From an uncultured Aquimarina sp. (GTDB taxonomy: Bacteria > Bacteroidota > Bacteroidia > Flavobacteriales > Flavobacteriaceae): a stretch of 64,000 nucleotides of DNA. The stretch spans positions 310,001 to 374,000 of the forward strand of contig CANMFM010000006.1 of NCBI GenBank assembly GCA_947497175.1, written 5' to 3'. Positions 1 through 64,000 of the stretch are shown here, piece by piece. The notes below the pieces were generated by a model, which was not told where the DNA came from, searched no databases, and saw nothing but the letters and a program-made list of their open reading frames with translations. Both the position numbers and the translations under genes were made by a program. Positions within the stretch are counted from its first letter, which is position 1. Each line of letters begins with the position of its first letter.

Positions 1-1
1 T

Positions 2-904
2 ATTGGGGGCGAATTTTTGGTTAGGTCATCAGTGGCATTGTCCTTTAGATTAAAGCTTTCAAAGATGGTTATTGGATTAACGGTAGTTTCTTTTGCTACT
101 TCGGCACCAGAGTTATTGGTTAGCATTCAGGCGGCATTAGACGGATTGTCAGATATATCTCTAGGGAATGTAGTAGGATCTAATATTGCAAATATAGGGT
201 TGGTTTTGGGTATTACGGCAATAATTGGTCCATTAGCCATCGATAAGGATTTTTACAAGTTTAATTGGCCTGTCATGGTTTTATTATCTTTTGCACTCTA
301 TGCGCTTCTTTATGATGGTGTTTTAACGCAATTAGAAGGAGGGGTGTTGTTTATATCTTTACTGTTATATCTTTTTCTTCTGATTAGGAGAGCTCGAAAA
401 TTCTCGGATACTATGCTCGAAGAGGTAGATGATTCTTTGCAAAAAACTTCTAATTTTAAGATCTTCATTTGGTTGCTGATAGGTGGATGTGCTTTATATT
501 TTGGTTCTGAACTATTGGTTAATGGAGCAGAAGAAATAGCCATAAAAATGGGGGTTAGTGAGGGAGTTATTGCAGTAACCCTTATTGCTGTGGGTACTAG
601 TGTTCCCGAACTGGCGGCATCGGTTATCGCAGCACTGAAACAAGAAAAAGCAATTTCTTTAGGAAACCTAATAGGATCAAATATTTTTAATATTGCCTCG
701 GTATTGGGGATAACGGCAATCATTCAGCCTATTGCTGTAAAGGACGAGACATTAATGAACGTTAATATATTTTGGATGCTTGGTTTTGCTCTGGTTTTAT
801 TGCCGTTAGCTTTTGTTCCTAAAAAAATGGTTCTGGGTCGTCCAAAGGGGGTGTTGATTTTTGTGAGTTATGTAATTTTTATTGCGTTAGTATTTTTAAA
901 GTAG
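2..904 (+). CDS. Calcium/sodium antiporter (CaCA family), 5' end cut by the window
   Basis: An inner-membrane cation exchanger of the YrbG/CaCA type, expected to exchange Na+ (or K+) for Ca2+. The frame is open from base 2, so the true start lies outside the window; a TTG at 17 is only an internal codon. Both alpha repeats of the family are visible: the first has FATSAPELLVS followed by GNVVGSNIANIG, the second has VGTSVPELAAS followed by GNLIGSNIFNIAS. These acidic and Asn/Ser segments form the ion site in the family. About nine hydrophobic segments remain. The gene converges on the glutamine synthetase gene across a shared hairpin terminator. The family is certain; the exact ion pair is inferred. 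Confidence 0.92.
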   Translation: MGGEFLVRSSVALSFRLKLSKMVIGLTVVSFATSAPELLVSIQAALDGLSDISLGNVVGSNIANIGLVLGITAIIGPLAIDKDFYKFNWPVMVLLSFALYALLYDGVLTQLEGGVLFISLLLYLFLLIRRARKFSDTMLEEVDDSLQKTSNFKIFIWLLIGGCALYFGSELLVNGAEEIAIKMGVSEGVIAVTLIAVGTSVPELAASVIAALKQEKAISLGNLIGSNIFNIASVLGITAIIQPIAVKDETLMNVNIFWMLGFALVLLPLAFVPKKMVLGRPKGVLIFVSYVIFIALVFLK

Positions 905-921
905 GACATAGATTAAGAAAT

Positions 922-955
922 AAAAAAACCTCTGAGAGTCTCTCAGAGGTTTTTT
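922..955. terminator. Bidirectional intrinsic terminator
   Basis: A perfect 9-bp stem, CCTCTGAGA (929-937) with TCTCAGAGG (941-949), around a GTC loop, flanked by an A-run on the left and a T-run on the right. It sits between two convergent genes, so it can end transcription from both sides. Confidence 0.9.
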
Positions 956-995
956 GCGTTTAACCAACATGGTAGTTAGTTCAAGTATGTTTTTG

Positions 996-2021
996 TTAAG
1001 CTGTCATAGCGGCAACATCTGCAGTTTTAACAGTTTTAACAATTCTAGCAGCAATTTTATAAGGATCCCCGTTAGAAGCTGGGCGACGATCTTCTAACCA
1101 GCCTTTCCATCCATTTTCTACCGTAATGATTGGTATTCTTATCGAAGCTCCTCTATCAGATACGCCGTAAGAAAATTCATTAATAGATTGTGTCTCGTGC
1201 TCTCCGGTTAATCTTTGATCATTGAACTCACCGTATACAGCAATATGCTCTTTTGTAACAGGCCTGAAGGCTTCACAGATAGTTTCATAAACTTCTTTTG
1301 ATCCACATGTTCTTAGAACCGTGTTAGAGAAATTAGCGTGCATACCTGATCCATTCCAGTCTCCTTTAATAGGCTTAGGATGGTATTCGATATAATAACC
1401 GTATTTTTCTGTAAGACGATCCAGTAGGTAGCGAGCAACCCATATTTCGTCTCCCGCTTTTTTAGCTCCTTTTGCAAATAATTGAAATTCCCATTGTCCA
1501 CTGGCAACCTCTTGATTAATACCTTCAAAATTAAGTCCGGCATCGATACAAAGATCGGCGTGTTCTTCAACAAAACTTCTACCGTGTGTGTTTCTTCCTC
1601 CTACAGAACAATAGTACATTCCTTGTGGCCCAGGATATCCTCCTACCGGGAAGCCCAAAGGTAATTGAGTGTTCTTATCCATAATAAAGTACTCCTGCTC
1701 AAAACCAAACCAAAAATCATTATCATTATCATCAATTGTAGCTCTGGCATTAGACTCGTGAGGTGTTCCATCTGCATTTAAAACTTCAGTCATAACCAAA
1801 TATCCATTTCTTCTGGTTGGGTCTGGGTAAATAGCCACAGGTTTTAATAAACAATCTGAAGAACCTCCTTCAGCTTGTCTTGTAGAACTCCCATCAAAAG
1901 ACCACATTGGGCAATCTTCTAGCTTTCCACTAAAATTTTCTTCGACTTTGGTTTTACTTCTTAAGTTAGCAGTTGGTTTATAACCATCTAGCCAAATGTA
2001 TTCTAATTTAGCTTTACTCAT
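996..2021 (-). CDS. Glutamine synthetase, type II (eukaryotic-like) with beta-grasp domain
   Basis: ATP-dependent ligation of ammonium to glutamate in the cytoplasm. The 341-residue form has the short GSII layout: an N-terminal beta-grasp part with WSFDGSST, then the catalytic barrel with FGFEQEYF, WNGSGMHANFSN and GVSDRGASIRIP, which carry metal and glutamate ligands. I start it at the ATG at 2021 (MSKAKLEYIW) because the upstream in-frame extension is basic, unlike the family, and covers a good -7 box at 2057-2064. It is divergent from a type III glutamine synthetase 220 bp away, so nitrogen assimilation is doubled here. GlnA is the name of type I enzymes, so no symbol is given. Which paralogue is the main assimilatory enzyme cannot be told from sequence. 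Confidence 0.93.
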   Translation of the reverse strand: MSKAKLEYIWLDGYKPTANLRSKTKVEENFSGKLEDCPMWSFDGSSTRQAEGGSSDCLLKPVAIYPDPTRRNGYLVMTEVLNADGTPHESNARATIDDNDNDFWFGFEQEYFIMDKNTQLPLGFPVGGYPGPQGMYYCSVGGRNTHGRSFVEEHADLCIDAGLNFEGINQEVASGQWEFQLFAKGAKKAGDEIWVARYLLDRLTEKYGYYIEYHPKPIKGDWNGSGMHANFSNTVLRTCGSKEVYETICEAFRPVTKEHIAVYGEFNDQRLTGEHETQSINEFSYGVSDRGASIRIPIITVENGWKGWLEDRRPASNGDPYKIAARIVKTVKTADVAAMTA

Positions 2022-2056
2022 AATTAACACTTTATTAATTGAACTCTTTATGACGA

Positions 2057-2064
2057 CAAATTTA
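2057..2064 (-). promoter_or_regulatory. -7 promoter element of the type II glutamine synthetase gene
   Basis: On the minus strand it reads TAAATTTG, an exact match to the Bacteroidetes TAnnTTTG consensus, about 36 bp before the chosen ATG. It supports the start at 2021 over the longer frame. Confidence 0.6.
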
Positions 2065-2093
2065 ACTTTCTTTTTTGAGAACATAAAAAAAAG

Positions 2094-2154
2094 AAGGGGG
2101 TAAAGTCGAATTGTTATCCAAAATTTATTAACACCCTACTTTTTTGGGGGGTAT
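2094..2154. promoter_or_regulatory. G/C-tract motifs between the two glutamine synthetase genes
   Basis: Inside the 220-bp divergent region there is GGGGGTAAAG at 2096-2105 and an imperfect inverted repeat with arms ACCC (2132-2135) and GGGGGGT (2146-2152) around a T-rich centre. Such tracts stand out in AT-rich intergenic DNA and could be operators for nitrogen control; that role is inferred. Confidence 0.35.
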
Positions 2155-2214
2155 TTTTAAAATTTATCAATTTTGAAAGAGTTTAATTTTCATATTTTCA
2201 ATTAAAACTTGTTT

Positions 2215-2222
2215 TATATTTG
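2215..2222 (+). promoter_or_regulatory. -7 promoter element of glutamine synthetase III
   Basis: TATATTTG matches TAnnTTTG exactly and lies 20 bp before the ATG at 2242, giving a short leader. It argues against starting translation at the alternative codon at 2209. Confidence 0.65.
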
Positions 2223-2241
2223 CAACAAAACTCACTCAATT

Positions 2242-4428
2242 ATGTCAACACTTAGATTTGAAGCTTTAAAAGAAACCTTACATCGTGGTTCTGTGATTGT
2301 TAAAGAAACAGAACGTCGTTCTGTATTGTTCGGTGAAAATGTTTTTGACCAAAAAACAATGTTACAATCTCTAACTAATGATGCTTACAACAGTGTAATG
2401 GATGCTATTGAAAGTGGGGCAAAGATTGATCGTAAAATTGCAGATCAAATTGCTTCTGCCATGAAAGATTGGTCATTGTCAAAAGGTGTAACACATTATA
2501 CCCACTGGTTTCAACCATTAACAGGGGCGACAGCAGAAAAGCATGATGCTTTTTTTGAAACTATAGGGAATGGGCAAGCGATAGAGAAATTTGGAGGAGG
2601 ACAATTGGTGCAACAAGAGCCAGATGCTTCTTCATTTCCTCATGGAGGTATTCGAAACACTTTTGAAGCGAGAGGATATACAGCTTGGGACCCAACATCT
2701 CCAGCTTTTATTTATGGAACAACATTGTGTATTCCGACCGTATTTGTCGCCTATACAGGAGAGGCTTTAGATTATAAAACCCCATTATTAAGGGCTTTAC
2801 AAGCCGTTGACCATGCAGCCACAGCAGTAGCTAAATATTTCGATAAGAATGTAAAAAAGGTAAATGCATCCTTAGGTTGGGAACAAGAATATTTTTTGAT
2901 TGATAGTGCATTGGTGTACTCAAGACCCGATATTGTAATGACCGGTAGAACATTGCTAGGGCATTCTTCAGCAAAAGGGCAACAGTTGGATGATCATTAT
3001 TTTGGAAGTATCCCGACCAGAGCCTTAAATTTTATGAGGGATTTAGAGGTTGAGTGTATGTTGCTGGGGATTCCGGTTAAAACACGACATAATGAAGTCG
3101 CTCCTAATCAATTTGAATTAGCTCCGATCTACGAAGAAACAAATTTAGCGGTAGACCATAATTCTTTATTAATGGATATTATGAGCAAAGTTGCAGCCAG
3201 GCATAATCTTACCGTATTGCTGCATGAAAAACCTTTTGCAGGTGTAAATGGTTCTGGAAAACATAATAACTGGTCGCTGGGTACTAATACGGGGGTAAAT
3301 CTCTTAGGTCCCGGAAAAACTCCAATGAGTAATCTTCAATTTTTAACCTTTTTTATTAATACGATCAAAGCAATCAATGATAATGAGGAGTTAATGAGAG
3401 CGGGTATTGCCTCTGCCAGTAATGATCATCGTCTTGGAGCTAATGAAGCACCTCCGGCAATCATGTCTGTTTTTATTGGAGAACAGTTGACAGCCGTGCT
3501 CAAAGAGTTAGAGGGAGTTACCGATGGTAAATTGTCACCACAAGAAAAAACGGATTTAAAATTAAATGTAGTAGGTAAAATACCTGAAATTTTATTGGAT
3601 AATACAGATCGAAATCGAACCTCTCCTTTTGCTTTTACAGGAAATAAATTCGAATTTAGAGCAGTAGGTTCTAAAGCAAATTGTGCAAACCCAATGACCA
3701 TTCTCAATACTATTGTGGCCAAACAATTATTAGATTTTAAAGGTGAAGTTGATGCTTTAATAGATAAGAAAGGATTGAAAAAGGACGAAGCCATTTTTAA
3801 TATTTTAAGAGAGTATATAAAGAAATCCAAAACGATACTTTTTGAAGGAAACGGGTATAGCGATGATTGGGAGAAAGAAGCAAAGAAAAGAGGGTTAAGT
3901 AATAATAAAACTACTCCCGAAGCCTTAAAAGCGAAAGTATCAGAAGAAAATTTGGCACTTTTTGAAAAAATGGGAGTAATGAACAAAACTGAAGCCAAAG
4001 CTCGTTATGAGATAGAGATGGATGAATATGCGTTGAGAATTCAGATAGAAGGTCGTGTGCTTGGTGATATTGCTCGCAACCATGTAATCCCTACGGCTAT
4101 TAAATATCAAAATATGCTCATTAATAATGTTTCCGGTTTGAAAGAACTTTATGGTAAAGACTTTAAAAAATATGCCAAAGAGCAAATGGAGATCATTGAA
4201 GAAATCTCTGAGCATATTGGCAAAATCAATACCAAAGTAAATGAAATGACCGACGAGCGCAGAAAAGCTAACAAATTAACTGATATAGAAAAGAAGGCTT
4301 CAGAGTATTGTAACAAGGTAAAACCCTTATTTGATGAGATTAGATACAGTTGTGATAAACTAGAATTGCTTGTTGATGACGAGTTATGGCCATTAACAAA
4401 ATACAGAGAACTTCTTTTTACACGATAA
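2242..4428 (+). CDS. glnN: Glutamine synthetase III
   Basis: A large glutamine synthetase of 728 residues, the usual length of the GSIII class common in Bacteroidetes and some cyanobacteria, working as a dodecamer in the cytoplasm. Visible family marks are GGIRNTFEARGYTAWDP near residue 135, GWEQEYFLID (metal-binding acidic residues), RHNEVAPNQFELAP, GVNGSGKHNNWSLGTN and the long C-terminal helical region. The start at 2242 (MSTLRFEALK) is preferred to 2209 because the -7 element overlaps the longer version. It is divergent from a type II enzyme. I infer that the pair allows different responses to nitrogen supply. Confidence 0.95.
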   Translation: MSTLRFEALKETLHRGSVIVKETERRSVLFGENVFDQKTMLQSLTNDAYNSVMDAIESGAKIDRKIADQIASAMKDWSLSKGVTHYTHWFQPLTGATAEKHDAFFETIGNGQAIEKFGGGQLVQQEPDASSFPHGGIRNTFEARGYTAWDPTSPAFIYGTTLCIPTVFVAYTGEALDYKTPLLRALQAVDHAATAVAKYFDKNVKKVNASLGWEQEYFLIDSALVYSRPDIVMTGRTLLGHSSAKGQQLDDHYFGSIPTRALNFMRDLEVECMLLGIPVKTRHNEVAPNQFELAPIYEETNLAVDHNSLLMDIMSKVAARHNLTVLLHEKPFAGVNGSGKHNNWSLGTNTGVNLLGPGKTPMSNLQFLTFFINTIKAINDNEELMRAGIASASNDHRLGANEAPPAIMSVFIGEQLTAVLKELEGVTDGKLSPQEKTDLKLNVVGKIPEILLDNTDRNRTSPFAFTGNKFEFRAVGSKANCANPMTILNTIVAKQLLDFKGEVDALIDKKGLKKDEAIFNILREYIKKSKTILFEGNGYSDDWEKEAKKRGLSNNKTTPEALKAKVSEENLALFEKMGVMNKTEAKARYEIEMDEYALRIQIEGRVLGDIARNHVIPTAIKYQNMLINNVSGLKELYGKDFKKYAKEQMEIIEEISEHIGKINTKVNEMTDERRKANKLTDIEKKASEYCNKVKPLFDEIRYSCDKLELLVDDELWPLTKYRELLFTR

Positions 4429-4510
4429 AGTAAGAATTAACTTACTAACTTCTTTTTTTTAAGCATGTTAATAAAAAAATAACATCTGTTAAATCCTTAA
4501 TGAATATGTG

Positions 4511-4536
4511 GGAAAACCCGTTTTTACGGGTTTTCC
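4511..4536 (+). terminator. Hairpin after GSIII, probable terminator
   Basis: A perfect 10-bp stem, GGAAAACCCG (4511-4520) with CGGGTTTTCC (4527-4536), about 80 bp after the GSIII stop. No long T-run follows, so termination is likely but not certain; it may instead protect the 3' end. Confidence 0.55.
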
Positions 4537-4629
4537 GTAACGTATTTCATCGAATAGTTGAAGAATTAATAAAATACCTTCGATATTTTTATAAATTTGT
4601 GAATGTTAAGATGAGTTGATTTTAACAAC

Positions 4630-4659
4630 ACCCCTAAGATTTCCCCGAACTATACTTTG
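4630..4659 (+). promoter_or_regulatory. Curli operon promoter with a paired CCCC motif
   Basis: ACCCCTAAGATTTCCCCG (4630-4647) contains two C-tracts whose starts lie 12 bp apart, directly followed by TATACTTTG (4651-4659), one base off the TAnnTTTG consensus. The position just upstream of a -7-like element suits an activator site. No CsgD-type regulator gene is next to the operon, so the factor is unknown. Confidence 0.45.
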
Positions 4660-4754
4660 CGATCAATTTTGAATTAAAAAATTATATTTTTTAGTCAAAT
4701 CGTATGCATGGTTGTGAAAAAGTAAACTCATAAATCACTTTAAATATATTACGT

Positions 4755-6344
4755 ATGAAAACAATGATTCTTAGTCTAGCGGCTTTATTAAGTGCATCAG
4801 TTATGGTTGCGCAAGCAAACGCTAGTAATGTCAGTCAAGCAGGGGAAGATAATGTTGCTGATATTTCACAGGTAGGAAGTACCAACTCTTCTTTAACTAT
4901 TCAGGAAGGAGGAGCGAACAACGCTCAAGTTATCCAGGGTGCTGCATTTGATTCTAGAAATGGAGTTGTAGAGCAAACTCAAATAGGAGATAAAAATTCG
5001 GCTTTTGTTCATCACGAAGAAGATGACAATCAAGTGTATCAATTACAGGTAGGAAATGGAAATTCTGCAAGTGCAACTCAAAATTTAGCATTTTTTGGAG
5101 GAGATAATTTTACACTCCAAACTCAAGAAGGTGATGGTAACAGTGCTGTAGTATCTCAAGAAGGGGCTACTAATACTGCTTTTCAAGAACAAATCGGAGA
5201 TGGTAACTCTGCTACATCTACGCAAGAAGGTGTAGATAACTTTAGTGATAGTAGCCAGGAAGGAGCATTTAATACAGCTACCATTGCACAAGTGGGTAGT
5301 GCTAACTTTTCACAACAATTACAGTTTGGTGAAGCTAATATGGCTGAAGCTGAGCAGTGGGGAAACAATAATGTAGTAATTCAGGATCAACAAGGGGGTG
5401 GTAATGTAGCTACTTCTTTACAGGGAAGTCCTGCTTTTGGATCCAGAGGTGGAGAAGTACAGCAAGTACAATTAGGAGACGAAAACGAAGCGTTTGCTAA
5501 TCATGAAGAAGACAATAACACTATTCTTCAGGGACAATTAGGAGATGCAAACAGTGCAAGCGCTGAGCAAAATTTAGCTTCTTTTGGAGGAGAAAACTTT
5601 TCTATCCAGATACAAGTTGGTAATGGAAACGTAGCAGAAGCAACTCAAAATGGAAGCAATAACAATTCAGATCAACTTCAATTTGGAGACGAAAATGTAG
5701 TGTCTGCAACACAAAATGGAATTAATAATAGTTCTGATCAGGATCAAGATGGTCTGGGTAACCTTGCTACTGCTTCTCAAGATGGTTCTGATAACGTAAA
5801 TATTCAAAATCAAGCTGGTAATGGTAACGTAGCTACTTCTATTCAGGGTAGTTTCTTATTTGATTCTAGAGGTGGTACTGTAGATCAATTTCAGTCTGGA
5901 GAAAGAAATAATGCATTTGCTCAACATGAAGAAGATAACAATACTGTTACTCAAACTCAGTTAGGAAATGGAAATGACGCTTCTGCAACGCAGAACTTAT
6001 TATTCTTTGGCGGAAACAATTTCACACAACAATTTCAGATCGGAGACGGTAATGTAGCTGAAGCTTCTCAAGAAGGAGATTTTGGTATCCAGGGAGAGAA
6101 TAATATTGCTAGCCAAATACAATTAGGAGATGAGAATCTTGCCATTACATCTCAAAATGGAGCAGGTAATATTAGTGATATTTTCCAATCAGGAAATGGA
6201 AACATTGCAGAAGATACTCAATTCGGAACAGATAACTTTACCTTTGTTACACAAACAGGAGATGCTCACAGTAGTGTGATTCTTCAAGTTGGATCTAATA
6301 ACTCTTCAGTAGTTACTCAAACTAACGGAGCGGGAGGATTTTAA
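4755..6344 (+). CDS. Major curlin-repeat amyloid subunit (CsgA-like)
   Basis: A secreted protein of 529 residues with a signal peptide (1 to about 20, ending MVAQA) and then almost only curlin-type repeats of about 22 residues with the pattern Q-x-G-x-x-N-x-A/S-x-x-x-Q, which stack as beta-solenoid strands in functional amyloid fibres. It is over three times the length of E. coli CsgA. Overlaid is a longer period: three related blocks of 72 residues at 66-137, 229-300 and 370-441, each starting DSR or GSR, containing an AFxxHEEDxN insert and ending near FGGxNF. The gene is first in an operon with csgE, csgF and csgG, its expected exporters. Composition is poor in Lys, Cys and Pro, as in other curlins. 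It may be named CsgA, but only the repeat family is certain. Confidence 0.9.
   Translation: MKTMILSLAALLSASVMVAQANASNVSQAGEDNVADISQVGSTNSSLTIQEGGANNAQVIQGAAFDSRNGVVEQTQIGDKNSAFVHHEEDDNQVYQLQVGNGNSASATQNLAFFGGDNFTLQTQEGDGNSAVVSQEGATNTAFQEQIGDGNSATSTQEGVDNFSDSSQEGAFNTATIAQVGSANFSQQLQFGEANMAEAEQWGNNNVVIQDQQGGGNVATSLQGSPAFGSRGGEVQQVQLGDENEAFANHEEDNNTILQGQLGDANSASAEQNLASFGGENFSIQIQVGNGNVAEATQNGSNNNSDQLQFGDENVVSATQNGINNSSDQDQDGLGNLATASQDGSDNVNIQNQAGNGNVATSIQGSFLFDSRGGTVDQFQSGERNNAFAQHEEDNNTVTQTQLGNGNDASATQNLLFFGGNNFTQQFQIGDGNVAEASQEGDFGIQGENNIASQIQLGDENLAITSQNGAGNISDIFQSGNGNIAEDTQFGTDNFTFVTQTGDAHSSVILQVGSNNSSVVTQTNGAGGF
4950..6077 (+). repeat. Long-period repeat blocks inside the curlin gene
   Basis: Three 216-bp coding blocks at 4950-5165, 5439-5654 and 5862-6077 encode similar 72-residue units. 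They are separated by 163 and 141 residues start to start, a difference of 22 residues, which is exactly one curlin repeat. This suggests growth by duplication of a multi-repeat unit with later gain or loss of one repeat. Confidence 0.8.
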
Positions 6345-6376
6345 TAAGATTTAAATAAAAAATTTAATATCTTTAG

Positions 6377-6430
6377 AAGAGTTATGCTTATGATAAAAAT
6401 AAGCATAACTCTTTCTTAGTTTTTTAATTT
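6377..6430 (+). terminator. Strong hairpin between the first two curli genes, likely attenuator
   Basis: A perfect 14-bp stem, AAGAGTTATGCTTA (6377-6390) with TAAGCATAACTCTT (6400-6413), followed by a T-rich tract with a TTTTTT run. It lies in the 94-bp gap between the curlin gene and the next gene of the same operon. It may stop most transcripts, or protect the 3' end of the curlin mRNA, so that subunit exceeds export machinery. Confidence 0.7.
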
Positions 6431-6438
6431 CAAATAAG

Positions 6439-6954
6439 ATGAAAAACACTATTTTAAATACGCTTGTGTTCATTTTACTATCTACAGTGGTCGCTTTTGC
6501 ACAAGGTAGTGAAGAAAGTGAGATTTCAATTACAGATCAGGATAAGTTTATAGCGTTATCTCAGGTTGATAATATCTTGTCTCAGAGTTCAAGAAATCAG
6601 TCTTCCCTTTCAGAAGGAGTAAACTCAATCTTTATTCAACAAGTAGGAGCCAATAATGTTGTTCTTTCTAATATAATTGCAGAATCTTCTGATATTAAAA
6701 TCTTTCAGAATGGTGATCAAAATATAGTAGAAATTGAAGAATCCGCAAGAGAAATAGAAAAAGTAATTACTCAGAATGGTAATAATAATTCTGTAATAGA
6801 TTTTTCGTTTAATTCAGAAATATCTACAAATTTGCAGCTCATTCAAGAAGGGGATAACCTAATTTTTGAACGTTTTGGGAGTAATGAATTATCCAAAAAT
6901 TTAAAATTTAAAATGTCTGGTGATGCTAAGACCATCATTGTTAGAAGTTTTTAA
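6439..6954 (+). CDS. Small curlin-like protein, possible CsgB-type nucleator
   Basis: A secreted protein of 171 residues with a signal peptide (ending AFAQ, about residue 21). It keeps a few degenerate curlin-like strands, for example FIQQVGANNVV, IFQNGDQNIVE, ITQNGNNNSVI and LIQEGDNLIFERFG, but is more charged than the major subunit. Position two in the operon, five bases before csgE, and weak repeat similarity fit a minor or nucleating subunit like CsgB. The last residues (KFKMSGDAKTIIVRSF) are not repeat-like and resemble the non-repetitive end of CsgB only in being basic. The role is inferred; the repeats are seen. Confidence 0.7.
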   Translation: MKNTILNTLVFILLSTVVAFAQGSEESEISITDQDKFIALSQVDNILSQSSRNQSSLSEGVNSIFIQQVGANNVVLSNIIAESSDIKIFQNGDQNIVEIEESAREIEKVITQNGNNNSVIDFSFNSEISTNLQLIQEGDNLIFERFGSNELSKNLKFKMSGDAKTIIVRSF

Positions 6955-6959
6955 TCGTC

Positions 6960-7694
6960 ATGTATAAACGTATGAAACTGAAGCTCATTACACTTTTTGC
7001 TTTGATATTTCAGGTGTCTACAGCTCAGTTTGTTAACGTTGATGTAGCTGCAAAGATTAAAACAGAAACTATTGATGATGCTGTTTCTGTTACAACTGCT
7101 GCGACCAATACTACAGAGGTTTATAAAAGCTTACATTATGTATTTACGGTTTTTAGAACAGATGCTCAAGATAACACGTCAAAGAATCATCAAGAAGGTA
7201 GATTCACTCTAGAGGCCAATGAGAGTAAAGAACTATCAAAAATTTCAATAAACATAGATAATACTGATAAAGTAATATTTCTTTTGCTTATTTATGAAGA
7301 TGATAAAATCATTGCTAAAGATCGTTTGGCATTTAATGAAAAAGTTAAAAAAAAACCTCAAAAAAACGAAGAATCATCTGATGATGGGTTGGAACTAAAA
7401 GGAATAGTGGTAGAAGAGACCAAGACAAAACCCGGAAGAGACTTTTATGACTTTTTTTATAATTCATATACACTTAATCAAATAAATGGGAATAAGGTAG
7501 TAGGAGTATATGAGACGTTAAGTTTTGGACGTACTACGATACTTCAAGTTAAAATTGAAGATAACGTCATTCATAAATTTTTAAGTAAACCTGATCTTGA
7601 ATATTTAGAACAAATGGCAAAAATCTCAATCCGAAAAGTATATAAATATTTTAAAGACCTTAAAAAACAGAAAAAGGATATTTTTCGATATTAA
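6960..7694 (+). CDS. csgE: Curli assembly protein CsgE with an extra N-terminal domain
   Basis: The C-terminal half (about residues 145-244) is CsgE, the periplasmic adaptor that caps the CsgG secretion pore: it has LELKGIVVEETKTKPGRDF, DFFYNSYTL and the conserved KFLSKPDLEYLEQMA segment. The N-terminal half, after a signal peptide ending STAQ, is a beta-rich domain of about 100 residues with HQEGRFTLEANESKEL, which looks like the CsgC/CsgH family of curlin chaperones. That second assignment rests on a short pattern only. At 244 residues it is nearly twice E. coli CsgE (129). An ATG at 6972 is an equally good start. It is coupled to its neighbours by gaps of 5 and 14 bases. Confidence 0.85.
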   Translation: MYKRMKLKLITLFALIFQVSTAQFVNVDVAAKIKTETIDDAVSVTTAATNTTEVYKSLHYVFTVFRTDAQDNTSKNHQEGRFTLEANESKELSKISINIDNTDKVIFLLLIYEDDKIIAKDRLAFNEKVKKKPQKNEESSDDGLELKGIVVEETKTKPGRDFYDFFYNSYTLNQINGNKVVGVYETLSFGRTTILQVKIEDNVIHKFLSKPDLEYLEQMAKISIRKVYKYFKDLKKQKKDIFRY

Positions 7695-7708
7695 AAACGT
7701 GTGTAAGG

Positions 7709-8116
7709 ATGAAATCAATTGTAATAACTATATTTTTTATTTTTTCAATCTATGGTCTTTCATTTGGTCAGGATTTGGTTTATAGACCGGTAAATCCTGC
7801 TTTTGGAGGAGATACATTTAATTATCAGTGGCTTCTAAGCTCTGCAGAGGCGCAAAACAAATTTACAGACCCCGATGAAGCAGCACGAGATGAGAGGTCA
7901 GATCTCGAAAGATTTACAGAAAGCTTAAATAACCAATTGTTAAATGAAATATCAAGATCATTGTTTAATGATCAATTTGGTGAAGATGGGCTTTCTGAAG
8001 GTACGTTTAGCTTTGGGTCACTTTTTATAGAAATCTTTCCTTCTGGAGAAGGGCTAGTGATCAATATTTTGGATACAAATACCGGAGATCAGTCCCAAGT
8101 AATAATTCCTAATTAA
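7709..8116 (+). CDS. csgF: Curli production assembly/transport component CsgF
   Basis: A small secreted protein of 135 residues with a signal peptide ending LSFGQ. The mature N-terminus, QDLVYRPVNPAFGGD, followed by YQWLLSSAEAQNKF, matches the CsgF segment that inserts into the CsgG pore and forms its second constriction (E. coli has a similar FRNPNFGGNP block). It lies between csgE and csgG, 6 bases before csgG. In the family CsgF links the pore to surface nucleation of fibres. Length agrees with the family. Confidence 0.92.
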   Translation: MKSIVITIFFIFSIYGLSFGQDLVYRPVNPAFGGDTFNYQWLLSSAEAQNKFTDPDEAARDERSDLERFTESLNNQLLNEISRSLFNDQFGEDGLSEGTFSFGSLFIEIFPSGEGLVINILDTNTGDQSQVIIPN

Positions 8117-8122
8117 TTTTTA

Positions 8123-9511
8123 ATGTATTATAAGTTTTATAAAGTAATCGCAATAATTTCTTGCGCACTTTTATTATCCGGATGCGGAGCCTATTTTAAT
8201 CAACCTATACAAGTAGAATCTGCCAGAATTGGAGAAGATACAGAAATAACCAAAACGCTAAGAAATATTCCACCTCCTGTAGAGCCTGTAGTGGTAGGGG
8301 TGTATAAATTCAGAGATCAAACCGGGCAGTATAAACCCACCGAAGCCGGAAGCACGTTTAGTACTGCAGTCACGCAAGGAGCAACTACGATTTTGATAAA
8401 AGCACTAGAGGATTCGAAATGGTTTGTACCTATAGAAAGAGAAAATTTAAGCAATTTACTTAATGAACGTAATATTATACGTTCTACCAGAAAAGAATAC
8501 AGAAAAACTAAAAACACAAACGAACCTCAATTACCACCATTATTATATGCAGGAATTATTTTAGAAGGTGGTATCGTTTCTTACGATTCAAATATAATTA
8601 CCGGAGGGTTAGGAGCCAGGTATTTTGGTATTGGTGGGTCTACTCAATACAGGCAAGACAGAATCACAGTATATCTTAGAGCTGTATCAACATCGAGTGG
8701 AAAAATATTAAAAACGGTATACGTCTCTAAAACTATATTATCACAGGCCTTAGACGCTAACTTTTTTAGATACGTTAAATTTAGGAGACTACTCGAAGCC
8801 GAAACGGGATTTACTAAAAATGAACCTGGACAATTAGCGGTTTCAGAAGCTATAGAAAAAGCTGTAGAGTCTCTGATCATAGAAGGAATAGAAGATAAGT
8901 TATGGGCGGTAAAAGCTGAGCCAGAAAAGGTAAATGAGCTTATAGGAAATTATAAAGTCGAAAAATCCGAAGCACAAAACACGGCATTATATGACCGATA
9001 TTTTAAAGATAGAAGATCACAAAAGTCTATTTTTATTAGAGGAGGTGCTGCTTTGATAAGTGGCGATTATAATAACCCCGAGTTTACATATTCTGCAGAA
9101 ATAGGAGCAAGATGGTATTTTAATCCTTATCTTAATATGAATGTAGGGATCAATAAATTTGAACTTACCAACGAAACTGCATTTTCTGAAGGATTTAATG
9201 CAATAGGAGTTAACGCCGAATTGACATTATTGCCATTCGAAAAAATATCACCATTTTTCTTTGGTGGATTTGGTATCGTTAATGATGACGATTTTGATAC
9301 TAGTGCATTTAAATTTCAATATGGGGGCGGCGTTGAATATTTGATTTCAGATGCCATTGGGATTTCGGCTAATGTATCACAACATCTGGTTTTAAGTGAC
9401 GAGTTAGACAATATAACACAAGGAAAACGAGACGATCAATATTTTAATTTTTCTTTTGGGCTTAATTGGTATTTTGGAAAACCAGTTAAAAAAGATAGAT
9501 TAAAAAATTAA
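8123..9511 (+). CDS. csgG: Curli secretion pore CsgG with a C-terminal beta-barrel-like extension
   Basis: An outer-membrane lipoprotein: lipobox LLLSG-C with Cys21. Residues about 22-285 are the CsgG domain (VVVGVYKFRDQTGQ, FVPIERENLSNLLNERN, GGLGARYFGIGGS), which forms a nonameric curlin pore. Canonical CsgG is about 277 residues; here about 170 more follow, beginning SIFIRGGAALISGDYNNP and running as alternating strands (IGARWYFNPYLNMNVG, FGLNWYFG) typical of an eight-stranded OmpA/OmpX-type barrel. The extension ends in a basic tail rather than a terminal aromatic. Fusions of this kind may be common in Bacteroidetes; I cannot search. It follows csgF by 6 bases and precedes the propeller lipoprotein by 38. 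Confidence 0.9.
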   Translation: MYYKFYKVIAIISCALLLSGCGAYFNQPIQVESARIGEDTEITKTLRNIPPPVEPVVVGVYKFRDQTGQYKPTEAGSTFSTAVTQGATTILIKALEDSKWFVPIERENLSNLLNERNIIRSTRKEYRKTKNTNEPQLPPLLYAGIILEGGIVSYDSNIITGGLGARYFGIGGSTQYRQDRITVYLRAVSTSSGKILKTVYVSKTILSQALDANFFRYVKFRRLLEAETGFTKNEPGQLAVSEAIEKAVESLIIEGIEDKLWAVKAEPEKVNELIGNYKVEKSEAQNTALYDRYFKDRRSQKSIFIRGGAALISGDYNNPEFTYSAEIGARWYFNPYLNMNVGINKFELTNETAFSEGFNAIGVNAELTLLPFEKISPFFFGGFGIVNDDDFDTSAFKFQYGGGVEYLISDAIGISANVSQHLVLSDELDNITQGKRDDQYFNFSFGLNWYFGKPVKKDRLKN

Positions 9512-9549
9512 AATAGTTAGAGTTTCTAAAGCATAAAATTATCAAATAA

Positions 9550-11040
9550 ATGAAAGAATTTATTGTAAAAATAGTAAGCATTTTTGTCCTCTTAACCCTA
9601 GTGTCTTGTAGTGAAGACACTGTTGATTTAATAGGTTTAGGATCAGTCAAAGGAAGAGTGGTTAGAATAGGAACAAACGAACCTCTAGAGAATGTGAAAA
9701 TTTCAACTAATCCAGGGTCTAGTACGGTTTTTACAGATGCAGATGGTTTTTATCGTCTAGAAGGGGTGCCTTCTGGAGATTATTCGCTATCAGCGCAGCG
9801 AGAAGGTTTGTTAGCCGTTTTTGAGGGGATTACTGTCATCTCAAATAGAGAGTTAGAAGTGGTCTTTGAAATGGATATAGAAACCGCAGGTAATCGACCG
9901 CCTAATGCAGCTACACTAATTACGCCTGTGGATAATGCGTTAAATCTTCCTGTAGATGTAGAATTAGTATGGAGTGCTAGTGATCCTGATGATGATGCAT
10001 TAACCTATACTGTTAGTTTAAGAAATGACGAAAACACTACTGTAGAGCGTTTTGAAAATATAACAGATACTACCTTTACACTGTCTGGTCTTTCTTATGG
10101 GGTTAAATACTTTTGGGATGTTGCGGCTAACGATAATATAAATAGCCCTGTAAACAGTACTACTTTTGCTTTTGAAACGGCAACCCCTCCTGAAAATAGA
10201 ATTGTTTTTACTCGATTAGTTGAAGGTAATAGTGTTATTTATTCTGCGAGCGAAAATGGAGGTACGGAGATTTCGCTTACACCTACCTCAAAAAATAGTT
10301 TTAGGCCCAGAAGAAATCCAAGTACCGGTAAAATAGCATTTTTACAATCAGTAGGCTCACAAACACATTTATTTACTATGAATGAAGATGGGTCAGAAGT
10401 TAAGCAGGTAACATCTTCGATAGGAGTTTCTGGCTTTAACTTAGAAGAGATCGATTTTTCGTGGGATGATAACGGAGCAACGTTATTGTTTCCAAATCAG
10501 AATAGACTATATTCTATTAATGCAGATGGAAGTGGTTTAGAAGAGATATATCAAACCACAGGAGATCTTATTACAGAGGTCGATAAAAATGAAACCACAG
10601 GAATCATTGCTTTAAAAACAAACAATCTGGATGGATATGCAGTACAGATTTTTACCATAGACCAAGCAGGTGTAGTGCAAGATGTAGTATTAACAGGAGA
10701 GAATGGTGCAGCCGGAAGCATTAATTTGTCAGTTGATGGAACCAAGTTGTTATATAGTAGAGATGTATCTGGGACAGAAAATCCAACAAATTATCGTCAA
10801 TTAGATTCTCGTGCATTTGTATATGACTTTGGAACAACGACTAGTACAGATGTATCTACTGGCAAAGTGCCGGGGACTAATGATTTAGATGCGAGATTTT
10901 CTCCAAATGAAGCAAGTGTGATTTTTGTAAATACATCTAATGATGGTATTTCTGCAACGAATATTTTGACAGTTCCGATTTCAGATCTAGATGCCAGAAC
11001 AACAGTGCTAGAAAATGCGGCTATGCCAGATTGGGAGTAA
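9550..11040 (+). CDS. Lipoprotein with carboxypeptidase-regulatory, FN3-like and beta-propeller regions
   Basis: A 496-residue lipoprotein (lipobox LTLVS-C, Cys20) closing the curli operon. Residues about 31-110 resemble a carboxypeptidase-regulatory domain (GSVKGRVVRIGTNEPLENV, TDADGFYRLEGVPSGDYSL). Residues about 118-210 resemble an FN3 domain (PVDNALNLPVDVELVWSASD, then TLSGLSYGVKYFWDVAAND). The rest looks like a TolB/WD40-type propeller with repeated IFTIDQAG- or LYSINADG-like blades. No catalytic residues are evident. Its place after csgG suggests a surface accessory for curli, perhaps fibre anchoring or outer-membrane placement, but nothing proves this. It is followed by a terminator hairpin. 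Confidence 0.8.
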   Translation: MKEFIVKIVSIFVLLTLVSCSEDTVDLIGLGSVKGRVVRIGTNEPLENVKISTNPGSSTVFTDADGFYRLEGVPSGDYSLSAQREGLLAVFEGITVISNRELEVVFEMDIETAGNRPPNAATLITPVDNALNLPVDVELVWSASDPDDDALTYTVSLRNDENTTVERFENITDTTFTLSGLSYGVKYFWDVAANDNINSPVNSTTFAFETATPPENRIVFTRLVEGNSVIYSASENGGTEISLTPTSKNSFRPRRNPSTGKIAFLQSVGSQTHLFTMNEDGSEVKQVTSSIGVSGFNLEEIDFSWDDNGATLLFPNQNRLYSINADGSGLEEIYQTTGDLITEVDKNETTGIIALKTNNLDGYAVQIFTIDQAGVVQDVVLTGENGAAGSINLSVDGTKLLYSRDVSGTENPTNYRQLDSRAFVYDFGTTTSTDVSTGKVPGTNDLDARFSPNEASVIFVNTSNDGISATNILTVPISDLDARTTVLENAAMPDWE

Positions 11041-11066
11041 TAATTCAACTTTATTTTAAAATATCT

Positions 11067-11109
11067 AAAATCCGAATTCCAATTGAAGAACTATTGAGAT
11101 TCGGATTTT
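11067..11109 (+). terminator. Terminator of the curli operon
   Basis: An 11-bp stem, AAAATCCGAAT (11067-11077) with ATTCGGATTTT (11099-11109), with a 21-base loop and a T-run, placed after the last curli gene and before the purM promoter. Confidence 0.75.
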
Positions 11110-11144
11110 TCTGTTTTCAATTTAATCTTTGAATTAAATTGAAT

Positions 11145-11152
11145 TATCTTTG
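11145..11152 (+). promoter_or_regulatory. -7 promoter element of purM
   Basis: TATCTTTG, an exact TAnnTTTG match, 18 bp before the chosen ATG. It overlaps the first codon of the longer reading frame, so the longer start is excluded. Confidence 0.65.
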
Positions 11153-11170
11153 CGCTTTAATTTCAATATC

Positions 11171-12352
11171 ATGAGCCAAGAAGTAAGTAAACGCTACGCA
11201 CAACGAGGAGTTTCTGCATCAAAAGAAGATGTGCACAGCGCTATCAAAAACATTGACAAAGGACTTTTTCCAAAAGCATTTTGCAAAATAGTTCCTGATT
11301 ATCTTACCGGTGATGATGAGTACTGCCTTATTATGCATGCAGACGGAGCAGGTACTAAATCGTCGTTAGCATATATGTATTGGAAAGAAACTGGAGATGT
11401 TTCAGTCTGGAAAGGAATAGCGCAAGATGCATTGATTATGAATATTGATGATCTCTTATGTGTAGGTGCCACCGATAATATCATGTTGTCTTCTACCATA
11501 GGTAGAAACAAAAATCTGATTCCGGGAGAAGTACTTTCTGCACTAATTAATGGTACCGAGGAGCTTCTAGCTGAGCTCGATGATTTTGGAGTAAAAATTC
11601 ATTCTACAGGAGGAGAAACTGCTGACGTTGGAGATTTGGTAAGAACTATAATTGTAGATTCTACAGTTACCGCCCGTATGAAGCGTAAAGATGTTATTAA
11701 TAATGCCAATATAAAAGCTGGTGATGTGATCGTTGGATTAGCTTCTTTTGGACAAGCAACTTACGAAAAAGAATATAATGGAGGTATGGGGAGTAATGGA
11801 TTGACCTCTGCCAGGCATGATGTGTTTACTAGAATACTGGCGACAAAATACCCAGAAAGCTTTGATCCTTCAGTTCCTCAGGAATTAGTGTATTCTGGTA
11901 CCACAAATCTTTTAGATAGTGTAGAAGGTTCACCCTTAGATGCAGGTAAATTAGTATTATCTCCAACCAGGACTTATGCTCCAATTGTAAAGAAAATTTT
12001 ATCAAAATTTGATAGCAAAACTATTCATGGAATGATACACTGTAGTGGTGGTGCGCAAACTAAGATTTTACATTTTGTAGAGCATTTACATATTGTAAAA
12101 GATAATTTATTTGATGTTCCGCCATTATTCAAATTAATACAAGAAAATTCGGGCACAGACTGGAAAGAAATGTATCAGGTATTTAATATGGGACATAGAA
12201 TGGAATTCTATGTTTCTCCGGAAATTGCCGAAGAAATAATATCAATTTCTAAAAGCTTTAATGTAGATGCACAGATTGTAGGTAGGGTAGAGCCCTCAGA
12301 TAAGAAAAAATTAACAATCAAAAGTGAGTTTGGAACATATACGTATAGCTAA
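11171..12352 (+). CDS. purM: Phosphoribosylformylglycinamidine cyclo-ligase (AIR synthase)
   Basis: ATP-dependent ring closure of FGAM to AIR in purine synthesis. The 393-residue protein is of the longer Bacteroidetes type (E. coli PurM is 345). Seen are YAQRGVSASKEDVHSAI at the N-terminus, HADGAGTKSSLAYMYW, the DALIMNIDDLLCVGA metal- and ATP-binding segment, STGGETADVGDLV, and the C-terminal IHGMIHCSGGAQTKIL, all typical of the PurM/SelD/ThiL superfamily. The start at 11171 (MSQEVSKRYA) is set by the -7 box just upstream. It converges on the MsrA-like gene, with two bases between the stop codons. Confidence 0.93.
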   Translation: MSQEVSKRYAQRGVSASKEDVHSAIKNIDKGLFPKAFCKIVPDYLTGDDEYCLIMHADGAGTKSSLAYMYWKETGDVSVWKGIAQDALIMNIDDLLCVGATDNIMLSSTIGRNKNLIPGEVLSALINGTEELLAELDDFGVKIHSTGGETADVGDLVRTIIVDSTVTARMKRKDVINNANIKAGDVIVGLASFGQATYEKEYNGGMGSNGLTSARHDVFTRILATKYPESFDPSVPQELVYSGTTNLLDSVEGSPLDAGKLVLSPTRTYAPIVKKILSKFDSKTIHGMIHCSGGAQTKILHFVEHLHIVKDNLFDVPPLFKLIQENSGTDWKEMYQVFNMGHRMEFYVSPEIAEEIISISKSFNVDAQIVGRVEPSDKKKLTIKSEFGTYTYS

Positions 12353-12354
12353 AC

Positions 12355-12840
12355 TCATTTCATTACTGTGCCATAGTTATGCCTTAAAAATTCTAATTTT
12401 GGATGAACATACTTCTTGCAAAATGGCTTTTCGGGGTTTTTGAGATAGTAGTTTAGAAGCTCTTCTCTGGAAGGTAAAAACTCATAAAAAGGTAAAATTT
12501 TGGTGATTATAGGAGTTTTAAAATTTTGTTGTTGTTGATCAAGAAGGTATCTAATGTTACTTTTATCCAATTCTTCAAAATAGTAAATGGCACTTCTGTA
12601 TTTTTTTCTGAAACTATGGTTAGACGTGCTTTTATGAGTGTGTAAATGAATTTCAATAAGGTCTTTTAACATGATTATCCCGGAATTATAGGATACAATT
12701 ATAGCTTCAGAGAAATAATGTTCATCGCCGGTGCTTTTTATATATCCTTGCGCTACGTTAACGACTCCTCGTAAAGACTGAAAAATAGCTTCTGTGCACC
12801 AGTGACAACCTCCTCCAAATCCAATTTTTTTCAATTTCAT
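12355..12840 (-). CDS. Peptide methionine sulfoxide reductase MsrA-like, variant active site
   Basis: A 161-residue protein of the MsrA fold, expected to reduce methionine-S-sulfoxide in proteins. The nucleophile motif is GGGCHWCTEAIFQ (Cys12) where most MsrA have GCFW, so Phe is replaced by His and a second Cys15 follows. Downstream are VAQGYIKSTGDEHYFSE, in the place of the usual GYAGG segment, and KYRSAIYYF, corresponding to QYRSAI. It is shorter than classical MsrA and lacks an MsrB partner. Because catalytic Cys and the Tyr-Arg segment remain, it is probably active, but substrate could differ. Confidence 0.75.
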   Translation of the reverse strand: MKLKKIGFGGGCHWCTEAIFQSLRGVVNVAQGYIKSTGDEHYFSEAIIVSYNSGIIMLKDLIEIHLHTHKSTSNHSFRKKYRSAIYYFEELDKSNIRYLLDQQQQNFKTPIITKILPFYEFLPSREELLNYYLKNPEKPFCKKYVHPKLEFLRHNYGTVMK

Positions 12841-13143
12841 GCTACTTAAAGATATTAGAATTTCTGAAATCTGTCAAATTATTTTAAGAGCTATCATAAA
12901 GCATAGATTTATCATAATGATTTTGAGCCTTATCTGTGTATCTCTTTAGCATCCGACGATAATTAAAATAATAATAATCTCAGAGATCGGTAGCAAGTTA
13001 CTCTTGATACTTTTAAAGTTATTGAGTGAAGAGAGATTTCAGTTAGAAATTAACATCGTTCTATGGTGACTAAGATATTTAGCTACTGTCATTACACGAA
13101 AAAACCTTACTTTTGTATCTTCCACAGTTAGGATAGAAGTATT
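12841..13143. other. Intergenic region upstream of prfA
   Basis: These 303 bp carry stops in all frames and no hairpin or RNA gene I can recognise. Only the -7 element before prfA at 13108-13115 stands out. Confidence 0.6.
13108..13115 (+). promoter_or_regulatory. -7 promoter element of prfA
   Basis: TACTTTTG matches TAnnTTTG and lies 28 bp before the prfA ATG. Confidence 0.6.
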
Positions 13144-14220
13144 ATGATTGATAAACTAAATATTGTAAAGCAACGATTTGATGAGGTGAGTGATTTAATC
13201 ATTCAACCTGATATTATTGCTGATCAGAAAAAGTATATAAAACTCAATAAAGAGTATAAAGATCTCAAGGCGCTTATGGATGAGAGGGAGCGGTATATCG
13301 AGCTTACCGATAATCTTAAAGAAGCCGAAGAAATCATTGCAGATGGAAGCGATGCAGAAATGGTTGAAATGGCCAAGATGCAATTGGACGAAGCAAAAGA
13401 AGAATTGCCTGAATTAGAAGAAAAAATCAGGTTTATGCTAGTTCCCAAAGATCCGGAAGATGCTAAGAATTGTGTTGTAGAAATTCGGGCAGGTACTGGA
13501 GGTGATGAAGCAAGTATTTTTGCAGGAGATTTATTTAGAATGTATACCAAATACTGTGAAGGAAAAGGGTGGAGTACAAGTGTAGTTGATCTTAGTGAAG
13601 GAACAAGTGGGGGTTATAAAGAAATTATTTTCGAAGTAAATGGCGAGGATGCGTATGGGACTATGAAATTTGAAGCCGGAGTACATCGAGTGCAGCGTGT
13701 TCCTCAAACTGAAACGCAGGGTCGTGTACATACCAGTGCAGCAACTGTAATGGTGTTGCCAGAAGCCGAAGAGTTTGATGTTGAGTTGGATATGACCGAA
13801 GTAAGAATCGAAAGAACAACGTCGACAGGACCTGGGGGACAATCAGTAAATACTACCTATTCTGCAATTAAACTACATCATGAGCCGACAGGAATGATTG
13901 TAAGCTGTCAGGATCAGAAATCATCACATAAAAACCTGGAGAAGGCATTAAAAGTATTGCGATCTAGACTATATGAACTAGAACTTGCAAAAAAACAGGC
14001 AGCAGATTCTGAAAAGCGTAAAAGTATGGTTTCTTCTGGTGATCGATCTGCAAAGATTAGAACCTATAATTATCCTCAAGGTCGTGTAACTGATCATAGA
14101 ATTGGTCTTACACTCTATGATTTAGGTAATATTATTGATGGAGATATTCAAAAGATTATTGATGAGCTCCAGCTCGTAGAAAACACAGAAAAGCTTAAAG
14201 AATCTAATGAAGTGTTTTAA
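13144..14220 (+). CDS. prfA: Peptide chain release factor 1
   Basis: Reads UAA and UAG stop codons in the ribosomal A site and triggers peptide release. The 358 residues match RF1 length. The catalytic GGQ is at 231-233 within [14 protein letters not shown]; the codon-reading PxT tripeptide of RF1 is Pro187-Gln188-Thr189 in [12 protein letters not shown]. The N-terminal coiled coil and the family block [16 protein letters not shown] are intact. It has its own promoter and a long hairpin terminator shared with lgt. No hemK/prmC methylase lies beside it. Confidence 0.97.
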
Positions 14221-14340
14221 TTTAATCTGAAAAAGTGTATTAGAGGATTAAAAGTGTCTTTAGTATAATCTGTTGTGGTAATTTCTGGCCGTGATAAATT
14301 TTCTAATTCGCAATCTGGCCTAACCCATCAGAATCAACTA

Positions 14341-14388
14341 AAAATAACAAAACCGATCTCTAGAGACCGGTTTTGTTATTTTTAAATA
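14341..14388. terminator. Bidirectional terminator between prfA and lgt
   Basis: A 15-bp perfect stem, AAAATAACAAAACCG (14341-14355) with CGGTTTTGTTATTTT (14368-14382), closed by a small TCTCTAGAGA palindrome. A- and T-runs on either side suit both convergent genes. Confidence 0.88.
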
Positions 14389-14397
14389 GATAGAAGG

Positions 14398-15336
14398 TTA
14401 TGAGCTACTCTCACTTTTCTTTTTTAAAGACATAATTACAAAGTAAATACCTGCAATTATAAAGGGTATGCTTAACCATTGTCCTGTTGATAGGGCGTCT
14501 CCTAGAGAATCTTCAAAACCGCCTTGACTTTTCTTTACAAATTCTACAAAAAATCTAACGGTCCATAATAAAATCAGGAAGGATCCAAAAAGGAAGCCTA
14601 AATTATTTCGTTTATCTGTTTTCCAATAAATAAACCAAAGAATAATCGCAACAAATACATAACCAAAAGCTTCATATAGTTGTGCAGGGTGTCTATAAGG
14701 CACCGCATCCAAAAGAGATGAAAATTTTGGGTTTTCGGCAATAGCATTATATGCTTCATTCACTTTTTTGATTCCTGTCTTCTGTACAGCTTCTGACTTA
14801 CTATAATATTCACGAATAAACTTTACTCCAAATGGTGATTCTCCAGATTCGTTTCCGATAATTTCTGAATTAAAAAAGTTTCCTAAGCGAACAAATATGC
14901 CACCAAACGCTACGGGAACAACAATTCTATCTAATACCCAGAGGATATGTTTGTGAACTACATTTTTAGAATAGTAATACATGGCGATAATGATTCCGAT
15001 CGCTGCTCCGTGGCTTGCCAGTCCCTGAAAGCCAATAAACTCTAATTCGGGCTTAAACCTAAAGGGTAAAATAATTTCTAATAGATTATTTTTGTAATAA
15101 TCCCAATCGTAAAAGAAAACATGGCCCAAACGTGCACCTATTAAAGTTGCCACGACAGCATAAATAAAAATGCTGTCTAATTTTTCTATAGATATATTCT
15201 CACGAATGTATATCTTTTTCATTAAAAACCAACCTAAAGAAAAGGCGACCACAAACATTAAACTGTAAAAACGAATCATAAAAAAGCCAAGGTCTATTCC
15301 TTCAATTGGGTTCCAGATAATTTTTGAGAATATCAT
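14398..15336 (-). CDS. lgt: Prolipoprotein diacylglyceryl transferase
   Basis: Inner-membrane enzyme that transfers diacylglycerol from phosphatidylglycerol to the lipobox cysteine of preprolipoproteins. The 312 residues form about seven membrane segments. Conserved catalytic regions are intact: GLASHGAAIG with the essential His, RLGNFFNSEIIG with the essential Arg, the RHPAQLYEA signature, and VRFFVEF near the C-terminus. Many lipoproteins in this window are its likely substrates. It follows yidD on the same strand after about 110 bp. A divergent paralogue lacking the His lies at 53014-53772. Confidence 0.96.
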   Translation of the reverse strand: MIFSKIIWNPIEGIDLGFFMIRFYSLMFVVAFSLGWFLMKKIYIRENISIEKLDSIFIYAVVATLIGARLGHVFFYDWDYYKNNLLEIILPFRFKPELEFIGFQGLASHGAAIGIIIAMYYYSKNVVHKHILWVLDRIVVPVAFGGIFVRLGNFFNSEIIGNESGESPFGVKFIREYYSKSEAVQKTGIKKVNEAYNAIAENPKFSSLLDAVPYRHPAQLYEAFGYVFVAIILWFIYWKTDKRNNLGFLFGSFLILLWTVRFFVEFVKKSQGGFEDSLGDALSTGQWLSIPFIIAGIYFVIMSLKKKSESSS

Positions 15337-15446
15337 ATATGCGTTTTATTTTTTTGAGAGTAAATATAGGTATTTAAAAGAGAAATGTATTAAGTGTTTG
15401 GTATTGAGAAAATGAATATACTAGGTTTTGAAACTAATGAAGATAA

Positions 15447-15722
15447 TTATTGTTGCTCCTTCTGGGACACGTCATTCTTTGCTTCGGGTACGGGATCGTA
15501 ACCACTACCACCCCATGGATGGCAGCTAAAAATTCTTTTGATAGAAAGCCTGCCTCCTTTGAGTATGCCATGCTTTTGTAATGCTTGGATGGTGTAATGT
15601 GAGCAAGTTGGTTGGTAACGACAAGTGGCCGGAGTTAACGGTGAAATCAAAATCTGATACAATCGTACCAGCCCTACAAAAGGTGAAATCAAGATTTTTT
15701 TTATGCTATTTTTTGAAACCAA
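15447..15722 (-). CDS. yidD: Membrane protein insertion efficiency factor YidD
   Basis: A 91-residue peripheral membrane protein thought to assist YidC-dependent insertion. It has the family core: an amphipathic N-terminal helix ([12 protein letters not shown]), three conserved Cys in [11 protein letters not shown] and [14 protein letters not shown]. It lies 14 bases after cysS on the same strand, not beside rnpA and yidC as in Proteobacteria. Length and motifs are typical. Confidence 0.95.
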
Positions 15723-15736
15723 TCTTGTATTAATTA

Positions 15737-17233
<1,497 letters not shown>

Positions 17234-17271
17234 AATCTTATATATTGCTTATAGGTATTGTGGTTGAAAAA

Positions 17272-17949
17272 TTAAAAGGTAGTGTCTAATTTAATGTAAT
17301 CTAAAAATTCTCTTCTTACGGTATCTTGTTTAAATTTTCCACCAAACTCGCTGGTTACCGTACTGCTTTCGATATCACGAATTCCTCTGGAGTTCACACA
17401 TAAATGTTTGGCATCGATAACACAAGCAACATCCTTTGTGCCAAGAACTATTTGAAGATCCTGAACTATTTGCATGGTTAAACGTTCTTGTACTTGTGGT
17501 CGTTTGGCATAATAATCTACAATTCGATTCATTTTGGATAATCCAACAACAGTGCCGTTTGAAATATATGCGACATGCGCTCGGCCGACAATTGGTAATA
17601 AATGATGCTCACAAGTAGAGTATACTGTAATATTTTTTTCTACTAACATTTCACCATATTTGTAGTGATTGCTGAATGTAGAGGCATCTGGTTTTCTTTG
17701 CGGGTGAAGGCCAGAAAAAATTTCATTCACAAACATTTTAGCAACACGTTGCGGAGTACCTTTCAGACTGTCATCTGTTAAATCGAGTCCCAGAGTTTCC
17801 ATAATATGAGCAACATCTTCTTTTATGGAAGCAATCTTTTCTTTATCACTAAGTTTAAATGCATCTTCTCTAAGAGGGGTGGTAGCACTGGTAGCTACAT
17901 GGTTATCACCTAACGCTTCAATAGCTTCAAGGGCCTTGTCAATTTTCAC
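17272..17949 (-). CDS. folE: GTP cyclohydrolase I
   Basis: Converts GTP to dihydroneopterin triphosphate, first step of folate synthesis. The 225-residue protein has YSTCEHHLLPIVGRAHVAYI (zinc Cys and His residues), KMNRIVDYYAKRPQVQERL, and KHLCVNSRGIRD with the last zinc Cys. The only possible start is a GTG at 17949, because an in-frame TGA lies two codons upstream. A -7 element sits at 18037-18044. It heads the folE-cysS-yidD row. Confidence 0.95.
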   Translation of the reverse strand: MKIDKALEAIEALGDNHVATSATTPLREDAFKLSDKEKIASIKEDVAHIMETLGLDLTDDSLKGTPQRVAKMFVNEIFSGLHPQRKPDASTFSNHYKYGEMLVEKNITVYSTCEHHLLPIVGRAHVAYISNGTVVGLSKMNRIVDYYAKRPQVQERLTMQIVQDLQIVLGTKDVACVIDAKHLCVNSRGIRDIESSTVTSEFGGKFKQDTVRREFLDYIKLDTTF

Positions 17950-18036
17950 ACTTCAATTTTTTATAATTTACTAATATTGCCAATATCGTGTTCATTAAAA
18001 AAGCAACTTTTTTGTCTACCACGATAATATGGTTTG

Positions 18037-18044
18037 CAAAGATA
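18037..18044 (-). promoter_or_regulatory. -7 promoter element of folE
   Basis: On the minus strand it reads TATCTTTG, an exact consensus match 88 bp before the GTG start, implying a leader of roughly 80 bases. Confidence 0.45.
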
Positions 18045-18172
18045 CGATTTTGTTGTTTTACTTGGTAAAAGCTATGTTAAACAATTATATTTTACATGTT
18101 TCTTAGAGAAGTTATGTATATTTAAATCCCAAATGTGACTATAATACACGAAAAAAAGAGTTTTAACGTTAT

Positions 18173-19681
18173 ATGAAAATGGCAAAAGTATTACCTCAAA
18201 TTTTATTATACATTGCAGCTATTCTTATTTGCAATACTACTATAAGTGCGCAGGATGACGATCTGGCATGTAGAACTGCTAATCCGTTTTGTTCAGATGC
18301 TTCACAAGAGTTGACCTTTCCTAATATCACAGGAGAAGATATAAGTTTCCGAGGATTGGGATGTCTTAACACCACGCGTAACTCATCGTGGTATTACATT
18401 CGTATAGATCAACCTGGTGAATTAATTTTTGATATTCAACAATGGGTAGAGATTAATGTGAATAATACCTTGGATCGAGGTGAAAGGCAGTTAGATGTTG
18501 ATTTCATAGCGTGGGGTCCGTTTACAACATCATTCATAGATTGTGATCTTTTAGCTACGGGGTGTGATAACGACGGAGATGGTGAAAATTTACGTCCCGA
18601 AGAGTGTGTTAATAACGTGGATGATCCTGACTACTATACTACAGGACTTTTAGGCTTGGATAATACAAATATTATCGATTGTAGCTATGCAAGAACCCCT
18701 GAAGAAAATATTTTTATTGAATCATTTACTATTCCTTTTGCGCAATCTGGCGAATATTATATTATTTTAATCACTAATTTCTCTGATGAACCTGGTGTAA
18801 TTCAGCTTCAGCAAACGAATCTTGGTGATCCTAATGCAGGTACAACTGATTGTAGTATTTTAGAACCTGGTGTAGGTATGGATATAGCAGTTTGTGGCCC
18901 ATCTGAATTTCCGGTTACTGTAGAAGGAAGATTTCCTGATGCTATCGCTTTTCGATGGAGAAGGGCAGATCCGGGAACCACAAATTTTCAAGATGTTCCG
19001 GATCCCGAGGGCGCAGTTCCATTTTTAGAAGTGAACTCTCCTGGTGTTTATGAGTTGATTGGGTATTCTGATACTGCCAGAACAGTTGAAGTAGGAAGAG
19101 ATGATTTGGTGGTTTTGGATGTTTCTAATGCTGTAGTTTCTGTGTCTCATGCTATTGCTGAAGAATCTTTCGCAGGTAATTATACCATTACGGCAGAAGT
19201 AACTACCTTACCAGAGGTATCAGCAGCTGAGTTTACGGATTTTGAGTATAGGCTTGATAGAGATTTGGGCAACGGGTTTATAGTATATAGAGAATTTCAG
19301 TCTTCTCCAGTATTTTTGGGTGTACCACCTGGTGATTATCGAATTACTGCAAGGTATGCTAATTGTCCTGATAGCGAAAGAGAGTCAGAAATTTTTATGA
19401 TTCTTGGATATCCAAAATATTTTACGCCCAATGGAGATGGTTTTCACGATACCTGGAGTCTTATTAACATCGAAGATCAGTCAGATGCATTAATTTATAT
19501 TTTTGATAGGTACGGAAAACTACTGAAACAATTGCGTCCAGGTGGTTTAGGTTGGGATGGAACCTATAATGGCAAACTAATGCCATCTTCAGAGTATTGG
19601 TTTAGAGTCGAGTTTAACGAGCCTAGAGATCCTAATATGAGGCGTAGAGTATTTGCAGGAAACTTTTCGTTAATACGATAA
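18173..19681 (+). CDS. Secreted protein with T9SS type B sorting domain
   Basis: A 502-residue extracellular or surface protein. It begins with a signal peptide ending ISAQ and ends (about 415-502) with the gliding-motility-type C-terminal domain: YPKYFTPNGDGFHDTWSL, IYIFDRYGKLLKQL, GWDGTYNGKLMPSSEYWF and a final VFAGNFSLIR. This is the T9SS type B signal, recognised by the Por/Spr secretion system. The middle is Cys-containing and Asp-rich (CDNDGDGENL, possibly Ca-binding) with no recognised enzyme domain; it resembles cleaved-adhesin or PKD-like surface proteins only in general. It stands alone and converges on the FadL-like gene. Confidence 0.85.
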   Translation: MKMAKVLPQILLYIAAILICNTTISAQDDDLACRTANPFCSDASQELTFPNITGEDISFRGLGCLNTTRNSSWYYIRIDQPGELIFDIQQWVEINVNNTLDRGERQLDVDFIAWGPFTTSFIDCDLLATGCDNDGDGENLRPEECVNNVDDPDYYTTGLLGLDNTNIIDCSYARTPEENIFIESFTIPFAQSGEYYIILITNFSDEPGVIQLQQTNLGDPNAGTTDCSILEPGVGMDIAVCGPSEFPVTVEGRFPDAIAFRWRRADPGTTNFQDVPDPEGAVPFLEVNSPGVYELIGYSDTARTVEVGRDDLVVLDVSNAVVSVSHAIAEESFAGNYTITAEVTTLPEVSAAEFTDFEYRLDRDLGNGFIVYREFQSSPVFLGVPPGDYRITARYANCPDSERESEIFMILGYPKYFTPNGDGFHDTWSLINIEDQSDALIYIFDRYGKLLKQLRPGGLGWDGTYNGKLMPSSEYWFRVEFNEPRDPNMRRRVFAGNFSLIR

Positions 19682-19841
19682 AATAAATTGGCTGTCTGAA
19701 AGAATGTAATCATGTGAGTAGTACGAAAAAAATTCTAATTTTGAAGTAATCTGTTTATCAGTAGCTTAAATTTAACAGATTCCTTCGTTTCTCTCGGAAT
19801 GATTTTTTCGACCACCTCTTTTTATGGTATGCACTTTTCTT

Positions 19842-21353
19842 TTAAAAATTCATACCAAGAGTAAATGTAAAATTATCTCTAAATGAATCTACAACTGCAA
19901 AATTTGTAAAGCCTGATCCAGGAAAAAAATCCTCCTCTCTTTGCTGTTCGACATAATCATATGCAACATCAAACTTGAATTTTCCAAAATTGTATCCTGC
20001 ACCGACCGAATATCCAGCTCTGTCTCCAAGAAATTGATCGTTTTTATAAGGACTTTCTTCATAATTTACACCGCCTCTTATACTCCATTGTCCGTTTCTC
20101 CATTCTGTACCTACTCTTAGTATCGAAACTGCTTGAAGATTATCATTTATTTCTCTGTTAACATTAGAAAAAATGGCACCTTGACTAGAGCTGAGTTGGA
20201 TCGTTGAATAATCCTTATAGGAATAATCTATGCTAATTAACCCGTGTTGTCCAAATAAGAAAGCAAGACTTCCTGTTGCAATGGCAGGGGTGCGCAGTCT
20301 ATATTCAGGAAAAATATTAGTCACCCTTGGATTTATTAATACCCTTCCGGTAGTATTTCCAAACGTTTCTAGTCGTTGTATGGTTTCTTCTTCGATGTAG
20401 TACCAGGTGGGCGTTTCAAAAGAAGCCCCCAGACGAATTATATTTGATATTTTTGCTATTCCTCCAATTTGAGCAGAAAAACCAGCTCCTGAAGTAGATA
20501 ACCTGTTAGTGAAAATTACTTCATTAACAACACTGCCAGAGTTGTTATTTCCTTCAAAAAACTGAGTTATCTTATCATAACTAATAAAATGTGAGTTAAG
20601 ATTGAAACCAATGTAATAGTTTTGATTAATCTGTGCTCCTCCATTGAGAGTAAACTTACCATTAAGACCAGTACTCTCTACAATATATTCCTGATCAAAA
20701 ACCCCGGGCGCAATGTTTGAAAGGTAGGAAGTATTATCGGGGTCATCCAGATCATTAGCTTCTATTAAAAATGATTCATGGCCAAGAAAAGCTTGTTGTG
20801 CGCTAAAACCTTCGGTTTCTCCTAAAAAAGAATATAAATCATCAATATTTTCTCCGGATCTTAAGGTTATCAGATCAAGAGGGAGTCCCTGAGCTTCATT
20901 TAAGAAGAAACTATCTATGGAATTGGTGCTTTGTCCAAAAGCAAATAACTCATCTGCATTATCAGCGGTTTGGTCATACGCTAAACCTAAAGAAAATTTA
21001 TTAACTCCGTTAGAGTCTTTATTGTATTCGTAAATAAAAACCGCTCCTAACTGATTGAAATTTAAGTTCATATCACTATTGTTGAAAAAACCATCAAAAT
21101 AACTCGCGTCATTATCGATTCTGCTGGTAGAAAGAGTAACGGATCCATTTGATTTTAAAAATACAGCCGATCCTGCCGGATTGATTTGTAGAGCAGATAA
21201 ATCACCTCCAAGAGCTCCAAAAGCTCCGCTCATGGCTCTAAATCGAGCTGTACCCATAATATTTTGTTGAGAGTATCGTAGTGCATCTGTAATATCTTGA
21301 GCGTTCAAAAAGGACAAGGACAGGGTGCATATGAACAAAAATAATTTTTTCAT
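19842..21353 (-). CDS. OmpP1/FadL-family outer-membrane protein
   Basis: A 503-residue outer-membrane beta-barrel with a signal peptide ending SFLNAQ. The mature N-terminus (DALRYSQQNIMGTARFRAM, then AFGALGGDLSALQINPAG) is the hallmark of the Bacteroidetes FadL/OmpP1 group, whose hatch domain carries the SALQINPAG segment. The terminal strand ends FTLGMNF with a C-terminal Phe for BAM assembly. Substrates are probably hydrophobic molecules, as in FadL, but related proteins such as PorV act in T9SS. It lies 96 bp downstream of the repeat lipoprotein on the same strand and may be co-expressed. Confidence 0.85.
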   Translation of the reverse strand: MKKLFLFICTLSLSFLNAQDITDALRYSQQNIMGTARFRAMSGAFGALGGDLSALQINPAGSAVFLKSNGSVTLSTSRIDNDASYFDGFFNNSDMNLNFNQLGAVFIYEYNKDSNGVNKFSLGLAYDQTADNADELFAFGQSTNSIDSFFLNEAQGLPLDLITLRSGENIDDLYSFLGETEGFSAQQAFLGHESFLIEANDLDDPDNTSYLSNIAPGVFDQEYIVESTGLNGKFTLNGGAQINQNYYIGFNLNSHFISYDKITQFFEGNNNSGSVVNEVIFTNRLSTSGAGFSAQIGGIAKISNIIRLGASFETPTWYYIEEETIQRLETFGNTTGRVLINPRVTNIFPEYRLRTPAIATGSLAFLFGQHGLISIDYSYKDYSTIQLSSSQGAIFSNVNREINDNLQAVSILRVGTEWRNGQWSIRGGVNYEESPYKNDQFLGDRAGYSVGAGYNFGKFKFDVAYDYVEQQREEDFFPGSGFTNFAVVDSFRDNFTFTLGMNF

Positions 21354-21449
21354 CTGTTTTTAAATTTTAATTACAGAATATCTCAAAAATAGTAAGACAT
21401 TCAGAAAAGTTGCCTGATAATGATCATGTTTTGATATGTTCTAACAATC

Positions 21450-22529
21450 TTAGCCTCTTCCACGACCTCTGCCACCGCTGCTTCTTGATCTGCTTCCTCC
21501 GGAGCGAGAATAACCACTGCTACGAGAAGAACCGCCTCTAGAATATCCAGAGCTTCTGCTGTTGGACGATCTGGAAGGAGTATATCCTCTGCTTCTGCTT
21601 GGAGAAGAACTTCTTGATCGGGTAGTAGATCCAGAATATCTATTAGTAGAGCCGCTTCTATTTATAGATGAAGATCTGGAGCGCGAACTGTTATTGTAAT
21701 AATTTGAAGACCTTGTTCTGCTTCGAGAATCCGCCGATACTCTTCTTCGGTTAGTGTAGCTTTGTCTACTTCTGTTATAACTCGAAGAACTTCTTGATCT
21801 GGCATTAGATCTTGAGTTGTAATATGATCCGCGATTTCTGTTAGAATACGCGTATGCATTCCGTGCGCCTCGGTTATAAGCAAAACGATGTCCGTTCCCA
21901 TAAAAGTTGTTAAAAGATCTCCATCCCCATGGTCTGGCCCATCCGTTCCAACCCCATCCTGCGTTCCATCCCCATCCGGGTCCATTCCATCCCCATCCTG
22001 CGTTCCAACCCCATCCGGGTCCATTCCATCCCCATCCAGCATTCCAACCCCATCCAGGTCCGTTCCAACCCCATCCAGCGTTCCAACCCCAACCAGCATT
22101 CCATCCCCATCCGGCGTTCCATCCATTCCATCCCCATCCGTTGTCGAATATATTAACATTAACCTCTGTAGGATTACTCCCCCAAGAGGGTTGTCCTTTT
22201 TGGTAGTTAAGTGCAACATCGGTAGAGTCTACATCAGCATATTCTTCGCTCGAATATGAATCAACATCTGTAAAAATCTCATTGTTTTCAATAACTTGAT
22301 CTATTTGTGCAGATTTTTCTGAAAAATACGATGAATAATAGTTTGATGTATTAGTATTGTTGTTACTTGGTTGTTGGTTTTCAATGTTTCTTTGGCTTCT
22401 TGCTTCTCCGTAAATACCATCATTATTAGGTACATATTCGTAAGAGCCGCAAGATGTCAACATAAATATGCTGCCAAGTAGTAAGACTCCTATAGCACCA
22501 TTCCTTTGAAAATAATTTTTAGACTGCAT
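21450..22529 (-). CDS. Lipoprotein with Trp-Gly-Asn tandem repeats and an Arg/Ser-rich tail
   Basis: A 359-residue lipoprotein of unknown function (lipobox FMLTS-C, Cys27). After an acidic, Asn-rich region (about 40-125) there is a tandem block at about 131-202 built from GWGWNAG and GWGWNGP units, then a strongly basic tail (about 215-359) rich in Arg, Ser, Tyr and Gly (SRSRSSSSYNRSR-like), ending in GRGRGRG. No enzyme motif is visible. It is divergent from proS, an arrangement I recall from other Flavobacteria, with back-to-back -7 elements. The aromatic/basic composition suggests binding to polyanions such as polysaccharide, LPS or DNA, or self-assembly. Low-complexity composition makes homology calls unreliable. 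Confidence 0.8.
   Translation of the reverse strand: MQSKNYFQRNGAIGVLLLGSIFMLTSCGSYEYVPNNDGIYGEARSQRNIENQQPSNNNTNTSNYYSSYFSEKSAQIDQVIENNEIFTDVDSYSSEEYADVDSTDVALNYQKGQPSWGSNPTEVNVNIFDNGWGWNGWNAGWGWNAGWGWNAGWGWNGPGWGWNAGWGWNGPGWGWNAGWGWNGPGWGWNAGWGWNGWARPWGWRSFNNFYGNGHRFAYNRGARNAYAYSNRNRGSYYNSRSNARSRSSSSYNRSRQSYTNRRRVSADSRSRTRSSNYYNNSSRSRSSSINRSGSTNRYSGSTTRSRSSSPSRSRGYTPSRSSNSRSSGYSRGGSSRSSGYSRSGGSRSRSSGGRGRGRG
21924..22139 (-). repeat. Tandem coding repeat (Trp-Gly-Trp-Asn units)
   Basis: About 216 bp coding for reiterated GWGWNAG/GWGWNGP units with 7- and 14-codon periods. On the plus strand it appears as repeats of CCATCC-rich words. Near-identical units make length variation by slippage likely. 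Confidence 0.85.
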
Positions 22530-22556
22530 ATCTTCTTATTTTATTGTTGAACATTA

Positions 22557-22574
22557 CAAATTTAGTTAGTTTTG
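22557..22574. promoter_or_regulatory. Back-to-back -7 elements for the repeat lipoprotein and proS
   Basis: TAAATTTG on the minus strand (22557-22564) and TAGTTTTG on the plus strand (22567-22574) are both exact TAnnTTTG matches, only 2 bp apart. Each promoter's upstream element must overlap the other's -7 region, so the two genes probably compete for polymerase. Confidence 0.6.
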
Positions 22575-22628
22575 CGCTAATTAAATTATATTTAACAAAG
22601 CCACAACATTTGTGCCAAATAGCAGATT

Positions 22629-24107
22629 ATGAGCAAGAATTTAACAAAGCGTAGTGAAGATTATTCAAAATGGTATAACGAATTAGTTGTAAAGGCTGAT
22701 TTGGCCGAAAATTCAGCTGTACGGGGATGTATGGTTATTAAGCCATACGGGTATGCGATTTGGGAAAAAATGCAGGCAGAATTAGATAGGAAGTTTAAAG
22801 AAACGGGTCATCAAAATGCTTATTTTCCTTTGTTCGTACCCAAAAGTCTTTTTGAGGCTGAAGAAAAAAATGCAGAAGGATTTGCCAAAGAATGTGCGGT
22901 AGTAACACATTACAGGTTGAAAACAAATCCAGAGGATCCTTCTAAGTTAATTGTAGATCCAAAGGCAAAATTAGAAGAAGAACTTATTGTCAGGCCTACA
23001 TCTGAAGCCATCATTTGGAATACCTATAAAGGATGGATACAGTCATATCGTGATTTGCCTATTTTGGTTAATCAGTGGGCCAATGTAGTTCGCTGGGAAA
23101 TGAGAACACGTCTTTTCTTGCGTACTGCTGAGTTTTTATGGCAAGAAGGGCATACAGCTCATGAAACCAGACAAGAAGCTATTGCTGAAACAGAACAAAT
23201 GAATAATGTCTATGCAGATTTTGTTGAGAACTTTATGGCTATTCCTGTGATTAAAGGAAGAAAAACCGAGAGTGAACGTTTTGCCGGGGCAGAAGACACC
23301 TATTGTATAGAGGCTTTGATGCAAGATGGTAAAGCGCTACAGGCAGGAACTTCGCATTTCTTAGGGCAGAATTTTGCAAAAGCTTTTGATGTGAAGTTTA
23401 CATCCAAAGAAGGGAAATTGGATTATGTTTGGGCTACATCGTGGGGAGTATCTACGCGATTAATGGGTGCACTTATTATGACACATAGCGACGATAATGG
23501 ATTAGTATTGCCTCCAAATTTGGCACCAATACAAGTGGTTATTGTGCCTATTTACAAAGGAGAAGAACAATTAGAAAAAATTTCGGAAGTAGCTAACGAA
23601 TTAGTTTATGACTTAAGGTCTAAAGGGGTTTCGGTTAAGTTTGATAATCGTGATACGCATAGGCCAGGGGCTAAGTTTGCACAGTATGAATTACAGGGTG
23701 TCCCTCTTCGAATAGCTATTGGTCCAAAAGATTTAGAAAAAGGAACGGTAGAGTTGGCAAGAAGGGATACATTAACCAAGCAATTTGTCGAAAAAGATAC
23801 TGTAGTAAGTACAATAGTGTCTTTATTGGAAGAAATTCAACAAAGCTTACATCAGAAGGCGACTACGTTTAGAAATGAGCACATTAGTGAGGTGGATACT
23901 TTTGATCAATTTAAGGAGGTTTTAGAAAATAAAGGAGGATTTATCTCTGCACATTGGGATGGTACAATGGAAACAGAGCAAAAGATTAAAGAGCTAACCA
24001 AAGCGACAATACGCTGTATCCCGTTTGACGCAAAAGAAGAAAATGGAGAATGTGTTTACAGTGGTAAACCTTCTAAAATACGTGTTTTATTTGCTAAGGC
24101 ATATTAA
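22629..24107 (+). CDS. proS: Prolyl-tRNA synthetase (archaeal/eukaryotic-like type)
   Basis: Class II synthetase charging tRNA-Pro. The 492-residue form lacks the editing insertion of the E. coli type and matches the shorter ProS type 3. Motifs seen are [25 protein letters not shown], the motif 2 region ([20 protein letters not shown]), HLFLGQNF-like [12 protein letters not shown] and motif 3 in [12 protein letters not shown]. The C-terminal part contains the anticodon domain and a terminal Tyr (LFAKAY), as is usual in this type. Two tRNA-Glu genes follow 77 bp later with their own promoter. Confidence 0.96.
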
Positions 24108-24131
24108 GTTTTAAAAAAAATAAAATAACAC

Positions 24132-24161
24132 TTGCGCCATTAAAAAATAGTTGTATTTTTG
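24132..24161 (+). promoter_or_regulatory. Promoter of the tRNA-Glu genes
   Basis: TTG at 24132-24134 and TATTTTTG at 24154-24161 with a 19-bp spacer match the two-part Bacteroidetes promoter. It lies 23 bp before the first tRNA gene. Confidence 0.75.
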
Positions 24162-24184
24162 CATCCGCAATTAGGCAAATAGAT

Positions 24185-24256
24185 GGCCCGTTCGTCTATC
24201 GGCTAGGACGCCAGGTTTTCATCCTGGTAAGAGGGGTTCGATTCCCCTACGGGCTA
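24185..24256 (+). tRNA. tRNA-Glu (anticodon TTC), copy 1
   Basis: A 72-base cloverleaf: acceptor arm GGCCCGT with ACGGGCT (one G-U pair at the end), anticodon stem CCAGG/CCTGG around loop TTTTCAT giving anticodon TTC, and T arm GGGG-TTCGATT-CCCC. CCA is not encoded. Confidence 0.97.
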
Positions 24257-24271
24257 CAAATATTGAAATTA

Positions 24272-24307
24272 ATTGCAGATTTATAACTAAAGCTATAAAT
24301 TTGCAAT
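24272..24307 (+). other. 14-bp hairpin between the two tRNA-Glu genes
   Basis: ATTGCAGATTTATA (24272-24285) pairs with TATAAATTTGCAAT (24294-24307) with one G-U pair and an 8-base loop. It lies in the middle of the 67-bp spacer and may guide RNase cleavage of the dimeric precursor. No T-run follows, so it is not a classical terminator. Confidence 0.6.
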
Positions 24308-24323
24308 CTTTGAAAGAGAAAAT

Positions 24324-24395
24324 GGCCCGTTCGTCTATCGGCTAGGACGCCAGGTTTTCATCCTGGTAAGAGGGGTTCGATTCCCCTACGGGCTA
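24324..24395 (+). tRNA. tRNA-Glu (anticodon TTC), copy 2
   Basis: Identical in sequence to the first copy, 67 bp downstream. rpsT starts 33 bp further on without its own -7 element, so tRNAs and rpsT are probably in one transcript. Confidence 0.97.
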
Positions 24396-24428
24396 CAAAT
24401 TTATAGTAAGAAATTTAACAGAAGAGAG

Positions 24429-24677
24429 ATGGCAAATCATAAGTCAGCATTAAAGAGAATTAGAAACAGCGAGACAAAGCGTCTTAGAAACAAATATCAG
24501 CATAAAACTACACGTAATGCTATTAAGAAATTACGTGAAGCAGATAAAAAAGAAGCAGAAACTTTGTTTCCGACTGTAGTTTCTATGCTTGATAAGTTAG
24601 CTAAAAACAATGTTATTCACAAGAATAAAGCAGCTAACCTTAAATCTCAATTAGCAAAGCACGTAGCTGCATTATAG
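24429..24677 (+). CDS. rpsT: 30S ribosomal protein S20
   Basis: An 82-residue basic, all-helical protein of the small ribosomal subunit that binds 16S r[24 protein letters not shown] at the N-terminus and [15 protein letters not shown] at the C-terminus are diagnostic. It follows the tRNA-Glu pair and is closed by a hairpin terminator. Confidence 0.97.
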
Positions 24678-24701
24678 TAGCATATGATTTTAAGATAGTT
24701 T

Positions 24702-24735
24702 AAGCTTTTCCTTTTATAAGGAAGAGCTTTTTTTG
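24702..24735. terminator. Terminator of rpsT
   Basis: Stem arms AAGCTTTTCCTT and AAGGAAGAGCTT (one mismatch) with a TTAT loop, followed by a run of seven Ts on the plus strand. The convergent glycosyltransferase gene may use it too. Confidence 0.8.
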
Positions 24736-24777
24736 TTGGGTTACATGGTATCGTTTAAAGTGCAATTTTATAATAGG

Positions 24778-26013
24778 TTATCGATTTTTTTCCTCTATCC
24801 AACGAGACATAAACTCTGTGCTTCTCATGGTGTGATACTGTAACATAGCACCGATGAAATTATCTGATCGATGTTTTTCAAGGTTGTTTTGGATGGTTTT
24901 GATTTGAGATATCAATAGGTTGGAAAATGTTTCTTTTTGAAATCGGGTATTTATAATTTCGATTCCATTTTGTTGTGATTGTTGCCAAATATTTTTGTTT
25001 GCATAAAGTTGTACAGCGGCTTTGGCAAAATGTACTGGGTTGTCTACGATAAAACCATTCCAATCTGAGTCTTCATGAAGCATTCCTTCGGCGCCGATGG
25101 TTGTTGTTACGCTGGGTGTGCCACAAAGCATTGCCTCTGCCAGTTTGCCTTTGATGCCAGCTCCAAATCGCAGGGGAGCAAGACAGATTCTGGAGTTTTT
25201 TACTACTTCTTGAGCATCTCGTGCTCGACCTTTAACGTAGAAACCTTCTTTAGGGTTATCGAGTTGTATAACTTTTGCCGAAGGGTATGCTCCATAAATG
25301 TGTAGTTCTATTTCAGGTATTTCCTTCTTGATAAGGGGCCATAAGGTTTCTTTTAAATATAATATGCTATTCCAGTTCGGTTCATGACGAAAATTTCCGA
25401 TAGTGATACAATGTTTCCTTTTTTCAAAACTAGGCCAGTCTTTTTTGGTTTCTGGAGTAATTGGAGAGAATAAAAAGGGTAAATAGAACAAAATATTCTT
25501 ATTGATTTTAAAAATGTCGGTGAGTAGCTTCATTTCAAAATCTGATATAATTAGCGAAATATCGCATCTGTATATACTAGCAATTTCTCTTTTGGTTATA
25601 TCGTTTGTGAGTAGATCTTCGGTTTGAAAATCTCTTTTATTTTTAAATGCTTCTTGTCTTGTTTTGCGTAAGCTATGCAGGTCTTCCGTATTAAGAATTC
25701 TTAAGGCTCTTGGGCAATGCCTTGCTACTCTCCATCCAAACTGTTCTTCAATCATAAATCTATCAAATATTACGATATCGGGTTGAGATTGTTTAATAAA
25801 CGTATCAAAACTAGGATTATTAATCTCGATGGTTTTAGTGGTAACATTATAATCTTTTAAAAACACCATGTATTCAGTTTCTGAAGCAGGACTGGCAAAA
25901 GTGATTTTCCAGTTATGCGATAAAAATAACTTGATAAGTTGCAGCATCCTGCTTCCTGCTGCTGATGAGTTCGGTTCTGGCCAAACAAAACCTAGTATTA
26001 AAAGATGGTTCAT
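24778..26013 (-). CDS. Glycosyltransferase, GT4-like
   Basis: A 411-residue cytoplasmic or membrane-associated glycosyltransferase of GT-B fold. The C-terminal donor-binding part has ICLAPLRFGAGIKGKLAEAM followed by CGTPSVTTTIGAEGM, where the acidic Glu and Gly-rich loop bind the sugar nucleotide. The N-terminus (ILGFVWPEPNSSAAGSRM) is the acceptor-side Rossmann start. Acceptor and sugar cannot be inferred. No polysaccharide cluster surrounds it; the upstream neighbour is the zinc-ribbon-like gene, separated by a terminator. Confidence 0.85.
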   Translation of the reverse strand: MNHLLILGFVWPEPNSSAAGSRMLQLIKLFLSHNWKITFASPASETEYMVFLKDYNVTTKTIEINNPSFDTFIKQSQPDIVIFDRFMIEEQFGWRVARHCPRALRILNTEDLHSLRKTRQEAFKNKRDFQTEDLLTNDITKREIASIYRCDISLIISDFEMKLLTDIFKINKNILFYLPFLFSPITPETKKDWPSFEKRKHCITIGNFRHEPNWNSILYLKETLWPLIKKEIPEIELHIYGAYPSAKVIQLDNPKEGFYVKGRARDAQEVVKNSRICLAPLRFGAGIKGKLAEAMLCGTPSVTTTIGAEGMLHEDSDWNGFIVDNPVHFAKAAVQLYANKNIWQQSQQNGIEIINTRFQKETFSNLLISQIKTIQNNLEKHRSDNFIGAMLQYHTMRSTEFMSRWIEEKNR

Positions 26014-26030
26014 TATTGGTTTTTTTAATC

Positions 26031-26058
26031 AAAAAAGCCCCAGTATCGTACTGAGGCT
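26031..26058 (-). terminator. Terminator of the Nif3/zinc-ribbon operon
   Basis: On the minus strand a 10-bp stem (AGCCTCAGTA with TACTGGGGCT, one G-U pair) with a CGA loop is followed by TTTTTT. It separates the operon from the glycosyltransferase gene downstream. Confidence 0.85.
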
Positions 26059-26081
26059 GTATTTTGATTATTATAGATATA

Positions 26082-26858
26082 TTATAGTTTAGAAAAAAGA
26101 GTATCCATTTTTTCTTTTTGTTCTTTTGCTAGTTCCTGATCTACTAATATTCTACCACTGTGCTCATCTGTGATGATTTTTTTACGTGATGCAATTTCCA
26201 TTTGCACTTGTGGTGGGATTGTAAAGAAAGATCCTCCTGATGCACCACGCTCGATAGGTACAACGGCTAAGCCATTTTTTACATTTTTTCTGATTCTTTT
26301 ATATGCAGCAACTAATCTTTCTTCGATTTCCTTTTGATAGTCTTCTGATTTAGCGATCAAGGCTTGTTCTTCCTTTTCGGTTTCTGCTAAGATTGCATCT
26401 AATTCTCCTTTTTTATGAGAAAGGTGTTCATTGCGCTCAGCAAGTTTTTCTTTAGTCTGACCAATGATTTCATTTTTTTGAACAATTTGTGCTTTATGCT
26501 CCTTAATATGTTTTTCGGCCAATTGGATTTCTAATTCCTGAAATTCAATTTCCTTACTTAAAGAATTATATTCACGATTGTTGCGTACATTTTTTTGTTG
26601 CTCACCGTATTTTTTGATCAGCGCTTTAGCTTCTTCGATTAGATTTTTCTTGCTTTTGATGCCATCATCAATAGTTTCAAGATCGTTATTCAGTTTTTCT
26701 AATCGTTTGTTTAATCCGGCTACTTCATCTTCGAGATCTTCAACTTCTAAAGGTAGTTCTCCACGTACGTTTCTGATCTCATCAACTCTAGAGTCAATTA
26801 ATTGCAAATCGTATAGTGCTCTTAATTTTTGCTCAACAGTAACTTCTTTCTTTGCCAT
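26082..26858 (-). CDS. C4-type zinc-ribbon family (DUF164) protein without zinc cysteines
   Basis: A 258-residue protein, mostly a long coiled coil (about 15-195) followed by a short C-terminal domain. The coiled coil and the IPPQVQMEI and SGRILVD blocks fit the bacterial CT398/DUF164 family, which usually ends in a Cys4 zinc ribbon. Here the ribbon cysteines are replaced: GASGGSFFTIPPQ where CxxC is expected, and DEHSGRIL where CxxCGRIL is expected. It starts 3 bases after the Nif3-like gene, a pairing typical of the family. The partner role is unknown; structural work on relatives suggests a link to flagella or secretion ATPases in other phyla, not applicable here. Confidence 0.85.
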   Translation of the reverse strand: MAKKEVTVEQKLRALYDLQLIDSRVDEIRNVRGELPLEVEDLEDEVAGLNKRLEKLNNDLETIDDGIKSKKNLIEEAKALIKKYGEQQKNVRNNREYNSLSKEIEFQELEIQLAEKHIKEHKAQIVQKNEIIGQTKEKLAERNEHLSHKKGELDAILAETEKEEQALIAKSEDYQKEIEERLVAAYKRIRKNVKNGLAVVPIERGASGGSFFTIPPQVQMEIASRKKIITDEHSGRILVDQELAKEQKEKMDTLFSKL

Positions 26859-26861
26859 ATT

Positions 26862-27956
26862 TTAAATATATTGTATAGGATTGGTGTTTTTATCCGATAA
26901 AATGATTGCAAAATTACTGATTTTTTTTCTAAGATAACTAACAATTAAGTTTTTTGTGTATTGTTCACTTTCATAATGCCCAATATCTGCCAAAATAAGG
27001 TTTCCTTCTGCTTCGTAAAATTGATGATATTTCAAGTCGGCTGTAATAAAAATATCTGCTCCAGCGCGTTGAGCATTTTTAATAGCAAAACTGCCACTAC
27101 CTCCTAAAACTGCAACTTTTTGTATAGGTTTTCCAAGAAGTGCAGAGTGTCTTACGCATCCGGTGCTAAATGCTTCTTTAATATGTTTTAAGAATTTTAC
27201 TTCGTCTGTAGCCTCAGGTAGTTCACCTATCATCCCCATGCCGATATGCTGATTTTTATTTTCTAGCGTAATAATTTCATAGGCTACTTCTTCATAAGAG
27301 TGATGTTTGAAAAGTGTTTTTAAGATATGGTTCTCTTTATGTCTTGGGTAGGTAACCTGGATTTGTGTTTCTTTTTCATGATGCGTTTTTCCGATTTCTC
27401 CAATCGAAGGGTTTGCCTTTTCCAGTGCCTTAAATGTTCCTGTTCCTTCAGAAGAAAAACTGCAATTACTATAATTGCCAATATTACCCGCTCCAGCATC
27501 AAAAAGTTGATCGAGTAAATTTTGAGCTTCGGCAATAGGGGCGTAGGTGGTTAGTTTTTTTATATTTCCGCCTTGTGGGATAAGAATTTTACGATTTATT
27601 AATCCTAGTTGTTCACTTATCATATCGTTGACTCCATTAAATGCGTTATCCAATGCAGTATGAATGGCAAAAATGGCAATATCATGTTTTATAGCTTTCA
27701 TGACCACACGCTCGACATAGGTGTTACCATTAAACTTTTTAATTCCTTTAAAGACAATAGGGTGAAAACTAACGATCAAATTACAATCATTTTGTATGGC
27801 TTCATCTACTATTTCTTCTAGAGTGTCTAGAGTGACTAGAATTCCTGTTACTATAGTGTTTTGGTCACCTACTAATAGCCCAACATTGTCAAAGTCTTCT
27901 GCATATGCGCTTGGGGCTAAAGTTTCAAGGTGCTGTATTACCTCTCTAATTTGCAT
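26862..27956 (-). CDS. Nif3-like dinuclear metal centre protein (DUF34)
   Basis: A 364-residue protein of the Nif3/YbgI family, which forms toroidal hexamers with a two-metal site; often annotated GTP cyclohydrolase I type 2, though the reaction in most bacteria is unproven. Seen are EDFDNVGLLVGD, SFHPIVFKGIKKF and IFAIHTALDNAFNGVND with metal ligands, and a C-terminal DIGHYESEQY block. At this length it includes the inserted PII/CutA-like domain (about 130-240) of the long form. It is translationally close to the zinc-ribbon-like gene. Confidence 0.9.
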   Translation of the reverse strand: MQIREVIQHLETLAPSAYAEDFDNVGLLVGDQNTIVTGILVTLDTLEEIVDEAIQNDCNLIVSFHPIVFKGIKKFNGNTYVERVVMKAIKHDIAIFAIHTALDNAFNGVNDMISEQLGLINRKILIPQGGNIKKLTTYAPIAEAQNLLDQLFDAGAGNIGNYSNCSFSSEGTGTFKALEKANPSIGEIGKTHHEKETQIQVTYPRHKENHILKTLFKHHSYEEVAYEIITLENKNQHIGMGMIGELPEATDEVKFLKHIKEAFSTGCVRHSALLGKPIQKVAVLGGSGSFAIKNAQRAGADIFITADLKYHQFYEAEGNLILADIGHYESEQYTKNLIVSYLRKKISNFAIILSDKNTNPIQYI

Positions 27957-28024
27957 TTTGATGTGTTTTATGAATATATTTTGAATGTAAAAAAACTTTT
28001 GCCAATAATCAAAGTTTCGTTTTA

Positions 28025-28032
28025 TACTTTTG
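28025..28032 (+). promoter_or_regulatory. -7 promoter element of lpxK
   Basis: TACTTTTG, an exact consensus match, 32 bp before the lpxK ATG. Confidence 0.6.
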
Positions 28033-28064
28033 TGATCAAAACCAATTGTTAAAATTAGAGATAC

Positions 28065-29072
28065 ATGAATGTATTGCGAAAGATACTTTTTCCTGTTGTT
28101 CCTATATATTATATCGTTACCTGGGTTCGAAACAAAATGTATGATCTGGGAATTAAAAAATCTAAAGAATATGACTTTCCTGTTATTGCTGTTGGTAATC
28201 TTAGTGTAGGAGGAACCGGTAAGTCTCCTATGGTAGAATATTTGATAAGGTTACTAGAAGAAAAAACTAGCTTGGCTACACTAAGTAGAGGATATAAGAG
28301 GGAGTCTAAAGGGTTTCAATTGGTGCTGCCTTCTTCTACGGTCAAAGAAGTGGGGGATGAGCCTTTGCAATTCAAAATTAAATACACTAGGGTGTTGGTT
28401 GGAGTAGATGGTGATAGACAAAATGGAATCTCTCATTTAAGATCAATGACTCCCAGACCTGAGGTGATTATTTTGGATGATGCATACCAGCATCGTAAAG
28501 TAAAAGCTGGATTTTATATTTTGCTTACATCGTATTACGATCTTTATTGTAATGATATTGTGTTGCCCACAGGAAACTTAAGAGAACCCAAAAAGGGAGC
28601 AGATAGGGCTCATGTTATTGTGGTCACTAAATGTCCAAAGAATATATCTTCTTCAGAAATGAAAGTAATAACTCAAAAACTTAACGTGCGATCAAAGCAA
28701 TCTTTATTTTTTTCTACGATCGACTACGGAGATAAGATCATTAGTGCAACAAAAGAGGAATCAATTGATTGGTTACAAAATAAAACTTTTACATTGGTCA
28801 CAGGTATTGCAAATCCAAAACCATTAGTAGAGTATTATACTTCTTTAGGATTAGAATTTAATCATATTCGTTTTCCGGATCATCATAATTTTACCAATAA
28901 AGAAATAAAGGATCTAGCACGTTACGATATTATAGTGACTACAGAAAAGGATTATGTACGGTTAATTTCAGATTTTTCGGGTAAAAATTTATGGTATCAG
29001 CCTATCGAGATGAAATTTATCAAAGATGGAGATGAATTTGATGAGATAGTATTAGAGGTTGCAAAACAATAA
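28065..29072 (+). CDS. lpxK: Tetraacyldisaccharide 4'-kinase
   Basis: Inner-membrane kinase that phosphorylates the lipid A disaccharide at the 4' position. The 335-residue protein starts with a membrane-anchoring helix (LRKILFPVVPIYYIVTW); the P-loop is GNLSVGGTGKSP, followed by SRGYKRESKGF, VGDEPLQF and ILDDAYQHRKV (catalytic Asp region), and TTEKDYVRL at the C-terminus. It shows that the organism makes lipid A. No other lpx gene is adjacent. Confidence 0.96.
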   Translation: MNVLRKILFPVVPIYYIVTWVRNKMYDLGIKKSKEYDFPVIAVGNLSVGGTGKSPMVEYLIRLLEEKTSLATLSRGYKRESKGFQLVLPSSTVKEVGDEPLQFKIKYTRVLVGVDGDRQNGISHLRSMTPRPEVIILDDAYQHRKVKAGFYILLTSYYDLYCNDIVLPTGNLREPKKGADRAHVIVVTKCPKNISSSEMKVITQKLNVRSKQSLFFSTIDYGDKIISATKEESIDWLQNKTFTLVTGIANPKPLVEYYTSLGLEFNHIRFPDHHNFTNKEIKDLARYDIIVTTEKDYVRLISDFSGKNLWYQPIEMKFIKDGDEFDEIVLEVAKQ

Positions 29073-29124
29073 AACCTGATTAAAAACCTCGTAATACGTA
29101 ACAAATTTAGTAAAGCCTGAGATC

Positions 29125-29156
29125 AATGCAGTATATGAAGTTTTGCTGCATTTTAT
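29125..29156 (+). terminator. Possible terminator of lpxK
   Basis: A 7-bp stem, AATGCAG (29125-29131) with CTGCATT (29146-29152), with a 14-base loop and a short T-run, within the 222-bp gap between lpxK and the convergent kinase gene. It is weaker than the other terminators. Confidence 0.35.
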
Positions 29157-29294
29157 AGTACTTTCAATCTTTATCCCAGAGTTTTACCGTATAATAGAGG
29201 TCAAAAAGCCTTACTTCTGTTACATATACCTTACGATACGATCACGTTTAAAAGATAGGTAGAGGTTAAATTTATTTGCATATTGTAAAGGCGA

Positions 29295-31520
29295 TTAGGT
29301 AGTGGTTTGTTTTGTTACTAAAGCTTTGTGAAGCTTGGTAAAAAATTCTTCAGTCTTGTAAGGTTTTGGAATGATATCATTAAAGCCACTGTCATAAAAC
29401 TCATCCAAATTATCATCAAGAGTAACTGCGGTTAAAGCAATAATTGGTATTTCTGTATTGAATTCTCTTATTTGTTTGGTAGCTTCGATCCCACTAATAC
29501 CAGGCATATGGATATCCATTAAAATTAAATCGAAAGAATCTTGTTTCGCTTTATTTACGGCAATATCCCCATTATCGGCTACATCGCACTTTATTTTATT
29601 TTTTTCTAATATCTTTCTGGTAATAAGTTGGTTAATCTTATTGTCTTCAACGATCAGGATGTATTTATCAATCATTACGCTATAATCGATCTTTTTTGCT
29701 TCTTCCAGATAGTCGGTACTCTTGTCTTTAAAAACTTCAAATTTCAGGTCAAACAAAAATTTAGATCCTTTACCTAGTTTGCTTTCTAATTTAATTTCGC
29801 TGTCCATTAAAGATAATAGATTTTTTACAATAGATAACCCTAAACCAGTGCCTCCAAACTTTCTGTTGATTTGTACTGAACCTTGAGTGAAGTTTTCAAA
29901 TATGCTAAGCTGCTTTTTTTCTGAAATCCCAACTCCGTTATCTTCGATTTCAAAGTTAAGAAATACTTTGTTGTCAATTTGTTGATTAAATTTTACTCGT
30001 ATCCAAATATCTCCGTTTTGAGTAAATTTTATGGAATTACCGATAAGGTTGATTAAAATTTGGGATACTTTTAGAGGATCTCCTTTTAATTTTAAAGGGA
30101 TAGAATCATCAAACTGGTAATGTAAATTATTATTTCTGTCTTTAGCAGATTTACCTAAGGCAATAAGTACATCGTTGATCCTTTTCTTCAAATTAAACGA
30201 AGTATTTTCTATTTCTACCTTATTTGCCTCAAGTTTATTTAGATCAAGAATATTATTGATCAAGGATAAAAGATACTCTCCAGAAAACTTAAGCGAATTT
30301 AGATGCTCCTTTTGATTTGGTGTGGGGCTTTCTTCTAGCAGTAAGTGTGTAAGACCCGTAACGGCATATAATGGTGTTCTTAGTTCATGAGTTATTGTTG
30401 AAAGAAACTGAACTTTGGCTTCGCTAGCTCTTTCAGCGTTTTCTTTGGCAAGAATTAATTCTGTATTCTTGTTTTGTAATAGTTCATTAGCTCTAGCCCT
30501 AAGATTATTATTTTTATAAAGAGAAAGTGTTAACAAAGATAAAATAGTGATTAAGGCAATACTTAATATTGTAGTAAGACGTCCTAATTTTAGTGATTTT
30601 TGTTGCTGAATGTTTTCTTCGGTTAACTCTTCTATTAAAACAGTATTCTCATTTAGATTTAGTTTTGCACCTGCTTCTTGTGCAATGATTTCTTTGTTTA
30701 TGGTAAATAAGGAGTCTTTTATCTTTTGGTGTGCTTTTAAATTCTTTAATGAAGTAGCGTAATCTTCTTTCTTTTCATATATTTTACTATAGAGCTCGTA
30801 GCACACTGATCTGATTTCAGAATAGCCTTTGTCTTTACCAATTTTCATGGCCACATCGTTTGCTATTAAAGCCTTTTCTATCTGATTTAATGCTAATTGA
30901 GCCTTTGCCTTGTTGGTGTGTAGTTTCGCTTTAAAATAATGTTGGTTATTAGCTTCGATCAGGGGCAAACCACTATTAAAATGAGCAATTGCTTTTTCTG
31001 GCTGGTTATTCTCAAGTGCTAAAAGACCCAGGTTTAATTTTACAGGACCTATTTGATTTTCTATTTTGTTTTTTTGTGACAAGTTAAGTGCTTTATCCAG
31101 AACTTGATCAGCTGTATTGTAATCCTCAAGTTCAGTGGCTATTGATCCGTAGATAGTATATGAACATGCCAGGCCATTTTCATTGTTATCTTCGGTTTGT
31201 ATGTCAATAGCGTTAAGAATTTGCTCTTCGGCTTTTTTCAAATCTCCAAGTTCTCTGTAGAGCTTGGCAAGAACCATATTGGTACTCGCTCGATACTTTC
31301 TATCCTGGGTTTGCATGGCTAATTCTTTTGCTATAATAGCATTTGAAAGCGCTTGTTCTAATTGAGCCTGCTCTATTGATCTGGATGCTTTCCGAAGATA
31401 ATTAACAATAGAATCCTTTACTTGATTGTTTTTAGCAGTATTATTTCCCATTTGGGAATGCATATTAAAACAACAAGCAAGTAAAATTATAAATATAGAC
31501 TGTCTAATTGGGGTTGGCAT
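29295..31520 (-). CDS. Hybrid histidine kinase with N-terminal TPR sensor and receiver domain
   Basis: A 741-residue membrane kinase. A signal or anchor sequence (1-23) precedes a periplasmic tetratricopeptide region (about 35-290; repeated KLNLGLLALENNQPEKAI-type helices), one membrane helix at about 315-336, then HisKA with His378 in STITHELRTPLYAV, HATPase_c with N box NLIGNSIKFTQ and G boxes DNGVGIS and GGTGLGLSIV, and a receiver domain with phospho-acceptor Asp669 in LILMDIHMPG and Lys in IPKPYK. There is no DNA-binding domain, so a partner regulator must exist elsewhere. It follows GAPDH by 29 bases on the same strand and may be co-transcribed with it. The signal is unknown. Confidence 0.92.
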   Translation of the reverse strand: MPTPIRQSIFIILLACCFNMHSQMGNNTAKNNQVKDSIVNYLRKASRSIEQAQLEQALSNAIIAKELAMQTQDRKYRASTNMVLAKLYRELGDLKKAEEQILNAIDIQTEDNNENGLACSYTIYGSIATELEDYNTADQVLDKALNLSQKNKIENQIGPVKLNLGLLALENNQPEKAIAHFNSGLPLIEANNQHYFKAKLHTNKAKAQLALNQIEKALIANDVAMKIGKDKGYSEIRSVCYELYSKIYEKKEDYATSLKNLKAHQKIKDSLFTINKEIIAQEAGAKLNLNENTVLIEELTEENIQQQKSLKLGRLTTILSIALITILSLLTLSLYKNNNLRARANELLQNKNTELILAKENAERASEAKVQFLSTITHELRTPLYAVTGLTHLLLEESPTPNQKEHLNSLKFSGEYLLSLINNILDLNKLEANKVEIENTSFNLKKRINDVLIALGKSAKDRNNNLHYQFDDSIPLKLKGDPLKVSQILINLIGNSIKFTQNGDIWIRVKFNQQIDNKVFLNFEIEDNGVGISEKKQLSIFENFTQGSVQINRKFGGTGLGLSIVKNLLSLMDSEIKLESKLGKGSKFLFDLKFEVFKDKSTDYLEEAKKIDYSVMIDKYILIVEDNKINQLITRKILEKNKIKCDVADNGDIAVNKAKQDSFDLILMDIHMPGISGIEATKQIREFNTEIPIIALTAVTLDDNLDEFYDSGFNDIIPKPYKTEEFFTKLHKALVTKQTTT

Positions 31521-31549
31521 TTTTCCTGTAAAAATCTCAACTAATATAG

Positions 31550-32554
31550 TTATTTCTTACAAATGTTAATAATTAAATCGATTATTCTGTGGCTATATCC
31601 AATTTCATTATCATACCAACCTATTATTTTTACCATTTTTCCAATAACTGAAGTCATTAAAGAATCAAAAATGCATGAGCTTGGATTGCCAATAATATCT
31701 ACAGATACTATTGGGTCTTCGGTATATGTTAATATACCTTTTAGATAGGTGTCTGAAGCGATTTTAAATGCCTGGTTAATTTCTTGAATCGAAATTGGTT
31801 TTTTAACGTTGAATGTAATATCTGTTAATGATCCATTAGGAACGGGGACTCGTATACCACACCCACCGATTACATCACTTAATTCTGGAAAAACTTTTGT
31901 AAGAGCTTTTGCTGCTCCCGTTGTAGTGGGCACTATAGATTGACTTGCTGCTCTGGCTCGCCTTAAATCTCGATGGGGTTGATCGTGTAGGCTTTGATCT
32001 GTGGTGTAGCTGTGTACTGTAGTGATATATGCTTGTTCAACACCGCATAAATCATTAATTACCTTTATCATCGGTGCAGCATTATTTGTGGTACAGGATG
32101 CATTAGATAATATGGTTTCTGTTCCGTTAAGAATATGCTCATTTACACCCAAAACTACCGTTTTTATTGAATCTTCTGTTGGTGGTGCAGAAAGAATAAC
32201 TTTTTTAGCACCAGCCTTTAAATGCTTTTCTGCAAGTGCTTTGGTTTTGAATTTTCCAGTGGATTCTACTACAATATCGACATCATATATTGACCAATTA
32301 CAGTGTTCCGGATCTTTTTGATTAAGTATCGGTACTGGCCTATTATCTACTAAAATCTCTGTAGAATTGTGTGATACATTGTATGGTAAAACTCCGTGTA
32401 TACTGTCGTATTTTAGGAGATGACTTAGTGTTTTGGTATCTGCAAGATCGTTGATTACTACGACTTGTATGTCTTTGTGATGTATTAATAATCTAAAAAG
32501 GTTACGACCTATTCTTCCAAATCCATTAATGGCTACTCTTATGGGTGTATTCAT
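31550..32554 (-). CDS. gap: Glyceraldehyde-3-phosphate dehydrogenase, type I
   Basis: Oxidative phosphorylation of glyceraldehyde 3-phosphate in glycolysis or the reverse. The 334 residues include the nucleotide-binding NGFGRIGR, an acidic residue at the end of the second strand (VVINDLAD) that favours NAD, the catalytic Cys in SNASCTTN, HSYTTDQSLHD, RRARAASQSIVPTTTGAAK and the C-terminal WYDNEIGYS. The Pro in HDQPHRDLRR also fits NAD preference. It lies between lipA (27 bases) and a hybrid kinase (29 bases). Whether this is the main glycolytic enzyme cannot be told. Confidence 0.95.
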   Translation of the reverse strand: MNTPIRVAINGFGRIGRNLFRLLIHHKDIQVVVINDLADTKTLSHLLKYDSIHGVLPYNVSHNSTEILVDNRPVPILNQKDPEHCNWSIYDVDIVVESTGKFKTKALAEKHLKAGAKKVILSAPPTEDSIKTVVLGVNEHILNGTETILSNASCTTNNAAPMIKVINDLCGVEQAYITTVHSYTTDQSLHDQPHRDLRRARAASQSIVPTTTGAAKALTKVFPELSDVIGGCGIRVPVPNGSLTDITFNVKKPISIQEINQAFKIASDTYLKGILTYTEDPIVSVDIIGNPSSCIFDSLMTSVIGKMVKIIGWYDNEIGYSHRIIDLIINICKK

Positions 32555-32581
32555 TAAATCTTCAATTACTGATTTTTTGAA

Positions 32582-33454
32582 TTATGTTAGATGTTTTTGT
32601 GCTTTATAGGAAGATCTTACTAATGCACCACTTTCTACATGTCTAAAGCCCATTTCGAGGCCAAGTTTTTCATATTTACTAAACTGATCTGGAGTTATAA
32701 ATTCTTTTACCGGAAGATGTTTTTTACTAGGTTGTAAATATTGTCCTATAGTTACAATATCTAAATTCACTTTCCTGAGATCTTCGAGAGTTTGTATCAC
32801 CTCTTCTTCTTTTTCTCCAAGACCTAACATGATACCGCTTTTAGTTCGGTTAATACCGTTATCTTTTAAATAACGAAGTACCTCTAAGCTTTGTTCATAT
32901 TTGGCCTGTATGCGTACCTCTCGGGTTAATCTTTTTACGGTTTCCATGTTATGCGAAACGACTTCTGGCTTCACAGAGATAATTCGATCTATATTTTTAG
33001 TTTTACCCTGAAAATCGGGAATTAGTGTTTCTAAAGTGGTTTCAGGATTCATTCTCCGTATAGCTTGAATAGTTTCTGCCCATATAATAGAACCGCCATC
33101 TGCAAGATCATCTCTATCCACAGATGTAACCACGGCATGTTTAATATTCATCAATTTTATAGATCGTGCTACTTTTTCAGGTTCCTCCCAATCTACCGTT
33201 TCTGGTCTTCCTGTTTTTACACCACAAAACCCACAAGAACGCGTGCAAATATTACCTAAAATCATAAAAGTAGCCGTTCCTTCGCTCCAACACTCTCCCA
33301 TATTGGGACAACTACCAGAAGTACATATAGTGTGTAGGTTATATTTATCTACTAAACCACGAAGTTCGGTATATTTTTTTCCTGTCGGAAGTTTTACTCG
33401 CAGCCACTTAGGCTTTCCCTTTGGAGGTGCTACTGAAGCAACATCATTATTCAT
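32582..33454 (-). CDS. lipA: Lipoyl synthase
   Basis: Radical SAM enzyme inserting two sulfurs into octanoyl groups on lipoyl domains. The 290-residue protein has the auxiliary cluster cysteines in CTSGSCPNMGECW and the radical SAM cluster in CTRSCGFC; SSYKAQ near the C-terminus holds the conserved Ser ligand (RSSYK). Length is typical. It is the first gene of a row lipA-gap-kinase on the minus strand. An ECF sigma gene lies about 520 bp upstream. Confidence 0.97.
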   Translation of the reverse strand: MNNDVASVAPPKGKPKWLRVKLPTGKKYTELRGLVDKYNLHTICTSGSCPNMGECWSEGTATFMILGNICTRSCGFCGVKTGRPETVDWEEPEKVARSIKLMNIKHAVVTSVDRDDLADGGSIIWAETIQAIRRMNPETTLETLIPDFQGKTKNIDRIISVKPEVVSHNMETVKRLTREVRIQAKYEQSLEVLRYLKDNGINRTKSGIMLGLGEKEEEVIQTLEDLRKVNLDIVTIGQYLQPSKKHLPVKEFITPDQFSKYEKLGLEMGFRHVESGALVRSSYKAQKHLT

Positions 33455-33725
33455 ACAAGCAATATTTTGTGTAAAAATACGAAGAAAGGTTAGATTAATA
33501 AGAAGTTTTAGATAAAGTTAAGTCTAATTACACTCTTAAAGAATTTAATGCATATTGTCTGTTTGAGGTGAAAAACATTAAGAATTAGAGGTAAATCCTT
33601 ACTGTTTATCTAGGTTTTAATAGCGTAATACATCTGACAGATAAAGTTTTAACACTAGGTTAAAATTAAGTTAACATAAAATTTTTTTTGTTTTTAAAAG
33701 TTATCAGTTCTAAAAAAGAGGAAAA

Positions 33726-33959
33726 ATGATGCCAAAGGAATTGGTAACCCCCAAAAAAATACAAAACAACAGGAAGCGAGTAGAGAAGTGGTTACTTAAT
33801 AATCATAAATATATTAATATCACGGCGATCGAAAAAGAGATATCTGCTCCAAAAGGGTTGGTTCAGAAGTTTGTTAAGTATGACAAAAAAATTAATGATA
33901 AATGGATCAACCCATTATATCATGTAATAAAAAGATTTACTTCTTTTACTTTAAGGTAA
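33726..33959 (+). CDS. Small basic protein of unknown function
   Basis: A 77-residue, Lys/Asn-rich protein that I do not recognise. It is predicted mainly helical; the middle (INITAIEKEISAPKGLVQKFV) has the size and pattern of a helix-turn-helix, with a short turn at APKG. The second codon is also ATG. It is convergent with the ECF sigma gene, with 13 bases between stops. Normal codon use and a clear reading frame in an otherwise empty 500-bp interval support a real gene, but a DNA-binding role is only a guess. Confidence 0.55.
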   Translation: MMPKELVTPKKIQNNRKRVEKWLLNNHKYINITAIEKEISAPKGLVQKFVKYDKKINDKWINPLYHVIKRFTSFTLR

Positions 33960-33972
33960 AATTGTTTTTATT

Positions 33973-34539
33973 TTAGTTATTGGTTATAATCTCTGATAAC
34001 AATTTTTTTGCTCTTAATAATTTCACTTTTACGTTATTGATGGGTTCGTTTAAGTGATCGGCAATCTCCTTATAACTTAATTCTTGAAAGTAACGTAAAT
34101 TAATGACCTTTTGATAATGGGGTTTTAATTGTTTGATATAAAGAAGTAATTGAGCTAAATTTTGTTCAGTAATTAACTTATCTTCCGGAGAAGGGTTGTC
34201 ATCTATTATGCGATATACAGAATCATCTACTTGGGTGGTTGTTTTGGATTGAATAGATGCATTTTTTTTTCTTAACAGATCGATATGAATGTTCTTTGAT
34301 ATTTGTATCAACCACGTTTTAAAAGCGAACTCTTCTTTAAAAGTATTAATTTTGTCAAAAGCTCTGGAGAAACTTTGTATTGTTATGTCTTCGGCTTCGT
34401 ATTCGTCTTGAGTTCTTTTCAATTGAAAATTATAAACATCGTTCCAGAACGTATCTAAAAGATAATTAAAAGATGTTTGCTTTCCTTCTTTAGCTTTTTT
34501 TATATGATCTTTTAATGAAATAGGATGTTCTTTTTTCAA
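33973..34539 (-). CDS. RNA polymerase sigma factor, ECF subfamily
   Basis: A 188-residue alternative sigma factor. Region 2 spans about 25-95 (YEAEDITIQSFSRAFDKI, FAFKTWLIQISKNIHIDLLR, covering -10 recognition and core binding). Region 4 spans about 130-185 (VINLRYFQELSYKEIADHL, then NVKVKLLRAKKLLSEI), the -35-binding HTH. No anti-sigma factor follows; the upstream neighbour is a small Cys-containing membrane protein 32 bases away on the same strand. Regulon unknown. Confidence 0.93.
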   Translation of the reverse strand: MKKEHPISLKDHIKKAKEGKQTSFNYLLDTFWNDVYNFQLKRTQDEYEAEDITIQSFSRAFDKINTFKEEFAFKTWLIQISKNIHIDLLRKKNASIQSKTTTQVDDSVYRIIDDNPSPEDKLITEQNLAQLLLYIKQLKPHYQKVINLRYFQELSYKEIADHLNEPINNVKVKLLRAKKLLSEIITNN

Positions 34540-34571
34540 TGAAATATTTTTGAGTAGAATACCGATAGTGG

Positions 34572-34778
34572 CTATTTAGAATGCTCTGTTTCGTTACAAT
34601 TAGAAAATTGATCAGGCGTTTTACCACAAAGAGAACACGATTCTCCTTCTTTATTTAGAAAAGGGCTTTGGCTTGCACATGTACCTGCAAATTTACCATC
34701 TTTTTTAGCCCATAATTTGATAGCGATTCCTGCAAAGGCTAATAACAATAAAACTACGGTGAGTAAAATAAGTTTCAT
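34572..34778 (-). CDS. Small membrane-anchored protein with four cysteines
   Basis: A 68-residue protein with one N-terminal membrane helix (about 3-23, LILLTVVLLLLAFAGIAIKLW) and a soluble tail with Cys residues in GTCASQSPF, CSLCGK and FSNC. The start at 34778 is chosen because the longer frame adds an atypical aromatic stretch. The CxxC with outer cysteines could bind a metal or form disulfides. It precedes the ECF sigma gene by 32 bases; a redox- or metal-sensing link is speculative. I recognise no named family. Confidence 0.7.
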   Translation of the reverse strand: MKLILLTVVLLLLAFAGIAIKLWAKKDGKFAGTCASQSPFLNKEGESCSLCGKTPDQFSNCNETEHSK

Positions 34779-34905
34779 AACAATAAAATAAAAATATAAT
34801 CTAAATTGATTGCAAAGATACAAAGAATCAATGGCTATGAAGCGTTTAAACTAAAAATTAAGAGTTGTTTTTGTGATGAGTCTTTGTTTCTATGAAAACA
34901 GAATA

Positions 34906-35919
34906 TCATATAATGTTTACTTCAGTTTCGAGCTTAATATTAAATTTTTCACGTATTCGTTTTTGAATCCTTTTTGAAATGTCAAGTATTTCTGCTCCTG
35001 TAGCATTGTCATAATTTACTAAAACCAATGCTTGTTTTTTGTGAACGCCAGCATCACCCCATCTTTTTCCCTTAAAGCCACATTGTTCAATAAGCCAGCC
35101 AGCGGGGACTTTAATTTGCTGCTCATCCAATGTATAAGAAGGGATGTCAGGATATGTTTTTTGAAGCTGTTCAAAATGATCTTTAGAAATAACCGGGTTT
35201 TTAAAAAAACTACCGCTATTACCTATTTCGGAAGGATCAGGGAGTTTACTTTTTCTAATTTCGATAACAGCTTCAGAGATATCTTTAATTGTCGGATTAG
35301 TAATCCCTTTGTTGGTTAAAGCGTTTTCAATAGCACCATAACTGGTATTTAAAGTATGGTTGCCTTTACTGAGTTTAAAAGTTACTTTGGTAATTATAAA
35401 ATTGCCTTTTTCTTCATTTTTAAAAATAGAATTACGATATCCAAATTTACAATCTGCGTTAGAAAAAGTATGTTTTTTTCCTGTTTTGATGTCAATTGCA
35501 TCACAACTGAGCATAGTGTCTTTAAGCTCAACGCCATATGCTCCAATATTTTGAATTGGTGCACTTCCTACATAACCAGGGATTAATGATAAGTTTTCTA
35601 ATCCACCATAATCATTTTGAATACAATACTGAACAAAATCATGCCAGTTCTCTCCGGCGTTTACAGATACATGTACATATGTATCGGTATCTTCTAAAAT
35701 AGTGATTCCTTTTATTGCAATATGAAGAACTAAAGAATGAAGGTTTTGAGTTAGCAACATATTACTACCACCGCTTAATATGAACAGCTCTTTTTCAGTA
35801 GTGTTTGATAAGGTTTCGACAAGTTCTGATTCTGAAGTGATTTCAATAAACTCTTCAGCTATAACATCTATTCCAAAAGTATTGTATTTTTTTAAAGATT
35901 TATGACGTTCAATTTTCAT
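34906..35919 (-). CDS. murB: UDP-N-acetylenolpyruvoylglucosamine reductase
   Basis: FAD enzyme making UDP-N-acetylmuramic acid for peptidoglycan. The 337-residue protein has the FAD-binding GGSNMLLTQ, SLIPGYVGSAPIQNIGAYGVE, FGYRNSIFK and catalytic Ser in GNSGSFFKNPV, with AGWLIEQCGFKG further on; this is the long, type I form like E. coli. Its start overlaps the end of the aminotransferase gene by 4 bases (ATGA), showing translational coupling. Confidence 0.96.
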   Translation of the reverse strand: MKIERHKSLKKYNTFGIDVIAEEFIEITSESELVETLSNTTEKELFILSGGSNMLLTQNLHSLVLHIAIKGITILEDTDTYVHVSVNAGENWHDFVQYCIQNDYGGLENLSLIPGYVGSAPIQNIGAYGVELKDTMLSCDAIDIKTGKKHTFSNADCKFGYRNSIFKNEEKGNFIITKVTFKLSKGNHTLNTSYGAIENALTNKGITNPTIKDISEAVIEIRKSKLPDPSEIGNSGSFFKNPVISKDHFEQLQKTYPDIPSYTLDEQQIKVPAGWLIEQCGFKGKRWGDAGVHKKQALVLVNYDNATGAEILDISKRIQKRIREKFNIKLETEVNII

Positions 35920-37109
35920 TGATTATTATATTTTTCTAATCCTTGTTTTAATATTTCGATTGATTTTTTTAGATCTCTTCGATTTAATACATAGGCGATT
36001 CTAACTTGATTCTTTCCTTCGTTTGGGCTAGAATAAAACCCAGAAGCCGGGGCTAACATAACGGTTTGTTTGTTCAAATCAAATTTATTTAATAACCATT
36101 CTGCAAAATGATCAGCATCTTGTACCGGTAATTCAGCAATACAATAAAATGCACCTTTGGGCAAGGCTACTTTAACACCGGGGATTTCTCTAAGTCCGGA
36201 AACCAGCGTATCTCTTCGAAGTCTGTATTTTTCTACAGTTTCTTTATAATATGAATCCGGAGCCTCTAAGGCAGCTTCACTTGCAATTTGCGCAAGAGTA
36301 GGAGGGCTTAATCTGGCCTGAGCAAACTTCATAGCTGTTTCAATCACACTTTTATTTTTACTAACTAAACATCCAATACGAGCCCCACACATGCTATATC
36401 GTTTAGAAACCGAATCTACTACAATCGCATGATCTTCTAAATCTCTTTCCTGCAAAATCGAATAGTGTTCTGAAGTATCATAAACAAACTCTCGATAAAC
36501 TTCGTCAGAAATTAAAAAAATGTCATGCTTGATTGCTAATTTTGATAATTGCTTTATTTCTTCCTTGCTGTATAGATAACCTGTAGGATTTCCTGGATTG
36601 CAGATTAGAATAGCTTTGGTTTTTGGAGTAATAAGTTTTTCAAAATGAGAAATGGGAGGTAAAGCAAACCCGTTTTCAATCTTAGAGATCACCGGGACTA
36701 CTTTAACCGTGGATTGTGTTGAAAAACTATAATAATTAGCATAAAAGGGTTCTGGTACTATAATTTCATCGCCAGGATCTGTTATGCTACCCATCGTAAA
36801 AATAAGTGCTTCACTCCCTCCAGTAGTCACCAGGATATCATCAGATGATATCGTAATATCATGTTTGGCATAATATCCCGCAAGTTTTTTTCGAAAACTT
36901 TCAAAACCAGCAGAGTGGCTATAAGCAAGGATATCTAATTCGTGATTTTTTACAGCATTCATAGCTTCAACAGGCGTCTTGATATCTGGTTGGCCTATGT
37001 TTAAATGATATATATGCTTGCCTTCTTTTACAGCTTTTTCTGCATAAGGAACCAATTTTCTAATTGGTGATTCTGGCATTGCTTTGCCCTTAAGGGATAC
37101 TATTGGCAT
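35916..37109 (-). CDS. Class I/II PLP-dependent aminotransferase
   Basis: A 397-residue aspartate-type aminotransferase. Seen are HLNIGQPDIKTP, TTGGSEALIF, CNPGNPTGYLYS with the PLP-contact Asn, ISDEVYREFVYD and the Schiff-base Lys in SVSKRYSMCGARIG, and Arg near VRIAYVLNRRDL binding the substrate carboxylate. Similar proteins act on aspartate, alanine or aromatic amino acids; the substrate is not determined. It overlaps murB by 4 bases. Confidence 0.9.
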   Translation of the reverse strand: MPIVSLKGKAMPESPIRKLVPYAEKAVKEGKHIYHLNIGQPDIKTPVEAMNAVKNHELDILAYSHSAGFESFRKKLAGYYAKHDITISSDDILVTTGGSEALIFTMGSITDPGDEIIVPEPFYANYYSFSTQSTVKVVPVISKIENGFALPPISHFEKLITPKTKAILICNPGNPTGYLYSKEEIKQLSKLAIKHDIFLISDEVYREFVYDTSEHYSILQERDLEDHAIVVDSVSKRYSMCGARIGCLVSKNKSVIETAMKFAQARLSPPTLAQIASEAALEAPDSYYKETVEKYRLRRDTLVSGLREIPGVKVALPKGAFYCIAELPVQDADHFAEWLLNKFDLNKQTVMLAPASGFYSSPNEGKNQVRIAYVLNRRDLKKSIEILKQGLEKYNNQ

Positions 37110-37213
37110 GTGATCTGATTTTAAGAATAAAATAGCGGTAAATTTCTTAAAATATTTAAGAATTTGATGTATAATTGAGATGATTTTTCAACTATTTTTC
37201 TATATTTAGCAGA

Positions 37214-38590
37214 ATGAAGGTTTTGTTATTGGATTTTTATCATTTTTTTAAAAGTACAATCATAGTACTTATTCTTTTTACCAACTACACGGTTGTTGGG
37301 CAAAATAATTTTCAATTAGCTCATGGTGCTAATACTGATAAATTGAAGTTCGACTTGGCAAATAACCTTATTGTTATACCTGTTCTTCTAAACGGAGTCG
37401 AATTATCCTTTATTCTGGATACCGGTGTTGGGTCTACCATTATTTTTAGTGTAGATAATACAAGTTCTTTAGAACTCAAAAACGCTTCTAAAATCTATTT
37501 AAGAGGTTTGGGAGATGGAGAACCTGTTGAAGCGATTAAATCGTTAAGTAATGAAGTAAAAATAGGAAATGCCGTCAGTAGTAATCATACCGTATACTTA
37601 GTATTTGATGAATCTATTAATTTTTCTCCCAGAATGGGATTTCCGATACATGGAATCATAGGATATGATTTTTTTAAAGATTTTATTTTAGATATTAATT
37701 ATACCAAAAAGATTATAAAGATTAATAAACCAAACTCTTATGTGTATAAGAAGTGTAAAAAATGTTATCAAACCGAAATAGCCTTTAGAGACCAAAATAA
37801 AAGGCCATATGTTACTGCAAAATATAAATCTTTAAAGGGGTTGATTGATATTAATCTTCTGTTAGATTCTGGATCAGGATCATCATTGTGGTTATTTGAG
37901 AACGCTGAAAAGGGGATTAATATTCCGAACAACTCGTTTAGTGATTTTCTGGGAAAAGGCTTTAATGGAGATATTTATGGCCAAAGAACCAAAATTGAAG
38001 AGCTTCATGTCGGTGATTTTGTATTAAGAGATGTAACTACTTCTTTTCCTGATTCCGTGTATATACGAGGGATTCCTATTCAGAAGCGTCAGGGATCGCT
38101 TGGAGGTAATGTTTTGAAACGATTTAATTTGATCGTAGATTATCCCAATCGAAAAATTTCATTCAAGAAAAATAGCTTTTTTAATAAACCATTTCATTAT
38201 AATATGAGTGGGATAACTGTTCAACATAAAGGATTTGAAATTGAAGTAGATACTACTTCGTATGTTGGCATAAAAAGCCAGACAGAAAAAAGCAGGCAAT
38301 ATTTAGGATTAAATAAGATTGTAAATAAAAAGACGGTTACTTTGGCAAATAGCTTTGTGCTGAGGCCTAAGTATGAGATTTCAGATATAAGACCAAGTTC
38401 TCCAGCCGATATTTCAGGATTAAAAGCAGGAGACATTATCTTAGAAGTTAATGGTAAAAAGGCCCATAGTTATAAGCTTTCAGAGCTTAACGATTTATTT
38501 TATTCTGAAGAAGGAAAAAAGATTAGAATTAAAGTCGATCGGTTAGGCGTAGAAATTAAATATGAATTTTATCTGAAAAAAGTAATTTAA
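37214..38590 (+). CDS. Retropepsin-like aspartyl protease with PDZ domain
   Basis: A 458-residue exported protein with an N-terminal hydrophobic signal ending VVGQ. Two aspartyl protease half-sites are present: FILDTGVGSTII (near residue 75) and LLLDSGSGSSLW (near residue 218), so the two lobes probably pair within one chain. The C-terminus (about 385-458) is a PDZ domain (IRPSSPADISGLKAGDIIL). The family is common and poorly characterised in Bacteroidetes. It stands alone with its own terminator. Protease activity is likely but substrate unknown. Confidence 0.85.
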   Translation: MKVLLLDFYHFFKSTIIVLILFTNYTVVGQNNFQLAHGANTDKLKFDLANNLIVIPVLLNGVELSFILDTGVGSTIIFSVDNTSSLELKNASKIYLRGLGDGEPVEAIKSLSNEVKIGNAVSSNHTVYLVFDESINFSPRMGFPIHGIIGYDFFKDFILDINYTKKIIKINKPNSYVYKKCKKCYQTEIAFRDQNKRPYVTAKYKSLKGLIDINLLLDSGSGSSLWLFENAEKGINIPNNSFSDFLGKGFNGDIYGQRTKIEELHVGDFVLRDVTTSFPDSVYIRGIPIQKRQGSLGGNVLKRFNLIVDYPNRKISFKKNSFFNKPFHYNMSGITVQHKGFEIEVDTTSYVGIKSQTEKSRQYLGLNKIVNKKTVTLANSFVLRPKYEISDIRPSSPADISGLKAGDIILEVNGKKAHSYKLSELNDLFYSEEGKKIRIKVDRLGVEIKYEFYLKKVI

Positions 38591-38591
38591 A

Positions 38592-38628
38592 AAAGAAGGG
38601 TCTTATTTTTTTAATAAGACCCTTCTTT
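38592..38628. terminator. Bidirectional terminator after the aspartyl protease
   Basis: A perfect 16-bp stem, AAAGAAGGGTCTTATT (38592-38607) with AATAAGACCCTTCTTT (38613-38628), with a 5-base T-rich loop, between two convergent genes. Confidence 0.88.
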
Positions 38629-38644
38629 ACTATTGTACATAAGA

Positions 38645-39040
38645 TTAATTCTTTTCAAGAACACTCTTGTCTAATACAGTTCCTTTAATTTTTATAGCTT
38701 TTGTAGCTTCTTCGGCATTCGAGTATACTGTTATTGTTTTGCGAATAGGCCCTACTCTTTTGGTGTCGTATTTTACTTCTATTACACCTGTTTCACCAGG
38801 AGCAATTGGTTTTTCCGGTTTTTTAGGGATAGTACATCCACAGCTCGAATATACTCTAGAAATTACTAAAGGTGCATCCCCTGTATTAGAGAATTTAAAT
38901 TGGCGAACACCATCGCTTCCTTTGGCAATTTCACCATAATCAATAACTTCGCTTTCAAACTTTATTTGTGCTTTGGTATCTTGAGCATTTATGGTAGCCC
39001 CGAGGAAACCAATAAATAAAATTAATAGTGCATTTTTCAT
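38645..39040 (-). CDS. DUF1573 exported protein
   Basis: A 131-residue periplasmic or surface protein with a signal peptide ending INAQ. The DUF1573 core is clear: DYGEIAKGSDGVRQFKFSNTG, then SRVYSSCGCT with the conserved CGC, and PIAPGETGVIEVKYDT. The fold is immunoglobulin-like (ASPM/SPD-2/Hydin related). It lies divergent from valS, an association I recall from other Flavobacteria. Function is unknown. Confidence 0.9.
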   Translation of the reverse strand: MKNALLILFIGFLGATINAQDTKAQIKFESEVIDYGEIAKGSDGVRQFKFSNTGDAPLVISRVYSSCGCTIPKKPEKPIAPGETGVIEVKYDTKRVGPIRKTITVYSNAEEATKAIKIKGTVLDKSVLEKN

Positions 39041-39233
39041 AGTGTAGGTTTTTTATTGGGTGTAAAAGTACTTACTTTTTATCCAACTTCAAAATTACAT
39101 AAAAGCATAAGCTTTTGGAGTTGCAATGCTTATGTTAAAATATGGGATCTAAAGATTCCTGTTTTTATTTGACTTTTTTCGTGTTTATCCACATATTTCT
39201 AACATCACGCTTCGTACTTCGTACTTTAATAAT

Positions 39234-39241
39234 TACTTTTG
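39234..39241 (+). promoter_or_regulatory. -7 promoter element of valS
   Basis: TACTTTTG, an exact consensus match 31 bp before the ATG at 39272. It overlaps the TTG at 39239, ruling that codon out as the start. Confidence 0.65.
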
Positions 39242-39271
39242 CACTCTAAAATCCAAAAATCGGACCAAAGT

Positions 39272-41905
39272 ATGGCATTAGCAGCAAAATATGATGCACA
39301 ATCGATAGAAGACAAGTGGTATAATTACTGGATGCAGAATAATTATTTTCACTCAGAGGTAGATGAAAGAGAGGCTTATACTATAGTTATTCCGCCACCT
39401 AATGTAACAGGAGTGTTACATATGGGGCATATGTTAAATAATACAATACAAGATGTGCTAATCCGTAGAGCACGCCTTAAAGGTTATAATGCGTGCTGGG
39501 TGCCGGGTACAGATCATGCCTCTATTGCTACAGAAGCTAAAGTTGTGGCCAAACTCAAAGAAGAAGGAATTGATAAAAAAGACCTTACGCGCGAAGAATT
39601 TCTTGAACATGCCTGGGAATGGACGCATAAGCATGGGGGGATTATTCTAGAACAACTTAAGAAATTAGGAGCCTCATGCGATTGGGAGCGCACTGCATTT
39701 ACAATGGATGACAATTTGTCGGCATCAGTAATTAAAGTATTTGTTGATCTATACAATAAAGGACTCATATATCGTGGGTATAGAATGGTAAACTGGGATC
39801 CCGAAGCAAAGACGACACTGTCTGATGAAGAAGTAATCTATGAAGAAAAACAAGGTAATTTATACTATTTAAAATATAAAATAGAGGGTAGTAGTGATAC
39901 ACTTACTATTGCTACTACACGACCTGAAACCATTATGGGGGATACGGCGATATGTATTAATCCTAACGATGAACGATTTACTCATCTTAAAGGAAAAAAA
40001 GCAATTGTGCCCATCGCAAATCGAGTTATCCCTATAATCGAAGACGAATATGTAGATGTAGAGTTTGGTACAGGGTGTCTTAAAGTAACTCCTGCTCACG
40101 ATCCTAATGATAAAGTACTTGGCGATAAGCATCACTTAGAGGTAATAGATATATTTAATGATGATGCAACTTTAAATTCTTTTGGATTGCATTATGAAGG
40201 GAAAGATCGTTTTATAGTTCGTAAAGAGATCGTAAAAGAGCTAGAAAGTATTGGTGTTTTAGAAAAGATAGAAACTCATCTTAATAAAGTAGGTACTAGT
40301 GAGCGTACAAAAGCGGTAATAGAACCTAAATTAAGCGATCAATGGTTCTTGAAAATGAAGGATCTTGCTCAACCAGCCTTAGATGCAGTTATAGGTAGTG
40401 AGGTTAACTTAGTGCCCGAAAAATTTATTAATACGTACCGTCACTGGATGGAAAATGTGAGAGATTGGAATATTTCTCGTCAATTATGGTGGGGACATCA
40501 AATTCCGGCATATTTTTATGGTGATGGGAAAGAAGATTTTGTTGTTGCTGAAAGTAAAGAAGAGGCGCTGGTTTTAGCTAAAGAAAAAACAGGGAACAAT
40601 TCTTTGAGTCATGCTGATCTAACTCAAGATCCAGATGCTTTAGATACTTGGTTTTCGTCTTGGCTATGGCCAATGAGTGTGTTTAACGGTATTTTAGAGC
40701 CAGATAACAAAGAAATAAACTATTATTATCCTACAAATGATCTGGTTACAGCACCAGAAATTCTATTTTTCTGGGTTGCTCGTATGATTATAGCAGGATA
40801 TGAGTATAGAGGCGAGAAACCGTTTACCAATGTATATCTTACGGGTATCGTTAGAGATAAGCAACGACGTAAAATGTCTAAATCTCTTGGAAACTCTCCA
40901 GACCCGTTAGATTTGATTGCTCAATATGGTGCAGATGGCATACGAGTAGGAATGCTCTTAAGTTCTCCTGCAGGTAATGACCTGATGTTTGATGAAGATT
41001 TATGTAAGCAAGGTAGCGCATTTGTAAATAAAATATTTAATGCATCAAGACTGGTGCTTGGTTGGGATGTAGATTCAACTTTAGAGCAACCCGAAGCTTC
41101 TCTTGTTGCCCTGAATTGGTACAGATCAAAATTCCAAAAAGCATTGGTTGAATTGGAGAAGAACTATAATAAATATCGTATTAGCGATGCGTTGATGACA
41201 ACCTACAAGCTGATTTATGATGATTTCTGTGGATGGCTGTTAGAAATGATTAAACCTGCCTATCAAGCACCGATTGATGGCAAAACCTATCAAGAGATAA
41301 TTGAGATTTTAGAAAATAATTTAAAAATTCTGCATCCATTTGTGCCATTTATTTCTGAAGAGATATGGCAAGAGATTTCTAATAGAACTCCAAACGATGC
41401 ATTAATCGTTGCCAGTTGGCCAAAAGAGACTTCGGTTGATGCTGATTTGATTAAAAAGTTCGAAATTGCTTCCGATGTAGTTTCAGGAATTAGGACGATA
41501 CGTAAAGAAAAGAATATTCCTTTTAAAGAAACAATACAGGTATCGATTTTGAATAATGAAAAGGTAGACGGGACATTCGATTCTGTAATTTCAAAATTGG
41601 GCAACCTCTCTTCTTTTGAATATGTAAATGAAAAAGTAGAAGGAGCACTTTCATTTAGAGTGAAATCTAATGAATATTTTATCCCGATCTCAGGAGCAAT
41701 AAATGTAGAAGATGAAATTAAAAAACTTAATGAAGAATTAAACTATACAGAGGGTTTTTTGAAATCTGTACAGAAAAAATTGCAAAATGAACGATTTGTT
41801 AATAATGCTCCAGAACAAGTGATTGCTAACGAACGAAAGAAAGAGGCTGATGCCGAAGCAAAAATAGCGACCTTAAGATCAAGTTTAGCAGGGTTGCAGA
41901 ATTAA
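39272..41905 (+). CDS. valS: Valyl-tRNA synthetase
   Basis: Class I synthetase charging tRNA-Val, 877 residues from the ATG at 39272 ([10 protein letters not shown]). The HIGH motif appears in [16 protein letters not shown], the KMSKS motif in [14 protein letters not shown]; the CP1 editing region holds [12 protein letters not shown]. The C-terminal coiled coil ([18 protein letters not shown] onwards) is that of ValS. It ends in a strong bidirectional terminator shared with the ACBP gene. Confidence 0.97.
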
Positions 41906-41926
41906 TATAATACTATCGAATCAAAT

Positions 41927-41970
41927 AAAAAGGGCTTTGAGAGTATCCAAGATACTCAAAGCCCTTTTTT
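41927..41970. terminator. Bidirectional terminator between valS and the ACBP gene
   Basis: A long stem: outer arms AAAAAGGGCTTT and AAAGCCCTTTTT, inner arms GAGTATC and GATACTC with a CAA loop, and a two-base bulge. A- and T-runs flank it. It overlaps the stop codon of the ACBP gene by two bases. Confidence 0.88.
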
Positions 41971-42241
41971 AATCGATAATATACTTATTTACCATTTCAA
42001 TATATTTTAGTTTTGCCTCTTGCGGGGTGAGACTTTTAACCTGAAAAAGAGCATTAAGCTTGAATGCGTTTCTTAATTCGCTGTCGCCAGACGGGCTATA
42101 AAACCCGGCATCCTCGGTATGTATAGCTTGTTTGTAATACGCGTAGAAATGAAGCATAATATCTGGCGGCAATTGAATAGTTGTATTGCAGGCGCGCTCA
42201 TAGGCTTTATGAAAAGCAATATTTAATTCTTCTTCAGTCAT
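41969..42241 (-). CDS. Acyl-CoA-binding protein
   Basis: A 90-residue four-helix protein of the ACBP family, which binds long-chain acyl-CoA in the cytoplasm. The family core is visible: LPPDIMLHFYAYYKQA (with the Tyr-Lys binding the CoA phosphate), a central RNAFKLNALFQVKSL and the C-terminal EAKLKYIEMVNKYI. It follows the cdsA-psd pair on the same strand after 106 bp, so it belongs to a phospholipid gene neighbourhood. Confidence 0.88.
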   Translation of the reverse strand: MTEEELNIAFHKAYERACNTTIQLPPDIMLHFYAYYKQAIHTEDAGFYSPSGDSELRNAFKLNALFQVKSLTPQEAKLKYIEMVNKYIID

Positions 42242-42347
42242 TTTAGTGAAACTCCTTCTAAATATTCAATAAAAATTAAGATATTTAAAAGATGGGTTGA
42301 ACTAATTTCTTGTCTTTAAAAGACAGGACAATTTTTATACTTTTTAT

Positions 42348-42995
42348 TTAAATTGTAGCAATAATACTTTCTCCTCCTTTTACCTTTTGATTTAAGGCAA
42401 CATTCACTTTTGTACCAATTGGTAAATATACATCTACTCTGGAGCCAAATTTTATAAATCCACTATCGCTACCCTGAATTACTTTTTCTCCTTCTGTAGC
42501 ATAGTTGACAATTCTTTTTGCTAAAGCGCCAGCAATTTGCCGATAAAGTACTTCTATGATGGTATTCTTCACCACGACCGTAGTTCTTTCATTTTCTTCT
42601 GAAGCCTTTGGGTGCCATGCGACCAAATATTTTCCTGGATGATATTTGCTAAAAATGACTTCACCATTTATAGGGTGTCTGGTCACATGAACATTAATAG
42701 GAGACATAAAAATTGAAACTTGGAGTCTCTTGTCTTTAAAATGTTCTTTTTCAAGAACTTCTTCGATAACAACAACTTTTCCGTCTACAGGAGCAACTAC
42801 TGTATTGTCATTAATATTTGTTTTCCTTTTTGGATTTCTAAAAAATTGTAAGATCAAAATCAAAAATGCAACAGAAACCGTAAATATAGCGATTTGCCAT
42901 TCTTTGATTTGAATCGCGACATACGAGGCCACATTAATACCTAAGAACAGTACAATGGCAACAGAAATTATTTTATATCCTTCTTTATGAAACAT
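42348..42995 (-). CDS. psd: Phosphatidylserine decarboxylase
   Basis: Pyruvoyl enzyme that makes phosphatidylethanolamine. The 215-residue protein is the short form; the self-cleavage site is Gly-Ser in DSGFIKFGSRVDVYLP, giving a small alpha chain with the pyruvoyl group. Two N-terminal membrane helices (about 8-50), VVAPVDGKVVVIEEV and SPINVHVTRHPINGEV are typical. It overlaps cdsA by 11 bases, and the pair supplies CDP-diacylglycerol and phosphatidylethanolamine. Confidence 0.95.
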   Translation of the reverse strand: MFHKEGYKIISVAIVLFLGINVASYVAIQIKEWQIAIFTVSVAFLILILQFFRNPKRKTNINDNTVVAPVDGKVVVIEEVLEKEHFKDKRLQVSIFMSPINVHVTRHPINGEVIFSKYHPGKYLVAWHPKASEENERTTVVVKNTIIEVLYRQIAGALAKRIVNYATEGEKVIQGSDSGFIKFGSRVDVYLPIGTKVNVALNQKVKGGESIIATI

Positions 42996-43803
42996 GTTTC
43001 AGAATTTGTAAAAATACGTATAAAAATGGGCTGGCAAATAGCACGCTATCCAGGCGATCATATATGCCGCCATGCCCAGGCATAATAGTACCACTATCTT
43101 TAACACCAGCCTGCCTTTTGAATTTAGATTGTATCAGATCACCTAATGTACCAAAAATACTCATAATTATGCTTATAATCAACCAAGTGGTAATAGATAA
43201 TGTCTGAGAAAAGATGGCAATCAAATAACCAGCTAGTAAAGAGAAGATGAAACCTCCAACAAAGCCTTCAATGGTTTTTTTAGGAGAAATACGTTTGAGT
43301 AACTTATGTTTTCCAAAGTTTTTTCCTACCAAATATGCAAAGGTATCATTGGTCCAAGTTATCAAAAACGCTCCGGCAATAATTAGTGGTTGATATTCTC
43401 CCGAATAATTTGGGACTAAGGTTAAAAAAATAATGCAAGTAATTAAATAAAAGATACTCGTTCGGTACTTTCTTTTTTCAAACATCGGAATGATGCGAAT
43501 CGTTACCAGATCTTTTACTAAAAATAATTCGGTAATAATTGTAAGTGTTAATACAGGGATTATAAGATAAAGTTGATCCTGGAATATGTGTAGTACAGCT
43601 AAGAGAATAATAAAAATTGCGTATAACCTTTTACTAGTAAGGTGGATTAATTTTTGAAATTCATATACGCAAATGATTCCAAAAACTACAAATACCCCGA
43701 TAAAGGTATATTTTGCGAAATCATACTGAGAGATAAAGATTGACCCCAGCAAAATTGCAGCATATAAAAATCCTGATAAAGATCTTGTAAGCAGTTCCTT
43801 CAT
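42985..43803 (-). CDS. cdsA: Phosphatidate cytidylyltransferase
   Basis: Integral membrane enzyme forming CDP-diacylglycerol from phosphatidate and CTP. The 272-residue protein has about eight membrane segments and the C-terminal signature GDLIQSKFKRQAGVKDSG, then PGHGGIYDRLDS with the catalytic metal residues. The start at 43803 (MKELLTRSLSG) is preferred because the longer frame adds a Cys-rich unrelated stretch inside the LUD gene. It lies 1 base after the LUD gene and overlaps psd. Confidence 0.95.
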   Translation of the reverse strand: MKELLTRSLSGFLYAAILLGSIFISQYDFAKYTFIGVFVVFGIICVYEFQKLIHLTSKRLYAIFIILLAVLHIFQDQLYLIIPVLTLTIITELFLVKDLVTIRIIPMFEKRKYRTSIFYLITCIIFLTLVPNYSGEYQPLIIAGAFLITWTNDTFAYLVGKNFGKHKLLKRISPKKTIEGFVGGFIFSLLAGYLIAIFSQTLSITTWLIISIIMSIFGTLGDLIQSKFKRQAGVKDSGTIMPGHGGIYDRLDSVLFASPFLYVFLQILKHVS

Positions 43804-43804
43804 A

Positions 43805-44416
43805 TTATAAATCTTCCAACAGCAGCAAATATAGATTTTTTGAACTATTTCCATAGCTTAAGAAATCCTTTTCTTTTTGTGGTTCAAAATCTTTTATTGT
43901 GGTGATATTTGAAGGGATTGCATTTTTGTTTTTTTCTTTAATACCTTTTAGTCCTTCTCCGATGCTTTTAACTAATTGACTTGTAGCTGCTAAAATCACA
44001 AAATTATCAGGTAGTTCAGTCAATTTTTTTTCTCTAAGTTGATTTGAAGAAACTAAAATTGCCCCACTATCAGCAACTAAATATTCACAGGTTGCAAAAA
44101 AGAAAGAAGCAGAAGTAGATTTGACATAGTTTAAGTTAAACCCAGAAAATTTATGCTCTAAACCTATATCAAAGGAGCATACATCTTTTTCATACCAGTC
44201 ATTTTCCAATAGGATCTTGTCAAAAGAATCTAGAACTTCATTGTCGTTGTCACAATATAGAAATTTGCCTCCATTTCTTTTGAAATTCATCATAAAGCTT
44301 TCATCGATCGGTAGATCGATTTCGGGCATATACTTACTGCGATCTTCTAAATGGCGTTCCTTACTCTTTTGGTCTGATTTAGATTTTGAGGAAAATATTC
44401 TTCTAAATAGACTCAT
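43805..44416 (-). CDS. LUD (LutC/YkgG-like) domain protein
   Basis: A 203-residue cytoplasmic protein of the LUD superfamily. YLVADSGAILVSSNQL and LPDNFVILAATSQLVKSI correspond to the family core (normally ADTGTI and PxxHIxV). No LutA or LutB iron-sulfur partners are adjacent, so a lactate role is unlikely. It sits between ftsH and cdsA, with a single base before cdsA, and is probably co-transcribed with the phospholipid genes. The function is unknown. Confidence 0.75.
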   Translation of the reverse strand: MSLFRRIFSSKSKSDQKSKERHLEDRSKYMPEIDLPIDESFMMNFKRNGGKFLYCDNDNEVLDSFDKILLENDWYEKDVCSFDIGLEHKFSGFNLNYVKSTSASFFFATCEYLVADSGAILVSSNQLREKKLTELPDNFVILAATSQLVKSIGEGLKGIKEKNKNAIPSNITTIKDFEPQKEKDFLSYGNSSKNLYLLLLEDL

Positions 44417-44470
44417 TTTTTGAATTATGATTGGGGAATTACAATTTTATGATACCTTCAAAGATAAAAA

Positions 44471-44505
44471 AAATCTTAACCTAATTTTCTGTTAGGTTAA
44501 GATTT
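44471..44505 (-). terminator. Terminator of ftsH
   Basis: Arms AAATCTTAACCTAA (44471-44484) and TTAGGTTAAGATTT (44492-44505) form a perfect 14-bp stem; on the minus strand a run of Ts follows. It separates ftsH from the LUD-cdsA-psd operon. Confidence 0.85.
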
Positions 44506-44532
44506 TTCATTTTACAAGTAAAAACCACTTGT

Positions 44533-46485
44533 TTAAGAAGGTTCTTTTATGATTTCTTCTTCTTTTTTTCCGAAAGGACGTTCACCAAATATTTTTTCAA
44601 GGTTATCTTTGAAAATAACTTCTTTCTCTAATAAGACCTCAGCAAGCTCAGTTAGTTTGTCCTTATGTTTTTCCAGTAATTCTACTGCTCTTTTATATTG
44701 AGTTTCGATAATATTAGAAATTTCTTTATCAATTAACTCACTAGTTTGCTCACTATATGGTTTTGCAAAACTGTATTCGTTCTGTCCTGAAGAATCATAA
44801 TAAGTTAAGTTTCCAACTTTATCATTAAGTCCGTAGATGGTTACCATCGCTCTTGCTTGCTTGGTCACTTTTTCTAGATCACTTAAAGCTCCCGTAGAAA
44901 TTTCATTAAAGATAACTTGCTCTGCAGCACGACCACCTAATGCAGCACACATCTCATCCAACATTTGATTTGGCCTAACTATAAGTCTTTCTTCGGGTAG
45001 ATACCATGCAGCACCTAAGGATTGTCCTCTTGGTACAATAGTTACTTTAACCAATGGTGCAGCATGTTCTAACATCCAGCTTACCGTGGCATGTCCCGCT
45101 TCATGAAAAGCAATTGCACGCTTTTCTGATGGGGTAATTATTTTATTTTTTTTCTCTAATCCACCCACAATTCGATCTACAGCGTCAAGAAAATCTTGTT
45201 TGCCTACCGCCTTATTTCCTTTTCTAGCTGCTATTAATGCAGCTTCATTACAAACATTGGCAATATCGGCACCAGAAAAACCGGGGGTTTGCTTTGCCAA
45301 GAATTCTGTGTCTAGTTCATTGGCTACCTTCTTTAATGGCTTTAGATGAACTTCAAAAATCTCTTTTCGTTCGCGCACATCCGGAAGATCGACATAAATT
45401 TGTCTGTCAAAACGACCAGCTCGCATTAATGCTTTGTCCAGTACATCCGCTCTGTTGGTAGCAGCAATAACAATAACATTGGTATTTGTACCAAAACCGT
45501 CCATTTCTGTTAATAATTGATTTAAAGTATTTTCTCTTTCATCATTTGATCCAGAAAAATTACTTTTTCCTCTTGCTCTACCAATAGCGTCAATTTCATC
45601 AATAAATATGATTGCAGGAGATTTTTCTTTAGCCTGTTTGAATAAATCTCGTACTCTTGAGGCTCCAACACCTACAAACATTTCTACGAAATCTGATCCG
45701 GACAATGAGAAGAACGGTACTTTAGCTTCTCCGGCAACGGCTTTTGCCAGTAAAGTTTTACCAGTTCCCGGGGGGCCAACTAAAAGTGCTCCTTTTGGAA
45801 TTTTTCCTCCTAAGGAGGTATATTTTTCCGGGTTTTTTAAGAAATCAACAATTTCTTGTATTTCCTCTTTTGCTCCTTCAAGACCAGCCACATTTTCAAA
45901 AGATACTTTAACCTCTGTATTTTGATCAAAAAGTTTAGCCTTAGATTTTCCAATATTGAAAATCTGTCCGCCGCCACCGCCACCGGCACCGCCACTCATT
46001 CTTCGCATAATAAATATCCATACTCCAATAATCAAAGCAAAAGGTAGTAGTGTAATAAAAATCTCACCCCATACATTACTCTCGGTATCATAGGTTACCT
46101 GAGTTGATAATCCATTTTTGCTTTTAGCCTCAGCAATTTCGTTTTCAAAATTTTGGAGATCTCCAAATTCGAATTGATAATCTGGATCGTTAGGGCTAGC
46201 CGGTAATAATGAATTACTTTTCTTTTTTTGATGCTTTTCTAAAGATTTAGCTTCGCTGGTAAGAAATACTTTAGCTTTACGGCGATTTATAATCACCACT
46301 TTGTCTACTTCTCCATTGCTTAAAAAATCCTGGAATTCTGAAGGCGATGTAGTAGGAGCTGATCCAATACTACTTCCTCCCATAAAATTGAGTACTAAAA
46401 AACCAATAATTATAATTGCATAAATCCAATATGCACTAAACTTAGGCTTTTTATTAGGTTCTGTTTTTTTATTTTCTTTCGCCAT
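44533..46485 (-). CDS. ftsH: ATP-dependent zinc metalloprotease FtsH
   Basis: Membrane AAA+ protease for quality control of membrane and cytosolic proteins. The 650 residues show two membrane helices (about 16-35 and 140-160) around a periplasmic domain, Walker A GPPGTGKT at 237-244, Walker B IIFIDEID at 292-299, arginine-finger region RAGRFDR and the zinc site HEAGH at 461-465. A Gly-rich stretch (about 164-173) follows the second helix. It starts 13 bases after rsfS ends. Confidence 0.97.
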
Positions 46486-46498
46486 TTACGGTTTTCTT

Positions 46499-46870
46499 TT
46501 AATAATTTGTTTCGATAACTGTAGTTTTTGCATCTCCCCAAAGTCCTTCTATATCATAGAATTCTCTTATGTGTTTTTGGAAAACGTGCACTACTACATT
46601 TACATAATCAATTAGGACCCATTCTGCATTTTCACTACCCTCTACATGCCAGGGCTTGTCTTTAAGCTCTTTGCTTACTGTTTTTTGAATAGAATTAACA
46701 ATTGCATTTACTTGGGTATTGGATGTTCCGTTGCAGATTACAAAGTAACTACATACCGTATTTTCGATCTCTCTAAGATCTAAAATATTGATGTCATTAC
46801 CTTTTACTTCTTCAATACCTTTTAATATTTGAGTGATTAATTGATCAGTGCCGATTTCTTTTTTAGTCAT
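46499..46870 (-). CDS. rsfS: Ribosomal silencing factor RsfS
   Basis: A 123-residue protein that binds L14 of the 50S subunit and prevents subunit joining in starvation. The DUF143 core is seen: DILDLREIENTVCSYFVICNG, TSNTQVNAIVNSI, WHVEGSENAEWVLIDYVNV and VHVFQKHIREFYDIEGLWGDA. It forms a two-gene operon with ftsH and is divergent from birA. Confidence 0.95.
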   Translation of the reverse strand: MTKKEIGTDQLITQILKGIEEVKGNDINILDLREIENTVCSYFVICNGTSNTQVNAIVNSIQKTVSKELKDKPWHVEGSENAEWVLIDYVNVVVHVFQKHIREFYDIEGLWGDAKTTVIETNY

Positions 46871-46959
46871 GCATTTTTTTAATTTGTGTAAAGTTATTAC
46901 TTTTTATCATTTTAATGTCTTTATTATTCTGACATTTATGAAACTTTTACACGTTTTAC

Positions 46960-47691
46960 ATGGATATAATCAAAGTTGATGCCATTGCGTCTACAAATAC
47001 ATTTCTTAGAGAGCTGAATCGAGAAAAACATCTCGTTGACCCAGTTTGCGTATTGGCACTAGAACAACTTGCAGGCAAAGGACAAATGGGAACAGTTTGG
47101 CAAAGTAATCCAGGAGAAAATCTTACCTGTAGTGTGTTTATGCCTGTCACGGGATTAAATCTGGTTGATCAGTTCTATGTTTCAATAAGTACATCACTAG
47201 CTATCTGTGATATGTTACATAGCCTGATGGTTCCAAAATTATCTATAAAATGGCCTAACGACATTCTGTCAGATCGTTTTAAGATATGTGGTGTTTTGAT
47301 AGAAAATATTGTTAAGAATGGCAGGTTGACCGGAGTTATTATTGGTATCGGTATTAATATTAATCAAATGTCATTTGAAAACCTTCCTCAAGCGAGGTCT
47401 TTAAAACAGATTTTAGGTAAGAGTTTTACTATTGATGAAGTTTTATACGCATTGTTAAGCAGGATAGAGAAAAGATTTTCAGAGTTACATTGCTCTGTAT
47501 TTGAGAGACTTAAAAGTGAATATGAACGTAATCTTTTTAGAAAAAATAAGCCCTCTACATTTGTTGATGCAAAGGGTGATTCTTTTGTAGGAATCATTCA
47601 ATCGATTACTGATCAGGGCAAACTTCAGGTTTTGTTAGAAGATGAAGTTATTTCTGATTATGGATTGAAAGAAATCACGTTACTTTATTAG
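46960..47691 (+). CDS. birA: Biotin--[acetyl-CoA-carboxylase] ligase
   Basis: Attaches biotin to the carboxyl carrier protein. The 243-residue protein lacks the N-terminal HTH repressor domain of E. coli BirA, so it is only the ligase. LAGKGQMGTVWQSNPGENL is the biotinyl-AMP-binding loop (GRGRxGR in E. coli), and IKWPNDILSDRFKICGVLIE follows. It is divergent from rsfS. The SH3-like C-terminal part (SFVGIIQSITDQGKLQV) is intact. Confidence 0.93.
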   Translation: MDIIKVDAIASTNTFLRELNREKHLVDPVCVLALEQLAGKGQMGTVWQSNPGENLTCSVFMPVTGLNLVDQFYVSISTSLAICDMLHSLMVPKLSIKWPNDILSDRFKICGVLIENIVKNGRLTGVIIGIGININQMSFENLPQARSLKQILGKSFTIDEVLYALLSRIEKRFSELHCSVFERLKSEYERNLFRKNKPSTFVDAKGDSFVGIIQSITDQGKLQVLLEDEVISDYGLKEITLLY

Positions 47692-47692
47692 T

Positions 47693-47747
47693 AAGGGAGT
47701 GCTTGAATTTTAGTACTCTTGAGTTTTATATACAAGTACCCTTTTTT
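47693..47747 (+). terminator. Possible terminator of birA
   Basis: AAGGG and TGCTTG on the left pair with CAAGTA and CCCTT on the right across a long loop, followed by TTTTTT. The stem is interrupted, so confidence is moderate. Confidence 0.4.
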
Positions 47748-47819
47748 GCTAAAAATTGAATAAAAAATAAGTAAATAAAAAAAGATTTAATTTTCTCACA
47801 CTATCAAATTCTCAAAAAA

Positions 47820-48212
47820 TTACAGCTTCCCAATATTCTCGCTAAGCGTATTGATAAAATTCTGAATGGGATTTTTAATCATCATAGCCATCATAGCATT
47901 AAATTCACCATCAAAAGTGAGTTTTGCAGTACTTCTTCCATCTTCAGTACTGTCGATATCCGCTTTTAAGGTAAAAGGTAGTTTGTCACTAGCAGCTCCT
48001 AAAACTACTTGGCTGTGAGGAGTGTTTCCCTTTTGATCCAATACTAATTCTGGCATTCCTTTCAATTGAAAAAGAAACCTGGAATCACTTATTTTTTCAA
48101 ATTTTTGTTTGCTTTCCGGCATAAGTTGTTCAAAATTTTCAACCTTAATTAAAAAATTGAACACTTCTTCGGCAGTTTTATTAACATTAACGGTAGGGCT
48201 CTCTAAATTCAT
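47820..48212 (-). CDS. SRPBCC-fold (polyketide cyclase-like) small protein
   Basis: A 130-residue protein beginning MNLESPTVNVNKTAEEVF and continuing LIKVENFEQLMPESKQKFE, a pattern of the START/SRPBCC superfamily with a hydrophobic ligand pocket. C-terminal helix MMIKNPIQNFINTLSENIG. It follows pyrE by 15 bases on the same strand. Ligand and function are unknown; a link to pyrimidine metabolism is not implied by the fold. Confidence 0.75.
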   Translation of the reverse strand: MNLESPTVNVNKTAEEVFNFLIKVENFEQLMPESKQKFEKISDSRFLFQLKGMPELVLDQKGNTPHSQVVLGAASDKLPFTLKADIDSTEDGRSTAKLTFDGEFNAMMAMMIKNPIQNFINTLSENIGKL

Positions 48213-48227
48213 AATTGTATTTGATCA

Positions 48228-48869
48228 TTATATATTCCACTCGGCGGGATTTGTTCTCCAGCTTTGCAAGGTTTGTTGTTGTTCTTTTGTAATGTAATCT
48301 GTATCCAGAGCTTGTTCCAAAAGATTATCATAATTACTTAACGTGTGCAAAGACAATGCCGCTTCTTCAAAATTTTGAACGGCAATATCAAAGCCATAAT
48401 TAAATATAGCTACCATACCCATTACGTTTGAATCCGCTTCTTTTAATGCCTTTACAGCATTAAGGCTACTTTTTCCGGTACTTATTAAATCTTCTACTAC
48501 AACTACATTTTTACCAGAAGGTACACTGCCTTCAATTTGATTCTTTCTACCATGTTTTTTGGCCTCTGGACGTACATAAATAAATGGTAAATCCAATTCT
48601 TCAGCAACGAGCATACCAATACCAATAGCCCCTGTGGCTACACCTGCAATCACATCGGGTTTACCGTATGTAGACTCAATAAACTGAGCTAGATTTTTCT
48701 TTAGATAGTTACGAATCTCAGGATAGGATAAAGTAACGCGATTATCACAGTAAATAGGAGATTTCCATCCGGAAGCCCAAGTAAACGGATCTTGTGGTTG
48801 TAATTTTATTGCATTAATTTGCAGCAGTAGTTCAGCAGTTTTTTTTGCTGTATCTTTATCAAAAATCAT
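48228..48869 (-). CDS. pyrE: Orotate phosphoribosyltransferase
   Basis: Makes OMP from orotate and PRPP in pyrimidine synthesis. The 213-residue protein has the PRPP-binding motif VVVVEDLISTGKSSLNAV, the flexible-loop region RPEAKKHGRKNQIEG, and GVATGAIGIGMLVAEEL. Its start codon lies only 8 bases from the Nudix gene's start on the other strand, and its -7 element covers that start codon, so its mRNA must be nearly leaderless. Confidence 0.95.
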   Translation of the reverse strand: MIFDKDTAKKTAELLLQINAIKLQPQDPFTWASGWKSPIYCDNRVTLSYPEIRNYLKKNLAQFIESTYGKPDVIAGVATGAIGIGMLVAEELDLPFIYVRPEAKKHGRKNQIEGSVPSGKNVVVVEDLISTGKSSLNAVKALKEADSNVMGMVAIFNYGFDIAVQNFEEAALSLHTLSNYDNLLEQALDTDYITKEQQQTLQSWRTNPAEWNI

Positions 48870-48882
48870 AGTTGCAAATGTA
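48851..48882. promoter_or_regulatory. Overlapping divergent promoters of pyrE and the Nudix gene
   Basis: CAAATGTA at 48875-48882 is TACATTTG on the minus strand, an exact -7 element for pyrE that contains the Nudix ATG (48878-48880). On the plus strand TATCTTTA at 48851-48858, inside the pyrE coding region, is a one-mismatch -7 element for the Nudix gene. Each promoter lies in or next to the other gene's first codons. Confidence 0.5.
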
Positions 48883-49486
48883 TAAAGTTTTTGTGAATAA
48901 TACGCCCATTATTCTGTCTACAAAAAAGTCTATTGAAGGGTATCAAACGATTTCTATTAAAGAAGCTGATTTTCCAACCATTATAAGAGATGTTCTTAGA
49001 AAAGAAGCTGAATGTGAAGAGGTAAAATATCATCTTTATCATAAAACAGAAGACAAACTTATAGCGCATTTATATAAAAAACTACCGGTAGTTGTTGCAG
49101 GAGGAGGCAAAGCATATAACGCCAACATGGATATCCTTTTTATTAAACGTAATGGGAAATGGGATTTGCCTAAAGGAAAAATTGAAAAAAAAGAACATAT
49201 AGAAACTGCAGCCATTAGGGAGGTTGAGGAAGAGACCGGGGTGACGGGTTTAGAAATCACAAAGTTCTTATGTAAAACTTTTCATGTTTTTAAAAGAGCA
49301 GGAGAGTTTAGGCTTAAAGTGACATACTGGTTTGAAATGAAAACAGAATTTGACGGCGTGCTTGTACCTCAAAAGAATGAAGGGATCACCAAAGTGCGTT
49401 GGAAGAATAAAAAGAAAGCTAAAAAAGCACTTCTGAATTCTTATGCAAATATCAAAAAGTTATTTTCACACGACTATTTATCTTGA
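48878..49486 (+). CDS. Nudix hydrolase
   Basis: A 202-residue hydrolase of nucleoside diphosphates linked to another moiety. The Nudix box is complete: GKIEKKEHIETAAIREVEEE followed by TGV, with the Glu residues that bind Mg. N-terminal residues 1-75 form a separate part without a recognised family. The ATG at 48878 (MYKVFVNNTP) is chosen over a TTG two codons upstream. The end overlaps the M14 peptidase gene by 9 bases, tail to tail. Substrate unknown. Confidence 0.9.
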   Translation: MYKVFVNNTPIILSTKKSIEGYQTISIKEADFPTIIRDVLRKEAECEEVKYHLYHKTEDKLIAHLYKKLPVVVAGGGKAYNANMDILFIKRNGKWDLPKGKIEKKEHIETAAIREVEEETGVTGLEITKFLCKTFHVFKRAGEFRLKVTYWFEMKTEFDGVLVPQKNEGITKVRWKNKKKAKKALLNSYANIKKLFSHDYLS

Positions 49487-51223
49487 TACGCGATACACCG
49501 GATAGCGCATATGAGCTTTTTCATAATGATCAGTTTGTTTGTGTATCCAATCTAATTGCGCAAACCAATTATTAGCAAAGGCAGTGTCTTTCTTCTTTTC
49601 TTTGAAACGTACCCTTAATTTGTTGTTTTTCTGTAATATCGCGGCAGCCTTATCTTCCCAGACATAGGTTGAAAACCCTTCTTTTTGTTGTAGAATAGTG
49701 TCAAAGAAATTCCAGTTAAAGAACGAATCTACTGCCTCAGGTTCTAAGGTTTCTATGAGATATCTAAATCCTTTTTGACGAGTAGGTACAATAATATCTC
49801 CTTTTTTGAATGTGATCTTTTTACTGCTTTTCTCTACTGAAGTCTCGTAATGAAGATAATGACCCTCATAAGGCATTTTTCGACTTTTAAACGCATCAAT
49901 ATGATATACTTCTACTACAAAAGTTGAATCTTTTTCTAAAGTGCTGAACTCTATTTTATTCAAATTTAACACTTCAATTACATTCCACCATCCTTTGGGG
50001 ATGATGTAGGCTGCAGGAATTTCAATCTCTTTTGATGGGGTAAAATAATTTTGATAACGAATTTCTTTACTATACGCTCTGTCTTGGTCATATTTTAAGC
50101 GTTTCGCTCCTGTAATTTCGCTATCAACATATTCACCTTCGTATCCTTTGAAATTAAATCTCGTCGCCTGAGTGGTATCAATCTGCCATTGTATTGGATA
50201 TGTTTTCCTTTTCGATTGTTCTGCAAAAGCTTTTTCTCGTAATGATCGTATCGTCAAGCCATCTTTTTCAGTAATTTCAATCATAGATTTCATAAGTTCA
50301 TAAGTTCCTTTAACCCTTTTTTTGTAAGGCTTGAGCATATGAGTTTCTATCATCATTCCTAGTGTATTCCATAACGTTGTATACCCCGTAGAGTATCTGG
50401 GAGCATCCATAAACTGGGTCCATCCTCTATCGGGTGTGGTTCCCCATACATTGACATAGGGTGTGATGTCCCATTTTTTATTTTTAAGTGAAGCTTCCAG
50501 TTGTGGGTGCATTTGTGTGTGTAGATACGCTCCTAATTTACCTCCTAATTTATTATGCTGTGTGAAAAGATGTGTCAGTGTATATTGATAATCAGCGCCA
50601 TTGCTTACATGATTGTCAATGAAAACATCTGGCTGTACCAGATGAAATATTTTAGCAAAAGTCCTGGCATTTTTAGTGTCATTTTTGATAAAATCTCTGT
50701 TTAAATCATAATTACGTGCATTTCCTCTAAAACCATATATTTTAGGACCATTTTGATTGGTTCTTGTACCCGAGTTTCGGTTAAGAGCTCCGCCTATATT
50801 GTAGATTGGGATGGCCACTAAAACAGTATTTTTCGGGGCTTCAGTTATACCTTGAGCGATATCTCTAAATAACAGCATAGTAGCATCAATCCCATCACTT
50901 TCTCCAGGATGAATACCATTATTGATCAACAAAATCCTCTTATTTTGACGAATCTTCTCGAAATCAAATACCTGATCAGGATTTAAAGTCACAATATGCA
51001 AGGGAGTTCCACTATCGGTCATTCCAATTTCTCGAATATTAATTTCGGAATAGGTTTTTGCAAGATTTTTATAATATTGAATTACTTCTGGATACGTTGG
51101 TGTCTCGTCTCCGTTGCTTTTTTCAAAAGAGGTAGTAAAATCAAATTTTGTTGATATGTTCTTTTCTGAAGTAGTACAAGAAATAAGGAGTAGAAAGCTG
51201 AAAACAGATACAATTTTATGCAT
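49478..51223 (-). CDS. M14-family zinc carboxypeptidase-like lipoprotein
   Basis: A 581-residue lipoprotein (lipobox FLLLIS-C, Cys16). The zinc site of M14 peptidases is present: His105 and Glu108 in NNGIHPGESDG, with His205 in FIDNHVSNGAD as third ligand, and an Arg/Asn pair in RGNARNYDLNRDF for carboxylate binding. The C-terminal half (about 330-581) is beta-rich without a recognised family. It is probably exposed on the cell surface or in the periplasm and removes residues from peptides or peptidoglycan fragments. The usual catalytic Glu near the C-terminus of the domain cannot be placed with certainty. Confidence 0.85.
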   Translation of the reverse strand: MHKIVSVFSFLLLISCTTSEKNISTKFDFTTSFEKSNGDETPTYPEVIQYYKNLAKTYSEINIREIGMTDSGTPLHIVTLNPDQVFDFEKIRQNKRILLINNGIHPGESDGIDATMLLFRDIAQGITEAPKNTVLVAIPIYNIGGALNRNSGTRTNQNGPKIYGFRGNARNYDLNRDFIKNDTKNARTFAKIFHLVQPDVFIDNHVSNGADYQYTLTHLFTQHNKLGGKLGAYLHTQMHPQLEASLKNKKWDITPYVNVWGTTPDRGWTQFMDAPRYSTGYTTLWNTLGMMIETHMLKPYKKRVKGTYELMKSMIEITEKDGLTIRSLREKAFAEQSKRKTYPIQWQIDTTQATRFNFKGYEGEYVDSEITGAKRLKYDQDRAYSKEIRYQNYFTPSKEIEIPAAYIIPKGWWNVIEVLNLNKIEFSTLEKDSTFVVEVYHIDAFKSRKMPYEGHYLHYETSVEKSSKKITFKKGDIIVPTRQKGFRYLIETLEPEAVDSFFNWNFFDTILQQKEGFSTYVWEDKAAAILQKNNKLRVRFKEKKKDTAFANNWFAQLDWIHKQTDHYEKAHMRYPVYRVSR

Positions 51224-51323
51224 GATTGATGAGTATAAAATCCAAATATACTAAGTTTTAGACATTAAGAATTGTCTATAACGTTTTAGTTTAGACTGGA
51301 AGTCAGATACATTTCAATTTTAC

Positions 51324-51353
51324 TTGTTGTACTCTAAAATAAACGTATTTTTG
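51324..51353 (+). promoter_or_regulatory. Promoter of the SulP transporter gene
   Basis: TTG at 51324-51326 and TATTTTTG at 51346-51353 with a 19-bp spacer match the Bacteroidetes two-part consensus, 20 bp before the ATG. It may also drive the Lgt-like/radical SAM cassette 41 bp after the transporter. Confidence 0.7.
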
Positions 51354-51373
51354 CACCCTCAAATACCATTACT

Positions 51374-52972
51374 ATGACAGAGTTTGTAAGAAAGAGAGTG
51401 GCAAATGCCAAAAATGATATTCTATCCGGATTAACGGTAGCATTAGCTTTAGTGCCTGAAGCTGTAGCTTTTGCTTTCGTTGCAGGGGTAGACCCTTTGG
51501 TAGGATTGTACGCTGCTTTTATGATTGGATTGATCACTTCCATATTTGGTGGTCGCCCAGGGATGATTTCTGGTGCCACTGGAGCATTAGCAGTAGTTAT
51601 GGTTAGTCTTGTAGCCGAAGGTAATGCTATGGGAGAAGAAGGTGAGCAGTTAGGATTGTATTATCTTTTTGCAACTGTAATTCTTATGGGAGGTATCCAA
51701 ATGCTAGCAGGCGTACTTAAGCTTGGTAAATTTGTTCGTTTGATTCCCCATCCGGTGATGATGGGATTTGTAAACGGATTGGCAATCGTGATCTTTCTCT
51801 CTCAGTTAGGTATGTTCAAAGAATTTATAAATGGAGAAAAAGTATGGATGCAAGGCTCCGACTTATGGATGATGATTGGATTGGTATTTTTAACCATGGC
51901 AATTATGTGGGGGCTTCCTAAATTAAAGGCAACCGCAAAATTACCCGAGGCATTAATCGGTATTGTTGTCGTTTCTGCCATTGTGATTCTGGGAAAATTA
52001 GAGGTAGCCACTGTGGGTAGTTTTATAAGAGATGGAGGAGGAGAAGGACTAAAAGGCGGGTTACCTCAGTTTCAGTTTGATATATTTGATAAAGTACCAA
52101 TGACATGGGAGACTTTTAGATTTATTGGTCCTTATGCCTTAATACTTGCAGCAATCGGTTTGATAGAATCGCTCATGACATTAAATCTTATTGACGAGTT
52201 AACAGAAACCAGAGGAAATTCTAATAGAGAGTGTCTGGCTCAAGGTGGTGCAAATATTGTTACCGGACTTTTTGGAGGAATGGGAGGTTGCGCTATGATA
52301 GGGCAATCTATAATTAATATTAAAGGAGGAGGGCGTACTCGACTCTCAGGTATTGTGGCCGCAGTAACATTATTGTTGTTTATTTTGTTTGCGTCTGGGT
52401 TGATTGAGCAGGTTCCTATCGCCGCGTTGGTAGGCGTAATGTTTATGGTTGTGATCGGTACCTTTGCGTGGTCCAGCTTTAGAATTTTAAATAAAATACC
52501 GCTTACAGATGCTATTGTACTCATAGCAGTATCTCTATTAACAGTATTTTTTGACTTAGCTGTAGCAGTTATTGCCGGAGTAATTATGTCGGCACTGGCA
52601 TTTGCCTGGGAAAACGCTAAGAAAATTAGAGCAAGAAAACATGTAAAGGAGGATGGTACCAAAGTATACGAAATATGGGGGCCTCTTTTCTTTGGAAGTA
52701 TACAAGCATTTAACAGTAAATTTGATGTAGCAAATGACCCAGAGCGCATTGAAATCGATTTTATCGAATCTCGCGTTAGCGATCATTCAGCATTAGAAGC
52801 AATCTTTAATCTGGTAGGAAAATATGAAGAAGCAGGTAAAAAGGTTCGAATTAAGCACCTTAGCGAAGAATGTCAGGCATTAATGATAAAAGCTTCTCCA
52901 AGATTAGCTAATGTGATAGAGCACGATGTAGACGACCCAAGATACCATGTAATGGCAAAAGCAATGAAATAA
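51374..52972 (+). CDS. SulP-family anion transporter with STAS domain
   Basis: A 532-residue inner-membrane transporter of the SLC26/SulP family, carrying sulfate, bicarbonate or similar anions. Family blocks include GLTVALALVPEAVAFAFVAG, LYAAFMIGLITSIFGGRPGM, SGATGALAVVMVSL and NIKGGGRTRLSGIVAA; about 12 membrane segments precede a cytoplasmic STAS domain (about 430-525). It lies 41 bases before the Lgt-like gene on the same strand. Sulfate uptake for sulfonolipids would be an attractive link but is not shown. Confidence 0.92.
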   Translation: MTEFVRKRVANAKNDILSGLTVALALVPEAVAFAFVAGVDPLVGLYAAFMIGLITSIFGGRPGMISGATGALAVVMVSLVAEGNAMGEEGEQLGLYYLFATVILMGGIQMLAGVLKLGKFVRLIPHPVMMGFVNGLAIVIFLSQLGMFKEFINGEKVWMQGSDLWMMIGLVFLTMAIMWGLPKLKATAKLPEALIGIVVVSAIVILGKLEVATVGSFIRDGGGEGLKGGLPQFQFDIFDKVPMTWETFRFIGPYALILAAIGLIESLMTLNLIDELTETRGNSNRECLAQGGANIVTGLFGGMGGCAMIGQSIINIKGGGRTRLSGIVAAVTLLLFILFASGLIEQVPIAALVGVMFMVVIGTFAWSSFRILNKIPLTDAIVLIAVSLLTVFFDLAVAVIAGVIMSALAFAWENAKKIRARKHVKEDGTKVYEIWGPLFFGSIQAFNSKFDVANDPERIEIDFIESRVSDHSALEAIFNLVGKYEEAGKKVRIKHLSEECQALMIKASPRLANVIEHDVDDPRYHVMAKAMK

Positions 52973-53013
52973 AAATGATGTATATTTTGATACTAAATCG
53001 AATCTAATTTATC

Positions 53014-53772
53014 ATGGATATTCCTTTTGAACCTATTGTTTTTGGTATTAAAGTGAATATCCATTTGATTTTAGAATATGCTGCTTTTTTTATAGGATTT
53101 CGTTATTATGTATATCTCAAAAAAAATATAAAGGACCCTATCACAGATCATAATCGATTGTCAATTATTATAGGTGCAGTATTTGGAGCATTTTTTGGAT
53201 CTAGAATTATGGGTTTTCTGGAACAGCCTATGTTTGCTATGGGCCCACAATACATTCTTTCGATACTAAGTGCCAAGACGATCATGGGCGGACTTTTTGG
53301 AGGTTTACTTGGGGTGGAGTTGGCTAAAAGAATTATTCGAGAAAAGCATTCTTCAGGAGATCTATTTACATTTCCGATCATTTTGGGAATCATTATTGGT
53401 AGGGTTGGTTGTTTTTTAGCAGGGACTACCGAGTTTACCTATGGTAATGAAACATCATCTTTTTTGGGCATGGATTTAGGAGATGGAATATTAAGATACC
53501 CAATAGCATTGTTCGAGGTCATTTTTTTAGTAGGTCTGTGGCTTTTTTTAAAACAGCTTCAAAAAAAACATACCTATAAAAGCGGAATCCTGTTTCGGTA
53601 TTTCATGATCCTTTATTTTCTATTTAGATTTATTATAGAATTCTTGAAACCTAATATATTTTTGATTTTAGGATTAAGTAGTATTCAGTATTTATGTATC
53701 TTATGCTTGATTTATTATTGGAAAACAATTCGAGATACATTTTATGCCAACAAGAAACTATACGTATTATGA
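53014..53772 (+). CDS. Lgt-like membrane protein lacking the catalytic histidine
   Basis: A 252-residue polytopic membrane protein related to prolipoprotein diacylglyceryl transferase. The Lgt topology and the GRVGCFLAGTTE block (Arg130, aligned with the essential Arg region of Lgt) are seen. But the place of the essential His (SFHGG in Lgt, SHGAA in this genome's lgt) reads TIMGGLFGG, and the RHPxQLYE signature is RYPIALFE. It therefore probably does not act as a standard Lgt. Its last 29 bases overlap the start of the radical SAM gene, so the two are translationally coupled. A role in binding or presenting a diacylglyceryl lipid is inferred. Confidence 0.85.
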   Translation: MDIPFEPIVFGIKVNIHLILEYAAFFIGFRYYVYLKKNIKDPITDHNRLSIIIGAVFGAFFGSRIMGFLEQPMFAMGPQYILSILSAKTIMGGLFGGLLGVELAKRIIREKHSSGDLFTFPIILGIIIGRVGCFLAGTTEFTYGNETSSFLGMDLGDGILRYPIALFEVIFLVGLWLFLKQLQKKHTYKSGILFRYFMILYFLFRFIIEFLKPNIFLILGLSSIQYLCILCLIYYWKTIRDTFYANKKLYVL

Positions 53773-55138
53773 TTATACATTAAGCTTATGCCCAACTTGT
53801 CTTAAAAGAATAGATGCCAAGATTGTTTTTGAAGAAGGTAAAGTTTTTATGTTAAAGCGCTGTCCAGAACACGGTCGATCAAAAGTTTTGATAGCAGATG
53901 ATATAGAATATTATAAGAATATCAGAAACTACAACAAGCCTTCAGAGTTCCCCTATAAATTTAATACTACTACAGATTATGGATGCCCGTATGATTGTGG
54001 ATTATGCCCCGATCATGAACAACACTCATGTTTAACTATTATTGAAGTCACAGACCGCTGTAATCTTACTTGCCCTACGTGTTATGCATCATCATCACCG
54101 CACTATGGTCGCCATCGAACTATGGAAGAGATTAAAAAAATGCTGGATACTATCGTAGAAAATGAGAAAGAACCAGACGTGGTACAAATAAGTGGTGGTG
54201 AACCTACTGTGCATCCTCAATTTTTTGAAATTTTGGATTATGCCAAGCAATTGCCTATTCGGCATCTTATGTTGAATACTAATGGGGTACGTATCGCTAA
54301 GGATATTAAATTTGTTGAACGCTTAGCAAGTTATATGCCAGATTTTGAAGTTTACTTGCAATTTGATTCTTTACAAAAAATAGCTTTAGAAAAATTAAGA
54401 GGTGAAGATCTAACACCTATTAGGAAACAAGCCATCGATAACTTAAATCAATTTAACCTATCGACAACATTAGTAGTTACTTTAGAGAAAGGATTAAATG
54501 ATGATCAAATAGGAGAGATTATTTCGTTTGCTACAAAACAAAAAAGTGTTAGGGGAGTTACATTTCAGCCTACACAAATTGCGGGAAGATTAGAAGATTT
54601 TGATACACAAACCAACCGAATTACACTTACCGAAGTTAGAAGAAAAATACTAGAGCAATCTCCAATATTTGAATCTGATGATTTAATACCTGTGCCCTGT
54701 AACCCCGATGCTTTAGTAATGGGGTATGCATTAAAAAATGAGGATGGTATTTTACCACTCACCCGATACGTAAACCCTGCAGATTTATTAGATAATGGAA
54801 AAAATACTATTGTTTATGAGCAAGATTATGCACTACATGGCAAAATGCTAGAGTTGTTTAGTACCGGGAACTCTGTTGAAACTGCATCAGAAAACCTGAA
54901 ATCTATTATGTGTTGTTTGCCCGATATTGATGCTCCCAACCTGGGATATGAAAATTTATTTAGGATTATCATTATGCAATTTATTGATGCTTACAATTTT
55001 GATGTACGTGCAATAAAAAAATCCTGTGTTCATATTGTGAATAAAGATTATAAAATTATTCCTTTTGAAACGATGAATTTATTCTATAGGGATGATAAAC
55101 GAGCATATTTAGAACAACTAAGAAAAGATGTGATATGA
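53744..55138 (+). CDS. Tes-like radical SAM protein
   Basis: A 464-residue radical SAM enzyme resembling archaeal tetraether lipid synthase (Tes, MJ0619/MA_1486 family), which couples lipid tails by C-C bonds. Seen in order: a rubredoxin-like start with Cys16-P-T-Cys19 and Cys40-PEHG; Cys81, Cys85 and Cys88 in GCPYDCGLCPDHEQHSC; the radical SAM cluster Cys106-x3-Cys110-x2-Cys113 in RCNLTCPTCYA; ISGGEPTVHP; LNTNG and VYLQFDSL; and a C-terminal SIMCCLPD and KKSCVHIVNKDYKIIPF segment. It starts inside the Lgt-like gene and ends with ATGA shared with a small membrane-protein gene. Family likeness is strong; the substrate in this bacterium is unknown. The Cys I expect after IIPF in Tes is absent (IIPFETMN). 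Confidence 0.85.
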   Translation: MPTRNYTYYDYTLSLCPTCLKRIDAKIVFEEGKVFMLKRCPEHGRSKVLIADDIEYYKNIRNYNKPSEFPYKFNTTTDYGCPYDCGLCPDHEQHSCLTIIEVTDRCNLTCPTCYASSSPHYGRHRTMEEIKKMLDTIVENEKEPDVVQISGGEPTVHPQFFEILDYAKQLPIRHLMLNTNGVRIAKDIKFVERLASYMPDFEVYLQFDSLQKIALEKLRGEDLTPIRKQAIDNLNQFNLSTTLVVTLEKGLNDDQIGEIISFATKQKSVRGVTFQPTQIAGRLEDFDTQTNRITLTEVRRKILEQSPIFESDDLIPVPCNPDALVMGYALKNEDGILPLTRYVNPADLLDNGKNTIVYEQDYALHGKMLELFSTGNSVETASENLKSIMCCLPDIDAPNLGYENLFRIIIMQFIDAYNFDVRAIKKSCVHIVNKDYKIIPFETMNLFYRDDKRAYLEQLRKDVI

Positions 55139-55353
55139 TTTTAAATTCAATGGTATTTGAACCCGGTAATTTAGATGGGATAATTTATTTGATTCTCTTA
55201 ATTCTTCTTGGTCCGCCAATTTTTCTTGCTATTATCGGATTGATCTTGTTTAGAACAGCAAGTCGTAAGGCAGGAAAAGTATTTTTTATACTTTCCGGGA
55301 TATATCTTGTAGTCGGATTGGGTATTTGCGGAGCTTTAATGACTGGATTTTAA
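55135..55353 (+). CDS. Small membrane protein coupled to the Tes-like gene
   Basis: A 72-residue protein with two membrane helices (about 15-40, IIYLILLILLGPPIFLAIIG, and about 50-70) joined by a short basic loop (FRTASRKAGK). The start overlaps the radical SAM stop in ATGA, and it is convergent with the methyltransferase gene by a 4-base overlap. It is small enough to be an accessory subunit of a membrane enzyme complex. I recognise no family. Confidence 0.7.
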   Translation: MILNSMVFEPGNLDGIIYLILLILLGPPIFLAIIGLILFRTASRKAGKVFFILSGIYLVVGLGICGALMTGF

Positions 55354-56171
55354 GTTTTTTCTAAAAGGTATAAAGTTTCATTTAAAACTTCATCTTTATC
55401 TGAAATACCACTTTTGGGAGCAAAGATTTTTGAAAGTTCAAACTCGTCTGTATATTCTTTGATAGTATATTCTTTTATATCAGAAAAATAAGAATGAGGT
55501 ATGGTTTGATGATTAAAAGAATCATTAGTAGCGTTATTACTGTCAAAGTAATGTAGTAAACGTTGGTACACCTTGGTGTTTTCAACTTCGGGTAGATAGG
55601 TGACACATCCTAACCGATCACCTGGTTTTTGTAATGCAGCAAATACATTACATAATTTATTTGTAGTATTTCGATCCAAAAAAAAGAAAACACCTTCAAT
55701 TAAGATAAATGTTGGTTCTTTCTCAATCATGGGGCCAAGCAGCTCCACAATTTTTTCTGTAGAACTATCGTTAAAATCAATAGCGATGTATTGAATATTG
55801 CGATTGGGTAATTTTCCTTCTATAGTCCAGCGATCTACTTTCTCTTTTTTATAATCTATAATATCTTTTTTATCAATTTCTATGGTAGAAACGTTATTCC
55901 TAAATGAGAATTGATACATACTAAACCCAGAACCAAAATTAATTAAGGTGCCTCCATTGTTTTCTTCAAAAAAGGAATTCATACGCTCATAGAAAAAGCG
56001 ATTTCTCAAACTATGTAAGATAGCTTCATACTTAGACACATTATTAAGGATATTTGGTATTAAGGCATCTGTAGCAGAATTGTTCCATATTTTGGCATAG
56101 ATGTCTTTACTAATATCTTCATGATATGACCTGTAGGTAGATACAGCAAAAGCAGTTTCGTGTATTTGCAT
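55350..56171 (-). CDS. SAM-dependent methyltransferase, leucine carboxyl methyltransferase-like
   Basis: A 273-residue class I methyltransferase of the LCM/PPM1 group, annotated elsewhere as O-methyltransferase for polyketide-like substrates. It has NNVSKYEAILHSLRNRFF near the N-terminus, the SAM-binding TLINFGSGFSMYQFSF with the acidic TIEIDKKDI after it, AIDFND, and ILIEGVFFFLD as motif IV. Target is a carboxylate or hydroxyl in other members. It is tail to tail with the Tes-like cassette, overlapping by 4 bases, so it is on its own transcript. Confidence 0.85.
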   Translation of the reverse strand: MQIHETAFAVSTYRSYHEDISKDIYAKIWNNSATDALIPNILNNVSKYEAILHSLRNRFFYERMNSFFEENNGGTLINFGSGFSMYQFSFRNNVSTIEIDKKDIIDYKKEKVDRWTIEGKLPNRNIQYIAIDFNDSSTEKIVELLGPMIEKEPTFILIEGVFFFLDRNTTNKLCNVFAALQKPGDRLGCVTYLPEVENTKVYQRLLHYFDSNNATNDSFNHQTIPHSYFSDIKEYTIKEYTDEFELSKIFAPKSGISDKDEVLNETLYLLEKT

Positions 56172-56469
56172 AGTGTCTGATTTATTACATAAAGTTACTT
56201 TTAAACGTAATGATAGTCATGAAGTATTAAATAAACTTTAACTTTTTTAATTGGTTGACCAGTGATTTGCCAAATTCTACTTTCATACTTACGAATTCTA
56301 CTCTAAAGGTTACGAATTCTAATTATCGAGTACTATGTAATCTACAGACCTTAATTTCGAGTTATATTATAAACAAGCACTGTTGTTAATATCTAATAAA
56401 AACGAATTCAATAGCATTGTACAGCAGGTAATTACATCAATTTTATTTTCAGCTAAACCTATTCAAATC
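56172..56469. other. Promoter region of the beta-helix protein gene
   Basis: This 298-bp AT-rich stretch has no gene. It holds three phased 8-bp direct repeats (56272-56321) described separately. A reading frame open from 56383 has only a TTG start and does not encode a signal peptide, so I start the next gene at 56470. Confidence 0.6.
56272..56321 (+). repeat. Three direct repeats (A/G)AATTCTA at 21-bp spacing
   Basis: AAATTCTA at 56272-56279, GAATTCTA at 56293-56300 and GAATTCTA at 56314-56321 recur at exactly 21 bp, two helical turns. The last two extend to TTACGAATTCTA. Such phasing, about 150-200 bp before a start codon, is typical of an activator that binds one face of the DNA. Confidence 0.65.
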
Positions 56470-59400
56470 ATGAAAAAAAACAGTACTCTTAAAACCTTAC
56501 TAAAAAAAATTATGCTAGTACTAGTCATAATTCTTTCATCAAACCTAAGCGCAAGAGACATTTATGTTTCTAAAACGGGTAATGATTTCAATTCTGGAAC
56601 ACTATCAAAACCTTATAAAACTATCGCAAAGGCATCTGCAATTGCTCAACCGGGAGATGTAATCATTATAGGAGAAGGAACCTATGAAGAAATAATCAAG
56701 CCAGCCAGATCAGGAGTGGCAGGAAAACCTATTACGTATATCGCCAAAAGTGGAGAAAAAGTCATCATTTCTGCAATGCAAGCACTGAGCGGTTGGCAAA
56801 ATGATAGTGGTTCGATTTATAAAATAAAAATAGATTGGGACCTTGGTCAAGAAAACTTTGTGATGAATGGGAATACGGCTATGGATTTGGCTAGATGGCC
56901 CAATAATACTGATGGTAAACCTTTTACACTAAATTCTTTAAGAAATGATAGTGGTAGTGGCGCTAATGTAGTAAATGGGGCATATCTAACATCATCTCAA
57001 ATACCAGGCATTGATTGGAAAGGGGGATCTGTATTTTTTTACGGAGATAAACCAGGGTCAGGATGGATTGCCTGGAAAGCTTTTATTACAAGTAGTACAT
57101 CAGGGAGGGTAAATTTTAAACTAGACAAAAATCCATCTTGGATCAGAACTTTTCATGCTCCAAAAGATAAAGGTGATTTCTACCTTGAGGGAGTAAAAGG
57201 AGCTTTAGACTACCAAAACGAATGGTGGTTTGATAGTAAGACCAAAGAGTTATTTGTGCAAATGCCAGGTGGTGCAGCTCCAGTAGATAGAAAAGTTCAA
57301 ATGAGAAGAAGAAAAATAGCAATAGATCTTAATGGAAAAAGCTATATTGAAATCAAAAATCTTGCTGTTTTTGGTGGTGCTATTTTACTAAAAACAAATT
57401 CTAATAACAACAGATTATATGGTGTTTCTTCGTTTTATGGGAATCATACACAAGGAGTTTTTAAAGGTTTTAACGCTGGAAAACCGAGTGTCGAGGTCAA
57501 TGGCACCAACAATAGTATTGAAAAATGCGAATTTGCTTTTAGTGCAGCAACCGGTGTTCGTTTAGGTGGTAGGTTTAATGTATTAAAAAATAATTATATA
57601 CATGATTTCAACTATTTGGGTTCGTATGATGCTCCTTTGGTCGCCAGAGGAGGAACAGATAATAAAATCATAGGAAATACCATTTTTAATGGAGGAAGAG
57701 ATGGTATTAACTACAATGGTAATCGTTGCGAGGTTGCTTATAACGATGTATATAAAAGCAACTTGATCGCAGATGATTGTGCAGCTTTTTATACCGTGGG
57801 AGGGCCTCAAAATACAGAGATCCATCATAACTGGTTTCATGATGCTGCCTCAAGAGGTTCGAAAAGAAAAGCTGCAGGGATTTATTTGGATAACGATGCC
57901 GAGGCATTTTCTGTACATCATAATGTAGTTTGGAATGTAGAATGGACTGGCGTACAGATTAACTGGAACGGTAAAGACATTGATGTTTTTAATAATACCT
58001 TAGTAAAAACACAAGGAGGAGCAATGGGGGCTTGGCATAAAGCAGGAACAGCTTTTTCTAATGTTAAAGTATGGAATAACATTGCAGATGTAGAAACTGT
58101 TGACGACCCTACTACACAAGAAGATGAAGGTACTTTTGAAAGAGACGCGGATAAACAAAATAATATAATTACCAAATCAGGATTTACCAATTACAATAGT
58201 AACAAATTCACACTTACCTCAAGTTCATCAGCCGTAAATGCCGGGAGACAAATATCAGGGATAACAGACGGGTATGTAGGATCAGCTCCTGATGCTGGAG
58301 CCTACGAGTTTGGAGGCGATAACTGGGTGCCAGGAATTAATTGGGATCCATCTCTAGGTCCTACGGGTCAAGGTTGTTATGGTTTACCTGGAGAATCTTG
58401 TGATGATACTACTACGGATCTTGTTGAGCTTGTAAATATACCCTCAGCGCTACCAGTAGCAGATTCGTATACTGTAAATGTCGCATACGAAGCTACTACA
58501 AATAGAGAGATACAAGTAGGTTTTTGGTCTTCAACCGGTTGGATTGCAAGTAGCACAACCATAACCGTTCCTAAAGGGAAAGCAACTAAATCCATTACTG
58601 TAAATTTACCACAAGCTCAAACACCGGGAACTGGATATATATTTAAAGTACATATACGACCAGTAGGTACAACTTGGCAACAAGCTCTAAAATGGGCTCA
58701 GGTAAATAATATTACTGTTCAAGCCGTGCCACAATATCAGGATAAAGTAAACTTCAAAAACGCTTCAATTTCAATAACACAAGCACAATCCTATACGTTT
58801 GATATTAATTATGAGGCTTCTGCAGATAGAGAAATTATAGTTGAGTTTTGGTCTTCTACAAGTTGGATTGCTCAACAAAAAACACTGGTTACTAAGGGAA
58901 AAGGAGTCAAGGCTATTACCTTAGATCTTCCGTATATACCAAGCCCAGGTACTGGATATATTTATAAAGCTCATATTCGACCTTTAAACACAACTTGGAG
59001 AGAATGGATCGATAGAGACCAAGTTGCCGGGGTTAATGTACATGCTTTGTCCACACAGCTAATTCCAAACGGAACTTATCTAATCACCTCTTCTGTAAAT
59101 AATCAAAGACTATTGTCTAGAGCTTTAGAAAATCATAATGCTAAAATGACAAACCCGGGAAGTTTTGATGATCAAAAATGGATTTTTAATCATATAGAAG
59201 ATAATATTTATACCATTAAAAATAAAGTAACTAACAGATATTTAGAAGTGCCTTATGCAAGATGTTATAACGGAGCTAATGTTGCAACTTGGACTGATGC
59301 CATTGATACTCATAAAAAATGGAAAATCGTAAAAAATGGAAATGAACTATATGCCATTAAACCATTGCATTGTTTAGAAAATGCATTAGATAGAGCAGCA

Positions 59401-59754
59401 GGAGCTTTAGATGCCAATGCACAAGTCTGGTTATTCAATGCAACTAATAATAATCAAAAATGGAGAATAATTGGCGATAATACCAGAAGTAAAAACAGTA
59501 TAACTAGAGAAACTTCTGATTTTGATATACATAATTTGATCATATCACCCAATCCTGCTCGTGAGCAACTTACCTTGTCAAATATCAATAATGCATCTTT
59601 GATTACTGTTTTAGATTTTACCGGACGCCAAGTGTTGTCTAAAAAAGTGGATGGAGATAAAATAAATGTAGTAATTGATATTTCTGGATTGAATAATGGA
59701 ATATACTTTATTTCTGTTGATAGTTCCCCAGCTACCAAGTTTTTGAAAGAATGA
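56470..59754 (+). CDS. Secreted beta-helix protein with twin beta-sandwich modules, ricin-like lectin and T9SS signal
   Basis: A 1094-residue extracellular protein. Signal peptide 1-28; residues about 30-640 form a right-handed parallel beta-helix starting DIYVSKTGNDFNSGTLSKPY, as in polysaccharide lyase families such as PL6, with AKASAIAQPGDVIIIGEGTY. Two related modules follow (about 650-753 and 755-862), each with REI-V-FWSST-WIA and PGTGYI-K-HIRP. Then a ricin-type beta-trefoil (about 865-1003, NNQKWRIIG near its end) and a T9SS type A sorting domain (about 1017-1094, ISPNPAREQLTLSN). The start at 56470 gives the signal peptide. It is probably a polysaccharide-degrading or -binding enzyme; I cannot place catalytic residues, and its PL or GH family is uncertain. 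Confidence 0.85.
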   Translation: MKKNSTLKTLLKKIMLVLVIILSSNLSARDIYVSKTGNDFNSGTLSKPYKTIAKASAIAQPGDVIIIGEGTYEEIIKPARSGVAGKPITYIAKSGEKVIISAMQALSGWQNDSGSIYKIKIDWDLGQENFVMNGNTAMDLARWPNNTDGKPFTLNSLRNDSGSGANVVNGAYLTSSQIPGIDWKGGSVFFYGDKPGSGWIAWKAFITSSTSGRVNFKLDKNPSWIRTFHAPKDKGDFYLEGVKGALDYQNEWWFDSKTKELFVQMPGGAAPVDRKVQMRRRKIAIDLNGKSYIEIKNLAVFGGAILLKTNSNNNRLYGVSSFYGNHTQGVFKGFNAGKPSVEVNGTNNSIEKCEFAFSAATGVRLGGRFNVLKNNYIHDFNYLGSYDAPLVARGGTDNKIIGNTIFNGGRDGINYNGNRCEVAYNDVYKSNLIADDCAAFYTVGGPQNTEIHHNWFHDAASRGSKRKAAGIYLDNDAEAFSVHHNVVWNVEWTGVQINWNGKDIDVFNNTLVKTQGGAMGAWHKAGTAFSNVKVWNNIADVETVDDPTTQEDEGTFERDADKQNNIITKSGFTNYNSNKFTLTSSSSAVNAGRQISGITDGYVGSAPDAGAYEFGGDNWVPGINWDPSLGPTGQGCYGLPGESCDDTTTDLVELVNIPSALPVADSYTVNVAYEATTNREIQVGFWSSTGWIASSTTITVPKGKATKSITVNLPQAQTPGTGYIFKVHIRPVGTTWQQALKWAQVNNITVQAVPQYQDKVNFKNASISITQAQSYTFDINYEASADREIIVEFWSSTSWIAQQKTLVTKGKGVKAITLDLPYIPSPGTGYIYKAHIRPLNTTWREWIDRDQVAGVNVHALSTQLIPNGTYLITSSVNNQRLLSRALENHNAKMTNPGSFDDQKWIFNHIEDNIYTIKNKVTNRYLEVPYARCYNGANVATWTDAIDTHKKWKIVKNGNELYAIKPLHCLENALDRAAGALDANAQVWLFNATNNNQKWRIIGDNTRSKNSITRETSDFDIHNLIISPNPAREQLTLSNINNASLITVLDFTGRQVLSKKVDGDKINVVIDISGLNNGIYFISVDSSPATKFLKE

Positions 59755-59773
59755 TAACTTAATATTTATAAGA

Positions 59774-59801
59774 TTAAGGAGGAGTTTAAACTCCTCCTTA
59801 A
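59774..59801. terminator. Bidirectional terminator, perfect palindrome
   Basis: A perfect 28-bp palindrome whose half is TTAAGGAGGAGTTT, between the convergent beta-helix and GyrI-like genes. Allowing a 4-base loop, the stem is 12 bp; A/T tracts flank it. Confidence 0.8.
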
Positions 59802-59808
59802 ATTATTC

Positions 59809-60267
59809 TTATTGAACTCCTACAAAAATATCAACTTCAGCATTTTTAGGATCAATAGCTCTGTCATCATAGACTTCAAAATCGGTAGCATAGGTTCTGT
59901 TCAGATCACTTCTCCAGATTTTTGCCCACGCATCGGGTATCGCTTCTTGGGTTACATCTCCTTTGGCAACAAATTTTGAGTAGCTGCCATTTTTTATTGT
60001 TGTACCTACCATTCCTTCAGGTATAGACTCCAGACTGTCTACTTTGCAACCTACAATAGCCTTATAATAACCAGAAGCACCATTTTCATAATCCGTGTAA
60101 ATACCATAAAGTGTCTCATTACTTTTATTAGGAATTTTATCCGAAACCCCCTGCTCCATAAAAGTATTCCATAACTTCTGAATATCTTTAGTGATATGCT
60201 GATCTTCATTTCTAGTTCGCACAGATATCCCAATAACATGAAAGTCATTTAATTTTGTAGTTGTCAT
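59809..60267 (-). CDS. GyrI-like effector-binding domain protein
   Basis: A 152-residue single-domain protein of the GyrI-like/AraC effector-binding (SOUL-related) family. MTTTKLNDFHVIGISVRT, KIPNKSNETLYGIYTDYE, YYKAIVGCKVDSLESIPEGM and the C-terminal DFEVYDDRAIDPKNAEVDIFVGV are typical. There is no HTH, so it binds or degrades a small molecule rather than DNA. It has a -7 element covered by a palindrome at 60317-60332. Ligand unknown. Confidence 0.85.
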   Translation of the reverse strand: MTTTKLNDFHVIGISVRTRNEDQHITKDIQKLWNTFMEQGVSDKIPNKSNETLYGIYTDYENGASGYYKAIVGCKVDSLESIPEGMVGTTIKNGSYSKFVAKGDVTQEAIPDAWAKIWRSDLNRTYATDFEVYDDRAIDPKNAEVDIFVGVQ

Positions 60268-60316
60268 AATTTTTAATTTTTTAGATGAATACTATATCAA
60301 AAGTAATAGGGGGGTA

Positions 60317-60332
60317 TGACAAACGTATGTCA
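60317..60332. promoter_or_regulatory. Operator-like palindrome over the GyrI gene's -7 element
   Basis: TGACA (60317-60321) and TGTCA (60328-60332) form an inverted repeat with a 6-bp spacer. The enclosed CAAACGTA (60320-60327) reads TACGTTTG on the minus strand, an exact -7 element for the gene starting at 60267. A repressor bound here would block the promoter. Confidence 0.5.
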
Positions 60333-60639
60333 GTAGGATTTTTCCAGAAAAAGTTTTTATTCCATCAAGATGCAAAACATCATCATATGTTTGATAGATA
60401 CAATCCTAATTTTTTTGACTATTTAGATGATGCTATTTACTAGTGGGAGCTGCAAATGGTAATACAAAAGGTTTTCTTGTTCCAGGCTTATTGGCTTAGT
60501 AGAACTCATTAAAATTTAAAAAAAACTATGCTCTCAAGAATAGTTTTAAAGCTATCTCGATATTTGAAGCGGTGAACATTATTTAATTTATTTTGACATA
60601 CGTTATGTAATCTATTGTTGATTTTTACCTTTTAGTATT

Positions 60640-60670
60640 TAAAAAAAAGGTGCCTTTTTTAGACACCTTC
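60640..60670 (-). terminator. Terminator of the chitinase gene
   Basis: On the minus strand AAGGTG and CACCTT form a 6-bp stem, followed by eight Ts. It lies 31 bp after the chitinase stop. Confidence 0.65.
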
Positions 60671-60699
60671 TATACATATATGATTTTATCTTTCTATGA

Positions 60700-62346
60700 T
60701 CATATTACACTCAATTGTTTAACTATTTTACCCTGATCAGTAATAATATATATTAAGTAAGAACCTGGTTTTAGATTAGAAGCATCCAATTGAAATGTGG
60801 TATGACTGTTGTTTAATTTGCCCAAATCTAGTCTTTTGATCACTCTGCCTTGAATATCAATAATTTCTATATCGATTAGGGTGCCTTTAGTTGATTTAAT
60901 AGCTACGTTTAGAATAGTAGTGCTTAACGGATTTGGATAGACACTGGCAGCTATATTTTTGCTTGCCTTTTTAATGTCCAAGCGAACAGATCTGCAGCCG
61001 GCAGATGTGGGCTCCCAGAACCAGGTACTAATTACAGGATTGTATCCCGGATTATCATGTTCACAAACATAGTTATTGCCGTCATAGGATACGATGTCAC
61101 CAGTATAATATTGTGTTCCTGCAGACCATGCGGTGCAGGTGCCACCTCCCGTATTGCCGTCACAATTTTTTGAGGTGGGATCCCAGAACCAATGACTAAT
61201 CACCGGGTCATATCCAGGGTTGTCATGCACACATATATAATTACTTCCATTATACCTTACGATATCACCTGTATAGTATTGTGTGCCGGCTGACCATGGG
61301 GTACAAGAACCTCCCGATCCTCCTCCAGATCCACCGCCGCCACTTCCGCCACTTAGTTTAGCATCAATCACATTAAGTAAAGAATTTAAAGGATTAGAGT
61401 GATCTTGGTCAACTGCCCAAATCATCACACCGCCAATATTTTCGTTTAAGGCTAGTTGCACTTTATCTTCAATCAACTTCTTCGCATTGTAGCCATAACC
61501 GTTTGATTGATCACAGGTATTGACATTTGGGTAAACCTTATTTGGGGCACTGGCATCTGCAGCTACGATATCTTTATATGCCATAGATGATCCGCTAGAG
61601 TTCCAGCCATAAAAAGGAAGTCCCAATTGAAGCCTGGAACTGGATACTCCTCGGCTCTGCCAGTAATCAATAGCGCTAGCTGCAAAAGCATATGTTGAAT
61701 GATTGATTCTAGGGCTGGCATCATACGCCATAATATGAATATCATCAAGATACTGAAAAGCAGAAGAAGAGAAGTGCTGACCACGATAAGCAGATGCCGG
61801 AACAGCCGTAGAAAGTTCCAGGTTTTTAGTTGGGTGTGTATTCATCTTAGTCCTAAGCGCTGATAGTAGGTTAACATATAGCCCTTGACTGCTGGCACTA
61901 GGATATTCCCAATCCATATCAATACCATCGAGATCATATTGCACTACAAGATTGTACAAATTATTTACAAAATTCGTTTTTGCCCAACCTTGGGAGACCG
62001 CATTAAAAGCTTCTGGATTTCCATCTGCGGCACAAGCACCGGATTGGTATGCATAGCTACAAGGAAACCAACCTCCAACAGCAAGAATGGCTTTAGCGCC
62101 TTGGGCATGAGCTATTGTTACCATAGTACTAAGGTAATTACCGTCTATAGCATTTAACTTACCATCCAAATCAGGGTGAATGGTTGCAAACGAATAAATA
62201 ACATGTGTTAATTTGGATGCTTGATCCGCAGTGATTTGACTTTTCCAGCTTTGCATATAGCCTACCCTTTTCTGCGCATGCGTTGACAAAGCAACTATCC
62301 ATGTTATTAAAAAGATTAATAGATAATTGTAATACGATCTTCTCAT
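60700..62346 (-). CDS. GH18 chitinase with two CBM5/12 modules and T9SS signal
   Basis: A secreted 548-residue chitinase hydrolysing beta-1,4-GlcNAc chains. Signal peptide ends STHAQ (about 24). The GH18 barrel (25-335) has the catalytic DxxDxDxE motif in DGIDMDWEYP, with acid Glu147. A Gly/Ser linker leads to two CBM5/12 modules, each with WSAGTQYYTGDIV and WFWDPTS- or WFWEPTS-like aromatic residues, then a T9SS type A sorting domain (ASVYPNPLSTTILNV to the end). Chitin is the clear substrate. It is a single gene with its own terminator, not part of a sus-type locus in this window. Confidence 0.96.
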   Translation of the reverse strand: MRRSYYNYLLIFLITWIVALSTHAQKRVGYMQSWKSQITADQASKLTHVIYSFATIHPDLDGKLNAIDGNYLSTMVTIAHAQGAKAILAVGGWFPCSYAYQSGACAADGNPEAFNAVSQGWAKTNFVNNLYNLVVQYDLDGIDMDWEYPSASSQGLYVNLLSALRTKMNTHPTKNLELSTAVPASAYRGQHFSSSAFQYLDDIHIMAYDASPRINHSTYAFAASAIDYWQSRGVSSSRLQLGLPFYGWNSSGSSMAYKDIVAADASAPNKVYPNVNTCDQSNGYGYNAKKLIEDKVQLALNENIGGVMIWAVDQDHSNPLNSLLNVIDAKLSGGSGGGGSGGGSGGSCTPWSAGTQYYTGDIVRYNGSNYICVHDNPGYDPVISHWFWDPTSKNCDGNTGGGTCTAWSAGTQYYTGDIVSYDGNNYVCEHDNPGYNPVISTWFWEPTSAGCRSVRLDIKKASKNIAASVYPNPLSTTILNVAIKSTKGTLIDIEIIDIQGRVIKRLDLGKLNNSHTTFQLDASNLKPGSYLIYIITDQGKIVKQLSVI

Positions 62347-62839
62347 AATAATAAGGTTTTAGAGTTAGTATAAAATTTTATTTTGGAATAGCGTATTTGA
62401 ATAAACGACGACCAGCAGATCTTCTTTAGAATATTAAATAAAAAGAACAAAAAATAACCTAAAACAAATTTGCCGAGTATACCTTCTATTTCGCTATTCT
62501 TTAATAGTTAATAATGAGAAACAAATTATTAGATAAGGTAATAGACTAGGTTCGTAATAACTTTTTTTTTAGCTTAATGGTTGGTATTTGTAGCTTAATT
62601 ACAAATATTAAGAGGACTCGTTAGAGATTCTTTAAAGAACTATCGTTGTATAGCACCTGCTTTTTGGTTTCTGAATTGCTATTGGTCAAAATAATAGTTG
62701 GTGTTTAAGAAGCCGTGCATGATCCCGTAAATAATTCGTTTTTTTCTTAATTGAGACCTTTACCTCAATAAAATGAAAGACCTTCTTTTTAAAAATATGT
62801 TCATTTCCACCAACATAATAGTGTTGGGAGTAGGATTAT
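62347..62839. other. Intergenic region upstream of the chitinase
   Basis: About 490 bp without a convincing gene, RNA or exact TAnnTTTG promoter on the minus strand. A short hairpin (CCAACA at 62810-62815 with TGTTGG at 62822-62827) lies just after the VOC gene and may act as its 3' end. Frequent stops suggest decayed or regulatory sequence. Confidence 0.55.
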
Positions 62840-63232
62840 TTACGTTTTGGGTTCAATTAAATCCCATTTGTTACCATAAAGATCTTCAAAAACGGCAACT
62901 GTACCATAGACTTCTAGTCTGGGTTCCTCTAGAAAAGTAACACCTTTATCTTTCATGAGATTGTAGTCTTTCCAAAAATCGTTGGTGTATAGAAATAGAA
63001 AAACCCTGCCTCCTGTCTGATTGCCAATAGTCTCTTCTTGATTTTTGCCATCTGCTCGAGCCAATAAAATTTGAGTTTCAGAATCTTCTGATGGCGCAAT
63101 GAGTACCCAACGTTTGGTATCGCTGAGCTTTGTGTCTTCGATACGAATAAAACCAAGTTTCTTGACATAAAATGAAATAGCTTCATCATAGTCTTTTACC
63201 ACCAGCGTTAGGGCACCTATTTTTCTAGTCAT
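62840..63232 (-). CDS. VOC-family (glyoxalase-like) protein
   Basis: A 130-residue protein of the vicinal oxygen chelate fold. IGALTLVVKDYDEAISFYVKKLGF is the family opening, with metal-ligand candidates at the usual places (a C-terminal Glu in LIEPK), and GTVAVFEDLYGNKWDLIEP at the end. Members are glyoxalases, dioxygenases or resistance proteins; substrate is unclear. Its ATG directly abuts the stop codon of the upstream lipoprotein gene, so the two are co-translated. Confidence 0.88.
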   Translation of the reverse strand: MTRKIGALTLVVKDYDEAISFYVKKLGFIRIEDTKLSDTKRWVLIAPSEDSETQILLARADGKNQEETIGNQTGGRVFLFLYTNDFWKDYNLMKDKGVTFLEEPRLEVYGTVAVFEDLYGNKWDLIEPKT

Positions 63233-63976
63233 TTAATTGCACGTTATCTTACTTGTCATAGTAGCGCTATCTATGGCATCGGATTGATTTACATTTTCTG
63301 AAAAAAGAACAAATCTATCTAAAGCATGGAAAGAAGATCTTGCAGATACTTCCATAGTATACATACCAGGCGAATCAAAAGTGACAAAGATATTATGAGC
63401 ATCATTATCACTGGTAGATGATTGCCATTTCCATTGGCCGGTCCCGTTCATATAAATCTTGAACCAACCGTCTTTACTAGAACCATTTGGAGTAGGAGAT
63501 TGACCGGTATCTCCTGGATATACAAAACTGTCATTTTTTTGTCCGAAAAAATCATCAGCATCAGCAAATCGAAGCCATGAATCATTATGCTCGGTTCCAG
63601 AATTTCCCATAGCAATTCTTGATCGCCACAAAAAACGATATTTTCCGGGATTTGTTATTTTAATTTTGAACACTAATAGTCCATTTCCTGGATTGTTGTT
63701 AAATGCGTCTCCTTTCCATAGTAAGTAGTGAGAGCCTAGAAATCCTGAGATAGTATTTTCTTTTGACCAATCGTTGCTATTTTTTAAACTTTCGAATTCT
63801 GCTACAACTAAACCATCCTTTTCTTCATAGATTAGATTCTGAGAATTCTCACAATTAGTTTCGTCAGGGTTTCCAGGTAATTCACCTGGTTCATTTTCAT
63901 CGTTATTACAGGAGCATGTGGCTACTACCATAAAAAGAGAGAAAATAATTTTTACGGGGCAAGTTGTTAAGTTCAT
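63233..63976 (-). CDS. Lipoprotein, possibly carbohydrate-binding
   Basis: A 247-residue lipoprotein with a lipobox-like VVATC-S-C near residues 19-23 and an acidic, Pro-rich linker. The main part (about 50-225) starts KDGLVVAEFESLKNSNDW and contains PGKYRFLWRSRIAMGN and DRFVLF, a pattern like the C-terminal CBM-type beta-sandwich of agarase-related proteins, which bind polysaccharide at the cell surface. A GDTGQSPTPNGSSKDGWFKIY loop is unusual. It is directly followed by the VOC gene. Substrate specificity is unknown; the CBM likeness is an inference from the pattern. Confidence 0.65.
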   Translation of the reverse strand: MNLTTCPVKIIFSLFMVVATCSCNNDENEPGELPGNPDETNCENSQNLIYEEKDGLVVAEFESLKNSNDWSKENTISGFLGSHYLLWKGDAFNNNPGNGLLVFKIKITNPGKYRFLWRSRIAMGNSGTEHNDSWLRFADADDFFGQKNDSFVYPGDTGQSPTPNGSSKDGWFKIYMNGTGQWKWQSSTSDNDAHNIFVTFDSPGMYTMEVSARSSFHALDRFVLFSENVNQSDAIDSATMTSKITCN

Positions 63977-64000
63977 TTGGGATATTTTTGAAGTGAAAAT

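Follow-up and report, generated by a model that had tools for sequence, protein, structure and literature searches.

A Tes-like radical SAM protein, an Lgt paralog and a small membrane protein ending in Gly-x-Cys: a conserved bacterial cassette that may produce a lipid-modified membrane protein

Three overlapping genes in the stretch of Aquimarina DNA analysed here (64,000 nucleotides, hereafter the window) encode a divergent paralog of the prolipoprotein diacylglyceryl transferase Lgt, a radical SAM protein that resembles the archaeal enzyme Tes, and a small membrane protein. The reading that we favour, tentatively and with less than even confidence, is that this cassette makes a lipid-modified membrane protein: a lipid would be attached by the Lgt paralog to a C-terminal cysteine of the small protein, and its acyl chains would likely be modified by the radical SAM enzyme. 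The most telling feature of the cassette, missed by the original prediction for this DNA, is a Gly-x-Cys sequence at the predicted periplasmic end of the last helix of the small protein. The genes, their sites and the two flanking genes are listed below in window coordinates.

53014..53772, + strand: Lgt-like integral membrane protein, a divergent Lgt paralog, 252 aa
53744..55138, + strand: Tes-like radical SAM protein, 464 aa
53789..53872, + strand: rubredoxin-type iron site of the radical SAM protein (C16, C19, C40, H43), with the spacing of Tes C9-X2-C12-X20-C33-X2-H36
53984..54016, + strand: N-terminal [4Fe-4S] site of the radical SAM protein (C81, C85, C88, H91), aligned with Tes C73, C77, C80 and a His
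54059..54082, + strand: radical SAM motif C106-X3-C110-X2-C113, from the domain match and the cysteine positions
55135..55353, + strand: small membrane protein, 72 aa, two helices predicted, both ends predicted outside the cytoplasm
55321..55329, + strand: Gly63-Ile64-Cys65 of the small protein, its conserved [G/S]-x-Cys end, 7 residues from the C-terminus
51374-52972: sulfate permease, flanking gene
55350-56171, - strand: LCM-type (LCM/TIGR00027-like) methyltransferase, flanking gene, converging on the cassette, with a 4-base overlap at the end of the small gene

The original prediction described three genes on the + strand that overlap by 29 and 4 bases, and the coordinates of the open reading frames agree with this. 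The cysteines that it assigned to the radical SAM protein (positions 16, 19, 40 in CPEHG, 81, 85, 88, 106, 110 and 113) were all found, as were C96, C319, C390, C391 and C428, which were not on its list. A Pfam search identified PF23545 and PF04055 in the radical SAM protein and PF01790 (LGT) in the product of the first gene (72.2 bits, cut-off 24.9), which supports the description of the latter as an Lgt-like membrane protein. The small protein matched no family above cut-off in the Pfam and NCBIfam profile searches. While the single parts belong to known families, the combination of a radical SAM enzyme, an Lgt paralog and Gly-x-Cys small proteins appears to be undescribed.

In the closest relatives, the gene set occurs together far beyond chance. 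Among 149 Flavobacteriaceae genomes, one per genus, the radical SAM protein (E ≤1e-60) and the Lgt-like protein (E ≤1e-25) were present in the identical 20 genera, and neither was present at these limits in the other 129. Over the whole phylum, the radical SAM protein was found in 31 of 395 genomes (cut-off above 350 bits), and in 29 of these an Lgt gene lies on the same strand at a distance of 5 kb or less, longer stretches of DNA having been used for three of them. The remaining two genomes, G272 and G034, carry the Lgt gene elsewhere; the encoded proteins are 72% and 42% identical, respectively, to the Lgt of locus L120, and the GRIGC signature of the G034 protein was read directly. We also surveyed 80 loci (L032-L111) that represent the best 80 of 309 radical SAM matches and are consequently close kin, nearly all from Flavobacteriia. 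In every one of the 80, an Lgt-like gene is no more than 5 kb away on the same strand, at 300 bp or less in 76 cases and overlapping in 64, and all 80 contain a small Cys-tailed membrane ORF. Thus, the conserved pairing in Bacteroidota on which the original prediction depended is borne out by the neighbourhood survey. The flanking genes were rejected as parts of the cassette: the sulfate permease gene accompanies it in 30 of the 31 loci L032-L062, the LCM-type methyltransferase gene in 23 of these 31 Aquimarina-type loci, and both are absent from all 49 loci L063-L111. Within the same best 80 of 309 matches, the closest radical SAM relatives in named genomes come from Aquimarina, with up to 92% identity. 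The protein is an accessory trait, as it was detected in 7 of the 11 genomes of the genus examined, its own included (above 300 bits with the TrsS model).

More distant loci (L112-L114, 39-40% radical SAM identity) keep the gene set in a different order. In L114, an ICMT/PEMT-like membrane methyltransferase gene (L114:4784-5377) lies between the radical SAM and Lgt genes; the same place is taken by a gene for a DUF4395 protein in L113 (L113:10271-10951) and by its homolog in L112 (L112:9518-10516), and neither of these two loci yielded a clean ICMT ORF. Eukaryotic ICMT enzymes methylate lipid-bearing C-terminal cysteines, and this activity may be regarded, by analogy, as a suggestive parallel to the ICMT/PEMT-like gene of the distant cassettes. 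The original prediction also missed that the cassette spans distant bacteria, Actinomycetota included. On plasmids of Mycobacterium branderi and M. avium and on a Nonomuraea replicon, an Lgt-like gene, one or more Cys-tailed small ORFs and a radical SAM gene are adjacent; given these three actinobacterial records, the cassette is not a peculiarity of Bacteroidetes. The two Mycobacterium proteins, with 120 listed relatives each, share 26 longest-contig sizes, which suggests that relatives of both often reside on one contig. Locus L116, from the phylum of the window, has the same type of radical SAM and Lgt genes, and no small ORF was called there. The Lgt and Cys-tailed small ORFs were absent from all four Tes-type and both TrsS-type loci examined.

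To characterise the small proteins, 168 small ORFs with at least two predicted helices, located beside the radical SAM and Lgt genes, were reduced to 63 representatives at 60% identity and compared with 55 controls, likewise representatives, of similar ORFs at other places in these loci. A cysteine within the last 20 residues was present in 58 of 63 representatives and in 23 of 55 controls, and the pattern [GSA]-x-Cys followed by 1-14 residues before the stop in 53 of 63 and 1 of 55, respectively; both sets consist of mechanically called ORFs, so that some members of either may not be genes. The exceptions are five representatives that have no cysteine in the last 20 residues and ten that have no motif. 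Extra small ORFs devoid of the Gly-x-Cys motif are present in L133/L147 and L149, and in G034 no motif-bearing Cys-tailed small ORF was found in 16 kb around the radical SAM gene or 12 kb around the Lgt gene. Among ORFs of at least 180 aa, the [GSA]-x-Cys end occurs in 30 of 1040 overall and in 4 of the 167 that have a C-terminal helix; since three of these four are themselves cassette small proteins with long N-terminal parts, the true background is 1 of 164.

The small proteins are diverse, their typical end being I-[GS]-[LF]-G-[IVT]-C-G. The stretch that precedes the last helix carries a net positive charge in 56 of 57 representatives, and according to the positive-inside rule this would place the cysteine at the outer, periplasmic end of a helix that comes in from the cytoplasm. 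This predicted arrangement corresponds to that of a lipoprotein signal peptide, except for its location at the C-terminus. The active site of E. coli Lgt has been proposed to open toward the periplasmic face. The residue before the cysteine is mostly bulky, and of 137 distinct small proteins only 1 fits a lipobox pattern in which Gly is accepted at -2 as well; the window protein, with LGIC, does not match the lipobox [LVI][ASTVI][GAS]C. Hence, the small proteins are not ordinary lipoproteins, and a cut by signal peptidase II is not expected, so that a lipid would stay on the whole protein. Tandem copies of the small protein are found in 31 of 128 loci. A search for its paralog elsewhere in the same genome returned only a chance-level match (E 0.03), which was discarded. 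Many small proteins of Flavobacteriaceae (for example, in L005, L011 and L024) start with a LEVGNLxGL-like stretch, predicted to lie outside the cytoplasm in two-helix forms.

The Lgt paralog of the window has the LGT domain and the predicted fold of the family. In E. coli Lgt, the donor phosphatidylglycerol is bound by R143 and R239, and both arginines are retained in all 128 cassette Lgt rows (114 distinct), together with E202, Y235 and G154. In comparison with Lgt of known structure (PF01790, TIGR00544, PDB 5azb/5azc), the paralog shares these residues as well as G142 and G145, but N146 is replaced by Cys in all cassette rows, none of them has a His in E. coli columns 95-110, and Y26 is changed, mostly to His, in nearly all. 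The window protein itself has His in place of Y26, no His near position 103 and Cys in place of N146, and it does not reach the NCBIfam lgt cut-offs (42.4 bits, with 118.9 required, and 45.6 bits, with 334 required). Y26, H103 and N146 are all required by E. coli Lgt, where H103 may position the acceptor, and their change in the cassette proteins means that transfer may be lost; all three vary among other Lgts. Cysteine at position 146 is found in distant Lgts and in the fourth LGT protein of the same genome, hence N146C is not specific to the cassette. The second Lgt of M. smegmatis, MSMEG_5408, is reported to have Y26H and N146C (PMC13251419), the pair of changes seen in most cassette Lgts. 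Besides the paralog, the genome of the window has two Lgts with canonical motifs, one of them encoded in the window itself; a fourth LGT-domain protein, of up to 374 aa, carries a GRLGCFSVGCCHG motif:

Window 14398-15336, - strand: further LGT protein
G000 C1:84967-85725: further LGT protein
G000 C4:313476-313940: further LGT protein

The description of the radical SAM protein as Tes-like stands in part. The full-length similarity and the ligands of the rubredoxin, N-terminal [4Fe-4S] and radical SAM sites agree with it, while membership in Tes is not supported by the score, by the tree, or by the replacement of Tyr459 and of two C-terminal cysteines. With the NCBIfam Tes model (NF045702), the protein scored 301.6 bits against a cut-off of 450, and with the best-scoring model, TrsS (NF045646), 335.8 bits against 490; both memberships were rejected because of these scores and the position in the tree. 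The similarity to Tes (GDGT-MAS, M. jannaschii MJ0619, PDB 7tol and 7tom) extends to the predicted fold and pockets and to the ligand sets of three metal sites: C16, C19, C40 and H43 reproduce the rubredoxin-type C-X2-C-X20-C-X2-H, and H91 is the putative His ligand of the N-terminal [4Fe-4S] site. M411 and C428 align with the labile Met439 and with C456 of Tes, whereas C455 and C470 are replaced by S427 and E442, and C319, C390 and C391 are additional (Tes cysteine numbers were counted from the alignment). Tyr459, which is conserved in 1,000 archaeal homologs, corresponds to Ile431; the Tes mutants Y459F and Y459L remain active. The pLDDT of the model is below 50 at residues 69-94, 107-119 and 349-400, for which reason the geometry of the C-terminal cluster was not read from it. 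In the tree, four Tes-type rows are separated from the cassette protein by a 100/99 branch, archaeal Tes rows not being part of this tree; the branch that joins all Lgt-linked radical SAM proteins is weak (80/34), and the nearest row outside them is of the TrsS type (L142). Both this weak branch and, as far as the alignment indicates, the partial replacement of the C-terminal cluster ligands count against the reading that we favour.

From TrsS, a radical SAM (seleno)protein, the cassette enzyme also differs in having Cys and no in-frame TGA, and its partners are an Lgt-like and a small membrane protein rather than a DVU_1556-family methyltransferase. In two TrsS-type loci, DVU_1556-like proteins scored 136 and 132 bits, under the model cut-off of 155. 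The TrsS-type gene on a plasmid of Mycolicibacterium vanbaalenii (L142:5306-6741) has as neighbours the genes of CcdA, of a protein disulfide oxidoreductase and of another radical SAM protein. The radical SAM proteins of the actinobacterial loci L144, L153 and L145 have lost the N-terminal [4Fe-4S] cysteines; their rubredoxin-type and radical SAM sites are retained, and PCSHPHCC, CENC, QCC and PFC are present as additional Cys motifs. Selenocysteine was dismissed, as the TGA flagged for the L031 row leaves the ORF uninterrupted; anti-phage defence was likewise dismissed, since PADLOC gave nothing but weak matches of the radical SAM core to viperin (49.8 bits).

From these results, a mechanism may be proposed. 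The Lgt paralog would move a diacylglyceryl group from phosphatidylglycerol onto the C-terminal cysteine of the small protein, or would hold a lipid there; attachment, or at least binding, of a lipid at this residue is indicated jointly by the conservation of the cysteine, its predicted position and the presence of a dedicated Lgt paralog. The acceptor specificity of the paralog may have been altered, through the absence of His103 and the change of Asn146 to Cys, to suit the Gly-x-Cys end. By analogy with Tes, which acts on lipid tails with a cluster sulfur and makes free lipids (PMC9433317, in excerpt), the radical SAM enzyme would likely abstract hydrogen from the acyl chains and join or otherwise modify them. 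Most plausibly, it would act from the cytoplasmic face on the tails of that same lipid, either ahead of the transfer or after it, and the lipid would remain on the whole protein. A bolder form of this proposal, which we consider rather unlikely, is a cross-phylum system of C-terminal lipidation, in which the Lgt paralog would put diacylglyceryl on Gly-x-Cys and the Tes-type enzyme would couple or thiolate the chains via carbon radicals, giving a protein-borne lipid that is cross-linked or membrane-spanning.

The main alternative, to which we assign a somewhat lower probability than to the favoured reading and which we regard as possible though doubtful, is that the Lgt-like protein is a lipid holder that performs no transfer, with the small protein as a permanent subunit, the cysteine of which pairs with Cys133 of the Lgt-like protein in a disulphide or redox role, while phospholipid tails are presented to the radical SAM enzyme. 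The changes at H103, N146 and, mostly, Y26 in all or nearly all cassette Lgts speak for it, as do the lack of a lipobox in the small proteins and the fact that Cys133 and the small-protein cysteine are both near-invariant and both predicted to be periplasmic. However, N146C is also found in Lgts outside such cassettes, the invariance of R143, R239, E202, Y235 and G154 argues for retained Lgt catalysis, and the tandem small proteins suit a substrate better than a subunit. In the view of the original prediction, the cassette would yield a modified membrane lipid in free form: while the lipid, a phospholipid (or sulfonolipid), is held by the Lgt-like protein, its acyl chains would be joined or modified by the radical SAM enzyme, and the small protein would be only an accessory. 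Tes itself makes free lipids (PMC9433317), bacterial Tes homologs have been proposed to produce brGDGTs (PMC8941075, both in excerpt), and the modelled fold and pockets are Tes-like. We nevertheless find this view unlikely, because the four Tes-type loci examined have neither the Lgt nor the Cys-tailed small ORFs, the cassette enzyme falls outside the Tes-type clade, and the near-invariant C-terminal cysteine is left unexplained.

Two further readings were weighed. The radical SAM protein might be a peptide maturase that acts on the small protein in a RiPP-like manner, the Lgt paralog lipidating the product later; the small ORFs do look like precursors, at times in tandem, and lipoprotein-type RiPPs occur in Bacteroidota according to the available part of PMC12636315, yet we judge this to be improbable. 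Least probable of all, and very much so, is that the protein is a TrsS-type enzyme of an uncharacterised Trs system with an incidental Lgt neighbour. It is true that TrsS is the best NCBIfam model and that, once the Lgt-linked rows are set aside, its nearest relative is a TrsS-type row, but the score is well short of the TrsS cut-off, the co-occurrence with Lgt is too complete for an incidental neighbour, and the adjacent methyltransferase is of another family (LCM) and is missing from L063-L111.

The original prediction knew of no description of such a pair, and none was found in the open-licence literature searched, which includes few subscription papers; there, works on bacterial Tes, TrsS, Lgt with radical SAM enzymes, a lipobox with a C-terminal cysteine and RiPPs with Lgt did not describe the cassette. 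In the excerpts available, Lloyd et al. report GDGT-MAS homologs in bacteria that are not known for biphytanyl chains (PMC9433317), Zeng et al. propose that bacterial homologs of Tes have brGDGT roles (PMC8941075), a 2025 study states that such a role is not confirmed (PMC11868695), and a 2026 review of selenoproteins includes TrsS (PMC13188914). A parallel in that literature, the DAG-RiPPs (RiPP-lipoprotein hybrids), likewise combines a diacylglyceryl lipid with modification by a metalloenzyme and has Bacteroidota among its hosts; as described in the accessible part of the source (PMC12636315), these products rely on an N-terminal signal peptide, the general lipoprotein pathway and an MNIO enzyme. 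In contrast, the present cassette has a C-terminal cysteine, a dedicated Lgt paralog and a Tes-like radical SAM enzyme, and its lipidation is a prediction only.

If the favoured reading is true, the cassette would represent a new kind of membrane-protein modification and a dedicated bacterial route for lipidating the C-terminal end of a membrane protein. A concrete substrate and partner would be available for the bacterial relatives of Tes, for which the synthesis of free tetraethers has been proposed so far, and proteins named in databases as prolipoprotein diacylglyceryl transferases in Flavobacteriaceae and Mycobacterium, among others, would have another, testable job. The role of some bacterial Tes-like enzymes would then become testable on one small protein, the mass of which can be measured.
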